Below, piece after piece: positions 1 through 59,959 of a DNA stretch of 59,959 nt (the first letter of the stretch is position 1; each line of letters opens with the position of its first letter). The translations under genes and the position numbers were made by a program. The notes below the pieces were generated by a model, which had not been told where the DNA came from, did no database searches, and saw only the letters and a list, made by a program, of their open reading frames with translations. Source of the DNA: Bacteroidales bacterium (GTDB lineage: Bacteria; Bacteroidota; Bacteroidia; Bacteroidales; AUK083); the NCBI GenBank assembly GCA_021158345.1, contig JAGGUV010000005.1:1-59959 (forward strand), given 5' to 3'.

Positions 1-1384
1 AAGAAAGTGTACCATGTTCAGGAGGAGTAACAGGAGTTGTATTAACTGTAAGATTATCATTGTCAGGGTCAGAATCATTAGTTAAAACATTTCCAGATAT
101 TGTTTGATTCATATTTTCTGAAAAAGCGTCGTCAACAGCTACAGGTGGGTTGTTAAGACTATTCATTGTAATAGTAACAGTAGCTTGATCAGTTAATGAA
201 GGAGTACCATTATCAAAAATTTCGTAAACAAAAATGTCTGTTCCCACATATGATGTTGTTGGTGTATATGTGAATGTTCCATCTGAATTTAATGTTAAAG
301 AACCATGTAAAGGTGCTGTTATAGGTGTTGTTTTTACTGTAATAGTATTTCCGTCAGGATCTGAATCATTAGTTAAAACATTTCCCGATAAAGTTACATT
401 CATATCTGTAGAGTAAGTGTCGTTAGCTGCTATAGGCGAATTATTTCCCCCCGGAGTACAGTCAGTAGGGAAATAGCTTGCAGTAATATCAATTTTTGTT
501 TGGGGGCCTGAAAATTTTCCATTTGGAGTATAAGTATCAGCCCAGTATGCATCAAGATTAAGAGAAGGAGAAGTATTAAGGGGATTATTTGCTTTAATCT
601 TACCGCCTCCTGTTTGTCCTGTTACATCATTTTTCAATGTAATAAAATCAATATCCCCATAAGCATGGCCATTATTTAATAGAAAATCGCCTGATGTACC
701 TGCAAGTTGAATAACAGTTTGTTCTTTAAATTCCATTGTGCCTTTTACAAGTTTAAAATCTCCATTTCCGTGCCAACCAATAGAAATATAAGTATCTTCG
801 TATATTTCTTTTGTATTATTTTTATCTACCGAATAATTTTCTCCTACTTTTATACAAGATCCTATAAAAGTTTTTGTGCCATCTCCTTTTGAATCATAAT
901 TTTTTGATACTTCTAAAATACCATTTTGAACAGTTAAATCTCCATCACTTTTAAAATCACCATTGTTATGTGTTCCTGAATTTCCACCTCCATGAAATCT
1001 ATATTGCAAAAGAGCACCATTAATTATTTTTATTTCTCCATTATTTTTATTTTCAACTTTTTTACCATTATCTATAATTAATTTTGCAGTTGTTCCTGCA
1101 ATTGGTTCAATATGAATTAAACCATCATTCTTTAAATCTTTATTTATGTTATAATTTATTGTATGTCTGATATATACTGTATTATTATGAGAAATATCTG
1201 ACGGTGGTATATTGCCATCTTGCCATGTTGAAGAACTATTCCAGTTACCATCTTTTATAGTTGTATAGGTAGTTGTTTTAGCATAAAGCTGAAAGCCCGA
1301 TAAGATTAAAATTGTAAATGTTAAAAAGCTAATAAATAGAAAACTATTTAATTGTTTTCCGAGTAATTTGATATTTGTTTTCAT
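1..1384 (-). CDS. Secreted Ig/cadherin-like repeat protein, C-terminus cut by window edge
   Basis: An open frame runs on the minus strand from an ATG at 1384 to the window edge (461 codons, no stop). Residues about 10-36 form a hydrophobic export signal (FLFISFLTFTILILSG). The mature N-terminus has an aromatic, Thr/Ser-rich segment (KDGNWNSSSTWQDG) of a kind common in Bacteroidota surface proteins, followed by Gly/Asn-rich beta-type sequence. From about residue 315 there are tandem Ig/cadherin-like repeats of about 96 residues, each opening with a P-(I/V)-A-(A/V)-(N/D)-D element and carrying the motif NVLTNDSDPD. The second repeat is cut by the edge. A cell-surface or secreted role, probably T9SS-dependent, is inferred; the sorting domain would lie outside the window. 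It sits 47 bp behind the lipoprotein gene on the same strand, so the two may be co-transcribed. No substrate can be inferred. Confidence 0.82.
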   Translation of the reverse strand, partial: MKTNIKLLGKQLNSFLFISFLTFTILILSGFQLYAKTTTYTTIKDGNWNSSSTWQDGNIPPSDISHNNTVYIRHTINYNINKDLKNDGLIHIEPIAGTTAKLIIDNGKKVENKNNGEIKIINGALLQYRFHGGGNSGTHNNGDFKSDGDLTVQNGILEVSKNYDSKGDGTKTFIGSCIKVGENYSVDKNNTKEIYEDTYISIGWHGNGDFKLVKGTMEFKEQTVIQLAGTSGDFLLNNGHAYGDIDFITLKNDVTGQTGGGKIKANNPLNTSPSLNLDAYWADTYTPNGKFSGPQTKIDITASYFPTDCTPGGNNSPIAANDTYSTDMNVTLSGNVLTNDSDPDGNTITVKTTPITAPLHGSLTLNSDGTFTYTPTTSYVGTDIFVYEIFDNGTPSLTDQATVTITMNSLNNPPVAVDDAFSENMNQTISGNVLTNDSDPDNDNLTVNTTPVTPPEHGTLS

Positions 1385-1431
1385 AATTATATTGAATTAA
1401 AAATTTTTACTAAAATAAAAAAAAATCGTTA

Positions 1432-1800
1432 TTAATCAAAAGAATATGTAATTGCACCATCAGTAATTGGTACTTTTACAGTGTTTCCATCAAATATTAA
1501 ATTTACTTCTGTAAAATAAGCCGGAATATTAATTTTTGAAATATATGTGCTACCGGAAATTAAAAATGCTTTTTGATATATATCTTCTTCAAGTGATTCA
1601 ATATAAACAACGATATTATTTGAACCAGAGTTAAGATTAATATCAACATCTTTTGATGTTTTCCAGTTAAAACCGGGATCAACTACTAAATCTTTCATTG
1701 AAGTAGGTTCGGGATTTACAGGGATAGTGTCAAAATTTTTATTACAAGAGAATAATGCAAAAACACTAAGTACAACTAAAATTTTTACTAAATTTTTCAT
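1432..1800 (-). CDS. Small outer-membrane-type lipoprotein
   Basis: A 122-residue protein with a signal sequence ending in a lipobox (LFSC; Cys at about residue 19), so a lipid-anchored envelope protein. The mature part contains a WKTSKDVDINL stretch that resembles the N-terminal module of larger Bacteroidota lipoproteins of the LruC type, but the large C-terminal domain of those proteins is absent. It precedes the truncated repeat protein on the same strand with a 47-bp gap, which suggests an operon of a surface repeat protein and its lipoprotein partner. No enzymatic motif is visible and the function is unknown. Confidence 0.75.
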   Translation of the reverse strand: MKNLVKILVVLSVFALFSCNKNFDTIPVNPEPTSMKDLVVDPGFNWKTSKDVDINLNSGSNNIVVYIESLEEDIYQKAFLISGSTYISKINIPAYFTEVNLIFDGNTVKVPITDGAITYSFD

Positions 1801-1971
1801 AACTATTATTGTTTATAATTTTGTTACAGTGTTCAAAAACCGTACCATTATTATAATAGATTTATTTACAAGCTTTTATCACGATAGTCAATTATTGTTC
1901 ATATTACATTTAAGAAAATTTTGTCCCATATTGAAACTGTTTTATTTTAATAAATGAAATTAAAAATAGTT

Positions 1972-3078
1972 TTAGTTAATTTTTATATAGTGAGATATTT
2001 TATTAAATTTTTCATCATAAATTAAATTTACATTTTTCAATTCATTTAATGATTTAAAATTGCCATGTTTATTTTTATAATCAAAGATTGATTTTACAAC
2101 AGGATAATCAAAATAAGGATGTTTCAAAAGTGCCTTGAATTTAACAGTATTGACGTTAAATTTTAAAATATTTCCTGTATCAACAATAATATTTTTTTCA
2201 AACATTAAATATCTATTTGTATCCATTCCATAAACTTCGAGTAATTGTTCTTTTTTATAAAAGCCTCCTAACAAATCCCTATATTTTATAATTTGTTTTG
2301 CAAAATAAGTTCCTATGCCCTTAAGTTTAATAAAATCAGCTGAATCAGCACTATTAATCTCAATGATTATTAGATTTTTTTTGTTTGATTTTTTAGTGTT
2401 GTTTTTAGAATTTTGAATTTTAATAAACGGCTCCAATATTTTATAATCATACTTAGTAATACCATATATTTTTGCCAGATCTTCTTTTTTATAAAATTTT
2501 CCTCCTTTTGATTCATAATTTTTAATGATGTTAATTTGTTTATCATCAAAACCAAGGGCTTTCCATTTTTCTACAGGCAAATTATTAGGATCAAAATCAA
2601 AAGGAGTCAATTTTCTAATAATTTTACTCTTTTCCGGTTTAATATTTTTGGGGATGCAGATATATGGTTGTAATATTTTATAAACTTCATCGGAAATACC
2701 GTATATTTTTTTTAAGTCATTTTTTTTATAAAATTTCCCTCCTTTTGATTCGTAATTTTTAATAATGTTAATTTGTTTATCATCAAAACCCATAGCTTTC
2801 CACTTTTCTACAGGCAAATTATTGGGATCAAATTTAAATGGAGTTAATATTTTTTTATAATTTTTCTTATTATTTATTGAATCAGAAAAATGTTTTTGTT
2901 CTTGTTCAAATTCAGAAATTTCATTTTTAAAATTATTAAAATCATATTGTTTATCATTATGAAAATATGGTAACAAATAATTCAGACATATTAATAAAAT
3001 TATTATAAACAAAAGCACAATAATTCCCCTTCTGTCTTTACGGGAAAAAGAGAAAAAATCTTTAATTTTATGGTTCAT
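1972..3078 (-). CDS. Helix-hairpin-helix repeat membrane protein (ComEA-like)
   Basis: A 368-residue protein with one N-terminal membrane segment (about residues 18-37, IIVLLFIIILLICLNYLL) after a short basic cytoplasmic tail. The rest consists of helix-hairpin-helix units: two nearly identical 65-residue repeats (each with FDPNNLPVEKWKA and GFDDKQINIIKNYE), a third diverged unit (INSADSADFIKLKGIG) close to canonical ComEA HhH, and a fourth degenerate unit at the C-terminus. HhH units bind DNA or mediate protein contacts. This architecture is common in Bacteroidota but is not experimentally assigned, so DNA binding outside the cytoplasm is only inferred. The near identity of the first two units suggests recent duplication or gene conversion. 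Confidence 0.85.
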   Translation of the reverse strand: MNHKIKDFFSFSRKDRRGIIVLLFIIILLICLNYLLPYFHNDKQYDFNNFKNEISEFEQEQKHFSDSINNKKNYKKILTPFKFDPNNLPVEKWKAMGFDDKQINIIKNYESKGGKFYKKNDLKKIYGISDEVYKILQPYICIPKNIKPEKSKIIRKLTPFDFDPNNLPVEKWKALGFDDKQINIIKNYESKGGKFYKKEDLAKIYGITKYDYKILEPFIKIQNSKNNTKKSNKKNLIIIEINSADSADFIKLKGIGTYFAKQIIKYRDLLGGFYKKEQLLEVYGMDTNRYLMFEKNIIVDTGNILKFNVNTVKFKALLKHPYFDYPVVKSIFDYKNKHGNFKSLNELKNVNLIYDEKFNKISHYIKIN

Positions 3079-3213
3079 TTTAATTTATCATTAATAAACT
3101 AATATATAACTAAATTTTAATTGTCTGAAATTTAGTTATTTGAACTGTTGTTAGATTTCATAAATCTTGAGGACTTAGTAATAATCATATTAAAAAATAA
3201 TTAAAATATGGGT

Positions 3214-3315
3214 TCATTTCTTTTTTGATTTCAAGACTCTGTAGAAAAAGTATCCAGCCATGACAATGACTGTTATCTGAACAGTTAGCATTAATATTAA
3301 AGCATATGTATTCAT
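3214..3315 (-). CDS. MetS-family micro-subunit of the NSS transporter
   Basis: A 33-residue ORF (MNTYALILML...KSKKK) with a single hydrophobic helix and a short basic tail, the hallmark of the MetS small subunit found beside bacterial NSS transporters. Its ATG overlaps the TAA stop of the upstream transporter by one base (TAATG), which implies translational coupling and stoichiometric production. In the characterised case (Corynebacterium MetPS) the small subunit is needed for transport; that is family knowledge and not shown here. A TGA stop follows the Lys-rich end. Confidence 0.85.
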   Translation of the reverse strand: MNTYALILMLTVQITVIVMAGYFFYRVLKSKKK

Positions 3316-5141
3316 TATAAATAGCTCCTTTCCGATTTATTTTTTCTATAAGCATTATAAATCATAAAAATAACACCTAGAAAAATTAGTAATAATAATA
3401 AACGCGACATATCAATATAAAAAATATTATTTACGACTTTTCCAGAATAAAGCACATCACCATATTTTACCTTATCACCGATTTTTACATTTAAAACATT
3501 ATGGTTTTTGTATTTATATAGTGCATTTTCTTTTTTATTTTTATCAGACAGATAAGAAATTTTAATAATATTTTGATTATGATAATTATAAATAGAATCG
3601 ACAACGCCATTTTGTTCAGCGTAAAATTCATTATTAAAATATGAGTTATTGGGTCCAATACCTTTGTGAATTATTTGTCCGATAATACTTTCATTGTGAA
3701 GTTTCCAACCGTGATTAAAATCTGTCCAGTCATCATTAGCAGGTCTGATTAAAGCACCAATAAAAACAATTATTAAAATTGAAGGGGTAATAAATTTAAT
3801 AATAAATTTATAAATATTCGGGACTTTAATATCAGCAGCATAATTAATTTCATACCAACCTCTTTTCATGCCAAAAAACCAAGAGAATAAAACTGTCTCA
3901 AATAAGGCAAAAACTACTAAAGAAACAGTTCCTGCCCAGTAATCATATTCATCAAAAACACCCTGTTCAAAAAATAATATTGTTGGTAATGCCAAAATTA
4001 AAGTAATAACACCAAAAATAACAGATGATTTTTTTCTATTCCATTTAAATTCATCCTGGAAAAAACCCATAACCGGTGTTCCCATTGATAACGAAGAGGT
4101 GATACCTGCAATAAAGAGCAAGCCAAAAAATGATAATCCTGCAATAGCAGACATCACAGGTCCCCATTGCTGAAACAAATAAGGCATAGTGCGAAAGCCT
4201 AATCCAAAGCCACCGGTTTGACTTAATTCAACAACTTTATCAACTCCTAAAAAACCTATTGAGATGGGTATAATCACTGAGCCTCCTATTACAATTTCCA
4301 CAAATTCGTTAAGCCAGCCAGCAGACATGGAATTTAGAGCAATATCATCATTTTTTTTAATATAAGAGGCGTAACATTGAACACAACCCATACCTACTGA
4401 CAAGGTAAAAAATATCTGTCCAGCAGCAGCAAGCCACACTTTAGGATTTTTTAAAGAGTCAAAATGAGGTGTCCACAAAAAATTTAATCCTGCTATACCA
4501 TCACTTACAGCTCCATTATGACCCTGTTTGATCATAATACCTTTTATTGCAAGAAAAATTCCAAATATTATCAATAAAGGCACCCCAAGTTTAGCCACCT
4601 TTTCAATACCTTTACTAAGACCTTTACTCAATATCCATACATTAAGAATTAAACAAATTAGAAAAAAGAAAACTGATTCAAAAGGTATGCCTGTAGTAGA
4701 AAAATTCAAACTAAGATAATTAGTAAAAAATTCGGCAACCTGCGACTGGTCCATTCCTCTAAAAATGCCACCGAGGGAAAAATATACATACGAGAGCGTC
4801 CAACTTTCAATATAACAATAATATGCTTCTATTATTAAATTTGAGAATATTCCAAAAACTCCTGCATATTTCCAAATTTTGCCTTTTTGCATACTATCGA
4901 GTATGAAAGGAGTAGAGTGCATATTATATCTGCCTCCGAACCTTCCTGTTGACCATTCGATGTACAGCAAAGGTATTCCGAGTAATAAAAAACAAATAAT
5001 ATAAGGAATAATAAAAGCTCCACCACCATTTTGAATAGCCTGAACAGGAAACCGCAAAAAATTCCCAAATCCTACTGCACTGCCTGCCATTGCTAAAATC
5101 AAACCAATTCTAGAACCCCATGCTTCTTTTTGTACACTCAT
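3315..5141 (-). CDS. Sodium-dependent transporter, NSS (SNF) family
   Basis: A 608-residue polytopic membrane protein that probably imports an amino acid or related solute with sodium. The NSS signature lies near the N-terminus: GSAVGFGN at residues 20-27 (sodium and substrate site of TM1), then RFP and QNGGGAF. About eleven further membrane helices follow. Unlike a minimal NSS protein it has a soluble insert of roughly 110 residues (about 466-578) before a final membrane helix; within it a segment ending IGDKVKYGDVLYSG resembles a biotinyl/lipoyl-type beta fold. The gene is followed, with a TAATG overlap, by the MetS-like subunit. It lies next to an AGCS transporter, so this is an amino-acid uptake region. 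The substrate cannot be predicted. Confidence 0.93.
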   Translation of the reverse strand: MSVQKEAWGSRIGLILAMAGSAVGFGNFLRFPVQAIQNGGGAFIIPYIICFLLLGIPLLYIEWSTGRFGGRYNMHSTPFILDSMQKGKIWKYAGVFGIFSNLIIEAYYCYIESWTLSYVYFSLGGIFRGMDQSQVAEFFTNYLSLNFSTTGIPFESVFFFLICLILNVWILSKGLSKGIEKVAKLGVPLLIIFGIFLAIKGIMIKQGHNGAVSDGIAGLNFLWTPHFDSLKNPKVWLAAAGQIFFTLSVGMGCVQCYASYIKKNDDIALNSMSAGWLNEFVEIVIGGSVIIPISIGFLGVDKVVELSQTGGFGLGFRTMPYLFQQWGPVMSAIAGLSFFGLLFIAGITSSLSMGTPVMGFFQDEFKWNRKKSSVIFGVITLILALPTILFFEQGVFDEYDYWAGTVSLVVFALFETVLFSWFFGMKRGWYEINYAADIKVPNIYKFIIKFITPSILIIVFIGALIRPANDDWTDFNHGWKLHNESIIGQIIHKGIGPNNSYFNNEFYAEQNGVVDSIYNYHNQNIIKISYLSDKNKKENALYKYKNHNVLNVKIGDKVKYGDVLYSGKVVNNIFYIDMSRLLLLLIFLGVIFMIYNAYRKNKSERSYL

Positions 5142-5149
5142 AATTTATT

Positions 5150-6823
5150 TTATTTAAGATTATTTTTTTTAATTTCACCTGTTTTAATTTTCCTCATATA
5201 TACATCAAGGTCTTTTTTTATTTCTGGCGATAAAACTAATAAACCTAAAATATTGGGAAAAGCCATACATAAAATAAGCATATCAGAAAAATCCATTACA
5301 GCACCAAGGCTTGAAGATGCTCCAATAACAATAAAAACAAGAAATAACAGTCTGTAAATTGTATCAGCAATTTTTCTGCTGCCAAAAAATTTTTCGAACC
5401 ATGCACCAAATAAATAATCAAACCCCTTTAATCCATAATATGACCATGAAATCATAGTAGAATATGCAAACAAAAAAACGATAAAAACAAGAAAATACGG
5501 GAACCATGAAAAGACACTGCCAAAAGCAGCAGATGTAAGTTGTGCTCCTTCTAATGAGCCTGTATTATTATAATAACCTGTAAATATTAATACCAAAGCA
5601 GTCATGGTGCAAATAATAACAGTATCAATAAAAGGTCCAATGCCTGCCACTAATCCTTCGGCAATAGGTTCATTTGTTTTAGCAGAAGAATGTGCTATAG
5701 CAGCAGAGCCAATTCCTGCCTCATTAGAAAAAGCTGCTCTTTGAAAACCAATTATCATCACACCGACAAATCCGCCCTTTATAGCAGAAGCATTAAAAGC
5801 CCCGTTATATATCAAACTAAAAACATTTCCTATTTCAGAAATATTTATTAAAATTATAATTAATGATATTAAAATATAAAATATTGCCATAAAAGGCACA
5901 ATTTTAGAGGTGACTCTGGCAATACTTTTAATACCACCAATGATAACAATCCCCACTAATATTGCCATAATAACTCCAAAATAGACACCATTATTTTCCA
6001 ATGCAGGAATAAACAAAACAAATTGCGAAAATGCTTGATTTACCTGAAACATATTGCCAATTCCAAAAGAGCCAATTACAACTAAAACGGCAAATAATGC
6101 AGCAAGGATACTACCTAAGATCTTCATATTTCTATCTGCAAAAGTTTTACTCAGATAATACATTGGACCGCCTGACACTATGCCGTTTTTATCAATTTTA
6201 CGATATTTTACACTAAGAGTACATTCAACAAATTTTGAAGACATTCCAAGTAATCCTGCAAGAATCATCCAAAAAGTAGCACCCGGACCCCCTATTGATA
6301 AAGCAATAGCCACACCCGCAATATTTCCTAAACCTATTGTAGCTGATAGAGCTGTTGTCAATGCCTGAAAATGAGATATCTCTCCTTTATGTTTAGGGTC
6401 ATCATATTTGCCCTTGATTAAATTTATTGAAGTTTTAAACCCTCTAATATTAATAAACTTCATAAAAATTGTAAAAAATAATGCACCTAAGACCAACCAT
6501 ACAACAACAAAGGGTATCGGAGATTTTATAACTTTACCATTATTATCAATAGCAGGGCTTCCATCAGAATTATAAACAACTGGATCATAAATTCCAACTG
6601 CTTCAAAAGGATCCCAAAATAATATTTTTTTCATGCTAGCCACCAATGGCTCAAAAAAATTATTTATTTTCTGGCTTAGGGTTAGTTCATTATTTGTAAC
6701 ATTTTTCTCATCTTGTACTATTGTGTCATTATTATTTTGAAAATTTTTATCAAAAGTTTCTGCTCTTAAAATATTGCAACTAAACATTAAAATAATAAAC
6801 ACTAAAAAGTAATTTTGCTTCAT
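5150..6823 (-). CDS. Alanine/glycine:cation symporter, AGCS family
   Basis: A 557-residue sodium:amino-acid symporter. An N-terminal signal-like helix (residues 1-22) and an extracytoplasmic stretch with a WDPF motif precede the core, which starts at about residue 100. Family hallmarks are visible: FQALTTALSATIGLGNIAGV, GGPGATFWM, SSKFVECTLSVKYR and a region containing FSNEAGIGSAA. These place it with AlsT/DagA-type carriers; alanine or glycine is the usual substrate. It ends 8 bp before the NSS transporter on the same strand, which suggests co-transcription. The N-terminal extension is longer than in the classical family (about 450-480 aa) but is common in Bacteroidota. Confidence 0.93.
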   Translation of the reverse strand: MKQNYFLVFIILMFSCNILRAETFDKNFQNNNDTIVQDEKNVTNNELTLSQKINNFFEPLVASMKKILFWDPFEAVGIYDPVVYNSDGSPAIDNNGKVIKSPIPFVVVWLVLGALFFTIFMKFINIRGFKTSINLIKGKYDDPKHKGEISHFQALTTALSATIGLGNIAGVAIALSIGGPGATFWMILAGLLGMSSKFVECTLSVKYRKIDKNGIVSGGPMYYLSKTFADRNMKILGSILAALFAVLVVIGSFGIGNMFQVNQAFSQFVLFIPALENNGVYFGVIMAILVGIVIIGGIKSIARVTSKIVPFMAIFYILISLIIILINISEIGNVFSLIYNGAFNASAIKGGFVGVMIIGFQRAAFSNEAGIGSAAIAHSSAKTNEPIAEGLVAGIGPFIDTVIICTMTALVLIFTGYYNNTGSLEGAQLTSAAFGSVFSWFPYFLVFIVFLFAYSTMISWSYYGLKGFDYLFGAWFEKFFGSRKIADTIYRLLFLVFIVIGASSSLGAVMDFSDMLILCMAFPNILGLLVLSPEIKKDLDVYMRKIKTGEIKKNNLK

Positions 6824-7267
6824 ACAGTAAAATTTATTAATAATATTTTTATTTGTAATAATATAATTAAAGCAAATATTAAAAAAAATCTGTAAATAAC
6901 AAAAATAAAATATTATTTATTTTAATCTAAATTATTCATGCTTTTTTTATAAAGCATTTAATATGGTTTCTATTAATTCAGGTTAGTCCCGATTTAGAAA
7001 AGTTTAAATTTCTGAAGTGAAATGCAGAAGAATATTAGCTTTTCTTTGCTGTCAGATTAGTTCTGGATTCAGTTTTTTTTTTTGAATTAATCGGGCTAAA
7101 ATTATTAAATGGAGTGTATGAATTTTAGTATTATGAATGTAGAGTGTAAGATAATATAATTGGAGATAGAGGGAATCTCCAAAATTTATAAAGACAGAAA
7201 TAGTGGTTAAGGTTAAGGAAGAGAATTATTTAAAATTAATTTAACAATCAGAACCTAATTTTTATTC
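6824..7267. other. Gene-free interval with an imperfect inverted repeat
   Basis: No credible coding frame was found in these 444 bp. The only structure seen is an imperfect inverted repeat: TTAGTCCCGATT at 6983-6994 and AATCGGGCTAA at 7089-7099. The 17-mer GAATTAATCGGGCTAAA at 7084-7100 recurs, with one inserted T, at 49342-49359 in another intergenic region, so it may be a dispersed repeat. The promoter of the AGCS gene should lie near 6830-6900, but no exact TAnnTTTG was found. Confidence 0.5.
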
Positions 7268-7753
7268 CTACATGTTTCGTTTATTTCTATTATCACGGAT
7301 TCTTTCAAGAAGTTTTCTTTTAAATTCCCTGTCGTATTTATAAAGCAATAATATTTTTTTTACAGGTAAAACAGTTTTCAATTCTTTATGGTACATTTTA
7401 TTAATATCAAGCATTTTTTGAGAATGGATAACAAATTTATCAACTAAAATTGAAGCTTCTTTATCTGATAATTTATTAATACTATCATCATCAAGATTAT
7501 TGAAAAAGCAATTTTCTCTAAATTCTTTAGATTCCTTATTTCTTAATTTTTCATATTTATTATATACAGGCCAGAAATTCTGTGCTTCCTCGGTTGTTAG
7601 CATTAGTTTTTCTGTTAAATATGCTATTTTTAATGATTCAATTCTTTGCTTTCCTTTTTGAAGATTGCGTCTATTTCTACCATGCATCTGTGCATTTACA
7701 TTTACACTTATCATTAATAAAGATAAAATTAAAACTGTCTTAATATTTTTCAT
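7268..7753 (-). CDS. Spy/CpxP-like periplasmic protein of the sigma-factor operon
   Basis: A 161-residue secreted protein with a signal peptide (cleavage near VNA-Q, residue 21). The mature chain is highly charged, helical and Met-containing, with LTEKLMLTTEEAQNFWPVYNKYE near residues 45-67. That layout is typical of the LTxxQ/Spy-like proteins encoded behind ECF sigma factors in Bacteroidota, where they act as periplasmic chaperone-like or stress-sensing components. It is the last gene of a three-gene set (sigma factor, membrane protein, this gene). Assignment is by pattern and neighbourhood; metal binding or chaperone activity is inference. Confidence 0.7.
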   Translation of the reverse strand: MKNIKTVLILSLLMISVNVNAQMHGRNRRNLQKGKQRIESLKIAYLTEKLMLTTEEAQNFWPVYNKYEKLRNKESKEFRENCFFNNLDDDSINKLSDKEASILVDKFVIHSQKMLDINKMYHKELKTVLPVKKILLLYKYDREFKRKLLERIRDNRNKRNM

Positions 7754-7789
7754 AACTATTTATATTTTTTTATCATTCAATTCATAAAA

Positions 7790-8287
7790 CTAAAACACTA
7801 AATCAACATCATCAATATTATCGGATAAATAATCAATAATATCGTCAGAATTAAGCATTTCAATATCATTGTTTATTACAAGATTTGCAATATCATTAGT
7901 ATCAACTTCTGATAATAAAGTTTCAACAATTAATGATTCATCAATATTATCAATATCATAATTTTCTTTTATAATATTTTCGATATACGAAAAAGAATTA
8001 TTATTGGAATTATCATTAATATTATTAAAAATAAAAATTGATGAAATTAAAATTAAAATCACGCCAAAAGCAATAGTAATAGCATGTTTAGGGGTCAAAA
8101 AGTATTCATAAATTTTAGACCAAAAATTTATATTTTGTCTTTTAGTACATTTTTTCTGAATTAATAAAGGGAGATTATCAAAATAATCATCAGGAACAAC
8201 AAATGGATTTTTTTTATCAATCTTTGACAAAAATGGAGCAATATCATTTAAATTGTCAGTATTAATATTTTTTTTCTTAATATTCAT
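7790..8287 (-). CDS. Anti-sigma-like single-pass membrane protein
   Basis: A 165-residue protein with a cytoplasmic N-terminal part that contains the Bacteroidota motif PFVVPDDYFDNLP (residues 28-40), one membrane helix (about residues 69-90) and a very acidic, Asn/Asp/Ile-rich outer part. It lies between the ECF sigma gene (83 bp upstream) and the Spy-like gene (36 bp downstream). Position and topology fit a membrane-bound regulator of that sigma factor, although no classical anti-sigma zinc motif is seen. Function is therefore inferred from context. Confidence 0.7.
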   Translation of the reverse strand: MNIKKKNINTDNLNDIAPFLSKIDKKNPFVVPDDYFDNLPLLIQKKCTKRQNINFWSKIYEYFLTPKHAITIAFGVILILISSIFIFNNINDNSNNNSFSYIENIIKENYDIDNIDESLIVETLLSEVDTNDIANLVINNDIEMLNSDDIIDYLSDNIDDVDLVF

Positions 8288-8370
8288 TTTTTATTTTTTT
8301 TAATAAAACATTTAAAAAAACAATTTTCTCAAAAGCTCTTATATTTAAGATTTATAAAATATTAAAAGGT

Positions 8371-8919
8371 TTAATTATCAATAATATATTTTTCAATTTT
8401 CTTAACAGCAAAATGATAAGAAGCTTTTAAAGCACCAACAGAAGTGTTAAGAATCTCGGCAATTTCTTTATATTTTAAATCATCATAATATTTCATATTA
8501 AAAACAAGTTTTTGTTTCACAGGTAAACTTAAGATTGCTTTTTGTAATTTCATTTGAATTTCATCGCCTGCAAAAAAATTATCGTCCTGTAATTCATTAA
8601 TAAGTTTATGCTCATAATTATAAAAATGTAAAGTAGCCTTTAGTTTTTTCTTTTTTAAAAATAATAAAGCTTCGTTTGTTGAAATTCTGTAAAGCCAGGT
8701 ATATAGTTTTGAGTCTTCTCTAAAATTATTAATATTTTCCCATACTTTAACAAAAATATTCTGCACAACATCATTAGTATCTTCATGATTAATAAGAATT
8801 CTGCGAACAATCCAATAAATTTTTTGCTGATATTTTTTAACCAATAAATTAAATCCATATGATGAGCTATTATCTGCTCTGCACATATTTAATATTTCTT
8901 TATCAGACAAATTATTCAT
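8371..8919 (-). CDS. RNA polymerase ECF-type sigma-70 factor
   Basis: A 182-residue sigma factor with the two-domain ECF layout. Region 2 (about residues 20-88) contains DTNDVVQNIFVKVWENINNF and YTWLYRISTNEALLFLKKKK. Region 4 (about 130-178) has LPVKQKLVFNMKYYDDLKYKEIAEI followed by the recognition helix TSVGALKASYHFAVKKI. It directs RNA polymerase to a regulon that probably includes its own operon. The two following genes encode a membrane protein and a Spy-like periplasmic protein, a standard Bacteroidota envelope-stress arrangement. Confidence 0.93.
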   Translation of the reverse strand: MNNLSDKEILNMCRADNSSSYGFNLLVKKYQQKIYWIVRRILINHEDTNDVVQNIFVKVWENINNFREDSKLYTWLYRISTNEALLFLKKKKLKATLHFYNYEHKLINELQDDNFFAGDEIQMKLQKAILSLPVKQKLVFNMKYYDDLKYKEIAEILNTSVGALKASYHFAVKKIEKYIIDN

Positions 8920-9020
8920 ATATTAATTTTAATACTTTTCTTTGATACTAAAAAAAATAAAAGGTTTAAAATTACGAATAATAAATTAACATTAACGTAT
9001 GATAAATAATATTATGTTTT

Positions 9021-9052
9021 TTGTGGAGATATTATTTACTTTATTATATTTG
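9021..9052 (+). promoter_or_regulatory. Predicted promoter of the nucleotide-sugar dehydrogenase gene
   Basis: A -7 element TATATTTG (9045-9052) fits TAnnTTTG exactly, with TTG at 9021-9023 as a possible -33 element (21-bp spacer). Transcription would start near 9058, about 25 nt before the ATG at 9083. Confidence 0.55.
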
Positions 9053-9082
9053 GAAAATTTTTAAATAATAATCAAGATAATT

Positions 9083-10738
9083 ATGAAATTAAATGAAATC
9101 GACAATTTGTCAATAAGTCCTGGTGGGGAAGAATTTATAATCCCTAAAGAAGAGGAATATAAAGAAAATTTTTCAATTTTAGAAGAAAAAGTAAAAGAGG
9201 CAAAACAAAAAGGACAGGAAATAGTAGTAGTAATGGGTTTAGGATTTGTTGGAGTTGTTATGGCAGCAATAGTTGCTGATACAGAAGATAAAAACGGCAA
9301 ATCAAGTAAATTTGTCATAGGCTGTCAAAGACCAAGCAAAAGAAGCTATTGGAAAATTCCTATTTTAAATAAAGGCTTATCACCAGTAAAATCAGAAGAT
9401 CCTGAAGTTGATGAATTAATTAACAGATGTGTATTAGATAAGAAGACATTATATTCAACTTATAACAGTGATTGTTTAAAACTTGCTGATGTTGTAATTG
9501 TTGACGTTCAATGTGATTTTAAGAAAAACAGTCTTGGTGATATGAAGACCGGGGAAACAGATATGGCAGCACTTGAAGCTACAATAAAAACCATAGGCGA
9601 AAAAATACCCCCTGATTGCTTAACATTAATAGAGACAACAGTAGCTCCCGGGACAACAGAATTTGTTGCCTGGCCAATATTAAAAAAATCATTTAAGAGA
9701 AGAGGTATAAAAAAGACACCTGTTCTGGCACATAGTTTCGAGCGTGTAATGCCTGGGAAACATTATGTTTCAAGCATACGTGATTTCTGGCGTGTATGTT
9801 CAGGTTGTAATAAAGAAGCACGTGATAGAGTTGAAAAATTCTTGCACGAAATATTAAATACTGAAGAATTTCCATTAACAATTATGGATAGACCCATAGA
9901 ATCGGAGACAACAAAAATTGTTGAGAATTCGTATCGTGCCACAATTCTGGCTTTTGTTAATGAATGGAGTCTTTTTGCTGAAAGAAATGGTGTTGATATA
10001 ACAAAAGTTATAAAAGCTATTAAAATGCGACCTACACATTCAAATATCATGTTTCCGGGTCCAGGTATTGGAGGCTATTGTTTACCTAAAGACGGAGGTC
10101 TGGGCTATTGGGCATATAGACATATTCTTGGATTTGAAGATGGTGATAGTCTGTTTAAATTCAGTACACAGGCAATTAATACTAATGATACACGCGGACT
10201 TCATGTTGCTGAGCTGACAAGAGACGGTTTCAGAAATATGGCTAAATACATAGCAGGTTCTGATGTTTTATTATGTGGTGCCAGCTATAGACAAGATGTT
10301 GGAGATACACGATACAGCGGCAGCGAAATGGTGGTAAGACGATTAACTGAAATGGGTGCTGATGTTTATGTTCATGACCCTTATGTTGAACATTGGTATG
10401 AATTTGAAGATCAGGATTTAAACGGAGATAACTCTCTGAAAAAATATTTCCATAATCAGGAAAAATTATCTAAACTAAGGGTTCAAAAACACCTTAAAGA
10501 AGCTTTACGAAATATGGAGGCAGTAATTTTTGCAGTGCCTCATAAAGAATATATGAATTTATCTCCTGATGATATTGTTGAATGGGCTGGTCAGCCTTTG
10601 GTTGTTGTTGACTGTTTTGGCATATTATCAGATGAAAAAATTAAAAGATATTTTGAACTTGGCTGTGAAGTTAAAGGACTTGGGAGAGGGCATATCCAAA
10701 GAATAAAAAAAGAAGTTATTAAAAACAGGTTATCATAA
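9083..10738 (+). CDS. UDP-sugar (nucleotide-sugar) dehydrogenase, UDP-Glc/GDP-Man DH family
   Basis: A 551-residue cytoplasmic NAD-dependent enzyme that oxidises C6 of a nucleotide sugar to a uronic acid. The Rossmann motif GLGFVG follows a beta strand at about residues 48-57. The catalytic cysteine sits in GPGIGGYCLPKDGG near residue 330, and the C-terminal UDP-binding domain contains LLCGASYRQDVGDTRYSG. An N-terminal extension of about 45 residues precedes the Rossmann fold, and the overall length exceeds the usual 420-450 aa. WecC/TviB-type UDP-HexNAc dehydrogenases and UDP-glucose dehydrogenases cannot be told apart here. No polysaccharide cluster surrounds it; it stands alone before tRNA-Gly. 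Confidence 0.9.
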   Translation: MKLNEIDNLSISPGGEEFIIPKEEEYKENFSILEEKVKEAKQKGQEIVVVMGLGFVGVVMAAIVADTEDKNGKSSKFVIGCQRPSKRSYWKIPILNKGLSPVKSEDPEVDELINRCVLDKKTLYSTYNSDCLKLADVVIVDVQCDFKKNSLGDMKTGETDMAALEATIKTIGEKIPPDCLTLIETTVAPGTTEFVAWPILKKSFKRRGIKKTPVLAHSFERVMPGKHYVSSIRDFWRVCSGCNKEARDRVEKFLHEILNTEEFPLTIMDRPIESETTKIVENSYRATILAFVNEWSLFAERNGVDITKVIKAIKMRPTHSNIMFPGPGIGGYCLPKDGGLGYWAYRHILGFEDGDSLFKFSTQAINTNDTRGLHVAELTRDGFRNMAKYIAGSDVLLCGASYRQDVGDTRYSGSEMVVRRLTEMGADVYVHDPYVEHWYEFEDQDLNGDNSLKKYFHNQEKLSKLRVQKHLKEALRNMEAVIFAVPHKEYMNLSPDDIVEWAGQPLVVVDCFGILSDEKIKRYFELGCEVKGLGRGHIQRIKKEVIKNRLS

Positions 10739-10747
10739 AATATATCG

Positions 10748-10820
<73 letters not shown>

Positions 10821-10821
10821 C

Positions 10822-10858
10822 ATAAAAAAAGCTGTTCATATTGAACAGCTTTTTTTAT
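10822..10858. terminator. Perfect bidirectional intrinsic terminator
   Basis: A perfect 17-bp inverted repeat with a 3-nt loop, centred at 10840: an AT tail, then AAAGCTGTTCA, TAT, TGAACAGCTTT. A-runs and T-runs lie on opposite sides, so it gives a U-tailed hairpin on both strands. It can end the tRNA-Gly transcript (+) and the rplT transcript (-), which converge here. Confidence 0.88.
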
Positions 10859-10877
10859 GGTCAATAAAATTATAAAA

Positions 10878-11225
10878 TTATTTTTTTACTAAATCAACAA
10901 TTGCTTTAAAAGCTTTAGGATTATTCATAGCTAAATCTGCAAGTGTTTTACGGTTTATGTCAATATTTTTTTTATGAATTAATCCCATAAACTGAGAATA
11001 GCTCATACCATATTGTCTAACACCTGCATTAATACGTTGAATCCATAATGCTCTAAAAGTTCTTTTTTTGTTTCTTCTGTCACGGTATGCGTATGACAAA
11101 CCTTTTTCGTACGCATTTTTAGCAACCGTCCAGACATTTTTTCTTCTCCCAAACTGACCTTTGGTCTGTTTTAGGACTTTTTTTCTTTTTTGTCTTGATG
11201 CTACTGCATTTACTGATCTTGGCAT
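10878..11225 (-). CDS. rplT: 50S ribosomal protein L20
   Basis: A 115-residue, very basic protein with the standard L20 opening ([20 protein letters not shown]) and the conserved [25 protein letters not shown] and [11 protein letters not shown] segments. Length matches the family. It binds 23S rRNA early in 50S assembly. It is the last gene of thrS-infC-rpmI-rplT and ends just before a strong bidirectional terminator. In other bacteria L20 represses its own operon through the mRNA; no such leader was identified here. Confidence 0.98.
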
Positions 11226-11301
11226 TGTTTTTAATTTTTTTCTTATTTAGCGTTTCTATACGAAATCTTTAAGCTAAATAAAAAGTTAAAAATTTAATTA
11301 A

Positions 11302-11496
11302 TTAATGATTAAGCATTTTTTTAACATTTTTCACATCTGCTTTATCAACTGTAGTTGTGTAAGTTAAATTTCTTTTACGTTTTGTTGATTTTTTTGTTAA
11401 GATGTGGCTTTTGTAAGCATGCTTTCTTTTAACTTTTCCTGAACCAGTTAAAGAGAATCTCTTTTTAGCACTGGATTTGGACTTCATCTTTGGCAT
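11302..11496 (-). CDS. rpmI: 50S ribosomal protein L35
   Basis: A 64-residue basic protein that opens [20 protein letters not shown], followed by [13 protein letters not shown], typical of L35 in length and sequence. It lies between infC and rplT, the conserved order in most bacteria. Confidence 0.97.
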
Positions 11497-11519
11497 TACA
11501 AAATTTTTTTAGTTAATAA

Positions 11520-12083
11520 TTATTTTTTTGGAGTCATAATCATTATCATTCTTTTACCTTCTAATTTTGGCATACGTTCTACTTTTCCGTATTCCATTAA
11601 TTCCTGAGCAAATCGTAATAAAATTATTTCTCCTTTTTCTTTATATATTATTGTTCGACCTTTAAAAAAGACTTCTAATTTTACTTTAGCGCCATCTTTT
11701 AAAAATTTTATGGCATGATTTAATTTAAAATTAAAATCATGTTCATCAGTATTTGGACCTAAACGAATTTCTTTTACAACAACTTTAGCAGTTTTAGCTT
11801 TTATCTCCTTTTGCTTTTTCTTTTGTTCATAAAGAAATTTTTTATAATCAATTATTTTACAAACAGGTGGGTTTGCAGTTGGTGATATTTCAACCAAATC
11901 AAGGCCCAAATTATCTGCCATTTCTAATGCTTCTTTTATAGAAAAAATTCCCGGTTCTACATTATTACCAACTACACGAACAACAGGAGCATTAATTCTG
12001 CTATTTATTTTATGTAGTTCCTTTGTTCTTCTTTGAAATTTCCTATTTCTAAAATTATTATTTCCTGTAAATTTTGTTTCTAT
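11520..12083 (-). CDS. infC: Translation initiation factor IF-3 with a predicted AUA start codon
   Basis: IF-3 binds the 30S subunit and discriminates against non-canonical start codons. The C-terminal domain is clear ([30 protein letters not shown], ending MIMIMTPKK). The first ATG in frame (11921) would delete most of the N-terminal domain. The conserved N-domain is encoded upstream ([37 protein letters not shown]), and the frame stays open to 12083. A TAA lies two codons further upstream, so the only reasonable start is ATA at 12083-12081, 8 nt behind a perfect AAGGAGG. This gives 187 residues, close to the usual 170-180. AUU, AUC or AUA starts are known in infC and underlie IF-3 autoregulation; use of AUA here is inferred from the sequence. 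Confidence 0.9.
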
Positions 12084-12091
12084 TTTTTAAT

Positions 12092-12098
12092 CCTCCTT
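12092..12098 (-). promoter_or_regulatory. Strong Shine-Dalgarno of infC
   Basis: AAGGAGG on the minus strand, 8 nt before the proposed ATA start. It stands out because the genes of this window generally have A/T-rich leaders without any anti-SD match. It supports the rare start codon and suggests that infC keeps an SD-dependent, autoregulated initiation. Confidence 0.82.
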
Positions 12099-12209
12099 AA
12101 TGTTTTATTTAAAGTTTGCAAATATATTATTTTAATTGATTATTAAAATCTTTTATCTAAAAAAATTAGTAATCAGACTATAAATATACAAAAAGTTCTT
12201 TAAATGATA

Positions 12210-14147
12210 TTAATATTTCAATATTTCTGATATTTCTTTCTTTAACATAGACATAAAATCATCAATAGAATAAGTGCCTAAGTCTCCGGATTTATGTTTT
12301 CTTACAGAAACAGTATTATCTGCTTGTTCTTTTTCGCCTACTATCACCATATAAGGAATTTTTTTCATTTCAGCATCACGAATTTTTCTGCCTGTCTTCT
12401 CATTTCTATAATCAATAACACATCTAAGCTCATTATCCTGTAAGATATTTTTTACTTTTTCTGCATAGTCATTATATTTTTCGCTAATAGGAAGAATGCT
12501 AATTTGATCGGGAGTTAACCATAAAGGAAATTCTCCACCTGTATGCTCAATAAGTACGGCAACAAATCTCTCCATAGAGCCGAAAGGAGCACGATGTATC
12601 ATTATAGGTCTGTGTTTGTTATTATCGCTGCCAACATATTCAAGTCCGAAACGTTCAGGCAAATTATAGTCAACCTGAATAGTGCCTAACTGCCATTTTC
12701 TGCCAATAGCATCTTTAACCATAAAATCAAGTTTTGGGCCATAAAACGCTGCCTCTCCTATTTCAACAATAGTTTTCAAACCTTTTTCTTCAGTAGCTTC
12801 AATGATTGCTTTTTCAGCTTTTTCCCAATTTTCGTCAGAGCCTATATATTTTTCTTTGTCTTTAGGATTACGTAATGATATCTGAGTGGTAAAATTTTTA
12901 AAATCCAATGTCTTAAAAATATGCAAAACAATATCAATAACAGCAATAAACTCTACTTTGAGTTGTTCGGGTGTGCAAAAAATATGTGCATCATCCTGAG
13001 TAAAGGACCTTACCCTTGTCAGTCCGTGCAATTCACCACTTTGTTCATATCTGTAAACAGTACCGAATTCAGCAAGACGTATAGGCAGGTCTTTGTAAGA
13101 ATGAGGTTTCAATTTATAAATTTCACAATGATGAGGGCAGTTCATAGGTTTAAGCATAAACTCTTCACCTTCAACAGGTGTAGATATGGGTCTAAAAGAA
13201 TCTTCACCATATTTCTGAAAATGTCCTGATGTTTTATATAGCTCAACATTACCAATATGAGGAGTAATAACCTGTTCGTAACCGGCTTTTCTCTGTACTT
13301 TTTTAAGAAAATTCTCAAGATTTTCTCTCAGTATTGCACCTTTTGGTAACCACAAAGGTAATCCGGCTCCTACTTTCTGTGAAAAAGCAAACAGTTCCAA
13401 TTCTTTACCGATTTTTCTGTGATCACGTTTTTGGGCTTCTTCCAAAAAAACCAAATATTCCTTTAATTCTTTTTGTTTAGGAAATGAGATACCATAAACT
13501 CTTGTCAATTGTTTTCTTTTCTCATTACCTTTCCAGTATGCTCCTGCAACGTTTAATAATTTTATTGCTTTAACAAATCCTGTATTTGGAATATGAGGAC
13601 CTTTACACAAGTCAACAAAGTTACCTGAATTATAAAAGCTTATATCCCCATCTTCTAAATCATTAATTAATTCTAATTTATATTCATTATTTTTTTTGGT
13701 AAAATACTCAAAGGCTTCTTTTTTACTCACTTCTTTTCTTACAAAAGAGTTTTTTTTTCTTGCTATCTCAAGCATCTTATCTTCGATTTTTTTAAAATCG
13801 TCAGAAGAGAATGTTTTTTCACCAAAATCAATATCATAATAAAAGCCTCTTTCAATATTAGGACCAATAGCAAATTTTGCATCAGGATAATAAAATTGAA
13901 TAGCCTCAGCCATAATGTGAGCAGAAGAATGCCACATAACAGCCTTTCCTTCTTCATCATTCCATGTATAAAGGGTAACAGTAGAATCGTTATTAATTGG
14001 CATTGTAGCATCGCAAATATTATTATTAATTTTTGCAGCGAGAACATTTCTTGCCAAACCTTCGCTAATACTCTTAGCAATCTCCAAAGCTGTTACTCCT
14101 TCAGCATATTGTCTTTTTGAACCGTCAGGTAATAAAATATTTATCAT
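12210..14147 (-). CDS. thrS: Threonine--tRNA ligase
   Basis: A 645-residue class II aminoacyl-tRNA synthetase of normal bacterial length. Domains in order: TGS (residues 1-60, INILLPDGS), the editing domain with HSSAH (73-77) and CKGPH (181-185), which hydrolyses Ser-tRNA(Thr), the catalytic core from about 245 with the zinc cysteine in MNCPHH (335-340), motif 2 ([11 protein letters not shown]) and motif 3 ([11 protein letters not shown]), then the anticodon-binding domain (about 545-645). It heads the operon with infC, rpmI and rplT. A predicted promoter (14173-14180) lies 25 bp upstream. Confidence 0.98.
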
Positions 14148-14172
14148 TTTCTTCTTGTTTTTTTACAGGTCG

Positions 14173-14180
14173 CAAATTTA
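14173..14180 (-). promoter_or_regulatory. Predicted -7 promoter element of thrS
   Basis: TAAATTTG on the minus strand fits TAnnTTTG exactly. Transcription would start about 20 nt before the thrS ATG. No convincing -33 TTG was found. Confidence 0.5.
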
Positions 14181-14355
14181 AATATTTTTATTAGAATTAT
14201 TCATTAAAATATATAATATACACAAAATTTAAATGTTATCATCTTTTTTCTTCTTGCTATTTCACGATTTTATCATGCAATAGAGGGGATGAATTATAAT
14301 TTGCAATGGAATAATTGAATTCTAATTTTAAATTAAGAAATAGCCAATAATTTTG

Positions 14356-14363
14356 TATTTTTG
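14356..14363 (+). promoter_or_regulatory. Predicted -7 promoter element of the SDR (fabG-type) gene
   Basis: TATTTTTG fits TAnnTTTG. It places the transcript start near 14368, which argues against the in-frame TTG at 14372 and for the ATG at 14390 as the true start. Confidence 0.5.
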
Positions 14364-14389
14364 TATGAAATTTGAAAAAAAATAGAGAT

Positions 14390-15136
14390 ATGAAAATTTT
14401 AGACAAAAAAATTGCTTTAATAACCGGAGCTTCACGGGGAATAGGAAAATCAATAGCTTTAAGATTTGCAGAAGAAGGTGCAAATATAGTTTTTACTGAT
14501 CTGAAATATGATGAAAATGCTGCTAATCTTGAAAAAGAATTAAGAGAATATGGAGTAGAAGCAAAGTTCTATGCTTCTGATGCAAGTTCTTTTACAGGAA
14601 GTGAGGAATTGGTAAAAAAGGTATTAAATGATTTCGGTACAATAGATATTTTAGTTAACAATGCAGGCATCACTCGTGATAACCTTTTGATGCGAATGAC
14701 AGAAAAAGACTGGGATATGGTTATTACTGTTAACTTAAAATCAGTTTTTAATTTGACAAAAGCAGTTCAGCGAACAATGCTAAAGGCAAGAAAAGGTGCA
14801 ATAATAAATATGAGCTCAGTGGTAGGGGTGAGCGGTAATGCAGGACAGGCAAACTATTCAGCTTCAAAAGCAGGAATTATTGGCTTTACAAAATCTATTG
14901 CAAAAGAATTAGGTTCAAGAAATATACGTTGCAATGCCATAGCACCTGGATTTATAGAAACTGAAATGACAAAAAAATTACCTCAGGAAGTAAGAGAAGA
15001 ATGGGCTAAAAAAATACCTTTGCGTCGTGGTGGCACACCTTATGATATTGCTAATGTTGCTTTGTTCCTTGCTTCTGACCTTTCGTCTTATGTTACAGGT
15101 CAAGTTATCAATGTTTGTGGTGGTATGAATACTTGA
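14390..15136 (+). CDS. fabG: 3-oxoacyl-ACP reductase-type short-chain dehydrogenase
   Basis: A 248-residue NAD(P)-dependent SDR. The cofactor motif TGASRGIG lies at about residues 12-19, NNAG near 90, the catalytic Ser in MSSVVGVSG, and YSASKAG carries the catalytic Tyr/Lys pair. The C-terminal GFIETEM and SYVTGQVINVCGGM are typical of FabG. It reduces 3-oxoacyl-ACP in fatty-acid synthesis if it is the housekeeping copy; a related SDR role cannot be excluded because no other fab genes are nearby. I prefer ATG 14390 over TTG 14372, which would add six residues and sit almost on the predicted transcript start. Confidence 0.9.
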   Translation: MKILDKKIALITGASRGIGKSIALRFAEEGANIVFTDLKYDENAANLEKELREYGVEAKFYASDASSFTGSEELVKKVLNDFGTIDILVNNAGITRDNLLMRMTEKDWDMVITVNLKSVFNLTKAVQRTMLKARKGAIINMSSVVGVSGNAGQANYSASKAGIIGFTKSIAKELGSRNIRCNAIAPGFIETEMTKKLPQEVREEWAKKIPLRRGGTPYDIANVALFLASDLSSYVTGQVINVCGGMNT

Positions 15137-15160
15137 TGTTAATTCTATAATTAATTAAAA

Positions 15161-17242
15161 TTGATTTTATTTACAGAATATCCTTTTTGGTTTATTGTTA
15201 TCTGCTTTATCTTAGGGCTTTTATATTCTTTGATTTTATATTTTAAGAATAAAAAATATGAGCTAAGCAAGGCATATATAATATTATTGGCAGTGCTAAG
15301 ATTTGTTTCAGTTAGCATGATAGCTATTTTATTATTATCGCCATTAATAAAAACAGTAAATAATTATACCCAGAAGCCTATCCTTGTTTTTGCTCAGGAC
15401 AATTCTTCGTCTGTCATTAAAAACAAGGATTCTGTTTTTTATAAATCCGAATATCTTAAAAATTTAAAATCTGTAGAGGCTAAATTATCAGGTAAATATG
15501 AAATAAAAAATTATTCTTTTGGTTCAAAACTTACGCAAAGCAATGTTTATAGTTTCAATGAAAAGCAAACAGATTTTTCTATGCTTTTTGATGAATTAAA
15601 CACAAAATATACTAACAGAAATCTTGGTGCTGTAATTATTGCCAGCGACGGAATTTATAATAAAGGCATTAATCCTTATTATGCTTCCCGTAAATTAAAT
15701 GTTCCTGTTTATACTATTGCTCTTGGCGATACTATAGTTCACAGAGATGCTGTCTTGTATGAAGTTAATTATAATAAAATTGCTTTTCTCGGCAATAAAT
15801 TTCCTCTCGAAGTAATTATTAAAGCCAAGAAATGTAAGGGATTAAAAGCTATATTGTCTGTTGTTTCAAACAAAAAAAATATCTTTTCAAAAGAAATAAT
15901 TTTTACAAATGATAATTTTGTCAAGTCAATACCTATAAGTATAAAAGCTGATAAAACAGGTATTCAAAAATACAATGTCAAACTTTCGTATGTCACGGAC
16001 GAAACAAATATTAGCAATAATGAAAAAAATATTTTTATTGATGTCCTTAAGTCAAACCAAAAAATTTTATTTCTTGCCAATTCGCCTCATCCCGATATCT
16101 CTGCTTTGAAACAAACAATCAAAACAAATTATAATTTTGAAGTTGACGATTATCTGATAAAGGATTTTAATAAGTCTGTTGATAAATACGATTTGGTGAT
16201 ATTTCATCAATTGCCATCGTTTTACGATAAAACTGAAAATTTGATAAAGGAGCTGAAAAATAAGAAAATCCCTATGCTGATAATTCTCGGAAAACAAACT
16301 GATATTAATAAGTTTAACCTTTTAAAAATGGGATGTACCATAGCTGTTGACAAAAAAATATCAAAAGAGATTTATCCTGTTTTAAACAATGATTTTTCGC
16401 TTTTTAGCATCAGTAAAAATCTCAGGAAAACAATTAATTTTTTTCAACCATTGAATTGTGTTTCCGGCAAATATATTGTGAATAATTCAGGGAATATACT
16501 TTTTTATCAGAAAAATGAATCTTTGTTAAAGAAATCACCATTGATAATTTTTAACGATGATTCAGATGTTAAGACTTGTATAATTTTTGGTGAAGGAATT
16601 TGGCGATGGCGGCTGGCAGATTATTTTAATAATAATAATCATAATTCTGTTGATGAATTATTTAATAAAATTATCAGGTATCTTTCATTAAAAAAGGATA
16701 AAAGTTTTTTTAGAATTATCTCAAAGAATATTTATAAAGAGAATAAGCAGCTTGAGTTTGAAGCATTGGTTTATAATCAGTCGTATGAGCTTGTTAATAA
16801 TTCGGATGTAAATTTTGAAATTTCTGATGAAAAAGGAAATAAGTTTCCGTTTGTGTTCAGTAAGACAAAAAAATCATATTATCTGAATGCAGGAAGTTTT
16901 GTGCCTGGGAATTATAAATATTCTGCAAAGGTGAAACAAGGTGATAAAGTTTATATAAAAAAAGGCGAATTTATTGTCTCTCCTGTGAATGTTGAAAATC
17001 TTAACACTATTGCCAATCATAATATTTTATACAAAATTTCAAAATCGCATGATGCTGAAATGCTTTATCCTGATCAAATTAACTCTTTACCTGTTATCTT
17101 GAAAAATCGTGAAGACATTAAACCTATTATGTATTCACAAAAACGTTTTTTTGATGTTATTAATCTTAAAATAATATTTTTTATTCTGATTGCTTTGCTT
17201 TCTGCAGAATGGTTCTTGAGAAAAAGAGCAGGATATTATTAA
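15161..17242 (+). CDS. Membrane protein with extracytoplasmic vWA/GATase-like region
   Basis: A 693-residue protein. Two N-terminal membrane helices (about residues 8-27 and 42-62) and one at the C-terminus (about 670-687) enclose a large soluble region. The N-terminal part of that region has a vWA-like pattern (VFAQDNSSSV for the DxSxS site, then GAVIIASDGIYNKGINP and VPVYTIALGDT). This resembles the uncharacterised BatA-like/vWA membrane proteins common in Bacteroidota. The start is taken as TTG at 15161 because no in-frame ATG precedes the first helix. It follows fabG by 24 bp. Function unknown; a role in envelope or protein-complex assembly is only a guess. Confidence 0.75.
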   Translation: MILFTEYPFWFIVICFILGLLYSLILYFKNKKYELSKAYIILLAVLRFVSVSMIAILLLSPLIKTVNNYTQKPILVFAQDNSSSVIKNKDSVFYKSEYLKNLKSVEAKLSGKYEIKNYSFGSKLTQSNVYSFNEKQTDFSMLFDELNTKYTNRNLGAVIIASDGIYNKGINPYYASRKLNVPVYTIALGDTIVHRDAVLYEVNYNKIAFLGNKFPLEVIIKAKKCKGLKAILSVVSNKKNIFSKEIIFTNDNFVKSIPISIKADKTGIQKYNVKLSYVTDETNISNNEKNIFIDVLKSNQKILFLANSPHPDISALKQTIKTNYNFEVDDYLIKDFNKSVDKYDLVIFHQLPSFYDKTENLIKELKNKKIPMLIILGKQTDINKFNLLKMGCTIAVDKKISKEIYPVLNNDFSLFSISKNLRKTINFFQPLNCVSGKYIVNNSGNILFYQKNESLLKKSPLIIFNDDSDVKTCIIFGEGIWRWRLADYFNNNNHNSVDELFNKIIRYLSLKKDKSFFRIISKNIYKENKQLEFEALVYNQSYELVNNSDVNFEISDEKGNKFPFVFSKTKKSYYLNAGSFVPGNYKYSAKVKQGDKVYIKKGEFIVSPVNVENLNTIANHNILYKISKSHDAEMLYPDQINSLPVILKNREDIKPIMYSQKRFFDVINLKIIFFILIALLSAEWFLRKRAGYY

Positions 17243-17344
17243 AAAAAATATGCTCATAAAAATCTTAAAAATAAATAATTTTTTTAGAATCAAATCAATT
17301 AATAAATGTTTTTGTTTATTTTAGTTTGAAAATTAAAATTAATT

Positions 17345-18118
17345 ATGTTTTTTGTAATTTCAAAAATATTATCATATCTATTGTCTCCGCTGTTTTGGAT
17401 ACTTGCTTTAATGATTTTGAGCTTTTTTATTAAGAACAGAAAAAAATCACGCCGGATTTTACTTGTTACAATTGTATTGTTTTATCTTTTATCAAATCAT
17501 TTTATTGTTGATGAATTTATGAGAGTGTGGGAAGAGCCTATGACAGAATACAAAGATTTAGCGAAAGAATATGATGTGGGAGTGGTTCTTGGCGGTTATC
17601 TTGTTACTATTGACAAAAAATATGACAGGCTGATTTTTAAAAAAAATACAGACCGTATTCTTCAGGCTGTGGATTTATACAATAATAAAAAGATTAAAAA
17701 AATTTTAATCTCAGGCGGACCCGGGAATATTATTTATCATGATATGTATGAAGCTCCTCTGTTAAAAAGATTTTTGATGAGTTTGGGCATACCTGACACA
17801 AGTATTTTAGTGGATTCAACATCAAATAATACTTATGAAAATGCTGTTAACAGCAAAAAAATTATCAATGAAAATTTTCCTGAAAATATAAAAGCATTAT
17901 TAATTACTTCTTCTTTGCATATGCGTAGAGCTGCCGGATGCTTCAGAAAACAAAATATTGATTTCGATAAATTCCCTACTGATAAATATATAGGAGAAAA
18001 CCGGAGGTATAATGTTGAACAGCTTTTTATTCCTGACTTAGACAGCTTTATTTATTGGCGAATGTTTATTCACGAGTTTACAGGATATTATATTTATAAA
18101 ATGATGGGTTATCTTTAG
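17345..18118 (+). CDS. YdcF/ElyC-family (DUF218) membrane protein
   Basis: A 257-residue protein with two N-terminal membrane helices (about residues 8-25 and 36-53) and a DUF218 domain (about 75-215). Conserved elements are GVVLGGYL, ILISGGPGN, DSTSNNTYENA and LLITSSLHMRRAAGCF, the last close to the ElyC/SanA signature. Family members influence peptidoglycan or lipid-carrier metabolism in E. coli, but the biochemical activity is not established. It begins a tight run of four genes (gaps of 14, 3 and 10 bp), probably an operon. Confidence 0.88.
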   Translation: MFFVISKILSYLLSPLFWILALMILSFFIKNRKKSRRILLVTIVLFYLLSNHFIVDEFMRVWEEPMTEYKDLAKEYDVGVVLGGYLVTIDKKYDRLIFKKNTDRILQAVDLYNNKKIKKILISGGPGNIIYHDMYEAPLLKRFLMSLGIPDTSILVDSTSNNTYENAVNSKKIINENFPENIKALLITSSLHMRRAAGCFRKQNIDFDKFPTDKYIGENRRYNVEQLFIPDLDSFIYWRMFIHEFTGYYIYKMMGYL

Positions 18119-18132
18119 TTAAAGAATGATTT

Positions 18133-19389
18133 ATGGATAGAACGATTTATATTATTATAATTTCGATAATAGTTTTTAACTATTTGTTGGAGCAATTTTT
18201 AGAATATCTTAACAAGACCTATTGGAGCAATAAACTACCTCCAGATTTGGAGGGCATCTACAGTGCTGAAAAATACAAAAAGTCACAGGATTATTACAAG
18301 GCAAATAAAAAATTATCTTTCATTTCCGGTACACTGTCTTTTGTCTTGATATTGTTAATGCTTCATTTCAAAGGCTTTGCCATAGTTGATAATTATATAC
18401 GACAGTTTACTGTTAACCCGATTTTGTTGGCACTATTATTTTTTGGAATTTTTGGATTAGTATCAAATATTCTTTCAACACCATTTTCAATATACGACAC
18501 TTTTGTTATTGAAGAAAAATATGGTTTTAATAAAGTTACGCCAAAATTATTTGTTTTGGATAAATTAAAATCTTTACTCTTGGGTGCTGTAATTGGAGGT
18601 GTTTTATTGTCTGTAGTGGTTTTAATTTATGAGTTCACAGGCAATTGGTTTTGGTTTATTACCTGGATGGTTATTACAGCTTTTACAATATTTATGACAA
18701 TGTTTTATTCCACTCTGATAGTGCCTATTTTCAACAAACAAACACCTTTGGAAGAAGGCGAGCTAAGAGATGCTATTGAGGCTTTTTCAAAAAAAGTAGG
18801 ATTTAAACTTAGTGATATTTATGTTATCGACGGCTCAAAACGTTCTAAAAAAGCTAATGCTTATTTTAGTGGATTAGGCTCAAAGAAACGTATTGTGCTT
18901 TATGATACTTTGATAAAGGAAAATACTGTTGAAGAATTAGTTGCTGTTCTTGCTCATGAAATTGGTCATTATAAATTGAAACATACAAGAACAGGTATCA
19001 TTATTGGTATTATTCAGACAGGGTTGATGTTGTTTATTTTATCATTATTCATTCAAAAAGGTTCTGCCATTTCGTTAGCTCTTGCTAAAGCTCTCGGAAG
19101 CGATATTCCAAGCTTTCATCTCGGCATTTTGGCATTTGGCTTATTATATACTCCTTTGTCATTAATTCTGGGCTTAGCTCTAAATATTGTCTCACGGAAA
19201 AATGAATATCAAGCAGATAAATTTGCAGGCGAAAATTATAATTCAGAAGCTTTACAAACAGCTTTGAAAAAATTGTCTGTAAATAATCTTTCAAATTTAA
19301 ATCCTCATCCTGTTTATGTGTTTTTTTATTATTCACATCCTACTTTATTGCAGAGATTAAATGCTTTAAAAAAAATCAAAAATAATTAG
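18133..19389 (+). CDS. M48 family (Ste24/CAAX-type) integral membrane metalloprotease
   Basis: A 418-residue zinc protease of the Ste24 type. Several membrane helices surround the active site HEIGH (residues 275-279, within VLAHEIGHYKLKH). The third zinc ligand Glu is in SRKNEYQADKFA. The N-terminal M48 extension (peptidase_M48_N-like, TYWSNKLPPDLEG and EEKYGFNK) is intact. Bacterial members act in membrane protein quality control; CAAX processing itself is not expected in bacteria. The length matches Ste24 homologues (about 410-430). Confidence 0.95.
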   Translation: MDRTIYIIIISIIVFNYLLEQFLEYLNKTYWSNKLPPDLEGIYSAEKYKKSQDYYKANKKLSFISGTLSFVLILLMLHFKGFAIVDNYIRQFTVNPILLALLFFGIFGLVSNILSTPFSIYDTFVIEEKYGFNKVTPKLFVLDKLKSLLLGAVIGGVLLSVVVLIYEFTGNWFWFITWMVITAFTIFMTMFYSTLIVPIFNKQTPLEEGELRDAIEAFSKKVGFKLSDIYVIDGSKRSKKANAYFSGLGSKKRIVLYDTLIKENTVEELVAVLAHEIGHYKLKHTRTGIIIGIIQTGLMLFILSLFIQKGSAISLALAKALGSDIPSFHLGILAFGLLYTPLSLILGLALNIVSRKNEYQADKFAGENYNSEALQTALKKLSVNNLSNLNPHPVYVFFYYSHPTLLQRLNALKKIKNN

Positions 19390-19392
19390 AAA

Positions 19393-19848
19393 ATGTTCAG
19401 GGAATTTCAAAATATAAGTATCAGAAGAAAATATCTGAATAAGAATTATAGAAATATTTTAACTGATATAATTAATAATAATCATGAACACTGGAAGTGG
19501 CGGTATAAAGTTGCTGAATATTTTTCTAAAGAAACAGATTTAAAAAAATATGGTTTAAAAGCAATTTATTTAATTGGAAGCACAAAAAATGCCTGTGCTG
19601 GCCCTGCCAGTGATATTGATTTATTAGTGCATTGTGATACTGATTGTTTTAAAAAAAGTAAATTTTTAGCCTGGGTAAAAAAATGGAGTTATACAATTTC
19701 TTATATTTATAAAGAAAATGGAGATTTTTATATTAATGATGGTTTAATCGACTTGCATATTATTACTGATGAAGACATTAAAAACAAAACATCTTTTGCT
19801 GTAATGATTGGTGCTATTACTGACCCTGCTCGTCTTTTGAAATCTTAA
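19393..19848 (+). CDS. Nucleotidyltransferase-fold protein (MNT-like)
   Basis: A 151-residue protein with a polymerase-beta-type nucleotidyltransferase signature: IGS at residues 61-63 and, after a short gap, PASDIDLLV with the metal-binding Asp pair (D74, D76). A possible third acidic residue lies in DGLIDLHIIT. The substrate is unknown. No HEPN partner is adjacent, which argues against a HEPN-MNT toxin-antitoxin pair. It starts 3 bp after the protease stop and is followed by a phosphoesterase, so it probably belongs to the same operon. Confidence 0.82.
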   Translation: MFREFQNISIRRKYLNKNYRNILTDIINNNHEHWKWRYKVAEYFSKETDLKKYGLKAIYLIGSTKNACAGPASDIDLLVHCDTDCFKKSKFLAWVKKWSYTISYIYKENGDFYINDGLIDLHIITDEDIKNKTSFAVMIGAITDPARLLKS

Positions 19849-19858
19849 ATTTTATATC

Positions 19859-20716
19859 ATGTGTAAATGTTTTTTTGTTTCCGATATTCATGGTAAAGTC
19901 CACAGATATGAGAAACTTTTTAATCAGATTAAAATAAATAATCCTGAAATTATTTTTATTGGTGGCGATATTCTTCCTTTAAATAATTCTACAAAATATA
20001 AAGACAGATTTTATAATGATTTTTTGAATGATTATCTTATTAAAAAATTTATTCAGCTTAAAGAAGATTTAAAAGATTTATACCCTGAAGTATTTTTAAT
20101 TTTTGGAAATGATGACCCAAAAATTTACGAAAAAGATATTCTTGAGGCAGAGAAACTTGGCATTTGGCATTATCTTAATCAAAGAAAATATAAATATAAA
20201 GATTATAGCTTTTATGGTTACTCTTATGTTCCACCAACACCATTTTTGTTAAAAGACTGGGAGAAATTTGATGTGTCGGGATTTATTGATGTTGGATGTA
20301 TTTCACCTATGGAAGGACAGCGTAGTGTTGAACCTGAGCATGATATAAAATATTCATACATTAAAGATGATATTGATTTATTGATTGGTGATGATGATTT
20401 AAAAAATGCTGTTTTTCTTTTTCACAGCCCTCCTTATCAAACTAAACTCGACAGGGCAGCCCTTGACGGGAAAATGATAGACCACGCACCGCTTGATGTA
20501 AATGTTGGCAGTATTGCCATTAAAAGATTTATTGAGATTAAACAGCCTCTGTTAACACTTCATGGACATGTTCACGAATCATCGGAAATAACAGGTTTTT
20601 GGAATGATAAAATCAAGAAAACATTTATGTTTTCTGCTGCTTATAATTATGATGATTTGGCTATTGTTGAATTTTATTTAAATAATCTTGAAAATGCCAA
20701 AAGAAAATTGATTTAA
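19859..20716 (+). CDS. Calcineurin-like metallophosphoesterase
   Basis: A 285-residue soluble enzyme with the five-block metallophosphoesterase pattern: SDIHG (D9, H11), GGDILPL, FGNDD (the GNHD block with a second Asp in place of His), FHSPPY and HGHVHE. It hydrolyses a phosphomonoester or diester with two metal ions; the substrate is unknown. It is the last gene of the YdcF to phosphoesterase run and converges on the ABC permease gene. The GNDD variant is common in the YfcE/archaeal-type subgroups. Confidence 0.88.
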   Translation: MCKCFFVSDIHGKVHRYEKLFNQIKINNPEIIFIGGDILPLNNSTKYKDRFYNDFLNDYLIKKFIQLKEDLKDLYPEVFLIFGNDDPKIYEKDILEAEKLGIWHYLNQRKYKYKDYSFYGYSYVPPTPFLLKDWEKFDVSGFIDVGCISPMEGQRSVEPEHDIKYSYIKDDIDLLIGDDDLKNAVFLFHSPPYQTKLDRAALDGKMIDHAPLDVNVGSIAIKRFIEIKQPLLTLHGHVHESSEITGFWNDKIKKTFMFSAAYNYDDLAIVEFYLNNLENAKRKLI

Positions 20717-20852
20717 GAAAATAATAAAATCCTGTTTTTGTATTATTACCATTTTAATATAAAATAGAAACTTTTTTCAAGCAGTCTAAAAGAGATTTTT
20801 TTCAAATACGACATCAATAATCAGATAAGTTTTTTAATTTGATAATTGAAAA

Positions 20853-21680
20853 TTATAAATCATTCTTTTTCAAAAAATAATATGTTAACCAAATAAATAA
20901 TACACAATAAGCTATTACAGTTGCAACATTTAATAAAGAGACATTTTCTTGAAACTGAAATCCAAAAAGTTTCATTAATGAACTGTTAGGCAATTGTATT
21001 AAATTGCTGATAGAATTCACAGGCATAAATTTAGCTACGACATCAGGTAATTTAACACAAATGATAGGTTCAACAATTATTGAATATAATAAAATCAGAC
21101 TTATTGTTAACCCTGATTTTTTTAATAAAAAGCTGCAAAATAATGCAAAAATCATAAATGAAAATAATTCAAGAAAATATGCCAAAATATATTGACAATC
21201 GTTGAAAATAAGATTGTAAGATTCAGATGGAGTATTTATCAAACCTAAGATAATGCCTGTAATAAAAAGTAATAATGTGCCTGCTAAGCTCAATAAAGCA
21301 ATGAATAAAATTTTTGAAAACAAAAAATCTTTTTTGCTCAAACCACAAATTATATTCTGACGTATAGTTTTAAACGAATATTCATTTGTTATTGAAATGA
21401 CCACAATGAGTGCCAGGAATATTTTAAAATAGCCTGCAATAAATCCAAGATTGTGCCATATATACGGAAATGAATAAAGGGATAATTTGGGGATAGGAAT
21501 ACTGGCATTTTTTTTGCCTGTTGTTATGTTATTTATAAACTCCTGCGTCCCGGCAAATACAGCTATTATAACTATACAATATAAAATAAACAATACCCAG
21601 AAAGTTTTATTATTGGTTTGTTTTTTTAGCTCTATGTTTAAAAGCTTTACTGATGGGCTTTTCTTATTAATAAAAATCAT
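20853..21680 (-). CDS. ABC-2 type transporter permease
   Basis: A 275-residue membrane protein with six predicted helices. After TM1 comes a soluble loop, then the ABC-2 coupling segment SITNEYSFKTIRQNIICGLSKKDFL, which is diagnostic of these permeases. With the ATPase encoded 57 bp upstream it forms a simple exporter, possibly for a peptide, lipid or antibiotic. The substrate cannot be predicted. Confidence 0.88.
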   Translation of the reverse strand: MIFINKKSPSVKLLNIELKKQTNNKTFWVLFILYCIVIIAVFAGTQEFINNITTGKKNASIPIPKLSLYSFPYIWHNLGFIAGYFKIFLALIVVISITNEYSFKTIRQNIICGLSKKDFLFSKILFIALLSLAGTLLLFITGIILGLINTPSESYNLIFNDCQYILAYFLELFSFMIFALFCSFLLKKSGLTISLILLYSIIVEPIICVKLPDVVAKFMPVNSISNLIQLPNSSLMKLFGFQFQENVSLLNVATVIAYCVLFIWLTYYFLKKNDL

Positions 21681-21737
21681 ATTCTTTTTTTAGGATTTGC
21701 GTTAATTTATTTTTTTCTACACTCTAATTAAATAGAA

Positions 21738-22643
21738 TTAATTATTGTTTGATAATTGCTCTAAAAAATATTTTTCCAGGTTTTTCTTTTTAATAGATAA
21801 ATGATTTAATGTAATACCTTTACTAAATAGATAATTGTTTATTTCCGATGCTTCAATGTTATTGTGAGTTTTAATTACCACTTTATCTGTTTCTATAACT
21901 GCTGATTTTATTTTGTTGTAATTAACAATAGCTTCATAAAGTTTTTGTAAATCATCTGAACGTAATTCAATAACTGAAGTTTCGCTTAAAACCTCATTAA
22001 CATTACCGGAAGCAACTTTTTTACCTTTATTAATAACAATTACATCAGTGCATATTTTTTGCACTTCATCAAGCAAATGACTGGAAAGAATGATTGTAAC
22101 ACCTTTAGAATTGATTTTTTTCAGGAGTTCACGCGTTTCCATGATGCCTTGTGGGTCAAGCCCATTGGTGGGCTCATCCAGTAACAGAACTTCGGGGTTT
22201 GATAATAAAGCACCTGCAAGAGCAAGTCTTTGTTTCATTCCGAATGAAAAAGTTTTAAATTTGTCTTTTCTTCTCTCATACAAGTTAACATCTTTAAGCA
22301 CTTTTTCAATATTATCATAGTTTACATCTTTTATGTCTGCAAAAATTTCCAAATTTTTTCTTGCTGATAAATAAGGATAAAACAATGGCTGTTCCAATAT
22401 TGCACCAATTTTTTTTCTGTTTAATTTTGAGTTATGGTTATTAAACCAGGAATATGAGCCTTGATCAGCGTTTATTATTCCGAGTGTTATTCCAAGTGTG
22501 GTAGTCTTTCCACTGCCATTTGGGCCAAGAATACCATAGATGCTGGCTCTTTTTACATCAAACGAAAGCTCATCTACTGCTTTTATTCTACCAAATGTTT
22601 TTGATAATTTTTTTATTGATAATACTGTCTCTGTCAATTTCAT
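21738..22643 (-). CDS. ABC transporter ATP-binding protein (drug/peptide exporter type)
   Basis: A 301-residue ATPase with Walker A GPNGSGKTTT, a Q-loop in LEQPLFYP, an ABC signature FSFGMKQRLALAGAL (FGMKQR instead of SGGQxR, as usual in this subfamily), Walker B VLLLDEPTNGLDPQG, and an H-loop in SSHLLDE. The C-terminal domain (about 215-301) matches the CcmA/NatA-type extension. It pairs with the ABC-2 permease that follows. A predicted promoter lies at 22690-22697. Confidence 0.94.
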   Translation of the reverse strand: MKLTETVLSIKKLSKTFGRIKAVDELSFDVKRASIYGILGPNGSGKTTTLGITLGIINADQGSYSWFNNHNSKLNRKKIGAILEQPLFYPYLSARKNLEIFADIKDVNYDNIEKVLKDVNLYERRKDKFKTFSFGMKQRLALAGALLSNPEVLLLDEPTNGLDPQGIMETRELLKKINSKGVTIILSSHLLDEVQKICTDVIVINKGKKVASGNVNEVLSETSVIELRSDDLQKLYEAIVNYNKIKSAVIETDKVVIKTHNNIEASEINNYLFSKGITLNHLSIKKKNLEKYFLEQLSNNN

Positions 22644-22689
22644 GTAATGTTAAAGTTTAATAATAAACGAATTAATATTGTAATTGTTA

Positions 22690-22697
22690 CAAATATA
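22690..22697 (-). promoter_or_regulatory. Predicted -7 promoter element of the ABC exporter genes
   Basis: TATATTTG on the minus strand fits TAnnTTTG. It gives a leader of about 40 nt before the ATPase ATG. No clear -33 element. Confidence 0.45.
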
Positions 22698-22715
22698 AGT
22701 ATTGTTTTGTTTGTA

Positions 22716-23426
22716 TTATTTATAAAGAAGAAATACTGTGTTTTGTTTATGAAGATCAGGCGGATTTTTCTTCCATTCCGATACTGTTTTAGTTTTAATA
22801 AATTCTGTTTCTAAAGTGATATTTTTGGCAATACATAATAAGGTGTTTTTATCACATACTGAAAATATTGATTCTAACATTTGGTTATTTCTGTAAGGGG
22901 CTTCAATAAAAATTTGAGTTTGATTATCCTGATAAATTTTTTTCTCTATTTTTTTTAGCTTGTTTATTCTTTCAGACTTTTTTACAGGCAGATAACCGAG
23001 GAAAGCAAAATTTTGCCCGTTAAATCCTGAAGCCATTAATGATAGTAATATTGATGATGGTCCTATTAATGGGATAATAGATATTTTTTTCTGATGTGCG
23101 ATTTTTACAATTTCTGAGCCGGGGTCAGCAACACAAGGAACTCCCGCTTCAGATAATAGCCCAATATTTTTTCCTTTGTCAATGGGATTCAGATAATCAT
23201 AAATATCTTTAATATCAGTATGTTCATTAAGGATACTAAGGTTAACATTGTCAAAATTTTTGGTATAGCCTATTTTTTTTAAAAATCTTCTTGCTGTTCT
23301 TAACTCTTCAACAATAAAATTATCTAAACTGTTAATTATTGTTTTGTTATATTCGGGAATAATTTTTTTGAAATCATTATTTCCTAAGGTGGTAGGTATT
23401 AAAAACAGTTTGCCTTTATTTTTCAT
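22716..23426 (-). CDS. Tetrapyrrole-methylase-fold SAM methyltransferase (RsmI-like)
   Basis: A 236-residue protein of the tetrapyrrole (corrin/porphyrin) methylase fold. Visible motifs are LIPTTLG at the N-terminus, LLSEAGVPCVADPGSEIV (the RsmI-like GxPxxxDPG loop), PLIGPSSILLSLMASG and EAPYRNNQML. RsmI methylates the 2'-O of C1402 in 16S rRNA. This short form without the usual longer C-terminus is a Bacteroidota-type paralogue, so the exact target is less certain. It follows the PLP dehydratase by 12 bp. Confidence 0.88.
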   Translation of the reverse strand: MKNKGKLFLIPTTLGNNDFKKIIPEYNKTIINSLDNFIVEELRTARRFLKKIGYTKNFDNVNLSILNEHTDIKDIYDYLNPIDKGKNIGLLSEAGVPCVADPGSEIVKIAHQKKISIIPLIGPSSILLSLMASGFNGQNFAFLGYLPVKKSERINKLKKIEKKIYQDNQTQIFIEAPYRNNQMLESIFSVCDKNTLLCIAKNITLETEFIKTKTVSEWKKNPPDLHKQNTVFLLYK

Positions 23427-23438
23427 AGATAGTAATAA

Positions 23439-24383
23439 TTAATTCCAGGGTAAATTGTTTAAATCAACATTACCGCCGGAAATTATTATTCCGATATTTT
23501 TTTTTTCAAAGAAAGATCTGTTTTCCATAATGCAAGCTAATGGGACAGCAGACGATGGCTCAATAATTATTTTCATTCTTTCCCAGATTAAACGCATTGC
23601 ATAAATAATATTTTTTTCTTTTGCAGTGAAAATACTGTCAACATATTTTTTAATAATAGGGTAGGTGAGTGTTCCCAATGAAGTTAAAAGCCCATCAGCA
23701 ATAGTATTGGGATTTACTGAGGGAATAAGTTTGCCTTGATAAAAAGATTTATAAGCGTCGTTAGCTTGTTCAGGTTCAGCAGCAATAATTTTTGTTTTAG
23801 GGGAAAAATAAACAGTAGAAAGAGCTGTGCCGCTGACAAGTCCGCCGCCACCAATAGGAGCAATAATAAAATCTAAATTATTAATATCTTCATAAAATTC
23901 TTTTGCTGCTGTAGCTTGTCCTGCTATTACTTTATAGTTATTATATGGATGTATTTCTGTTGCCCCTGTTTCAGAAATGATTTTTTTTAAAGTGTCTTCT
24001 CTTGATTTTAAATTTGGGGAACAGAATGTGATAATGCCTTTATAATTCTTAACAGCATCAATTTTTACTTTTGGTGAGTTGTCAGGCATAACAATGTAAG
24101 CTTTAATATTTTTTATGTGAGCAGCTCTTGCCAATGCCTGAGCATGATTACCGGATGAATGCGTAGCAACACCTTTTTTTAATTTCTGATTATTAAGGGA
24201 TAATAAGGCATTGCAGGCGCCTCTTGATTTAAAAGCACCAGCTTTCTGAAAATTTTCACATTTGAAAAATATATTAGCATCAAATATTTTATTAATAATA
24301 CTTGATGTTAATATTGGAGTTCTGTGAATATATTTTTTAATTCTTTCAGAAGCCTGATTTATTGTGTTTATATCCGGTATCAT
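23439..24383 (-). CDS. Threonine/serine dehydratase-type PLP enzyme
   Basis: A 314-residue fold-type II PLP enzyme. The PLP lysine is in ENFQKAGAFKSRGA (about residues 42-55), the substrate loop is SSGNHAQ, and the phosphate-binding Gly loop is GGGGLVSG. There is no C-terminal ACT domain, which points to a catabolic or biodegradative dehydratase, or a serine racemase, and away from the feedback-inhibited IlvA. It deaminates threonine or serine to a 2-oxo acid and ammonia. It sits between the phosphatase-like gene (6 bp) and the methylase (12 bp) in one run. Confidence 0.9.
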   Translation of the reverse strand: MIPDINTINQASERIKKYIHRTPILTSSIINKIFDANIFFKCENFQKAGAFKSRGACNALLSLNNQKLKKGVATHSSGNHAQALARAAHIKNIKAYIVMPDNSPKVKIDAVKNYKGIITFCSPNLKSREDTLKKIISETGATEIHPYNNYKVIAGQATAAKEFYEDINNLDFIIAPIGGGGLVSGTALSTVYFSPKTKIIAAEPEQANDAYKSFYQGKLIPSVNPNTIADGLLTSLGTLTYPIIKKYVDSIFTAKEKNIIYAMRLIWERMKIIIEPSSAVPLACIMENRSFFEKKNIGIIISGGNVDLNNLPWN

Positions 24384-24389
24384 AAACTT

Positions 24390-24845
24390 TTATAAAGATT
24401 CAATAATTTTATCACAAGCTTTATCAATTTTGTTAAAAGTTTTTTTAAATCCTTCAACTTTTTTATGATATGGGTCAACAAGATGTTTGTTTAGACCTGG
24501 TTTCAATAAATTCATAAGGAAGTCAACTTTTTCCATGTCTTTTTCATTTTCAGCAAAAAATTTGACATTTCTGTAATTTTTATGATCCATAACATAAATT
24601 TTATCATACTTGTTAAAATCAACAGTAGAGAATAAACTTGAACGGTAATCTGAAATATCAATATTATTTTCCGCACAAATTTTAATAGAATTAGGATCTG
24701 GAGGTTCTCCTATTAAATGAGACTCAAATCCTGCAGAATCAACTTCAACTGAAGTGATGTTTTTTTCTTTTAGTTTATGTCTAAGAATTCCCTTAGCCAT
24801 AGGAGATCTACATACGTCCCCATTACTTACAAATAAAATTTTCAT
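24390..24845 (-). CDS. Low-molecular-weight protein-tyrosine-phosphatase homologue lacking the catalytic cysteine
   Basis: A 151-residue protein of LMW-PTP length. The P-loop should read C-x5-R-S; here it is SNGDVCRS at residues 7-14, so the nucleophilic Cys is replaced by Ser7 (codon AGT) while Arg13 and Ser14 remain. The general acid region is kept (VDPY, D124). The usual Asn of the loop is also changed (D10). The reading frame is otherwise intact, so this looks like a catalytically dead or altered phosphatase rather than a decaying gene. The gene sits near dnaA, where LMW-PTP genes are often found in Bacteroidota. A phospho-binding or regulatory role is inference. Confidence 0.88.
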   Translation of the reverse strand: MKILFVSNGDVCRSPMAKGILRHKLKEKNITSVEVDSAGFESHLIGEPPDPNSIKICAENNIDISDYRSSLFSTVDFNKYDKIYVMDHKNYRNVKFFAENEKDMEKVDFLMNLLKPGLNKHLVDPYHKKVEGFKKTFNKIDKACDKIIESL

Positions 24846-25007
24846 ATATATAGTGTTTTAGTTAATACTCAAAGCTTTAGAATAAAACAGAAAATAATCA
24901 GTCTTATAATAGTTGACTAATTTATAGTGAAATCTATAAAAAGTTGTACAATGAAAATTGTATGAAGGTGTAAAATTACAATTTTTTCAGATAACATCAA
25001 AAAAAAA

Positions 25008-26441
25008 TTAGTCTTTAATTTTTTTCTCAATGTTATCGACATGTGATTTAAACTGTTTATTTGTGTCAACGAGGTCGTTTATTGTACGGCATGCATGTAA
25101 AACAGTTGCATGATTTTTATTGCCGCAATGCAATCCTATTGAAGCTAATGATGATTTAGTAAATTTTTTAGAGAAAAACATTGTAAGTTGACGAGCTTGT
25201 ACAATTTCTCTCTTTCTTGTTTTAGAATTAATAAGTGAAACAGGTAAATTAAAATATTCGAAAACAATTTTTTGAATGTAATCAATAGAAATTTCTTTAG
25301 TAGTATTTTTAACGAATTTCTTAACCATTTCTTTTGCCAGATCAATAGTGATAGGCTTTTTATTAAGAGATGACTGAGCAACTATTGATATTAAAGCACC
25401 TTCTAATTCTCTGACATTTGTAGAAATACTGTAAGCAAGATATTCAATAACGTCATCTGGGATTTCAATGCCATCATTATAAAGGTGTTTCTTTAAGATG
25501 GCAATTCTTGTCTCAAGATCAGGTTTTTGTAAATCAGCAGCAAGCCCCCATTTAAAGCGTGATAATAATCTCGGTACTATACCTTTCATTTCTACAGGTG
25601 GTTTGTCTGACGTTATTACCAATTGTTTACCTTTTTGATGAAGATGATTGAAAATATGAAAAAATACATCTTGAGTTTTATTTTTCCCTACAAGAAATTC
25701 TATGTCATCAATAATTAATACATCAATCATCTGATAAAAATTCACAAAATCATTTTGATTGTTATTTCTAACAGAATCAATAAACTGATTGATGAATTGT
25801 TCAGTAGATACGTAAAGAACAATTTTATCGGGGAATTTATTTTTTACATGAAGTCCTATAGCGTGTGCTAAATGTGTTTTTCCTAACCCGACATTGCTGT
25901 ATAATAACAAAGGATTAAAAGCTGTTTTTCCCGGGTTGTCGGCAACGGCAAAACTTGCTGAACGGGCAAGCCTGTTGCAATCACCTTCAACAAAATTATC
26001 AAAAGTATATGATTCGTTTAGCTGTGACTGTATTTTTATTTTTTTTAATCCTGGAATTATAAAAGGGTTTGGTATTTCGTTATTTCGGGTTCTGTTAATA
26101 TTCAATGGCATTGAAATAGGGGGATTTTTAGTTGCGTTTTTATTACTCGTGGGAATATTAACAGTATAGGGTTTATTATACATTGAATTATCAATAATAA
26201 TGCTGTATTCTAATTTTGCATTTGCACCTAATTCTTTTCTTAAGGCTTTTTTTATTAATGAAATATAATGTTCCTCAATCCATTCATAAAAAAATTGACT
26301 CGGAACCTGAATTGTAAGAATGTTATTAGATAATTTTAAAGGATTAATTGGTTCAAACCACGTCTTATAACTTTGGTAACTAATATTATCTTTGATGATT
26401 TTTAAGCAGTTTTCCCAAATAATTTGATGTTCGTTTTTCAT
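25008..26441 (-). CDS. dnaA: Chromosomal replication initiator protein DnaA
   Basis: A 477-residue initiator. Domain I spans residues 1-75 (WENCLKIIKDNISYQSYKTWF), domain II is a variable linker, domain III carries Walker A SNVGLGKTH (182-190) and Walker B VLIIDDIEFL (241-250), with a sensor I ITSDK and the box-VII arginine region RLLSRFKWGL. Domain IV ends with the DNA-binding signature (GNKNHATVLHAC, within 440-451), where the usual R-D-H is K-N-H. Length is normal. No DnaA-box cluster was found on either side, so oriC does not appear to be adjacent. Confidence 0.98.
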   Translation of the reverse strand: MKNEHQIIWENCLKIIKDNISYQSYKTWFEPINPLKLSNNILTIQVPSQFFYEWIEEHYISLIKKALRKELGANAKLEYSIIIDNSMYNKPYTVNIPTSNKNATKNPPISMPLNINRTRNNEIPNPFIIPGLKKIKIQSQLNESYTFDNFVEGDCNRLARSASFAVADNPGKTAFNPLLLYSNVGLGKTHLAHAIGLHVKNKFPDKIVLYVSTEQFINQFIDSVRNNNQNDFVNFYQMIDVLIIDDIEFLVGKNKTQDVFFHIFNHLHQKGKQLVITSDKPPVEMKGIVPRLLSRFKWGLAADLQKPDLETRIAILKKHLYNDGIEIPDDVIEYLAYSISTNVRELEGALISIVAQSSLNKKPITIDLAKEMVKKFVKNTTKEISIDYIQKIVFEYFNLPVSLINSKTRKREIVQARQLTMFFSKKFTKSSLASIGLHCGNKNHATVLHACRTINDLVDTNKQFKSHVDNIEKKIKD

Positions 26442-26760
26442 TAATGGTTCAGTAATAAAAAGTTAGATGATTTATTAATTCTAATATTTCTTTTAAACAA
26501 AATTGACAATAAAAAAGTTTATAAAATATATTTTTTACTCTTGATTTTTTAATTTTTTTTTTGTATAAGAGGAGATGTCATTAATAATCTTATCGTTTGA
26601 AAATCATTAGTTTTGTTTTATATAGATTATTTTTAAAATATACTTTATTTTTTTTTTAATATGTTATGTTAAATAGAGATTTATGTTTTATTTGAGCCTC
26701 TATAAAAACTAAATTTTAATGTTTTGTTTTCTTGTTATCTTTATTTTTTAAAGGTGAATA
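26442..26760. other. Gene-free AT-rich interval upstream of dnaA
   Basis: A very AT-rich interval of 319 bp. It must hold the dnaA promoter on the minus strand, but no exact TAnnTTTG was found, and no TTATCCACA-type DnaA box is present. No coding frame of note. Confidence 0.5.
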
Positions 26761-27699
26761 TTACACTGAATTATTTTTAATTTTAATATTTGAAGTTTCG
26801 ATGAATTTAAACTTTGATTTATTAAGAATATAAAAATCTATTCTGCCGAGAACAATTCCGGCCCATCCTGCCTGAACAATGATAGTTTCTTTATTGTTAT
26901 AATTTTTTATTCTAACAGCTTTATCAAGAAAAGTATGAGTATGTCCTCCAATTATTAAATCTATATACTTTGTGTTTTTTGCAATTTTAATATCATCAAT
27001 TATATTATTATCAGAATATGAATAACCGAGATGAGAAAGGCATATTATTAAATCGCATTTATATTTTTTCTTGAGCAAATAAGACATCTCATCGGCTTTT
27101 TTCAACGGATCGAGGTAAACGGTTTTTTTATATAATTGTGGATCTACAAGTCCTTCTAATTCAATACCGAGGCCAAAGACTCCAATCTTAAGACCATCAA
27201 CAAAAAATATTTTATGAGTTATTGTTTTACCGTTTAAAGCAGTTTTTTTAAAATCGTAATTTGAAATGATAAAAGGAAAGGTGGCATATTTCATTTGTTG
27301 AGCAATATTGTCTACGCCGAAATCAAATTCGTGGTTACCAATAGTGGTGGCATGATAACCCATTTCGCTCATAAGTTTAAATTCCGGTTCTCCTTTAAAA
27401 TAGTTAAAATAAGGTGTGCCCTGAAAGGAATCGCCTGCATCGAAAAGCAAAACATTTTTTTCTTGTCTTCTTATCTTTTTTATTATTGCTGCTCTTCTTG
27501 CACAACCTCCCAAGCCAGGATATTTGGTGTCGTTCAATGGAAATGGCTCGAGATGACTATGGACATCATTAGTGTGTAATATTGTTAATTTAGTATATCT
27601 TTTTTTTGCATAAGTGTTGAAAGGACTGAGAGTCAATCCCAGAACAGCTCCTGCCGAAAGCATAGTTTTAATAAATTCCCTGCGGTTTTCTTCTGACAT
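26761..27699 (-). CDS. 5'-nucleotidase-type metallophosphatase, N-terminal (catalytic) half
   Basis: A 312-residue exported protein with a twin-arginine-type signal (NRREFIKTMLSAGAVLG). The catalytic metallophosphoesterase domain is complete: LHTNDVHSH (metal ligands), DAGDSFQG, TIGNHEFDFG (the GNHE block), LSHLGYSYSD and GGHTHTF. It corresponds to the N-terminal half of UshA-type 5'-nucleotidases; the C-terminal substrate-binding half is a separate gene immediately upstream, 3 bp away. It dephosphorylates extracytoplasmic nucleotides or related substrates. Confidence 0.94.
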   Translation of the reverse strand: MSEENRREFIKTMLSAGAVLGLTLSPFNTYAKKRYTKLTILHTNDVHSHLEPFPLNDTKYPGLGGCARRAAIIKKIRRQEKNVLLFDAGDSFQGTPYFNYFKGEPEFKLMSEMGYHATTIGNHEFDFGVDNIAQQMKYATFPFIISNYDFKKTALNGKTITHKIFFVDGLKIGVFGLGIELEGLVDPQLYKKTVYLDPLKKADEMSYLLKKKYKCDLIICLSHLGYSYSDNNIIDDIKIAKNTKYIDLIIGGHTHTFLDKAVRIKNYNNKETIIVQAGWAGIVLGRIDFYILNKSKFKFIETSNIKIKNNSV

Positions 27700-27702
27700 T
27701 TT

Positions 27703-28473
27703 TTATCCCTTATATAATATTCTGTTATCAAGTTTTGAAGATATTTTTATCGAATCTTTATTCTTTTCTATAATATAGTTTATAATAACATCTCTTATTT
27801 TTAAATTTATTGTATCGATATCAATAGCTTTTGAAAAGAAAAACATTCTGTCTCCGCCATTTATTAAATAATCGGATGTTAAAATTTTATATGTGCTGTC
27901 AACACAAAAAGGTTGATTATTTATTGAAATATTGTAAGCAGTAGAGTCTTTTATTTCTAAAGTAAATCCTGATATAGGTTCTCCTTTTGCTTCAGCGATA
28001 TAATTAAACATCTCATGACAGTCTTCCCCTTTAAGTGTTGCAACAAAGAATTCATTTTCAAAAGGCATTAGTTCAAAAATATTTCTTACAGTAATTTTTC
28101 CTTTTGGCAAAGGAGCTCTTAATCCCCCGTAATTTAGCAAACACATATCTATGTTTTTATTGTCATCAGGATTATAATATTTTTTGCATTCCTCTAATGA
28201 CAAGTCAGCAACAAAATTACACAGTAATCCTTCAGGCTTGTCTTTTTCCATTATTTGTGTTGAATAACCAATTACAATATTCATTTCAGAATCTATTTGA
28301 ATTTTATAAGGTGTAATAATATTGTAAGTGGAAGTGTCAAATACAGGAACATTAACAGAATCAATTTGTGTTGCGTTGTATGTTATTGATTTTATAGATG
28401 TAGTGCTGGTGCATGAATACAATGCCGACAGTAAAATAAAGTAGAATATGTATTGGAATTTTTTATTTAGCAT
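27703..28473 (-). CDS. 5'-nucleotidase C-terminal-domain lipoprotein
   Basis: A 256-residue lipoprotein (signal peptide ending LYSC, lipobox Cys near residue 21) with the 5'-nucleotidase C-terminal substrate-binding fold: LCNFVADLSLEECKKYY, NYGGLRAPLPKGKITVRNIFE-like elements and YKILTSDYLINGGDRM. It is the partner of the catalytic half encoded 3 bp downstream. Together the two genes make a split UshA-like nucleotidase, a recurrent arrangement in Bacteroidota. Confidence 0.92.
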   Translation of the reverse strand: MLNKKFQYIFYFILLSALYSCTSTTSIKSITYNATQIDSVNVPVFDTSTYNIITPYKIQIDSEMNIVIGYSTQIMEKDKPEGLLCNFVADLSLEECKKYYNPDDNKNIDMCLLNYGGLRAPLPKGKITVRNIFELMPFENEFFVATLKGEDCHEMFNYIAEAKGEPISGFTLEIKDSTAYNISINNQPFCVDSTYKILTSDYLINGGDRMFFFSKAIDIDTINLKIRDVIINYIIEKNKDSIKISSKLDNRILYKG

Positions 28474-28574
28474 CTTTTAATTTTTTTATCAAAAATAATA
28501 AATTTATTTGATTTTAAATTTTAGAGGATACAGAATTATAATTTTTTTAGAGGGGAATTTGTATTGTCAGGTAG

Positions 28575-28721
28575 TAGCGGCAGGGATAGGAGCGAAAGCC
28601 TGGTGCAGCAAGAAGCCATGTTTTTGTTAGCAGGCGGAGGCTGACAGGGGAAGCCCACGCACTGCTTACAAAAACAGGCTTATTGCAAAGCAGCTTTAAG
28701 CGGATAGCCCGTTTTAGCCGC
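28575..28721 (+). ncRNA. Structured RNA element, Flavo-1-like (tentative)
   Basis: A 147-nt GC-rich island in AT-rich DNA. Nested stems can be drawn by hand: GCGGC (28577-28581) with GCCGC (28717-28721); GGG (28583-28585) with CCC (28708-28710); AAGCC (28613-28617) with GGCTT (28677-28681); TGTTTTTGT (28619-28627) with ACAAAAACA (28668-28676); AGCAG with CTGCT; and an inner GGCT with AGCC. The paired internal-loop sequences GATAGGAGCG and AGCGGATAG recall the Flavo-1 RNA motif of Bacteroidota. The family call comes from memory of the consensus and is not verified; the fold itself is seen in the sequence. Its position before aroK could be coincidental, because this RNA class is not known to regulate genes. 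Confidence 0.55.
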
Positions 28722-28756
28722 CCAAAAAATTAAATTAAAAAATTATGCTTTATTTA

Positions 28757-28764
28757 TATCTTTG
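28757..28764 (+). promoter_or_regulatory. Predicted -7 promoter element of aroK
   Basis: TATCTTTG fits TAnnTTTG. It places the transcript start near 28770, downstream of the in-frame ATG at 28745 and upstream of the ATG at 28787, and so decides the start of aroK. Confidence 0.55.
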
Positions 28765-28786
28765 TTCTCTGTTAACAAAAAAAATA

Positions 28787-29302
28787 ATGAGGATTTTTTT
28801 AATAGGATATATGGGAAGCGGAAAGTCAACTGTAGGGAAAAAATTGGCAGCAAAGCTTGATTTTAACTTTGTTGATGTGGATAGTTTTATTGAACAGAAA
28901 TATAAAATTTCTATTAATGATTTTTTTAAAAAATATGGAGAAGAAAAATTTCGGGATATCGAACATTTAGCTTTGTTGGAAATAATTGAAAATGATAATC
29001 TTATAATTTCAACAGGTGGAGGATTGCCTTGTTTTAATAATAATATGCAAATTATAAAGGAAAACGGAGCTTCGATATATTTAAAATTAAATGTTAATGG
29101 TTTGTATAGTAGATTGGTGAATTCCAAAAAGAAACGTCCTTTAATACAAGGAATGGCAGAAGATGATTTAAAGAAATTTATTGAAAAGCAATTATCCGAG
29201 CGCGAACAATATTATTTGCAATCAGATTTTATTGTTGAAGGAATAAACGTTGATTATAAAAATCTTAAAGCCATTATTGAAAATAAAACAAAAAAATTAT
29301 AA
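28787..29302 (+). CDS. aroK: Shikimate kinase
   Basis: A 171-residue P-loop kinase that converts shikimate to shikimate 3-phosphate with ATP. Walker A GYMGSGKST lies at residues 6-14, the shikimate-binding DVDSFIE follows, then FRDIEHLALLEI and STGGGLPC; the lid region is KKRPLIQG. Length matches AroK (about 170). A longer frame begins at 28745, but that ATG lies upstream of the predicted promoter, and the extra 14 residues do not match the family, so ATG 28787 is preferred. Together with aroQ (38869) it covers shikimate-pathway steps that feed the pab genes at 53.8-56.1 kb. Confidence 0.95.
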   Translation: MRIFLIGYMGSGKSTVGKKLAAKLDFNFVDVDSFIEQKYKISINDFFKKYGEEKFRDIEHLALLEIIENDNLIISTGGGLPCFNNNMQIIKENGASIYLKLNVNGLYSRLVNSKKKRPLIQGMAEDDLKKFIEKQLSEREQYYLQSDFIVEGINVDYKNLKAIIENKTKKL

Positions 29303-29329
29303 TTTTTAAGTTAGGTAATACAACAGAGT

Positions 29330-30775
29330 TTAGTGTTTTTTTGTCAGAAGAATAACATTCTCCACATGATGAGTATGAGGGAACATGTCAACAGGTTGAA
29401 TTTTAATAATTTCATAAAATTCATCCATTAAAGAAATATCGCGGGCTTGGGTGGCAGGGTTACAGCTTATATAAACAATTTTTTCCGGTAAAAATTTTAA
29501 AATTTGATTAATAACGTTTTTGTGCATACCTGCTCTGGGCGGGTCAGTAATAATGACATCAGGTTTTGAGTTGGCTTTAACAAAATCGTCATTCAAAATA
29601 TCTTTCATATCACCGGCAAAGAAATTTGTGTTCTCAATATTATTAATTTTTGAGTTTTCTTTGGCATCGTCAATAGCAGATTCGATATATTCAATACCAA
29701 CAACTTTTTTAGAAGAATTAGCTATAAAATTAGCAATAGTACCAGTTCCTGTATATAAATCGTAAATAACCTCATTGCCTGTTAAGCCTGCAAAATCCGC
29801 TGCTATTTTATATAATTTATAAGCTTGAGCAGTATTGGTTTGAAAAAAGGATATAGGACCAATTTTAAAATTTAAAATTTTGTCTTTATTTTTATAATCA
29901 GGCATTGTCTCAAAAATATAAGGAAGCCCTTTGTATAATTTTATTTCAATATCAGAAATTACATCATTTTTTTTGTTATTTACAGCATACATTAATGATG
30001 TAATTTCAGGGAATTTGATATGTAGATTTTCTAAAAAGTTCTCAATTTTTTCTTTGTCATAATTATTAACAATAAGAATAACCATTAAATCTTCTGTATC
30101 AGAAGTTCTAATAATAAGATTACGAAGAAACCCTTGCCATTTTTTTACATTATAGAAGCTTAAGTTGTTTTCAAGAGCATATTTTCTGGCTTCAAGTCTA
30201 ATGCTATTTGAAGGGTCTTTTTGTAAATGGCATTTTTTAATGTCAACAATACGGTCGAATAATCCGGGGATATGAAAACCCAGCCCGTCCATATTTATTG
30301 AATTAAAATCAAGTTCTTTATCGTAATCATTGTTTGTTAACCATTTTCTGTTTGAAAAACTAAAGTCTAATTTGTTTCTGTAAAAGAAAATATTTTCTGA
30401 TGGAATTATAGGTAAAATTTCAGGAAAATTTAATTTTCCTATTCTCTGTAAATTATCAACTACTTGTTTTTGTTTATAATATAATTGATGTTCATATTTC
30501 ATATTTTGCCATTTACAACCGCCACAGATTTGAAAATGTTCGCAAACAGGCTGAGTTCTTTTATCGGAATATTTATGTATATTAATGGCTTTTCCTTCAA
30601 AAAAGGATTTTTTTCGTCTGATAATTTTAATGTCAACAATATCACCGGGAATAACATAAGGTATAAAAATTACTTTATTATCAACTCTGGCGATAGCTTT
30701 TCCTTCGGCACCTGCATCGAGAATTTCTACATTGTCAAAGATAATATTATTATTATTTTTTTTTCTTCTTGACAT
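29330..30775 (-). CDS. rlmD: 23S rRNA (uracil-C5)-methyltransferase, RlmD type
   Basis: A 481-residue RNA m5U methyltransferase. An N-terminal TRAM domain (about residues 10-65) is followed by the four-Cys iron-sulfur motif (CEHFQICGGC and the later Cys region). The SAM-binding motif is YDLYTGTGTIANF, the target-base motif ITDPPRAGMH, and the catalytic cysteine is in YISCNPATQARDI near residue 438. This layout fits RlmD (U1939 in E. coli numbering) or RlmCD; the Fe-S motif favours that group. The gene ends 27 bp after aroK and converges on it. Confidence 0.95.
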   Translation of the reverse strand: MSRRKKNNNNIIFDNVEILDAGAEGKAIARVDNKVIFIPYVIPGDIVDIKIIRRKKSFFEGKAINIHKYSDKRTQPVCEHFQICGGCKWQNMKYEHQLYYKQKQVVDNLQRIGKLNFPEILPIIPSENIFFYRNKLDFSFSNRKWLTNNDYDKELDFNSINMDGLGFHIPGLFDRIVDIKKCHLQKDPSNSIRLEARKYALENNLSFYNVKKWQGFLRNLIIRTSDTEDLMVILIVNNYDKEKIENFLENLHIKFPEITSLMYAVNNKKNDVISDIEIKLYKGLPYIFETMPDYKNKDKILNFKIGPISFFQTNTAQAYKLYKIAADFAGLTGNEVIYDLYTGTGTIANFIANSSKKVVGIEYIESAIDDAKENSKINNIENTNFFAGDMKDILNDDFVKANSKPDVIITDPPRAGMHKNVINQILKFLPEKIVYISCNPATQARDISLMDEFYEIIKIQPVDMFPHTHHVENVILLTKKH

Positions 30776-30788
30776 TTTAATGAGATAT

Positions 30789-30823
30789 TAAAAAAAACAA
30801 TCCCAATTTAAAATCGGGATTGT
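30789..30823 (-). terminator. Intrinsic terminator after the prohibitin-like gene
   Basis: On the minus strand the stem ACAATCCC/GGGATTGT (30816-30823 with 30797-30804) is followed by a T7 tract. It lies 54 bp beyond the prohibitin stop and just before rlmD. Confidence 0.75.
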
Positions 30824-30876
30824 GCAAAAATATAAGATTTTTAAATTTAAAATAGAACCTAAGTGTTTTTTTCAAT

Positions 30877-31710
30877 TTATTTAGTATCTCCTAAAATAAG
30901 AGGCATTCCATCTTTGGAGTTTCCAATAATAACAATTTTAGTATTATTAGAATTAGCGAGTTCTATAGTAGCCTGAATACCTTTTTCCCTAAGAACTTTA
31001 TCAGTTAAGCTGGCATTAATAATTTTATTGGCTATAGCCTTACCCTCAGCTTCAATTCTTTGTTTTTCAGCCTCCTGAGTAGCTTTCTCGAGTTTAAATT
31101 TATATTCAAGAGATTCTTGTTCTTGTTTTAGTTTGCTCTCAATAGCTTGTTTGATAGTAGGAGGGAGGATGACAGCACGGATAAGTACTTTGTCAAGAGA
31201 AATATATTTTTTTGATAACATGTCTTTTGATTCAGTATAAATTTCATCTTGTATAACATCTCTTTTAATAGAGTAAAGCTCATCGGGAGTGTATCTTCCA
31301 ATAACACTTCTGGCTGAAGCTCTAAGACTTGGGATGATAATTCTATTCAGATAATCAGTCCCAATTCTTGAATGTAAGAAGCCAAGTTTAGAAAACTCAG
31401 GTTTATACCAGGCAGATACATCTACAGTAATTTCCAGACCATTTGATGAAAGCACTTTCATAGTTTCAGAAGTTTCTTGTTGTCGAGTTTCATATTTATA
31501 CATTTTATTCCATGGGGCAATAAAATGAAATCCCTCGCTATAAGTTTTTTCAGTGTCAACACCACCACTAAAAGTTTTAAATAATACTCCGGCATGACCA
31601 GCCTCAACAGTAACAGTCATTTTATTCCAAAAAACAATTACTAAGATAACAGCTATTACAATAATAGTAACAGATAATACTTTCTTTTTGTTAATTTCTT
31701 CGTTAGGCAT
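30877..31710 (-). CDS. Prohibitin/SPFH (band 7) family protein
   Basis: A 277-residue protein with one N-terminal membrane helix (about residues 9-27), then the SPFH domain (VEAGHAGVLFKTFSGGV, SEGFHFIAPW, ETRQQETSETMKVLSSNGLEI) and a long charged coiled coil (about 190-250). Prohibitins form membrane-anchored ring assemblies that modulate proteases or membrane domains. An FtsH partner is not seen nearby, so the function here is inferred from the family. It is followed by a terminator (30789-30823). Confidence 0.93.
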   Translation of the reverse strand: MPNEEINKKKVLSVTIIVIAVILVIVFWNKMTVTVEAGHAGVLFKTFSGGVDTEKTYSEGFHFIAPWNKMYKYETRQQETSETMKVLSSNGLEITVDVSAWYKPEFSKLGFLHSRIGTDYLNRIIIPSLRASARSVIGRYTPDELYSIKRDVIQDEIYTESKDMLSKKYISLDKVLIRAVILPPTIKQAIESKLKQEQESLEYKFKLEKATQEAEKQRIEAEGKAIANKIINASLTDKVLREKGIQATIELANSNNTKIVIIGNSKDGMPLILGDTK

Positions 31711-31753
31711 AATAAAAATATTTAAAGGTTAAAAAAAAATAAAGATAATCAAA

Positions 31754-32617
31754 TTATCCAAGATATGATTTTAAAGATTTATTTCTAGAAGAATTTTTTA
31801 ATTTTCTTATAGCTTTTTCTTTTATCTGACGAACGCGTTCGCGAGTAAGATTAATTGCTTCAGCAATTTCTTCAAGTGTCATTGGACTTCTGCTGTCAAG
31901 ACCATAATATAATTTTATGATATTACTTTCCCGTATTGGAAGATTTGAAATAACTCTGTTAATTTCCGATCTTAATGATTCGTTCAACAATTCTGTGTCA
32001 GGGTTTGTAATATCGTTATTTCTAATCACGTCGTACATAGTATTGTCTTCATCCTGTATTAAAGGCGCATCCATAGAAATATGACGATTTGAATTTTTAG
32101 ATGCAATTTTTATTTCTGTAATACTAATATCTAAAAAGTCAGCTATTTCTTTAATAGTAGGTTTCCGTTGTAATTTTTGTTCAAGTAAATTAGAAGCTTT
32201 TTTAATTTTGTTAATGCTTCCAATTTTATTTAATGGCAATCTGACAATACGTGATTGTTCGGCTAAAGCTTGTAATATTGACTGTCGTATCCACCAAACA
32301 GCATAAGAAATAAATTTAAAACCTCTGGTTTCATCAAAACGACGGGCTGCTTTTATCAGACCAAGATTTCCTTCATTAATTAAATCGGGGAGTGATAGTC
32401 CTTGATTTTGGTATTGTTTAGATACAGAAACCACAAAACGTAAATTTGCTTTTATTAATTTTTCCAATGCATCTTCATCACCTTGATGAATTTTTTGTGC
32501 CAATTTAACTTCTTCGTCTGCTGTGATTAATTCAACTTTTCCAATTTCCTGAAGGTATTTATCTACTGAGGCGGTTGATCTGTTTGTTACTTGTTTGATT
32601 ATTTTTAATTGTCGCAT
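31754..32617 (-). CDS. rpoD: Primary RNA polymerase sigma factor (short RpoD/SigA)
   Basis: A 287-residue housekeeping sigma factor without region 1.1, as in Bacteroidota. Region 1.2 is at the start ([23 protein letters not shown]), region 2 contains [37 protein letters not shown] and the -10/-7-melting [15 protein letters not shown], region 3 follows [11 protein letters not shown], and region 4 ends with the helix-turn-helix [20 protein letters not shown]. It would recognise the TAnnTTTG/TTG promoters seen in this window. Encoded alone, 43 bp upstream of the prohibitin gene. Confidence 0.97.
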
Positions 32618-32705
32618 ATATTTGTTTAAAGAATAAAAAAATAGAATAATATAATTATTATTAACGGAAAAAGTTTAAAATGGTTACAATTATTTGTTGT
32701 ATTTT

Positions 32706-34706
32706 TTAATTGCAATATCTTTTAATAATATTATATGCTTTTTTTAAGCCAAGTTCTCCTGCTACACTCAAGTCAGAGTATGCGTTTGAAGTGTCATTAA
32801 GAAATATTAGAATTAAGGCTCTGTTATAATATGCTTCTGCTAATTCGGGATTTAATGCTATTGCCATAGAATAATCTGATATTGCTTCTTTAAAATTTCT
32901 CATTTTACATTTGATATTCCCTCTGTTAAAGTATGCGTAACTACATTTTGCATTAATTTTAATAATTTTATTCAAATCATTTAATGTCTGCGAATAATCG
33001 GGAATTTCATTATATTTATTAATAATTTTATCAGAAGGATTATTGAATGAAATTATTATTTTTTCTGAATATAGTTTTTTAATGTATTTGTCTTCTGTTG
33101 ATTTAAATTTTGAATAAGCTCTGTTTAAATATGCCAGGCTAAAGGATGGATTAAGTTTAAGAGCTTTATTGTAATATATTATTGCTGAGTCGTAATTATG
33201 TTTTAAATCATTTAATATTCCTAAATAAAAATATTGAAAAGGATCGTAAGGATTTTGTTCAATTTTTTTATTTGATGTGATCTGTATTTTTTTTAAATAT
33301 TCTGCAGAATAATTAATTGTTGGTTTATTAGATAAAAATATGGTGAACTCATGATTTTCATCGAGATTAAAATCATGAATTTTTTTGAGATAATGTTCGG
33401 TTTTATTAAATATTGAATCTTTTTTTATAAAAGTGATAAAAAATGCAGGCTCTAATTGTATATGAATATTTTTATTTTGAATTTTCTTATTAGCATTATC
33501 AAAATTATCATTAAATTCAGCAGAAATATCTAAAATTTTAGAAAAATAAGCAGAATCGGTTTTACTATAAATATTTGGGGAGTTTTTATGTTTTTCAACA
33601 ATTTCCATTGCTTTATTATAATCCTGCTCAGCTCCTTTTTTATCATTGATTTCTTTCTTAACTATTGATCTGTTAATGTATGCTCTGACAAAATCAGGAT
33701 AAATGTTTATTGTTTTACTAAAATCGCCAATAGCTCCATAAAAATCTTTTGTCTTATATTTTAAAATACCTCTGTTGTAATACGAAAGAATATTTTTAGG
33801 GTTATATTTTAAAACCATATTATATCCTTCAATAGCGTCTTTATATTTTTTTAAATCGGTTTTTAATATCGCAATATTATAATATGTCAACGAATTTGTA
33901 GAGTCAATTTTAAGAACTTTATTGAAATCGTTTAATGCAAGGTTATAATTTTTAAGCTTATAATATGTTAAGGCTCTGTAAAAAAATGTTTTAGAATTAA
34001 AATCATCGATTTTAGCGGAAGAATTAAAATCAGTTAAAGCACCATTATAATCTTTGGTTAAATATTTTATAATACCTCTGTTTAGAAAAGCATTTTTGTT
34101 AAAACTATTAATTTTTAATGAAGAATTACAATCTTTTATAGCTTTATTATATTTTTTTTGGGCAATATATGCAGATGCTCTGTTTAAATATGTGTCGGAA
34201 TTTTTAGGATTTAATTTTATTGCTTTTGAAAAATTATTAACGGCTTCATTATATTTTTTTATGTTTAGTAAAGTATAGCCTTTGTTAATGTATATGTTGG
34301 CATTTAAACTGTCTAACAAAATAGCTTTGTTATAATCATTAAGAGCATAAGAATATTTTTTAAGTTTATCAAAACAGAATCCTCTGTATAAAAAAGCATT
34401 AACATAATAAGGATTAAGATTAATAGTTTGAGAAAAATCTACTATTGCACCTTTAAAATCTTCTAAATAAAACTTTGAAATTCCTCTTAAAAAATAAGCT
34501 TCAAAATTTTCGGGATTATATTTAATCACCATATTAAAGCTTTCTATAGCTTGAGTATAATGTTTGTTGTATAAACGATTTTTACCAAGAAAAAAATAAT
34601 GTTTTGTATTTATCTGAGAGAAAGTATTTGCAGAAAAAAATAAGAATACTGATAAAATTAAGGTGTAATTAATAATTTTTATTTTATCAGCTTTAAACAA
34701 TAACAT
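32706..34706 (-). CDS. Secreted tetratricopeptide-repeat protein
   Basis: A 666-residue protein with an N-terminal signal or anchor helix (about residues 13-31). An array of about ten TPR units (roughly 35-370) repeats the pattern NPENFEAYFLRGISK / NPYYVNAFLYRGFC / NAFLNRGIIKY; after a non-TPR stretch (about 370-480) there is a second set (about 485-660). TPR solenoids mediate protein-protein contacts; a periplasmic or surface role is suggested by the signal. It follows the receiver gene by 12 bp, so it may be the output or partner of the two-component cluster. Specific function unknown. Confidence 0.85.
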   Translation of the reverse strand: MLLFKADKIKIINYTLILSVFLFFSANTFSQINTKHYFFLGKNRLYNKHYTQAIESFNMVIKYNPENFEAYFLRGISKFYLEDFKGAIVDFSQTINLNPYYVNAFLYRGFCFDKLKKYSYALNDYNKAILLDSLNANIYINKGYTLLNIKKYNEAVNNFSKAIKLNPKNSDTYLNRASAYIAQKKYNKAIKDCNSSLKINSFNKNAFLNRGIIKYLTKDYNGALTDFNSSAKIDDFNSKTFFYRALTYYKLKNYNLALNDFNKVLKIDSTNSLTYYNIAILKTDLKKYKDAIEGYNMVLKYNPKNILSYYNRGILKYKTKDFYGAIGDFSKTINIYPDFVRAYINRSIVKKEINDKKGAEQDYNKAMEIVEKHKNSPNIYSKTDSAYFSKILDISAEFNDNFDNANKKIQNKNIHIQLEPAFFITFIKKDSIFNKTEHYLKKIHDFNLDENHEFTIFLSNKPTINYSAEYLKKIQITSNKKIEQNPYDPFQYFYLGILNDLKHNYDSAIIYYNKALKLNPSFSLAYLNRAYSKFKSTEDKYIKKLYSEKIIISFNNPSDKIINKYNEIPDYSQTLNDLNKIIKINAKCSYAYFNRGNIKCKMRNFKEAISDYSMAIALNPELAEAYYNRALILIFLNDTSNAYSDLSVAGELGLKKAYNIIKRYCN

Positions 34707-34718
34707 CTTAAAACATAG

Positions 34719-35141
34719 TTATATCCACTTATCAATAATTTCGAATAATAATGATGATCTAATTGGTTTAGGGATATAATCGTCACAACCTGCTTTAATG
34801 CTAAGATCTCTTTCATTTGACATTGCAAAAGCTGTTTGAGCAATAATAGGAATATCCATATTTTTTTCTTTGCAAATATTTTTAATTATTCTGGTTGCAA
34901 TATATCCATTCATTTTAGGCATTTTAATGTCCATAAGAATTAAATCAAAAGGTTTTTTATTATCTGATTTTTCAATTGATGCTTTAAAAATATCAACAAC
35001 TTCTTCGCCATCTTCAGCCCGGATTATTTTAGCTTTGGTTTTACGCAAAAGAACTTCTAACAACAAATAGTTTGATTCAACATCTTCGGCAATTAAAATG
35101 GTTTTATCAGACCAGTCGTATTTTTTATTTATTGATTCCAT
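34719..35141 (-). CDS. Stand-alone receiver-domain response regulator
   Basis: A 140-residue protein that is only a receiver domain. Its acidic pocket is in IAEDVESN, the phospho-acceptor Asp is in LILMDIKMPKMNG, the conserved Thr in IIAQTAFAM and the Lys in YIPKPIRS. It lacks an output domain. It is paralogous to the receiver at 37527-37907, sharing the opening KYxWxxKTIxIAEDVESNY. It is encoded 30 bp behind the hybrid kinase and 12 bp before the TPR protein, so probably a phosphorelay partner. Confidence 0.93.
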   Translation of the reverse strand: MESINKKYDWSDKTILIAEDVESNYLLLEVLLRKTKAKIIRAEDGEEVVDIFKASIEKSDNKKPFDLILMDIKMPKMNGYIATRIIKNICKEKNMDIPIIAQTAFAMSNERDLSIKAGCDDYIPKPIRSSLLFEIIDKWI

Positions 35142-35171
35142 TATTAATATTAATCAAAATTAATTCAAGTA

Positions 35172-37481
35172 TTAATTTGAAACATCATCATTTAAAGGTA
35201 GAGAAAAATAAAAAGTAGAGCCAAAATTTTGCTTTGAAGTAACTGTAATTTCGCCACCTAATAATTCTATAAGTTTTTTAGTTATTGCAAGTCCTAAGCC
35301 TGTTCCTCCATATTTTCTTGTATGAGAGCCATCTACTTGTCTAAAACGGTCAAAAATGAAATTTATTTTGTCTTCAGGAATTCCAATCCCGGTATCTTTT
35401 ACATAAAACTCAATTTTTTCTTTTGTTATTTTAGAACAGCCAAATTCAATAATTCCATTTTTTGTGAATTTAAAAGCATTGTTTATTAAATTATAAAAAA
35501 TTTGAATTAATCGTGACTCATCAGTATTTATAATGAAATCATTATTTAATAATTCTGCATTTAACAAGAAATTAATATCTTTATTTTCAAAGTAAGACGC
35601 ATTATCATTAAACTGGCAATATATTTCGTATAAAATTTTGTTTAAGTTAGTTTGTGTTTTATTTATTACTACTTGATTAGCATCAATTTTAGAAATATCA
35701 AGAATATCATCAATTAAAATTAGAAGATTGTTTGCTGCTATATTAATATGCTTGATATAATCATCTTTTTCTTCTTTACTAATATCCGGTGTTGCCAACA
35801 GGCTGGAGAATCCAATAATAGCATTCATTGGAGTTCTTATTTCGTGTGACATATTTGAAAGAAAAGCTGATTTTAATTTATCTGATTCTTCGGCTCTTTC
35901 TTTTGCAATAATTAAATCATCCTGAATGTTTTTTAGTTTGGTGATATCTCTGGTTATAAGAGCTAAACCAATAATATTATTGTTATTGTCATAATTAGGA
36001 GTAAGAGCAACATCAAGATAAATTTTGCCTTTTACAGGAAATTCATACCATGTTTGAAAGTGTACATTTTTACCTTTAAAACATAAATCGTAATTTGGTT
36101 TTGAAATTTTATTAAATGTGTCTACTCCAATAATGTCTTTTACGTGATGATTAATTATTTTATCGTAACTTAAGTTATGAAATTTACAAAAAGCTTTATT
36201 AACAGCTTGATAAATATAATTTTTGTCTATAAAAGCCATTCTGTCATTAGAGGCGGATAATATTGAATTATATTTTTTTAATTCAATTTCCGATTTTTTT
36301 CTTTCTGTAATATCATGATATATTCCAAAAACATATTTGTCTCCTTTTGCTATTTCAAATGAATTACTAATAAGAGCTACATCAATTAAATTTCCGTTTT
36401 TATGTTTTCTTTTTGTTTCGCATGATATTATCTCCCCTAAACCTGTTTTGGATGTAATGTGTTTTGAATCTTTAATTAAATAGTCAGGAGACATTATTTC
36501 ATCAAAGTTTTTGTTTTTGAAATCATCAAGAGAATAGCCAAATAATTCAGTAAATTTTTTATTTATTTTTATTGTATTGCCATCTTTGTCTAATATTGCA
36601 ACTGCTTCAGGTATAACTTTTAATAGTTCTTCAAAATAAATTTTATTTTTTATTAATGTACCTTTTAATTTTTCGGTTTTTGTAATATCCATTAAAGAAA
36701 CTATTGTTTGCTGTGTTTCCGGTATTAAACCGATTTTTAAATATATGTTCTTTAAGTTGTTATATCTGTCAAATAAATCAAATTTGTATTCTGAAGGTGT
36801 ATTTGCATTTCCCTTTCTTCGTGCAATATGATATTGCTTCATTAAACTCAGATATGGCTCTTTCAGAAATTCATAGAATTTCATTTTGCCTTCAATTTCT
36901 TTTTTTGTATATCCTGATATTTTTTCTGCTTCGGAATTACATAAAGAGATTGTCATGTCATTTTCCACAATAAGATTTCCTGTTCCTGAGTTTTCAAAAA
37001 TTGTTTTGTATTTATAATTAATGCTTTGAAGTGTTTCGTTTTTTATGGAAAGTGTATCTTCTAATTTTTGTTGTTTATTAATGATTTCGTTTTCTTTTTT
37101 GTTAATGTTAATCATTGCTTTAATTTGTGCAATAAGTATTTTATTTTTATTGGCATAAAACTTATCAAAAAATACATCGGCACCACAGTTTGATAACTGT
37201 ATTTTATCTTCTTCATTAATTTCGTAAGCGGTTAACAGTATTATGGGTATATTCTTAGTGTCCTTATTGTTTTTTAGTATTTTAGAAGTTTCAAAACCAT
37301 TAAGACCAGGCATCCTGACATCTAAAAGAATAGTATTTGGTTTTATTTTTTTTGCAAGTTCAATGCCTTGTTTTCCTGATAATGCAGATATTGTTGTAAT
37401 ATTTGGGAGATATTCCTGGATTAAAGAAGTTAATGAGATTATATTATTTTTATTGTCGTCAATTATCAATATTTTCTGCAT
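35172..37481 (-). CDS. Hybrid sensor histidine kinase with N-terminal receiver and PAS domains
   Basis: A 769-residue cytoplasmic kinase with no membrane segment. Domains in order: receiver (about 1-125, acceptor Asp in ILLDVRMPGLNG), then three PAS/PAC units (about 155-275, 283-400 and 405-525; for example SGYTKKEIEG, FGYSLDDFKN and DITERKKSE), HisKA with the phospho-His in SNMSHEIRTPMNA near residue 550, and HATPase (NLINNAFKFTK, DTGIGIPEDK, RKYGGTGLGLAI). The receiver is at the N-terminus, unlike classical hybrids. It is flanked by two stand-alone receivers. The stimulus is probably intracellular, such as a redox state or ligand sensed by PAS; no cofactor motif was identified. Confidence 0.93.
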   Translation of the reverse strand: MQKILIIDDNKNNIISLTSLIQEYLPNITTISALSGKQGIELAKKIKPNTILLDVRMPGLNGFETSKILKNNKDTKNIPIILLTAYEINEEDKIQLSNCGADVFFDKFYANKNKILIAQIKAMININKKENEIINKQQKLEDTLSIKNETLQSINYKYKTIFENSGTGNLIVENDMTISLCNSEAEKISGYTKKEIEGKMKFYEFLKEPYLSLMKQYHIARRKGNANTPSEYKFDLFDRYNNLKNIYLKIGLIPETQQTIVSLMDITKTEKLKGTLIKNKIYFEELLKVIPEAVAILDKDGNTIKINKKFTELFGYSLDDFKNKNFDEIMSPDYLIKDSKHITSKTGLGEIISCETKRKHKNGNLIDVALISNSFEIAKGDKYVFGIYHDITERKKSEIELKKYNSILSASNDRMAFIDKNYIYQAVNKAFCKFHNLSYDKIINHHVKDIIGVDTFNKISKPNYDLCFKGKNVHFQTWYEFPVKGKIYLDVALTPNYDNNNNIIGLALITRDITKLKNIQDDLIIAKERAEESDKLKSAFLSNMSHEIRTPMNAIIGFSSLLATPDISKEEKDDYIKHINIAANNLLILIDDILDISKIDANQVVINKTQTNLNKILYEIYCQFNDNASYFENKDINFLLNAELLNNDFIINTDESRLIQIFYNLINNAFKFTKNGIIEFGCSKITKEKIEFYVKDTGIGIPEDKINFIFDRFRQVDGSHTRKYGGTGLGLAITKKLIELLGGEITVTSKQNFGSTFYFSLPLNDDVSN

Positions 37482-37526
37482 ATATTTTTTTTATTTAAGT
37501 AGAAAAAATAAAATGTAACAGGGAAA

Positions 37527-37907
37527 TTAAATTAAATGTTTTTCTATCAATGAATATAACACGTTTAGTCTGATTGGCTTAGCAGCATAATCGTCGCAAC
37601 CGGCAGCCAGGCTTTTCTCTCTGTCACCTGCCATTGCATATGCTGTAACTGCTACTATTGGAACATTTTTGTCTATTTTTTTAATTGCTTTTGTTGCTAA
37701 CAAACCATTAAGTACAGGCATTTGAATATCCATTAAAATCATATTAATTTTATTATTCTTAAACAAATTAATGGCTTCCTCGCCATCTTTTGCCCATAAA
37801 ATATTAATTTTTGTTTTTGTTAGTGCAGCTTTTAAATATTGATAATTTGATTCAACATCTTCTGCAATTATTATTGTTTTATTTTCCCAATTATATTTTT
37901 GTTCCAT
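37527..37907 (-). CDS. Stand-alone receiver-domain response regulator (paralogue)
   Basis: A 126-residue receiver-only protein. Features are IIAEDVESNYQYLK, the acceptor Asp in MILMDIQMPVLNG, the Thr in VAVTAYAM and the Lys in DDYAAKPIRLN. Very similar to the receiver at 34719-35141, so the two probably arose by duplication on each side of the hybrid kinase. It lies 45 bp upstream of the kinase on the same strand. Confidence 0.93.
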   Translation of the reverse strand: MEQKYNWENKTIIIAEDVESNYQYLKAALTKTKINILWAKDGEEAINLFKNNKINMILMDIQMPVLNGLLATKAIKKIDKNVPIVAVTAYAMAGDREKSLAAGCDDYAAKPIRLNVLYSLIEKHLI

Positions 37908-37996
37908 TTTAATATTTTTTTTATTAAGAAATCAAAGATAATATTTTTTTATAATATAATGTTAAAGAACTTGTACTAACATTTTTTAATATTGAC

Positions 37997-38683
37997 TCAA
38001 AGATTGTAATTATTATGTAGCTCGTTGATATTAAAAAAAATAGGATTATAGAAATATTTAATTGTAAAAAACGATAAATCAAAGATTTTTGTTTTTGATA
38101 CATCGATAATTGCAGAATCCGATGTTGCACAATAACCTTTATTAATATTTTTTAAAATAAAATCAGGAGATTTTGTTGTTTTTGCATCTCCTTTAATATT
38201 TTTTTTAATAAGAAGATTATTTATCTCCTGACATAATCTGCCACTATTATTAACAGGAGTATCAAATAAAAAATATACATTTTTAATTTCAAGGTTTTTC
38301 AAATAATCAAGCAAGAGTAATATTGATTTATCGAAATAATCTTTTCTTAATTTTTTCCCGTGTATTTCTGAAGCATCTCTTAAAAAGCCGTCATTGCCTA
38401 TAAAAACCAGACTACCTTTTAAATAGCTGCTAATAGTTATCAAAACATTATATCCGTCGATATATAAGTCGTTATTTTTTATTTCATCGGGATTTGCTTT
38501 TTTATTTAATCTGTAATTTGCTTTTTCATCTGTTGTAACACCCCTGTAAAGCATGGTCCTTTCATAACCTGTTAACATATATCTGTCGCCAATGATTTTT
38601 AAAATTGATTTTTGTGAATATCCTCTCTCAAGCATATATTTATAATCAATTTTTGCAATTTTAAAATTGTTTGATATTTTCAT
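37997..38683 (-). CDS. DUF434-domain protein, PIN/NYN-like C-terminus
   Basis: A 228-residue protein. The N-terminal part resembles DUF434 (DYKYMLERGYSQKSILKIIGDRY, then YERTMLYRGV), and the C-terminal part carries DLYIDGYNVLITISSYL, an Asp-containing segment typical of the PIN/NYN-like nuclease fold, with FLFDTPVNNSGRLCQEI after it. RNA or nucleotide cleavage is conceivable, but the family has no assigned activity. Encoded 89 bp upstream of the receiver and kinase genes, same strand. Confidence 0.8.
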   Translation of the reverse strand: MKISNNFKIAKIDYKYMLERGYSQKSILKIIGDRYMLTGYERTMLYRGVTTDEKANYRLNKKANPDEIKNNDLYIDGYNVLITISSYLKGSLVFIGNDGFLRDASEIHGKKLRKDYFDKSILLLLDYLKNLEIKNVYFLFDTPVNNSGRLCQEINNLLIKKNIKGDAKTTKSPDFILKNINKGYCATSDSAIIDVSKTKIFDLSFFTIKYFYNPIFFNINELHNNYNL

Positions 38684-38782
38684 GGCTTTATTAAATTATT
38701 GAAAAAAAATTGCTATATCATATTCAAGTTAATACAAAAATATATTAACTTTATCAATTTAAAAAAAATACTAAAACAAATG

Positions 38783-38790
38783 TAATTTTG
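38783..38790 (+). promoter_or_regulatory. Predicted -7 promoter element of aroQ
   Basis: TAATTTTG fits TAnnTTTG. It gives a leader of about 70 nt for aroQ at the ATG 38869. No clear -33 element. Confidence 0.45.
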
Positions 38791-38868
38791 TATATAAAAA
38801 AATAGAATTATAGCAATGCAAATGATAATTAATTTTATAAATTTATGTCAAATTTTAAAATAAAAAAA

Positions 38869-39303
38869 ATGAAGATAATAATAATAAATGGACCTAATTT
38901 AGAATTTATAGGTAAAAGAGAACCTGAAATATATGGTAATAAAAATATTAAAGAATATTTTTATGAATTGAAAAACATATATAAAAGTAAAAATATTGAT
39001 TTAGAATGGTTTTTCAGTAACAAAGAGGGAGAGATAATAAAAAAGTTGCAGGAGGTAGATACTCAATGCGATGGAATAATTTTAAATGCAGGTGGTTATT
39101 CACATACTTCAGTAGCTATATCCGACACAATAAGAATGATTTCCACACCTGTTATTGAAGTCCATATTTCAAATATTTTTAGTAGAGAAGAATACAGACA
39201 TATTTCTTTAACTGCAATAAATGCAATAGGTGTTATAATAGGATTTGGTTTGAAATCTTATAAATTAGCTATTGAGAGCTTTTTAATTAGTAATGGTAAA
39301 TAA
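38869..39303 (+). CDS. aroQ: 3-dehydroquinate dehydratase, type II
   Basis: A 144-residue enzyme that dehydrates 3-dehydroquinate in the shikimate pathway. Type II hallmarks are NGPNLEFIGKREPEIYG (residues 6-22, with the catalytic Tyr at its end), FFSNKEGEIIKKLQE, ILNAGGYSHTSVAI and VEVHISNIFSREEYR. The length fits dodecameric AroQ (about 145-150). A longer frame from 38845 adds eight residues, but the family starts at the MKIIIINGPN found at ATG 38869. Encoded alone, divergent from the DUF434 gene. Confidence 0.96.
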   Translation: MKIIIINGPNLEFIGKREPEIYGNKNIKEYFYELKNIYKSKNIDLEWFFSNKEGEIIKKLQEVDTQCDGIILNAGGYSHTSVAISDTIRMISTPVIEVHISNIFSREEYRHISLTAINAIGVIIGFGLKSYKLAIESFLISNGK

Positions 39304-39330
39304 TTAGACAATTAAAAATTATTTAATTAA

Positions 39331-40365
39331 TCAGTTAAAATTTTTTGTTTTCAAATCGGAAAATTTGCGTATATTCAATAAAAAATAATCAATAGCAATA
39401 TTTCTATTATAGATTTTTGATAATTTATTTTTTTCCTTTCGATAGGTATAGAAATTGTTTTTCCTTTTAACAGTATGTTTTTTAATATTGCGATAAAAAT
39501 TAAAATGAGCCTTATAAACAGCAAAGAAGGAAAGAAATCCACTGTCGAATAAAAATTTAAATGAAGCTATAAAATCCAGAATTATTCTAACAAAGAAAGT
39601 GTATATCAATCTGTTTTTAGGAAGATTTTTGTATAGCATAATAATGTTATTGCGAATATTAAGATAGTTTTTTATATAGGAGCTTTTAGGTAAAGTACCA
39701 CCGCCAACGTGATAAATTTTAGAATCAGGGCAATAAATTATTTTAAAGCCTGCATTTTTCAATCTCCAGCATAAGTCAATTTCTTCCATATGAGCGAAGA
39801 AATCGTTATCAAAACCTCCAATGTTTTTGTATAATTCAGCTTTAACGAATAAACAGGCACCTGTAGCCCAGAATATTTCAGTAGCATCATCATACTGTCC
39901 GTTGTCGATTTCAAGAGATTGGAATACTCTGCCCCTGCAAAAAGGAAAACCGAATTTATCGATAAAACCCCCGGCAGCACCGGCATATTCAAATTTTTCA
40001 GGCTCGGAATATGATAATATTTTTGGTTGACAGGCTGCAATTTTTTCATCTTTCTCCATCATTTCAATTACAGGCTCTATCCAATGCTTTGTAACGTCAA
40101 CGTCAGAATTTAATAATATAAAATATTTGGCATCAATTTGCTCTAATGCTTTATTATATCCTTCGGCAAATCCAAAGTTTTCATCAAATTTTATAATTTT
40201 AATTTCCGGAAAATTTTTCTGTAAAAAGCTAATAGAATTATCTGTTGAAGCATTATCAGCAATAATTATTTCTGCATAATTTTTACTATATTTTATAACA
40301 TTAGGCAAAAATTTCTCAAGAAATTTTTGCCCGTTCCAATTCAATATTACAACAGCTGTTTTCAA
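39331..40365 (-). CDS. Glycosyltransferase family 2
   Basis: A 344-residue GT-A glycosyltransferase. The N-terminal core (residues 1-230) contains VVILNWNGQKFL, IIIADNASTDNSI, the DxD-like LLNSDVDVT near residue 87, and FFAHMEEIDLCWRLKNAGF with the catalytic base region. The C-terminal part (about 235-290) is hydrophobic and may associate with the membrane. This is the rhamnosyl/galactosyltransferase-like type. Donor and acceptor are unknown. It follows the acyltransferase by 6 bp, so an envelope glycan or lipid role is likely. Confidence 0.93.
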   Translation of the reverse strand: MKTAVVILNWNGQKFLEKFLPNVIKYSKNYAEIIIADNASTDNSISFLQKNFPEIKIIKFDENFGFAEGYNKALEQIDAKYFILLNSDVDVTKHWIEPVIEMMEKDEKIAACQPKILSYSEPEKFEYAGAAGGFIDKFGFPFCRGRVFQSLEIDNGQYDDATEIFWATGACLFVKAELYKNIGGFDNDFFAHMEEIDLCWRLKNAGFKIIYCPDSKIYHVGGGTLPKSSYIKNYLNIRNNIIMLYKNLPKNRLIYTFFVRIILDFIASFKFLFDSGFLSFFAVYKAHFNFYRNIKKHTVKRKNNFYTYRKEKNKLSKIYNRNIAIDYFLLNIRKFSDLKTKNFN

Positions 40366-40371
40366 TATTTA

Positions 40372-41247
40372 TTAATCTTTTTTATGTTTCCACCTTCTAT
40401 GTGACCATAGCCAGTTATCAGGATGTTTAATTATACTTTTTTCAAGTAGGTTATGAAATTTTTGTGTTATTTCATATTCATCTGTTTTTTTAGGCTCATC
40501 GGTAATTTTAATAATTTCAATATTATAATAACCGCGATTAACTCTTTGAATATCTAAAAATACAACAGCAAAATCAAGTGTTTTTGCAATCTTTTCTGGT
40601 CCTAAAAAAAATGAAGTGTCCTGATTAAGAAATTTGGTCCAGTATTTACTGTTTTTTTTCAAGGGAGTTTGATCTGCAACAAAAATATTTAATGTTAATT
40701 TATTTCTATTTTTTAAAATAATTTTAAAAGCATGTTTATGTGATATCAGACAATCAGGATTTTTAGTAAACTTAGTCCTTAGCTTGAACATATATTTATC
40801 GAAAAATTTATCACTTAATGGCTTTATTACAGCTTTTCCCTCATGTTTTATGCGTAAATGCAATGCAGGTCCCAGCCATTCCCAGTTTCCACAATGACCC
40901 ATACATGCTATTATACTTTTATTGTTTTTATACAGAGCTTCTAAGATATTTAAATTTGTGAATGTAAACCTTTTTTTCATCTGTTTCTCTGTCATATTTT
41001 GAGTCTTTATTACCTCAACTATAACATCTGAAAGATTTTTATAAAATTGTTTTTCAATTTTTTTAATCTCAATTTTACTTTTTTCAGTAAAGGAGTTTCT
41101 GAGATTTTTATACACAACAGCTCTCCTGTATTTGAAGATATAATACAGATTAAAATATAATAAGTCGGAAACAATATATAAAACCCTAAAAGGCAGAATT
41201 GATATAAACCAAGTAATAACAGTAAATAAAAAATATATTATAAACAT
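40372..41247 (-). CDS. Lysophospholipid acyltransferase-family protein (LpxL/HtrB type)
   Basis: A 291-residue acyltransferase with an N-terminal membrane helix and the catalytic HX4E motif in GHCGNWEW (near residue 115). VADQTPLKKNSKYWTKFL and FFLGPEKIAKTL follow, typical of late lipid A acyltransferases. It would transfer an acyl chain to lipid A or a related lipid. It sits between the GWxTD gene (24 bp) and the glycosyltransferase (6 bp), suggesting an envelope operon. Confidence 0.92.
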   Translation of the reverse strand: MFIIYFLFTVITWFISILPFRVLYIVSDLLYFNLYYIFKYRRAVVYKNLRNSFTEKSKIEIKKIEKQFYKNLSDVIVEVIKTQNMTEKQMKKRFTFTNLNILEALYKNNKSIIACMGHCGNWEWLGPALHLRIKHEGKAVIKPLSDKFFDKYMFKLRTKFTKNPDCLISHKHAFKIILKNRNKLTLNIFVADQTPLKKNSKYWTKFLNQDTSFFLGPEKIAKTLDFAVVFLDIQRVNRGYYNIEIIKITDEPKKTDEYEITQKFHNLLEKSIIKHPDNWLWSHRRWKHKKD

Positions 41248-41271
41248 AAATTTGAATATAAAATTAAAACT

Positions 41272-42747
41272 TTATTCAGGGAAATCGTAATATTGCCTTG
41301 ATTTATTGCCCCAGTAGTTAATAATATTTTCCTGGTCAATGTCCTTAGCATCTCCTGTTCTTCTATGAATCAATATATTCCATCTGTAATTAGAAATTTC
41401 ACCAATAACATTAGAGTGGATAATGAAAAAATCATTTGTTACTAAGTCATTGGCAACAAAAACAAATTTTCTATTGCTTTGACCGTCAATATTATAATAA
41501 TGCCAAATTTCATAGGGGTATGCACTTGGTTCATGATGTCGTTTAGTAATTGAGTTTGGAGGCCCGTATTGTAAATATACTCTTCCCCTGTCTGTCTCAT
41601 AACCTTTTTTCACAAGAGTTCTGAATGATTCATTAACAGTATTTACTTGAGTTAAATATTTTAACCATGCCATTTTAGGATTTGTACTGTTTCTTTTTAA
41701 CCAAAAATTTAGAAAAAATTGTTTAATGGTAGATAAATCGGTTTTATCCATTACTCTGTAAATAAAATTTTTCTCATTACCTGTTGCTATGGGAATTAGT
41801 GTTTTAACACATTCTTTTAATGTGTCAATATTATTATATTCATCTGCAAATGTATTTTTAGTGCTTAATGCTGAAATATCATTAATATCAAATTGTACTT
41901 TTGGATTGCTTCTTTGAAAAAATGTTTTTTTTGATGTTATAAGATTATTTTTTTTGTCTTTTACTTCTACAACAAGATTATAATTACCTGATGGTAATTC
42001 TTTGATGTGTATTTTGTTAAATAATATGTTTATTGGATTTGACGTTGCTCTTTTATATTTTACAAACGAGGATATTTGTTTCTGTGTCTCAAATGATTCA
42101 ATATAATATCGAATTAAAAATTTTTCATTATTGCCAAAATATTTATCAGTATTATAGATTTCCGAATAAAATAATAATGTGTCTTTTTGTTCATGGTAAA
42201 AGTTAAATATAAAGGGTACAATATCGAAACCGTTTTTACTTAAAATATTTTCTTCTTTTGTCTTTGTATATGAATTAACTAATTCAATATCTGATATTGA
42301 TATTTTATCATCAGGGAAATCAATGTCTATTTTAACAAGAGTTTTAAAAGGTTTATTTGTTGAATTATTATCAGAGATTTGAATTTCAACATCATATTTA
42401 CCATTTGGAAGCAAAAATCTTTGCTGGTCGATAAAATTAAAATTTGTATTAAGAGTATCAGTAATCTCAGGGCTATTTAAATTGTATTTACTTATTTTTA
42501 CAATAGTATCATTTTGTTTGAAAAGCATAATTATATTAATACTACCCTGAAATTTATTATTATCATTTTTAGTATAGACAATACTATTTCCAAAAACAGA
42601 TAAATAAGTTTCTATATATGGACCCTTGGAGGGATTAAAAAATCTGGCGTAAGACAAATTTGCCTTTAAATTTTTTGCCGCTATATTATTATTTATGTTA
42701 AAAAATAACAAGAAACAAGTAGCAATTAAAAATATTGACTTTTTCAT
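41272..42747 (-). CDS. GWxTD domain-containing secreted protein
   Basis: A 491-residue protein with a signal peptide (about residues 1-24). The C-terminal GWxTD domain (about 355-490) is recognisable from KGYETDRGRVYLQYGPP, where the name motif reads GYETD, then YPYEIWHYYN and RNILIHRRTGD-like elements. The N-terminal two thirds is beta-rich without a known family. GWxTD proteins occur widely in Bacteroidota and related phyla, but no activity is established. It heads an operon with the acyltransferase and glycosyltransferase. A good promoter lies at 42775-42804. Confidence 0.88.
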   Translation of the reverse strand: MKKSIFLIATCFLLFFNINNNIAAKNLKANLSYARFFNPSKGPYIETYLSVFGNSIVYTKNDNNKFQGSINIIMLFKQNDTIVKISKYNLNSPEITDTLNTNFNFIDQQRFLLPNGKYDVEIQISDNNSTNKPFKTLVKIDIDFPDDKISISDIELVNSYTKTKEENILSKNGFDIVPFIFNFYHEQKDTLLFYSEIYNTDKYFGNNEKFLIRYYIESFETQKQISSFVKYKRATSNPINILFNKIHIKELPSGNYNLVVEVKDKKNNLITSKKTFFQRSNPKVQFDINDISALSTKNTFADEYNNIDTLKECVKTLIPIATGNEKNFIYRVMDKTDLSTIKQFFLNFWLKRNSTNPKMAWLKYLTQVNTVNESFRTLVKKGYETDRGRVYLQYGPPNSITKRHHEPSAYPYEIWHYYNIDGQSNRKFVFVANDLVTNDFFIIHSNVIGEISNYRWNILIHRRTGDAKDIDQENIINYWGNKSRQYYDFPE

Positions 42748-42774
42748 AGGTTAAATAATTAAATTATAATATTA

Positions 42775-42804
42775 CAAAAATATAGTAAAAACTAATAAAA
42801 CCAA
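42775..42804 (-). promoter_or_regulatory. Predicted promoter of the GWxTD operon
   Basis: On the minus strand a -33 TTGG (TTG at 42804-42802) and a -7 TATTTTTG (42782-42775) are separated by 19 bp. Both match the Bacteroidota consensus. The start lies about 28 nt before the ATG at 42747. Confidence 0.65.
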
Positions 42805-42916
42805 AATAAATATAATAATCAGAACTAAATCTGTGGATTAACAGAATATAAATAATTGTGAATTTGTGTTTTAATAAAGCATATCAAATAAAAATAAATA
42901 TTTTTTTTAAAAAAAA

Positions 42917-42945
42917 TTGGAGATAAGAAAATTATTGTATTTTTG
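42917..42945 (+). promoter_or_regulatory. Predicted promoter of the tRNA-Ser gene(s)
   Basis: The -33 element TTGG (42917-42920) and the -7 element TATTTTTG (42938-42945) are separated by 17 bp. This is the best consensus promoter in the window; transcription would start close to the tRNA 5' end at 42950. Confidence 0.75.
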
Positions 42946-42949
42946 CAGC

Positions 42950-43034
42950 GGAGAAATGGCAGAGTGGTCGAATGCGGCGGTCTTGAAAACCGTTGAGGGT
43001 CACACCTCCGGGGGTTCGAATCCCTCTTTCTCCG
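42950..43034 (+). tRNA. tRNA-Ser (anticodon TGA)
   Basis: An 85-nt class II tRNA. The acceptor stem is GGAGAAA/TTTCTCC, the D arm lies in GGCAGAGTGGTCGAATGC, the anticodon stem GCGGT/ACCGT encloses CTTGAAA (anticodon TGA), there is a long variable arm (TGAGGGTCACACCTC), and the T loop is GTTCGAATC. Discriminator G. Tandem with a second tRNA-Ser. Confidence 0.96.
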
Positions 43035-43036
43035 CT

Positions 43037-43069
43037 AAAAAAAGAAGGATATATTCCTTCTTTTTTTTT
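43037..43069 (+). terminator. Hairpin between the two tRNA-Ser genes
   Basis: GAAGGA/TCCTTC (43044-43049 with 43055-43060), loop TATAT, with a 7-nt A run before and a T9 run after. It looks like a short intrinsic terminator or processing site between the tandem tRNAs. Confidence 0.6.
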
Positions 43070-43079
43070 ACCTTTATTT

Positions 43080-43195
<116 letters not shown>

Positions 43196-43427
43196 AAGTC
43201 ATTTTCTATTATTCACCCCTTTTTTTTATTAACTATTATTTGCAACCACTTTTTAAATATCTGTATTTTATTTAATTATGTGTTTGTTAAATTGTAAATA
43301 ACTTTTATTTATATTTTCTTTTTTTTTTAAGATTAATTAATACTTTTATTGTTCTCTTAATTTTAAATTATGAAGAATATTATTTTTAAAAACTAATAAA
43401 TAAATTATTAACTAAAATTTTTAACTT

Positions 43428-46073
43428 ATGAAAAAAGCAAACAAATTTTTATTGATTTTTACTTTAATGTTGTTTTCGTTAATGACATTTTCACAGGGTT
43501 ATATTAAAGGTGTAATCCTTGATGCTGACAATAATGAAGGTTTAATTGGTGCAACTGTCATTTTAGAAGGCACAACTACAGGGACAACAACTGTATTAGA
43601 TGGTAGTTTTATTTTTAAAGCACCTGCAGGCGAATACTCTTTAAATATTTCATTTATAGGATATGCTCCTCAAACAAAAACTATTAATGTAGTAGATGGT
43701 AAAACTATTGATTTAGGAAAAATTTTACTTAAATCAAATGCTATTGCATTGAATGAAATCAACATATTTGCTGATGTTGCTGTTCAAAGGAAAACACCTG
43801 TTGCTGTTAGTGCAGTTTCTGCTAAAACCATTGAAAGAGAATTAGGAAATCAGGAATTCCCTGAAGTTATGAAAATGACTCCTGGTGTTTATGCTACTAA
43901 ACAAGGTGGTGGCTTTGGTGATTCTCGTATTAATGTTCGTGGCTTCGACCAAAAAAATGTTGCTGTTATGATTAACGGTATCCCTGTTAATGATATGGAA
44001 AACGGTTGGGTTTATTGGTCAAACTGGTCAGGTCTTTCTGATGCTACTCGTACTATGCAGGTACAAAGAGGTCTTGGCGCTTCTAAACTTGCTATCAACT
44101 CTGTTGGTGGTACTATTAATATTATTACTAAAACTACTGACGCTAAAAAAGGTGGTTTTATTTCAAGTTCATTTACTGATTATGGAACTAAGAAAACAAA
44201 ACTTGGTTTAAACACTGGTCTTATGAAAGGCGGTTGGGCTGTTTCTTTTATTGGTTCTCGTACTGAAGGTAATGGTTACATTGATGCTACTTGGATTGAT
44301 GCTTGGAGTTATTTCCTTTCTATCAGTAAACAAATTAATAAAAATCATCAATTAGTTTTTACTGCTATTGGTGCTCCTCAAAAACATGGTCAACGTGTTG
44401 GTGATAAATATCATGCTTTATCTGAAGAAACTAAAGAAAAATATGGTAATAAATACAACTCAGGCTGGGGTTATCTTGATGGTAAAAAAATGTGTGAAAA
44501 AACAAATTATTATCATAAACCACAAATAGCTTTAAACTGGTACTGGAATATTTCTGATAAAGCTTTCTTATCTACTTCTGCTTACGTAAGCTTTGGCCGT
44601 GGTGGTGGTTCCGGACTTCTTGGTCAGGGATGGTATAAATACAATGTTAACAAAACTGCTAACGGATGGTACGACTGGAATCTTTCAAGAGATGCTAATG
44701 AATCTGGTTATAACGCTGCCGGTGAAGCTGTTTATGCTAATGATACTTCTACTATATATGATGGTTCAAAACAAATTCTTAGAAACTCTGTAAACAGTCA
44801 CAACTGGTTTGGTATTCTTTCTACTTTAAATTATGATCTTAGCGATAATTTAAAATTAACTGCAGGTTTTGACGGTCGTTACTACAAAGGTATGCACTAT
44901 CGTGAAGTTAGAGACTTATTAGGTGGTGATTATTGGGATGACTCATACAAATCTTATAAAAGTGGTAATTCAAGAGCTCAGGTTGGCGATAAAATAGATT
45001 ATTTTAATGATGGTTTTGTTTCTTATGCAGGTTTATTTTCACAATTAGAATATTCTGCCGGTAATTTCTCCTCTTTTATTGCTGCTTCTGCTTCTGATAC
45101 ATGGTACAAACGTATTGATTATTTTAATTATGACGATAATGTTTACTTGGAAGAAGCCGATTACGAAGGTGTTGAATCTGATTGGGAATCTCAAATTGGT
45201 TACAATTTTAAAACAGGATTAAACTATAACTTAAACGAAAATAATAATGTTTTCATTAATGCTGGTTATTATGCTCGTGCTCCTTTCTTTGATTATGTTT
45301 TTATTAACTATTCAAATGATGTAAACTCTGAATATACTACTGAAAAGGTTATGGCTGGTGAAATTGGTTATGGTTATAACGGTAAATATATTAGTGCAAG
45401 AATTAATGGTTATTATACTTCATGGAAAGACAGATGGTTAGATGGTTATTATACTGATCCTAATACAGGTGCTGGTAGTACTGTTTATTTCCAAGGTCTT
45501 GAAGAAATCCACTATGGTGTTGAAGCAGAATTAAACGCTAATGTTACTAAAGACTTTCAACTTGCAGGTCAATTATCATTAGGAAAATGGTATTATAGCA
45601 ATGATGTTGATATTACTATTTATGATGATAACCGTCAACCTATTGGTGAAGCCGCTATTTATACTAAAGATTTAAGAATTGCTGATGCTCCTCAAACTCA
45701 ATTAGGTATTGCTGCTAAATGGCAGGTTACTAAGCAAATTGATTTAGGCGCTAACTGGGTATATTATGATAAACTTTATTCAAAATTCGATCCTGAAGGA
45801 AGAAAATATGAAGATGAAGCTGGTGTAAATTCTTATGAACTTCCTAGTTATAATGTTCTTGATTTTCGTGCAGGATTTGCATTTAAAATTGCAGGTTTAA
45901 GATCATATGCAAGTGCTAATGTATATAATGCTCTTGATACTGAATATTGGGCTGAAGGTTGGGATAATGCTCAACGTGATTCTAACCATCAATACGCTCA
46001 CAATAGCGAAAACTTTGCCGGTTTCTTAGGTTGGGGACGTAATGTTAACTTCTCTTTAAGAGTTAATTTCTAA
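43428..46073 (+). CDS. TonB-dependent receptor with carboxypeptidase-D-like N-terminal domain
   Basis: An 881-residue outer-membrane receptor. A signal peptide (cleavage near TFSQ, residue 23) precedes a CarboxypepD_reg-like domain (about 25-110, GYIKGVILDADNNEGLIGATV and SFIGYAPQTKT). The plug (about 118-235) contains ALNEINIFA, GGFGDSRINVRGF and MQVQRGLGASKLAINSVGGTINI. The 22-stranded barrel fills the rest and ends with an aromatic C-terminus (NFSLRVNF). It lacks the SusC-specific length (about 1000 aa), and no SusD-like gene is adjacent, so the substrate is open. Codon use (GCT, GGT, CGT, AAC) is strongly biased compared with neighbours, which suggests high expression. A terminator follows at 46097-46128. 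Confidence 0.95.
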   Translation: MKKANKFLLIFTLMLFSLMTFSQGYIKGVILDADNNEGLIGATVILEGTTTGTTTVLDGSFIFKAPAGEYSLNISFIGYAPQTKTINVVDGKTIDLGKILLKSNAIALNEINIFADVAVQRKTPVAVSAVSAKTIERELGNQEFPEVMKMTPGVYATKQGGGFGDSRINVRGFDQKNVAVMINGIPVNDMENGWVYWSNWSGLSDATRTMQVQRGLGASKLAINSVGGTINIITKTTDAKKGGFISSSFTDYGTKKTKLGLNTGLMKGGWAVSFIGSRTEGNGYIDATWIDAWSYFLSISKQINKNHQLVFTAIGAPQKHGQRVGDKYHALSEETKEKYGNKYNSGWGYLDGKKMCEKTNYYHKPQIALNWYWNISDKAFLSTSAYVSFGRGGGSGLLGQGWYKYNVNKTANGWYDWNLSRDANESGYNAAGEAVYANDTSTIYDGSKQILRNSVNSHNWFGILSTLNYDLSDNLKLTAGFDGRYYKGMHYREVRDLLGGDYWDDSYKSYKSGNSRAQVGDKIDYFNDGFVSYAGLFSQLEYSAGNFSSFIAASASDTWYKRIDYFNYDDNVYLEEADYEGVESDWESQIGYNFKTGLNYNLNENNNVFINAGYYARAPFFDYVFINYSNDVNSEYTTEKVMAGEIGYGYNGKYISARINGYYTSWKDRWLDGYYTDPNTGAGSTVYFQGLEEIHYGVEAELNANVTKDFQLAGQLSLGKWYYSNDVDITIYDDNRQPIGEAAIYTKDLRIADAPQTQLGIAAKWQVTKQIDLGANWVYYDKLYSKFDPEGRKYEDEAGVNSYELPSYNVLDFRAGFAFKIAGLRSYASANVYNALDTEYWAEGWDNAQRDSNHQYAHNSENFAGFLGWGRNVNFSLRVNF

Positions 46074-46096
46074 AAAAAATAATATATATAAAATCT

Positions 46097-46128
46097 AAAA
46101 AAGGCTGTTAATTTTAACAGCCTTTTTT
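46097..46128 (+). terminator. Intrinsic terminator after the TonB-dependent receptor
   Basis: AAAAAAGGCTGTTAA (46097-46111), loop TT, then TTAACAGCCTTTTTT (46114-46128). The stem is perfect and the T-run is strong. It lies 23 bp after the receptor stop, so the receptor is probably a single-gene unit. Confidence 0.88.
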
Positions 46129-46153
46129 ATTTGCTTTACTTCTGTATTTTTTT

Positions 46154-46161
46154 TAATTTTG
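46154..46161 (+). promoter_or_regulatory. Predicted -7 promoter element of the T9SS cargo gene
   Basis: TAATTTTG fits TAnnTTTG. The leader would be about 41 nt and would contain the motif AAATTATTAACTAAAA (46182-46197). Confidence 0.5.
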
Positions 46162-46207
46162 TTAATTGAGTATAGATAATCAAATTATTAACTAAAAAAA
46201 TTAAAAT

Positions 46208-49138
46208 ATGAAAAAAAAATACTTATTACTAATTTTATGTTTCTTATCTTCAATTATCGGAGTTGAAGGAAACACAGGTAAAACATTAAAAAAACAAGAC
46301 ACAAAAAGCAAAGAATGGACAGTGTTGGCTACTTATACTATCCCGGGAAAAGCCTCAGGTTTGGCTTTTGACGGCACGTATTTGTATAGCGGTTTATATT
46401 CTGCTCCCGGGGATGATAACATTATTTATAAAATCAACCCTGCTGATGGCAGTTACGAACAGTATTGTGCAGGTCAGTTTGATAAAGCTTATGGTTTAAC
46501 TTATGATGGTCAGTATTTGTGGACTACTGACAGAACAGGCTCATATACTCCTGCTATTGCTGTCCAGTTTGATCAAACAGGTTCAATATTATCTCAATTT
46601 GAATTACCTACTACATATATGTCCGGTATTGCTTATGACAATGGCAATTTTTGGGCTTCAGCTTATTATGACCCTGATGGCTCTATATATAAAATGGATA
46701 ATCAAGGAAATGTATTATCTCAAATTCCTGCTCCTAATGCGCAACCATGGGACATTTGTATACAGGATAACGATATTTGGGTAGCTGATTATGATGCAAA
46801 TATGCTCTATAAAATCGACCAGTCAGGTAATATTCTTGAAAGCCATGCTTCTGAAAATATTAAACCTTCAGGTGTTGTTTTCGATGGACAATATCTTTGG
46901 TATTGCGATGGTCAGGTACAAACTGAAAGTAAACTTTATAAAATTGATCTCTCAGGTGGAGGAACTCCTGCAATTAATGTTATTGATGATAACCACGATT
47001 ATGGGATTGTTACCATTGGAAATACTCCTTCGTGGAATGCTAATATTTTTAATAGCGGTACTGCCGATTTAATTATAAATGGTGTTAGCTTTAATAATCC
47101 TAATTCAGTACTTAGTTGTGGTATCACTTTCCCTCAAACCGTTACTCCAGGAAGCTCTTTTCAAATACCTTTAATTTATTCTCCGGTTGAGTTCGGTCCT
47201 TTAAATGATGTGGCTGTTATTAATTCAAACGATCCTGTTAATCCTAATGTTGATATAACCTTAACAGCTTATGCAGTTTATTCAGGTGCAAGAATATCTC
47301 TTGTTGAAAATAATCATGATTTTGAAAATATCAGAATTAATGCTTTTACTCGTTGGTTTGTACAAATACAAAATTATGGCGACCAAAACTTGATAATTGA
47401 TAGTATATCTTCTTCTGATGCTCATTTTATTGTTGACAATTCTATTAATTTTCCTGTTTCTATTGCAACTCTTGATTTAAATAAAATAGGTATTTGGTTT
47501 AATCCTGATGAAAATATTCAGTATAATGCTACAATATCTGTTTATTCAAATGACGATACACATAGCCCTTTTGAAATTTTAATACAAGGTTTTGGCGATG
47601 ATTCTCAATATCCTATAGGTGATAACTTATGGCATTATCAGATTGATAATGGTTATGATAACAGTCCAAAAGCCATTAAATCTATTAAGGACATTACAGG
47701 CGATGAAGTTGATGATATTATTGTATGTTCTGAAGATGACTGCATAAGATGTTTCAATGGAAACTCATCTGTTACGGGCGATGTTTTATGGGAGAAAGAG
47801 ATATTTGCCGGCTCAGTATATAACCAAAGCAATATTATTACAATTAAAGATATTGATAGTGATGGTTATCAGGATATTGCTGTTGGGACTGCCTGGGGAG
47901 ACAGATCTATTATTGCCATATCAGGTAAAACAGGTGCTACTATCTGGAAACACGATACTCATGAATATGGTGGAGGAGGCTGGGTGTATCAGGTAAGTTC
48001 TGACTTTGATTATAATGATGATGGTCTTGAAGATGTCTTAGCTGCAACAGGTAATGATGCTGATAACACAGGTCCTAAAAGAGTTTATTGCTTAGATGCA
48101 GTTACAGGTAATTCTATATGGGAAACAAATACAGGTGGTCCTGTTTTTTCTGTTCTAGGTGTTGAAGATTTTAATAATGACTCAAAACCCGATGTTGTTG
48201 CAGGTGCTTCAAACCAAGATGAATCACAAGGTAAAATATATGGTATTGACGGTTCTAATGGTAATATTTTGTGGACTTATTTAGTAAACTCCACTTCTGT
48301 ATGGGCTCTATTACAATTAGATGATGTTAATAATGATGGTATTAATGATATTATTGCAGGTGATTTTTCAGGTAATTATTATTTGATAAATCCTGTTGAC
48401 GGTTCCGTGATTTATTCAAGTTCAATAGGCTATAATGTTATTTTACGCTTTGAAAAAATGGATGATGTTAATAATGATTATCATGATGACATTTTAGTTG
48501 CTCATAGCGGGAAATCAGGTATTGTAATTGATGGTTTTACCGGTGCTGTTATTTGGAACAAATCTCTTGATGATAAATCATGGTGCGTAGCAAGAATAAA
48601 TGATGTTAATGGCGATGCTGTTAACGATGTTGTTATTGGTACTTTATATTCTAATAATTATTGCTATTATCTTGATGGAACTAATGGTGATGAGATTAAA
48701 AAAGTTCATATCAGCTCTCCTGTTGATGCTATTGCTACTATGCCTGATATTACAGGAGATGGTTCTATGGAAGTTGTTGTAGGTGGCAGATTAGGCGAAG
48801 TATATTGCTTGTCAGGTGGTTTGGATGCAGGTTTTGTTGGTGTTAACAATTATGTGAATAATGATGGAATTAATACTAAAAATTATCCTAACCCATTCAA
48901 AGACAATACAAATATTTATTTTAATCTTAAAGAAGATACTTATTTATGTCTTGATATCTATAATATTAATGGACAGAAAGTATTTACTTTAAGAGAAAAT
49001 ATGTTTTCAAAAGGAGAACATTCAATTATTTGGGATGGCAGGGATAATTCAGGAACAAAACTTAATTCGGGAATTTATTTTTATGAATTAAAATCCGGTA
49101 ATTATTCAGTAAGACACAAAATGATGTTAGTAAATTAA
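46208..49138 (+). CDS. Large T9SS-secreted multi-beta-propeller protein
   Basis: A 976-residue secreted protein. Signal peptide (about residues 1-21). An N-terminal beta-propeller-like part (about 40-255) repeats elements such as KAYGLTYDGQYLWTTDRTG and SYLPGIAYDNG-type blades. Two choice-of-anchor/ASH-like beta domains follow (about 255-465; DYGIVTIGNTPSW, DFENIRINAFTRWF). Then FG-GAP/VCBS-type repeats (about 470-870; DVNNDGINDIIAGD, DVNNDYHDDILVAH, DFNNDSKPDVVAGA) have Asp-rich loops that may bind calcium. The C-terminal T9SS type A sorting domain (about 890-976) shows NYPNPFKDNT, YNINGQKV and LNSGIYFYEL. It is surface-attached or released; the ligand is unknown. A terminator at 49172-49210 follows. 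Confidence 0.93.
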   Translation: MKKKYLLLILCFLSSIIGVEGNTGKTLKKQDTKSKEWTVLATYTIPGKASGLAFDGTYLYSGLYSAPGDDNIIYKINPADGSYEQYCAGQFDKAYGLTYDGQYLWTTDRTGSYTPAIAVQFDQTGSILSQFELPTTYMSGIAYDNGNFWASAYYDPDGSIYKMDNQGNVLSQIPAPNAQPWDICIQDNDIWVADYDANMLYKIDQSGNILESHASENIKPSGVVFDGQYLWYCDGQVQTESKLYKIDLSGGGTPAINVIDDNHDYGIVTIGNTPSWNANIFNSGTADLIINGVSFNNPNSVLSCGITFPQTVTPGSSFQIPLIYSPVEFGPLNDVAVINSNDPVNPNVDITLTAYAVYSGARISLVENNHDFENIRINAFTRWFVQIQNYGDQNLIIDSISSSDAHFIVDNSINFPVSIATLDLNKIGIWFNPDENIQYNATISVYSNDDTHSPFEILIQGFGDDSQYPIGDNLWHYQIDNGYDNSPKAIKSIKDITGDEVDDIIVCSEDDCIRCFNGNSSVTGDVLWEKEIFAGSVYNQSNIITIKDIDSDGYQDIAVGTAWGDRSIIAISGKTGATIWKHDTHEYGGGGWVYQVSSDFDYNDDGLEDVLAATGNDADNTGPKRVYCLDAVTGNSIWETNTGGPVFSVLGVEDFNNDSKPDVVAGASNQDESQGKIYGIDGSNGNILWTYLVNSTSVWALLQLDDVNNDGINDIIAGDFSGNYYLINPVDGSVIYSSSIGYNVILRFEKMDDVNNDYHDDILVAHSGKSGIVIDGFTGAVIWNKSLDDKSWCVARINDVNGDAVNDVVIGTLYSNNYCYYLDGTNGDEIKKVHISSPVDAIATMPDITGDGSMEVVVGGRLGEVYCLSGGLDAGFVGVNNYVNNDGINTKNYPNPFKDNTNIYFNLKEDTYLCLDIYNINGQKVFTLRENMFSKGEHSIIWDGRDNSGTKLNSGIYFYELKSGNYSVRHKMMLVN

Positions 49139-49171
49139 AAGCTGAATTCACTCTGAAAAGTAGTAATCATC

Positions 49172-49210
49172 AAAAATGCCACAGATTATTAGAAAATTTG
49201 TGGCATTTTT
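49172..49210 (+). terminator. Intrinsic terminator after the T9SS cargo gene
   Basis: AAAAATGCCACA (49172-49183) pairs with TGTGGCATTTTT (49199-49210), followed by more Ts. Confidence 0.85.
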
Positions 49211-49250
49211 TTTTAAAGAAATATCTTTTCAAGAGAGTTCAAAATTTTTA

Positions 49251-49295
49251 TTAAAAAAATGTGGGCTTTGTGAGAAAAAAACTCCAAAGTCCACA
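49251..49295 (-). terminator. Likely terminator of radA on the minus strand
   Basis: On the minus strand TGTGGACTTTG pairs with CAAAGCCCACA (one G-T pair), followed by a T7 tract at 49259-49253. It lies about 145 bp beyond the radA stop. Confidence 0.6.
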
Positions 49296-49439
49296 ATTAT
49301 TTTAAATCTGATATAATATTTTCTATTCTAGAAAATTAGATGAATTAATCTGGGCTAAAGAGACAGAATACTACAAAAAAAATATTTTAGTCCACCTGCG
49401 ATAATACCGTGGGATGAGAAATCATGAATGTATTATAAT

Positions 49440-50807
49440 CTATAAAAATAAAAATTTAAAAATGTCTTCAATTTTTTTAACAAGGCATATTTCAATATTA
49501 TAGTTTTTTGTTCCCGAAGTAATTTTATTATATTTAGAGATAAAGATTTTTTTAAAACCGAGTTTATCAGCTTCAGAGATTCTTTGCTCAATATTGCTGG
49601 CAGGTCTAATTTCGCCTGACAATCCAATTTCAGCAGCAAAACAAAAATTGTTCTCAATAGAAATATCAAGGTTAGAAGACAAAATAGCAATAATCACAGC
49701 AAGGTCAATAGCAGGGTCATCAACTTTAATACCACCTGCAATATTAAGGAAGACATCTTTTGTTCCCAATTTAAAGCCGCAACGTTTTTCAAGAACTGCA
49801 AGCAACATATTAAGTCTGCGGGTATCAAAGCCTGTAGAAGAACGCTGAGGAGTGCCATAGGCAGCAGTACTCACAAGTGCCTGCACTTCTATCAACATCG
49901 AACGCATTCCTTCCATTGTAGAAGCTATGGATACTCCACTGACATTTTCATCTCTTTCAGAGATAAGCACTTCAGAAGGATTTGTAACCTGACGTAATCC
50001 TGTATTTTGCATTTCGTATATTCCTAATTCTGATGTTGAGCCAAACCTGTTTTTAACAGAACGCAAAATTCTGAATCCATAATTTCTATCCCCTTCAAAC
50101 TGTAAAACAGTGTCAACCATATGTTCTAATATTTTAGGACCTGCAAGATTACCATCTTTTGTAATATGTCCGATAAGGAAAACAGGAGTATTTGTTAATT
50201 TTGAAAACTTCTGTAATTCAGAAGCACATTCTCTAATTTGTGAAATGCTGCCTGCCGAAGATTCTATAATATCTGTGTGTAATGTTTGTATTGAGTCAAC
50301 AATTAATAAGTCAGGCTTTATTATTTCTATTTGTGAAAAAATATTTTTAGTAGATGTTTCTGTTAATATTAAACAATCATTATTTTTAATACCGATTCTG
50401 TCGGCACGCATTTTTATTTGTTGTGCACTTTCCTCACCTGTAATATATAGCACTTTAATTTTTTTAATATTAAGTGCCACCTGAAGCAAGAGTGTTGATT
50501 TACCAATGCCAGGTTCTCCTCCTACCAATACCAGCGACCCGGGGACTATTCCTCCACCAAGAACACGATTTAACTCATCATCAAAAGTATTTATTCTTTT
50601 TTCAGAGTCCACACTTATTTCTCCTATTAATTCGGGTTTAGCAATTGAGTCAATAACAAAACCATGAAGCTCATTTTTATCATCATCTCTTTGTATAACT
50701 TCTTCTACATAAGTATTCCATTCGCCGCAAGCAGGACATTTGCCAATCCATTTTGATGACTGAGCGCCACAATTTTGGCAATAAAACATAGTTTTAATCT
50801 TCGACAT
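49440..50807 (-). CDS. radA: DNA repair protein RadA
   Basis: A 455-residue recombination helicase-like ATPase. A four-cysteine zinc finger at the N-terminus (CQNCG and CPACGEW, residues about 10-30) precedes the RecA-like core with Walker A GEPGIGKST (about 93-101), Walker B LLIVDSIQTL, and the RadA-specific KNRFGST motif near residue 253. The Lon-like C-terminal domain (about 290-455) is present. It promotes branch migration in homologous recombination. It heads no tight cluster but follows rfaE2 by 55 bp. Confidence 0.97.
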   Translation of the reverse strand: MSKIKTMFYCQNCGAQSSKWIGKCPACGEWNTYVEEVIQRDDDKNELHGFVIDSIAKPELIGEISVDSEKRINTFDDELNRVLGGGIVPGSLVLVGGEPGIGKSTLLLQVALNIKKIKVLYITGEESAQQIKMRADRIGIKNNDCLILTETSTKNIFSQIEIIKPDLLIVDSIQTLHTDIIESSAGSISQIRECASELQKFSKLTNTPVFLIGHITKDGNLAGPKILEHMVDTVLQFEGDRNYGFRILRSVKNRFGSTSELGIYEMQNTGLRQVTNPSEVLISERDENVSGVSIASTMEGMRSMLIEVQALVSTAAYGTPQRSSTGFDTRRLNMLLAVLEKRCGFKLGTKDVFLNIAGGIKVDDPAIDLAVIIAILSSNLDISIENNFCFAAEIGLSGEIRPASNIEQRISEADKLGFKKIFISKYNKITSGTKNYNIEICLVKKIEDIFKFLFL

Positions 50808-50862
50808 AATTGTGTATTTTTATAAAAAATCAGAGATAAAGATAATAATTTCAAATTATCTG

Positions 50863-51354
50863 TTAGTTGTTTTTTATTTTTTTTTCAATAGCTGTTGTTG
50901 AATAACCGGGAAGGAAATCTAAAGTAATAACCTTACCGCCATAAGTTTTTAAAATATCATAGCCCACAATATCTTCGGGTTTATAATCATCACCTTTAAC
51001 AAGGACATCCGGTTTCACAAGATTTATCAAATTATAAGGAGTCTCCTCATCAAAAATGACAACAGCATCAACAAAAGATATAGAAGCTAAAATTGCAGCT
51101 CTTGATTTTTCATCCATGATTGGTCTGTTGTTACCTTTAATTTTTTTAACAGACACATCACTATTCAATCCAATAATAAGTATATTACCAAGGTCGGCAG
51201 CTTTAGATAAATAATCAATATGGCCAAGGTGAAGAATATCAAAACAGCCATTAGTAAAAACTATTCTTCTGTCTTTAAATCTCCATAATGCCAATTTTGT
51301 TTTAATATCATCAATGGAAAATATTTTCGATTTAATATGGTCTAATTTTTTCAT
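50863..51354 (-). CDS. rfaE2: D-glycero-beta-D-manno-heptose 1-phosphate adenylyltransferase
   Basis: A 163-residue nucleotidyltransferase of the cytidylyltransferase fold. The signature is TNGCFDILHLGHIDYL (HxGH, residues about 34-49), and the C-terminal part has YSTTAIEKKI. It corresponds to the adenylyltransferase half of HldE and activates heptose phosphate for LPS core synthesis. The kinase half (RfaE1) is not in the window. Length matches stand-alone RfaE2. Confidence 0.94.
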   Translation of the reverse strand: MKKLDHIKSKIFSIDDIKTKLALWRFKDRRIVFTNGCFDILHLGHIDYLSKAADLGNILIIGLNSDVSVKKIKGNNRPIMDEKSRAAILASISFVDAVVIFDEETPYNLINLVKPDVLVKGDDYKPEDIVGYDILKTYGGKVITLDFLPGYSTTAIEKKIKNN

Positions 51355-51465
51355 ACGTCTAAAGTATTTAATAAATTAAAGGCAAGTTATAAAAAAAAAC
51401 AGAAATACAATATTTATTAGAATAAGTGCACATTTTTACATATTCTTTCAGGTATTTATATTATT

Positions 51466-52461
51466 TCAATCTTTATTAAAAACAGGTATCAAAATTAAAG
51501 ATAATGAGCCTGCAAAAATAATCATAATAGTTTGATTGAGCCAGAGTATCCAACCTAAGGCATAGCCTGCTGTACCAGAAATTGCATAGAGATATAATGT
51601 CTCAGCAACAATAGCAGGATAAACGCCAATACCACCTTGTACAAGAATAATTCCAATTGAGCCGAATATTAAAACTGCAAAGCCTGCATTTAAACCAAGA
51701 CCACTTGTTTCGGGAATACAATTAAAACAAATATAGGTCATAAAAAGATATAATGTCCAAATTGCAACAGTATAGAAAATAAACCATCTAGGCTTTTTAA
51801 TTTTTATAAGCGACTTAATACCTTCCCAAAAGCCGACAAATAAATGTTTTACTTTTTTATATAAATTAGTGTCTTTTGATTTCTGTCTGTAAATAATAAA
51901 ACCAAAAATAAAAATTATCAATATTAAAACAGCCCAAATAAGGTGAGGGCTAAAAAGCCCTAAAAATTTGTCGGATAGTTTTAAATAAATTTTATCATGA
52001 ACGTAAACATTAAGTCTTTTAAACTGAATTGCAAAATTCACTAAAAATAAAATGATAAAAATAAACATATCAAAAGCCCTCTCTGTAACAACAGTGCCGA
52101 AGGATTTTTGAAACGGTATTTTTTCATACTTGGCAAGCACACCGCAACGGCTCACTTCACCGAGACGAGGTAATGCAAGGTTAGCGAAATATCCAATAAA
52201 AACAGAAAAAAATACATTTATAAACTTTGGGTTATATCCAAGTGGTTCCATCAGTATCATCCATCGCAAGGTTCTTAATACATGACTGGTAAAACCAAAA
52301 ATTATTGACAAAATTATCCATCTGTAATCTGCACTTTTAATTGAAATAAGAATATCTTTTTTTTGTCCGGGAGTTAAATCTTTCAGAAACAACCAAATAA
52401 ACAGTATACCTATTGATAGGAAAAAAATAATTTTAAAAAATGTAAAAAGTTTTTTTTTCAA
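51466..52461 (-). CDS. Lysylphosphatidylglycerol synthase TM-region/UPF0104 family membrane protein
   Basis: A 331-residue protein with eight or nine membrane helices. Family elements are visible: FTSHVLRTLRWMILMEPLGY, the FFSVFIGYFANLALPRLGEVSRCGVLAKYEKI region and GSIGIILVQGGIGVYPAIVAE. These proteins are thought to be lipid flippases or aminoacyl-lipid transporters, although the substrate for this subgroup is unproven. It is encoded 4 bp after panD in a conserved panC-panD-flippase order. Confidence 0.92.
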   Translation of the reverse strand: MKKKLFTFFKIIFFLSIGILFIWLFLKDLTPGQKKDILISIKSADYRWIILSIIFGFTSHVLRTLRWMILMEPLGYNPKFINVFFSVFIGYFANLALPRLGEVSRCGVLAKYEKIPFQKSFGTVVTERAFDMFIFIILFLVNFAIQFKRLNVYVHDKIYLKLSDKFLGLFSPHLIWAVLILIIFIFGFIIYRQKSKDTNLYKKVKHLFVGFWEGIKSLIKIKKPRWFIFYTVAIWTLYLFMTYICFNCIPETSGLGLNAGFAVLIFGSIGIILVQGGIGVYPAIVAETLYLYAISGTAGYALGWILWLNQTIMIIFAGSLSLILIPVFNKD

Positions 52462-52465
52462 AAAG

Positions 52466-52813
52466 TTATCTTATTTTATTATTATCATCAGGAAAAACTA
52501 CAGAAGGCACAAAAGTCTTAGCCTCTTCAAAATCCATTGAAGCATAAGAAATAATAATAATAACATCATCAATTTCTGCTTTGCGAGCAGCAGGACCGTT
52601 AAGACAGATAATGCCCGAACCTCTTTTGCCTTTAATAACATAAGTTTCAATACGCTCGCCATTGTTAATATTTACAACCTGAACTTTTTCATTTTCAATA
52701 ATATTTGCAGCATCCATCAGGTCTTCATCAACCGTAATACTGCCAATATACTGTAAATTAGCCTCTGTAACTTTTACTTTATGAATTTTAGATTTTAATA
52801 TTTCTATCTGCAT
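52466..52813 (-). CDS. panD: Aspartate 1-decarboxylase
   Basis: A 115-residue pyruvoyl enzyme that makes beta-alanine from aspartate. The self-cleavage site is the Gly-Ser in YIGSIT (residues 22-27), with the Lys9-equivalent and [19 protein letters not shown] downstream. The length is right for the family. It lies 12 bp after panC, so beta-alanine synthesis and its use are coupled in one operon. Confidence 0.96.
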
Positions 52814-52825
52814 AACTTTACAAAA

Positions 52826-53671
52826 TTAATAAAATAATTTAATATTATCTATTAAGCGTATTTCTCCAAGAAAAACAACTATACAAATGATAAGATTTTT
52901 AATGTCATTATAATTGTTTACAGAATGAAGTGTTTGCATATCAACAATTTCGACATACTCTAATTTCATAAAAGAATTTTTATTTATTTCTTCCTTAATC
53001 CAATTTTTTAATTCAATAACTGAAAATTTTTTATAATTTTCTTTTGCTTTTAATAAAGTTTGATAAATATATGGGGCTTGGATTCTTTGTTCTTTTGTAA
53101 GTCTTAGATTTCGGGAGCTCATTGCAAGCCCATCACTCTCTCTGACTATCGGGCAAGGCACTATCTCAACAGGAATATTATAATCTTTAACAAGACGTTT
53201 AATTATTGTAAGCTGCTGAAAATCTTTTTCACCAAAATATGCTTTGTCAGGTTCAATGATATCAAAAAATTTATGAACAACAGTAGCAACGCCATTAAAA
53301 TGTCCCGGTCTGAATTTACCTTCCATAACTTTATCAAGAAAACCAAAATCATATTTTTGTGTTGGAGGTTCAGGATACATTTCTTCAACGTCAGGCATAA
53401 ACACCAAATCACAGTCTAAATTCTCAAGCTTTTTCAGGTCAGACTCATAATCTCTCGGATATTTTTCAAGGTCTTGCTGATTATTAAATTGAATGGGATT
53501 AACAAAAATGCTGCAAATAACAATATCATTTTGCAACTTAGCTTTTTTTATTAACGAAAGATGTCCCTGATGTAAAGCACCCATAGTAGGAACAAATCCT
53601 ATTGTTAAGCCATTAGCTTTTAATGCTTTAACCTTATCTTTTATATCTGATCTTTTATATATGATTTTCAT
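52826..53671 (-). CDS. panC: Pantothenate synthetase
   Basis: A 281-residue ligase that joins pantoate and beta-alanine. The HxGH motif is in PTMGALHQGHLSL (residues about 29-41), and further signature blocks are VVCSIFVNPIQFN-like, GHFNGVATVV and AMSSRNLRL (the KMSKS-equivalent). It heads the run panC-panD-flippase. panB is not in the window. Length is normal. Confidence 0.97.
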   Translation of the reverse strand: MKIIYKRSDIKDKVKALKANGLTIGFVPTMGALHQGHLSLIKKAKLQNDIVICSIFVNPIQFNNQQDLEKYPRDYESDLKKLENLDCDLVFMPDVEEMYPEPPTQKYDFGFLDKVMEGKFRPGHFNGVATVVHKFFDIIEPDKAYFGEKDFQQLTIIKRLVKDYNIPVEIVPCPIVRESDGLAMSSRNLRLTKEQRIQAPYIYQTLLKAKENYKKFSVIELKNWIKEEINKNSFMKLEYVEIVDMQTLHSVNNYNDIKNLIICIVVFLGEIRLIDNIKLFY

Positions 53672-53759
53672 TCCGGCTGCAAAATAATATAAATAATTAA
53701 TACAAAATTTATTTTACATTAATTATTTTAGCTTTTAAGTGGAATTGTTAAAATCCCCT

Positions 53760-54356
53760 TTAAATAATATTCTCAATTGGAATTGTTCTGTACACATCGA
53801 AATCAAGAAAAGCATTTATCAACATAGCTTTTGAAAAATATTTCAAATTATTAACAGAAATATCAGATTCTGTTATAATTTTTTCTTTAAGATATTTTTC
53901 TCTTTTTGTTCCTTTCAAAAGAGGTGTTGAAGGTGTAACCCATTTCTTACCGTCATAAAAAACAATATTACAAAATGATGTGTCTGTTATTATTGAATTT
54001 TTAACTATCAGGATATCATCACAATTGCCCCTTTTTGCATACAAATTATTTATCTCTTTTCTGTCATTATATTTATACGAATAGTCAATATTATCTGAAA
54101 AAACTATTTTTAATGATTTAATATTTTTCATTTGATAGGGGAAAAACTCTACATTCCTTATTTTTTCATTATATAATATTCTACATTTATAAAGCCCTTT
54201 ATCAAGATTATCAGGGAATTTTATAACATCATTAATATTAATAAAATTATTAGAATTGAATAATTCTGTTCTTGTTTTATTAAATCTTTGGTTATGAAAA
54301 TTAATATTAAATAATTTTTTATCAAAGACTTTTATTGTTTCTATTAAGAGGCACAT
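53760..54356 (-). CDS. pabC: Aminotransferase class IV, probable 4-amino-4-deoxychorismate lyase
   Basis: A 198-residue PLP enzyme of the branched-chain aminotransferase/ADC lyase fold. The opening LIETIKVFDKKLFNINFHNQR is typical; a Lys in the mid-protein region is the likely PLP lysine. It follows pabB and overlaps its 3' end by 35 bp. I prefer the ATG at 54356 over the TTG at 54368. The lyase releases p-aminobenzoate from aminodeoxychorismate for folate; the assignment is driven by the pabB/pabA neighbours, since fold alone does not separate it from D-amino-acid aminotransferases. The protein is short for the family (about 250-270). Confidence 0.85.
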   Translation of the reverse strand: MCLLIETIKVFDKKLFNINFHNQRFNKTRTELFNSNNFININDVIKFPDNLDKGLYKCRILYNEKIRNVEFFPYQMKNIKSLKIVFSDNIDYSYKYNDRKEINNLYAKRGNCDDILIVKNSIITDTSFCNIVFYDGKKWVTPSTPLLKGTKREKYLKEKIITESDISVNNLKYFSKAMLINAFLDFDVYRTIPIENII

Positions 54357-55326
54357 AAACTTTATCAATTAATTCATTATATTCGGAATTTAAATTACTG
54401 TTAACAGTGATGCCGCCACCACTTTTATAAATAAACCCCTTATCAGTTTTTTCGATAAAACGTATCATAACACAACTATCAAGGTTTATTCCATCAAAAA
54501 TACCAAAAATGCCTGTATAAAATCCCCTGTCATAATTTTCAGCATCCTTAATAATATCTACGGTTTTCTTTTTAGGAGCGCCTGTTATTGACCCGGCAGG
54601 CAACATAGAAGTAATAATATCTCCTAATGCCGAATTATAATCATCGTACAACTCTCCTGAAATCTGAGAACTAACCTGCAAAAGCTGTTTATCACATGTA
54701 TTTAATTTGTCAATATATCTAAATTTATCTACTTTCACATTTTTTGAGATAATGCTCAAATCATTTCTAATCAAATCAACAATAGTATAATGTTCTGCCA
54801 GCTCTTTTTCGTCGTTGATAATTATATTTTCAGCATCAGCAATGGAAGCATCAATAGTGCCTTTCATGGGAAAAGAGAATATTTTTTTGTTTTTTATCTG
54901 AACAAATATCTCCGGTGAAAAAACCACAAATTTATTTTTATAATACAATTTATATTTTGCTTCACTGTGATTAAATATGTCCTCAAGGTTCAAATTAGTC
55001 TCAATTTTTGTTGGGAAAGTTAAATTTGCGAGATATGAATTACCCTGCCGTAAATTATACATCACCTTATTAAAAGCAGTTTTATATTCATCAAAATCAA
55101 GATTAAATTTTTTAAAATAAAATTGTTTGGGAAATGTTTTTTTTGAAATATCACAATTTGTAAATCCATTAACATCATACTTAATTTTTTTGCTGTCAAT
55201 ATCTTTTATAGGACAAATAAAAGAATCGGTAATGTCAAAATTTATAATGAATAAAAAAGGAATTTTTTTGTTACCAAGGTCATTCATTCTTCTTTTTATA
55301 TAATCTTTTATGTTTTTTGAAATCAT
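54322..55326 (-). CDS. pabB: Aminodeoxychorismate synthase component I
   Basis: A 334-residue chorismate-binding enzyme without the long TrpE-like N-terminal domain. Core motifs are MLPAGSITGAPKKKT, DRGFYTGIFG, IRFIEKTDKGFIYKSGGGI (the GGGI chorismate loop) and NDEKELAEHYTIVDLIRNDL. It makes aminodeoxychorismate with PabA. The in-frame start at 55347 is a TTG eight codons too early; the ATG at 55326 gives a better leader from the TATTTTTG at 55361-55368. It overlaps pabC, so the two are coupled. Confidence 0.93.
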   Translation of the reverse strand: MISKNIKDYIKRRMNDLGNKKIPFLFIINFDITDSFICPIKDIDSKKIKYDVNGFTNCDISKKTFPKQFYFKKFNLDFDEYKTAFNKVMYNLRQGNSYLANLTFPTKIETNLNLEDIFNHSEAKYKLYYKNKFVVFSPEIFVQIKNKKIFSFPMKGTIDASIADAENIIINDEKELAEHYTIVDLIRNDLSIISKNVKVDKFRYIDKLNTCDKQLLQVSSQISGELYDDYNSALGDIITSMLPAGSITGAPKKKTVDIIKDAENYDRGFYTGIFGIFDGINLDSCVMIRFIEKTDKGFIYKSGGGITVNSNLNSEYNELIDKVYVPLNRNNKSL

Positions 55327-55360
55327 AATGCAATTATAGAAAAACAAATTATTAATTTTG

Positions 55361-55368
55361 CAAAAATA
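55361..55368 (-). promoter_or_regulatory. Predicted -7 promoter element of pabB-pabC
   Basis: TATTTTTG on the minus strand fits TAnnTTTG and gives a leader of about 30 nt before the ATG at 55326. Confidence 0.45.
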
Positions 55369-55402
55369 TTAAGATAATAATAAATATCAATAACCAGAGG
55401 GA

Positions 55403-55441
55403 ATTTAGATTTTAGATTTTAGAATTTAGATTTTAGATTTA
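55403..55441 (+). repeat. Short tandem repeat of TTTAGAT units upstream of pabA
   Basis: A run of about five units of TTTAGAT/TTTAGAA type in the pabB-pabA intergenic region. Simple-sequence DNA, potentially length-variable. Confidence 0.8.
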
Positions 55442-55524
55442 AATAGGACATTGACTTTGCATTTCTCACTGACAAGCATAGGAAAGGCTAAAGTGAAAAA
55501 GTAAAAAATCAGAAATACAAACTT

Positions 55525-56094
55525 ATGAAAATATTAATCATTGATAATTATGATTCATTTACTTATAATTTAGCTCAGCTTATTGAGCAGACAGGTAATA
55601 CCTTTGAGATAATAAAGAAAGACAAGGTAAATATTGATGAAATCAATGATTATAAAAAAATACTGTTTTCACCGGGTCCGGGTTTACCAAATGACTCAAA
55701 TATAATGTTTAATATTATTAAAAAATATCATAGAACTAAAAGTATACTCGGTATTTGTCTCGGACATCAAGCCATAGCAGAATATTTCGGCTGCAAAATT
55801 TCACATCTTGACAAAATTATGCATGGTGTTTCATCTAAAATAAATATCCTTGACGATAATGATTATATATTTAAAAATATTCCACAAAATTTTGCTGCTG
55901 CAAGATACCATTCCTGGATAGTTGACAGCAATAATTTCTCAGAACAATTAAAGATAACATCTGTTGATCAAGATGATAACATTATGAGCATAAGTCATAA
56001 AACATATGATATTAAAGGATTGCAATTTCATCCGGAATCGATTATTACTGATTTTGGGGTAGAAATAATTTCAAATTGGATATCTCATAAATAA
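55525..56094 (+). CDS. pabA: Aminodeoxychorismate/anthranilate synthase component II
   Basis: A 189-residue class I glutamine amidotransferase. IDNYDSFTYNLAQL is the typical opening; the nucleophile Cys is in LGICLGHQAIAEYFG (about residues 74-88), and the His/Glu of the triad are in GLQFHPESI near 168-176. It supplies ammonia to PabB; a dual use with TrpE is possible, since no other copy is in view. It is divergent from pabB-pabC, and the microsatellite lies between. Confidence 0.94.
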   Translation: MKILIIDNYDSFTYNLAQLIEQTGNTFEIIKKDKVNIDEINDYKKILFSPGPGLPNDSNIMFNIIKKYHRTKSILGICLGHQAIAEYFGCKISHLDKIMHGVSSKINILDDNDYIFKNIPQNFAAARYHSWIVDSNNFSEQLKITSVDQDDNIMSISHKTYDIKGLQFHPESIITDFGVEIISNWISHK

Positions 56095-56150
56095 AATATT
56101 TTATGAGATATAAAAAATTTTACTACTTTTAAAAATTAAAACAAAAATAT

Positions 56151-56921
56151 ATGAGGACAAAAAAAGATATTGTTGAAAATTGGCTTCCAAGATATACAGG
56201 CACTCCTTTAAATAAATTTGGGAAATATATATTATTAACAAATTTTCAGCATTATGTTGAATTATTTGCAGAGTACAGAAAAGTAAAAATACAAGGAATA
56301 GACAGGCAAATGCCAAATGCCACTTCAGGAAACATCAGTATAATAAATTTTGGAATGGGTAGTGCTAATGCAGCTACAATAATGGATTTATTAAGTGCAA
56401 TAAAGCCAAAAGCATGTTTGTTTCTTGGAAAATGTGGAGGATTGAAAAAGAAAAACCAATTAGGTGATTTAATTTTACCAATAGCAGCAATACGAGGTGA
56501 AGGTACATCAAACGATTATTTTCCACCCGAAATACCGGCTTTACCTGCTTTTAGTCTGCAAAAGACAACATCTACAGCCATTAGAGAGCATGGCAGAGAC
56601 TATTGGACCGGAACTGTTTATACCACTAACAGGCGTGTTTGGGAATATGACGAAGACTTTAAACATTATTTACAGAAAACAAGATGTATGGCTATTGATA
56701 TGGAAACTGCCACAATTTTTGCAGTAGGGTTTGCTAACCAAATACCTACAGGTGCTTTGCTGCTTGTTTCTGACCAACCTATGATTTCATCCGGTGTTAA
56801 AACAGAAGAAAGTGATAAAAAAATAACTAAAAATTATTCTAAAGATCATCTCGAAATAGGAATTAATTCTCTTACTATGCTTATAAATGATGGACTTACT
56901 GTTAAACACTTAAGATTCTAA
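56151..56921 (+). CDS. amn: AMP nucleosidase (short Bacteroidota type)
   Basis: A 256-residue enzyme of the PNP/UDP phosphorylase superfamily. It shows INFGMGSANAATIMDLLS, CLFLGKCGGLKKKNQLGDLILP, GEGTSNDYFPPEIPALPAF, and AIDMETATIFAVGFAN, the last with the purine-site Glu/Asp. The full-length E. coli Amn is about 480 aa; the short form is the usual one in Bacteroidota. It hydrolyses AMP to adenine and ribose 5-phosphate. It precedes holA by 10 bp. Confidence 0.93.
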   Translation: MRTKKDIVENWLPRYTGTPLNKFGKYILLTNFQHYVELFAEYRKVKIQGIDRQMPNATSGNISIINFGMGSANAATIMDLLSAIKPKACLFLGKCGGLKKKNQLGDLILPIAAIRGEGTSNDYFPPEIPALPAFSLQKTTSTAIREHGRDYWTGTVYTTNRRVWEYDEDFKHYLQKTRCMAIDMETATIFAVGFANQIPTGALLLVSDQPMISSGVKTEESDKKITKNYSKDHLEIGINSLTMLINDGLTVKHLRF

Positions 56922-56931
56922 TATATTATTT

Positions 56932-57933
56932 ATGAAAGAATTTATTAATATAATTTCAGACCTGAAAAACAAAATTTATCGCCAGGTATACTTTCTTTAT
57001 GGAGATGAACCATATTATATTGACGAAATCTCAAATTTTATTGAAAAAAATGTTTTATCAGATACTGAAAAAGAGTTTAACCAAAACATTGTTTATGGTA
57101 TTGATATAGATGTAAACACTATTATTAGTTATGCCAGACAATTTCCTATGATGGCAAACTATAATGTTTTAATAATTAAAGAAGCACAAAATATTAAAAA
57201 CATTGAGGATTTGTCTTTATATATTAAAAATCCTTTAGATTCAACTATTCTTGTGATTTGTTATAAATACAAAAAAATTGACAAAAGAAAAGAATTTGCA
57301 AAATTAGTATCAAAAAAAGGAATATTATTTGAATCTAAAAAAATATATGAAGATAAAATTCCTCAATGGATAGAAAATTATGTAAAAGCAAATAAATATT
57401 CAATAACACCAAAAGCTTGTGCTTTGCTTACTGAAAATCTTGGAAATGATTTAGGTAAAATTGTCAACGAAATAAATAAGCTTTTAATTAATATTCCTGA
57501 AAATACAAAAATTGATGATCAACTAATTGAAAAATATATTGGGATAAATAAAGACTTTAATGTTTTTGAATTTCAAAGGGCTTTGTCGGAAAAAAATATT
57601 TTTAAAGCTAATCAGATAGCTAATTATTTTGCGGCTAATGCTAAGGATAATCCTTTAGTAAAGATTATTCCAATATTATATGCTTTTTTCTCAAAATTAT
57701 TAATATACTGTCAATTAAAAGACAAATCAAGAAATAATGCTGCTTCTGTACTTTCAATAAGTCCTTTTTTTGTATATCAATATCAAAAAGCTGCTTTAAA
57801 ATTTAGCTTTAAAAAAAATCTGAAAATAATAAATTATTTAAAAGAATATGATCTGAAAAGCAAAGGCATTGACAGTGGTTCTGCAACTGATGGAGAATTA
57901 TTAAAAGAACTTGTTTTTAAAATTTTGCATTAA
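56932..57933 (+). CDS. holA: DNA polymerase III, delta subunit
   Basis: A 333-residue clamp-loader subunit. The N-terminal domain shows QVYFLYGDEPYYIDE, and the delta-type fold continues with SYARQFPMMANYNVLIIKEAQNI and QWIENYVKANKYSITPKACALLTENLGNDLGKIVNEINKL. Length matches HolA. It opens the sliding clamp in the tau/gamma-delta-delta' complex. It shares a transcript with amn, judged from the 10-bp gap. Confidence 0.94.
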   Translation: MKEFINIISDLKNKIYRQVYFLYGDEPYYIDEISNFIEKNVLSDTEKEFNQNIVYGIDIDVNTIISYARQFPMMANYNVLIIKEAQNIKNIEDLSLYIKNPLDSTILVICYKYKKIDKRKEFAKLVSKKGILFESKKIYEDKIPQWIENYVKANKYSITPKACALLTENLGNDLGKIVNEINKLLINIPENTKIDDQLIEKYIGINKDFNVFEFQRALSEKNIFKANQIANYFAANAKDNPLVKIIPILYAFFSKLLIYCQLKDKSRNNAASVLSISPFFVYQYQKAALKFSFKKNLKIINYLKEYDLKSKGIDSGSATDGELLKELVFKILH

Positions 57934-58329
57934 ACTATATCCAATAGTGATAATAATTTATAATTCACATTTTGGTTCTTTTGGTGTAATAGTATTCAGA
58001 GACTCTTATAAACACGAAAAAATTTTATGGAATTTTGTAGTACATGAAAAAAAATGATTTTTATGTTGATGGAATTAATAATTAAAATCAATGGGTTGGA
58101 AATTATTAGGTGTTGAATGTGACGGAAAATGTGGAATCTTCAAAGCTTTTGGAACAATACCGGTTTATACCACTGCAATTGATGCAAAAAGCCGTTGAGG
58201 TGATAGTTAATATTATCAAACTTTCCGGAAAGTAAATCGAAAAATTGATAAGAATTTATATTTTTTCATAGAAAAAAAAATTTATTAAAAAATTTTTTAT
58301 TAAATTTGAGGAACTTTAATTTTTGAAAA
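57934..58329. other. Gene-poor interval after holA
   Basis: Only small frames occur. A 35-codon frame (ATG 58091 to TGA 58196-58198) with a Cys-containing GVECDGKCGIFKAFG is the longest; it has no recognised family and may be chance or a remnant. The sequence is less AT-rich than nearby intergenic DNA in places (58100-58200), suggestive of decayed coding sequence. It marks the transition from core genes to the accessory right end. Confidence 0.4.
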
Positions 58330-58503
58330 TTGACCCCGAAGCCAAAAATTATATTATCCCTTGAGCATTACAGAGAAAAAGATGTTGTAACACCCGGATT
58401 TGAATACAATCCCGCTATCATAAAAAAAGTTAAAACATTTAAAAAAATCAGATACATAAAATTCACCAATCCGCTTGACGAATTATATAATGACTCCGGC
58501 TAA
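58330..58503 (+). pseudogene. Truncated integrase-like N-terminal fragment
   Basis: A 57-codon open frame (start TTG at 58330, stop TAA at 58501-58503). Its segment KPKIILSLEHYREKDVV followed by FEYNPAIIKKVKTF fits the N-terminal (SAM-like core-binding precursor) part of Bacteroidota tyrosine recombinases, in which a short beta strand and KxI/VxxF-Y patterns precede a WS..WY motif. The homology breaks off after about residue 45, and the catalytic domain is missing. The family assignment is tentative and made by pattern only. The frame stops right where the repeat AAGTAACTTTA begins. Confidence 0.45.
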
Positions 58504-58504
58504 A

Positions 58505-58549
58505 AAAAGTAACTTTATCCTCCGAAAATGGAGGAATATAGTTACTTTT
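58505..58549. repeat. Long hairpin containing the AAGTAACTTTA repeat
   Basis: AAAAGTAACT (58505-58514) pairs with AGTTACTTTT (58540-58549), and inside it TCCTCC (58518-58523) pairs with GGAGGA (58530-58535) around GAAAAT. It may be a terminator or a recombination-related structure. The same 11-mer recurs at 58580 and 59879. Confidence 0.8.
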
Positions 58550-58579
58550 ATAAAGATAAAATAAATATAAAAGCAATAA

Positions 58580-58590
58580 AAGTAACTTTA
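58580..58590 (+). repeat. Direct repeat AAGTAACTTTA, copy 2
   Basis: Identical to 58507-58517 and 59879-59889. Copies 2 and 3 bracket the two-gene ABC module, a spacing compatible with boundaries of an inserted cassette. Confidence 0.75.
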
Positions 58591-58618
58591 TACAGATGTT
58601 AGTAGCCATAAGAATAAA

Positions 58619-58918
58619 ATGAGAACATTAAGACTAATAGGAACCTTTTATAAATCATATATGATAGCAAGTAGTATCATAACTATTAGTTGTATGAATT
58701 TGATTTATGTGTATGGAATTAGTATAGTTACTGTTCTTTTTTGGTTTAAACTTATTACATTGGGAATAATCGTTTACTATATAAACTCTTATAAAAAAAA
58801 CGAATTTTATTACTACCAAAATTTAGGACTATCAAGACTGTTTTTGTGGATTTCAACAATAATATTTGATGTGTTATTATTTGTGATTTTATTAACTGTA
58901 ATGCTTAAAATCAGATGA
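58619..58918 (+). CDS. Small membrane protein, partner of the accessory ABC ATPase
   Basis: A 99-residue protein with three predicted membrane helices (about residues 14-33, 37-53 and 73-95) and no recognised domain. The stop overlaps the start of the next gene (58915-58918, ATGA), so they are translationally coupled. It is much smaller than a normal ABC permease; it may be an unusual membrane partner. Its position beside the integrase-like fragment and the repeats suggests accessory DNA. Function unknown. Confidence 0.8.
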   Translation: MRTLRLIGTFYKSYMIASSIITISCMNLIYVYGISIVTVLFWFKLITLGIIVYYINSYKKNEFYYYQNLGLSRLFLWISTIIFDVLLFVILLTVMLKIR

Positions 58919-59607
58919 AAAATATACTTGAAATTGATAGTGTTATTTTAGAATTTGGTAATAAAAGAATTTTGCAAAATGTGTACTTGAAAATTGAAAC
59001 TGGTAGTATCACAGGATTATTTGGTCGAAATGGAAGTGGAAAGACTTGTTTAATGAATATCATATATGGAAAACTAATTCCTGCCGAAAAATCAGTAAGA
59101 CTGAATAATAAATATAATCCCAGAAAGCACTTTTCAAAAGAAATATTGACTTATCTACCACAATTCAATTTTATTCCAAAATCCTTGACTATTGAGCGAA
59201 TTTTTAAAGATTATAAAATTGATTTTAGTAATTTTTTAATTTATTTCCCAGAATTTGAAAAATATTACAAATCAAAAATTAAACTATTATCAGGTGGAGA
59301 GCAAAGAATAATAGAGATATATGTAATTCTACTGTCTGATACAAAATTTTGTATGTTGGATGAACCATTTTCACAAGTAATGCCAAAGCATATTGAAACA
59401 ATAAAAAAAATTATTATTAATGAAAAAGACAAAAAAGGAATAATAATTACTGACCACTTGTTTGAACACATAATTGATATTTGCAATGAAATTTATGTTA
59501 TCAATAATGGGACAACTATTTTAATAAAGGACATTGATGAGATTGAAAAACTTGGATATGCAAGAATTACGGCTACTAACAAAAAATATAGTGCATTTGG
59601 CAGATAG
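58915..59607 (+). CDS. Uncharacterised ABC ATPase of an accessory two-gene module
   Basis: A 230-residue ATP-binding protein with complete motifs: Walker A GRNGSGKT (about residues 36-43), signature LLSGGEQRI, Walker B FCMLDEPF, and the H-loop Asp-His in TDHLFEH. The overall pattern, including PQFNFIPKSLTIERIF and PFSQVMPKHIE, recalls an ATPase family that is frequent in Bacteroidota but of unknown function, usually paired with a small membrane protein. No permease of normal size is present. Export, membrane-defence or self-immunity roles are all possible; none is supported by the sequence. The gene overlaps the small membrane protein by 4 bp. Confidence 0.88.
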   Translation: MKNILEIDSVILEFGNKRILQNVYLKIETGSITGLFGRNGSGKTCLMNIIYGKLIPAEKSVRLNNKYNPRKHFSKEILTYLPQFNFIPKSLTIERIFKDYKIDFSNFLIYFPEFEKYYKSKIKLLSGGEQRIIEIYVILLSDTKFCMLDEPFSQVMPKHIETIKKIIINEKDKKGIIITDHLFEHIIDICNEIYVINNGTTILIKDIDEIEKLGYARITATNKKYSAFGR

Positions 59608-59767
59608 TACTAATAATAAAGATGATAGCAATTAATAAACATAGTAGTAAATTGAAAAATTGGAGCGTTGAAATGCCAAACGCACCATATTTAAACCGTT
59701 ATCGAACAATCGTGCTGGTGAATGTATTAAAGATGAAAATTTCAGGGATGGTTAAAAGGAGGTTTCT

Positions 59768-59884
59768 TTGAAAAAAATTAGGTTGCAAAGTCTGCGCTTG
59801 CAGCGTATTAATGTTTCATATTCAATACGTAATAACGTACAAGACTTTGCAAAGTTATTGGATTTTTTTAAGAAAATCAAGTAA
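59768..59884 (+). CDS. Possible 38-residue peptide behind a strong Shine-Dalgarno
   Basis: A TTG start at 59768 follows AAAGGAGG by 5 nt; the only other clear anti-SD match used here belongs to infC. The frame ends with TAA at 59882-59884. The peptide is basic and amphipathic (ending KLLDFFKKIK). It overlaps the inverted repeat, so the coding potential may be an accident of the structure. Confidence 0.3.
   Translation: MKKIRLQSLRLQRINVSYSIRNNVQDFAKLLDFFKKIK
59783..59852. repeat. Inverted-repeat structure, possible MITE or structured RNA
   Basis: TTGCAAAGTCT (59783-59793) is perfectly complementary to AGACTTTGCAA (59842-59852). Within it CGTATT (59804-59809) pairs with AATACG (59824-59829). 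It can fold as a long stem with an internal loop. Its identity is unknown. Confidence 0.75.
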
Positions 59885-59889
59885 CTTTA
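59879..59889 (+). repeat. Direct repeat AAGTAACTTTA, copy 3
   Basis: Identical to copies at 58507 and 58580; lies about 1.3 kb after copy 2, on the far side of the ABC module. Confidence 0.75.
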
Positions 59890-59959
59890 AAAGAAACCGG
59901 ATTTCTTCATCCTGTATTTATTCTGTAACGAGTTCATACACAAATGTATAATCCATAAC

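Follow-up and report, generated by a model that had tools for sequence, protein, structure and literature searches.

A two-gene ABC module probably packaged as an integron-type gene cassette in a Bacteroidales genome

The DNA analysed here, referred to as the window, was a stretch of 59,959 nucleotides from a Bacteroidales bacterium, near the end of which two overlapping genes encode a 99-residue membrane protein and an ABC ATPase. The explanation that we consider probable is that this two-gene ABC module is packaged as one integron-type gene cassette and makes a minimal ABC machine, perhaps a protective one. The cassette has a definable anatomy and copies in distant hosts, and its two genes are conserved as a pair and carry the signature of purifying selection.

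The first gene (58619–58918, + strand) encodes a small three-helix membrane protein of 99 amino acids from an uncharacterised family, and the second (58915–59607, + strand) a 230-residue ABC ATPase (NBD) with an LptB-like fold and a replaced D-loop Asp. The two open reading frames share 4 bp (ATGA), with the small gene first, and are preceded by holA (TIGR01128); both the overlap and the position after holA had been proposed in a sequence-only reading of the window and were recovered here. Comparison with three close cassette copies gave dN/dS values of 0.12–0.31 for the gene pair and 0.13–0.31 for the 99-residue protein gene, and both genes are under purifying selection.

The complete gene cassette was delimited to 58599–59698 (+ strand, 1,100 bp) by shared homology edges and terminal complementarity, with G|TT at both edges and the true borders at 58598|58599 and 59698|59699. 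The DNA identity between the window and the loci of a Saprospiraceae MAG (L030) and a Fluviicola MAG (L031) was 88–90% and confined to about 1.1 kb, beginning with (G)TTAGTAGCCATAAG and stopping at AAACCG(TT). The L030 cassette was slightly altered at the 5' end, and the cassette of another Bacteroidetes MAG (L032) had the same start and 84% DNA identity, departing near its own contig end. The 5' end of the window cassette, GTTAGTAGCCATAA (58598–58611, + strand), was the 14-nt inverse complement of the R'' arm TTACGGCTACTAAC (59567–59580, + strand) which lies within the terminal part of the ATPase ORF, with one A/C mismatch at position 11, which gives a T.G wobble on the bottom strand. In a circular cassette this 5' end would form the R' arm of an attC-like recombination site spanning 59567–59700 (+ strand) and ending CCG|TT, in whose folded junction the L'' arm ATATAGTGCATTTGGCA (59586–59602, + strand) would pair with the L' arm TGCCAAACGCACCATAT (59674–59690, + strand). 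When the cassette ends were joined on paper before folding, the bottom strand of the circular junction produced a hairpin whose outer stem had 15 and inner stem 19 base pairs (−21.9 kcal/mol, z −5.2), and the top strand folded more weakly (z −4.1). The complementary ends and the junction hairpin are hallmarks of integron attC sites.

A strict end rule applied to the whole window returned exactly one pair of ends, enclosing both genes, and no such pair in 2000 shuffles of its last 2 kb. Across all fetched loci 58 distinct complementary end pairs were collected, 50 of which had the single A-versus-C mismatch at position 11, and recombinase-linked loci contained 38 strict pairs against 0.3 expected. 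Of the ABC pair's chromosomal loci, twenty were scanned and yielded a single strict match, which was unrelated. An ordinary accessory operon, lying near a decayed integrative element and spread by unspecific horizontal transfer, with complementary ends arising by coincidence, would account for the recombinase fragment found upstream of the pair and for the plain chromosomal locus of the pair in one genus. Such an origin is already strongly contradicted by edges that are base-identical in unrelated hosts, by the recurrent position-11 mismatch and by the excess of end pairs in recombinase-linked loci, and we regard it as highly improbable.

The integrase-like fragment reported earlier beside the pair was real: the segment 58327–58500 (+ strand) matched a profile built from the N-terminal extensions of cassette recombinases in Bacteroidota with an E-value of 1.1e-4, the best match in the six frames of the window. 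The cassette lies between this recombinase fragment just upstream and the contig end at 59959 downstream, with no demonstrable array. The assembled genome yielded remnants but no intact recombinase of the cassette type; in contigs C33 (L056:1486-2380) and C104 (L071:1-560) a degraded recombinase C-terminus preceded the same attI-like sequence, with a cassette start behind it. Contig C146 (L049:2150-3094) contained an attC-like site of the window type (ATATAGTGCAT...ACGCACCATATTCAAACCGTT) that differed by a compensatory change and stood ahead of another cassette; adjoining it were an IS91-type transposase and a tyrosine recombinase. The latter was set aside as a candidate integrase on account of the adjoining transposase, as judged from sequence.

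The strong hairpin AAAAGTAACTTTATCCTCC/GGAGGAATATAGTTACTTTT (58505–58549, no strand assigned) holds two copies of an 11-bp repeat, has no repeat elsewhere in the genome, and is possibly part of an attI-like landing site. The 11-bp repeat itself, AAGTAACTTTA, exists on both sides of the cassette (58505–58590 and 59878–59889), as had been noted; as a border of the mobile unit it was rejected. The cassette edges are elsewhere, two of the copies make up the one hairpin, and the number of five near-copies per window was within the range of shuffled sequences, 6 of 100 of which reached 5.

Arrays beside an attI-like site and a recombinase were seen in relatives (L034/L069). In Wenyingzhuangia gilva, the homologous pair was one cassette among 11 repeated sites of about 190 nt in 11 kb, and the cassettes of this array followed the end-complementarity rule. 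On another contig of this genome, a recombinase, an attI-like junction also present in W. heitensis and cassettes bearing the same site formed one co-oriented block. A palindrome with a G|TT junction stood 3' of the recombinase gene, and the same element stood in front of the ABC cassette, in both the L031 and the L032 host. In these two host genomes such palindromes, of 24 bp (with at most 2 mismatches), occurred 7 times in G061 (L158–L164) and 30 times in G062 (L165–L172), and a G|TT cassette start followed at a fixed distance in all 15 inspected copies from these two genomes, which apparently possess many dispersed attI-like landing sites. A strict cassette start was located 10–400 nt 3' of the stop codon for 15 of 30 recombinases, fetched by homology alone, versus 25 of 241 other ORFs, a control that is inflated as many of those ORFs are themselves cassette genes.

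The recombinases of the relatives were Xer-like proteins of about 380 residues with arrays directly 3', and many had an N-terminal extension of about 90 residues. The spacing between the GKGxKxR and HxLRH motifs was 65–70 residues in comparison with 107 in IntI1, from which it follows that the additional domain of IntI is missing in the Bacteroidota cassette recombinases. Against the XerA-like NCBIfam model NF040815 they scored above or just under the cut-off, and no classical IntI exceeded the TIGR02249 cut-off in the window's own genome or in the hosts. In the recombinase tree the placement of IntI1 was unsure (long branch), and the recombinases of the rAID clusters considered below fell among those of Bacteroidota with moderate support only.

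In a scan with one genome per species, ATPase relatives with 80–87% amino acid identity were encoded at L030, L031 and L032, with about 60% identity in one Chitinophagales MAG and two Wenyingzhuangia species, and with about 40% in two further genomes; the ATPase gene of these relatives had a small gene directly upstream. In the close cassette copies the 99-residue protein was 81–83% identical to that of the window. Since RadA of the window was only 60–66% identical to RadA of the hosts of these three near-identical cassettes while the ATPase and the small protein reached the values given above, the cassette has moved horizontally. A model of the 99-residue protein had 26 matches among 395 Bacteroidota genomes, and because an ATPase gene lay directly downstream in 25 of them, mostly with the 4-bp ATGA overlap, the small protein and the ATPase constitute a real, paired family, the consistent pairing that the sequence-only reading had wished to see checked.

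The pair was also found at fixed positions. Nine genomes of one genus had it at one syntenic chromosomal place, and other lineages at other fixed-looking places. Within the order of the window, a single-sequence search of 60 genomes gave no convincing homologue and a profile search found one genome of the order, G413. Carriage of the ATPase on a phage or plasmid was looked for and none was found. The pair is accessory in the genome of the window and core elsewhere, and the ABC module is not inherently mobile. The earlier idea of a mobile cassette accordingly stands for the window, where it takes the integron form with shared edges, and fails as a general rule; a fixed locus, which would have counted against the idea if shared by all relatives, was seen in the one genus.

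No permease neighboured the pair in the 23 loci examined, including a full-size one of the kind sought after the first description, and no conserved third gene accompanied it across these loci, where only local synteny within genera recurred. No partner gene or clue to the substrate recurred beside the pair. At locus L186 (G155) a short ORF on the opposite strand next to the pair had a double-glycine-like leader, LEGIEVLDKSSQQDVKGG, and resembled a bacteriocin precursor. LptB-like ATPases have unlinked permease partners, and a protein of 99 residues with three helices is far under the size of any known ABC permease; the ATPase could accordingly partner an unlinked full-size permease, the 99-residue protein being merely an accessory or regulatory subunit. 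We consider this arrangement unlikely. Throughout the phylum the ATPase gene is almost always linked to the small gene, and both were transferred together to distant hosts as a self-contained cassette, which suggests that the two genes suffice; no permease neighbour was found either.

The ATPase of the window matched ABC_tran in Pfam (E 2e-21) and contained the Walker A, Q-loop, signature, Walker B and H-loop motifs. In the 29 ATPases compared (the window protein and 28 relatives), the ABC-type Walker A, the Q-loop, the Walker B and the H-loop were kept throughout, the LSGG[EQ] signature varied in a few, and the D-loop Asp was replaced by S, M or A in every one; its loss is a family trait. LptB was nearest by NCBIfam profile, by PDB sequence profile and by Foldseek of the AlphaFold2 model (pLDDT 89), the confidence of which dropped at the C-terminal end, where the left arm of the attC-like site supplies the last 14 or so codons.

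For the 99-residue protein three long helices and one short helix (residues 60–68), standing between helices 2 and 3 and bearing the conserved motif K-N-E-[FY]-x-[FY]-Y-x-N-x-G-x-S-[KR], were predicted. No significant sequence or fold match was obtained in the PDB, and likewise none by Foldseek against the PDB and BFVD, a result that is not evidence for a new fold; the module had been called uncharacterised, and the database searches agreed. The predicted order of transmembrane helix, transmembrane helix, short cytoplasmic helix and transmembrane helix, and an E-x-x-x-x-x-x-G-x-S-[KR] loop resembling the FtsX coupling helix, could reflect a type VII (FtsX/MacB-like) mechanotransmission core cut down to three helices. 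FtsX homology gained no support from comparison with the FtsX profile (PF02687), which returned a probability of about 0.1%, and the nearest ATPase is LptB and not FtsE, LolD or MacB; we consider such a core unlikely. Because neither a significant fold or sequence match nor a match to the FtsX profile was obtained, we infer only that the 99-residue protein may be the transport subunit.

The 57 cassette-region proteins from the loci scanned belonged to resistance-like, restriction, redox and DUF families, and SUKH or Tdi1 was not among the 25 Pfam families listed for them. Array cassettes of Bacteroidota at L129–L148 encoded LinB-like and aminoglycoside-type nucleotidyltransferases as well as an erythromycin-esterase-like protein and an MvaI/BcnI-type endonuclease. 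Related recombinases are associated with immunity genes in the arrays of recombinase-associated acquired interbacterial defence (rAID) of gut Bacteroidales, whose mechanism of formation has been called open (PMC12247911). The ABC pair could in this respect be a toxin–antitoxin-like or immunity pair, in which the three-helix protein, controlled by the ATPase, would either disturb membranes or block a toxin; carriage in a cassette would suit it, such stabilisers being common cassette cargo, and so would the immunity genes of the rAID arrays and the resistance-like and restriction genes of the other scanned cassettes. With the catalytic ABC motifs strongly conserved and the pair upheld at a fixed chromosomal locus free of toxin genes in one genus, we give this function little credence, about as much as an unlinked permease. 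The suggested linkage to defence or toxin genes was not borne out either, as no steady association was found at the examined loci, and a defence annotation of the ATPase was dismissed as the PADLOC matches were generic ATPase matches.

The preferred explanation remains a minimal ABC machine carried as a cassette. In the mechanism that we infer, which extends to the activity of recombination, the formation and stoichiometry of the complex and most of all the substrate, the cassette would circularise, its joined ends making the attC-like hairpin, and a tyrosine recombinase of the Bacteroidota type would insert it at G|TT beside attI-like or attC-like sites; the copy near the cassette in the genome of the window would be a remnant of such an enzyme. 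With ATP, two copies of the LptB-like ATPase would form a dimer and engage the short cytoplasmic helix (residues 60–68) of at least two copies of the 99-residue protein, giving a minimal membrane ABC machine that would not need a separate permease. Most likely it would have a protective function, moving or displacing a compound that is membrane-active or lipid-like, although the protective role taken by itself is rather doubtful.

The pair may expose an unstudied two-part membrane machine together with a little-recognised form of gene capture that works without the classical integron integrase. A broader proposal, to which we assign slightly less than an even chance, is that a phylum-wide integron lineage of Bacteroidota exists with Xer-like recombinases devoid of the IntI domain and sometimes with many dispersed attI-like sites, that the rAID of gut bacteria is one specialised form of it, and that its cargoes include an ATPase with a three-helix subunit, which would be the smallest complete membrane ABC machine. 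The end-complementarity rule finds cassettes, gives the recombination point to the base, and makes both Bacteroidota integrons and the formation of rAID testable. It also ties rAID-type clusters to integrons through recombinases that lack a domain regarded as essential for IntI to be active (Messier and Roy 2001, as cited in PMC2426708). With IntegronFinder 2.0, complete integrons in Bacteroidetes proper have been reported from Salinibacter only (PMC9024848). In the literature searched, nothing was found on integrons in Flavobacteriia or on rAID as integrons, although the original description of rAID may have pointed out a similarity to integrons. For work on structure and function, the cassette offers a compact target, a self-contained natural minimal ABC system brought to distant hosts.

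Compared with complete ABC transporters, the ATPase of the window is encoded with a 99-residue three-helix protein and not with a full-size transmembrane domain. LptB is its closest counterpart by profile and fold, but identity in fold alignments was only about 24–28%, no LptF/G partners were near the window-type ATPase, and the D-loop Asp was replaced in all 29 members. The resemblance of the small protein to FtsX/MacB permeases in helix order and coupling loop is superficial; it has three helices, no extracytoplasmic domain and no profile match.

With integron cassettes mobilised by IntI, the window-type cassette shares the capacity, in principle, to be circularised, a folded attC-like site with R''-L''-L'-R' arms, the G|TT crossover, and co-oriented arrays of small genes that adjoin an attI-like site and the gene of a tyrosine recombinase. 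The Bacteroidota system differs in the shorter motif spacing of its recombinases, in the N-terminal extension that many of them have, in an array that follows the 3' end of the recombinase gene and is read in its direction, and in a constant T.G wobble at position 11 when the strand is folded. Because the additional domain of IntI is missing and no match exceeded the TIGR02249 cut-off, the window-type system is integron-like and not a canonical IntI integron. As to rAID, a Parabacteroides recombinase was 34% identical over 92% to that of Wenyingzhuangia and was followed by Tdi1 and SMI1 immunity genes, an arrangement that corresponds to rAID as described (PMC12247911). In the rAID-type cluster of Parabacteroides distasonis (L149, NZ_OY725747.1) the first cassette had 8-nt complementary ends, GTTATAAA/TTTATAAC. 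Both rAID and the relatives of the window cassette have a related recombinase ahead of short, co-oriented genes with motifs between them, whereas the cargo of rAID consists of orphan T6SS immunity genes and that of the window-related arrays is diverse and includes the ABC pair. The comparison points to rAID clusters and window-related arrays being one integron-like system but falls short of proof.
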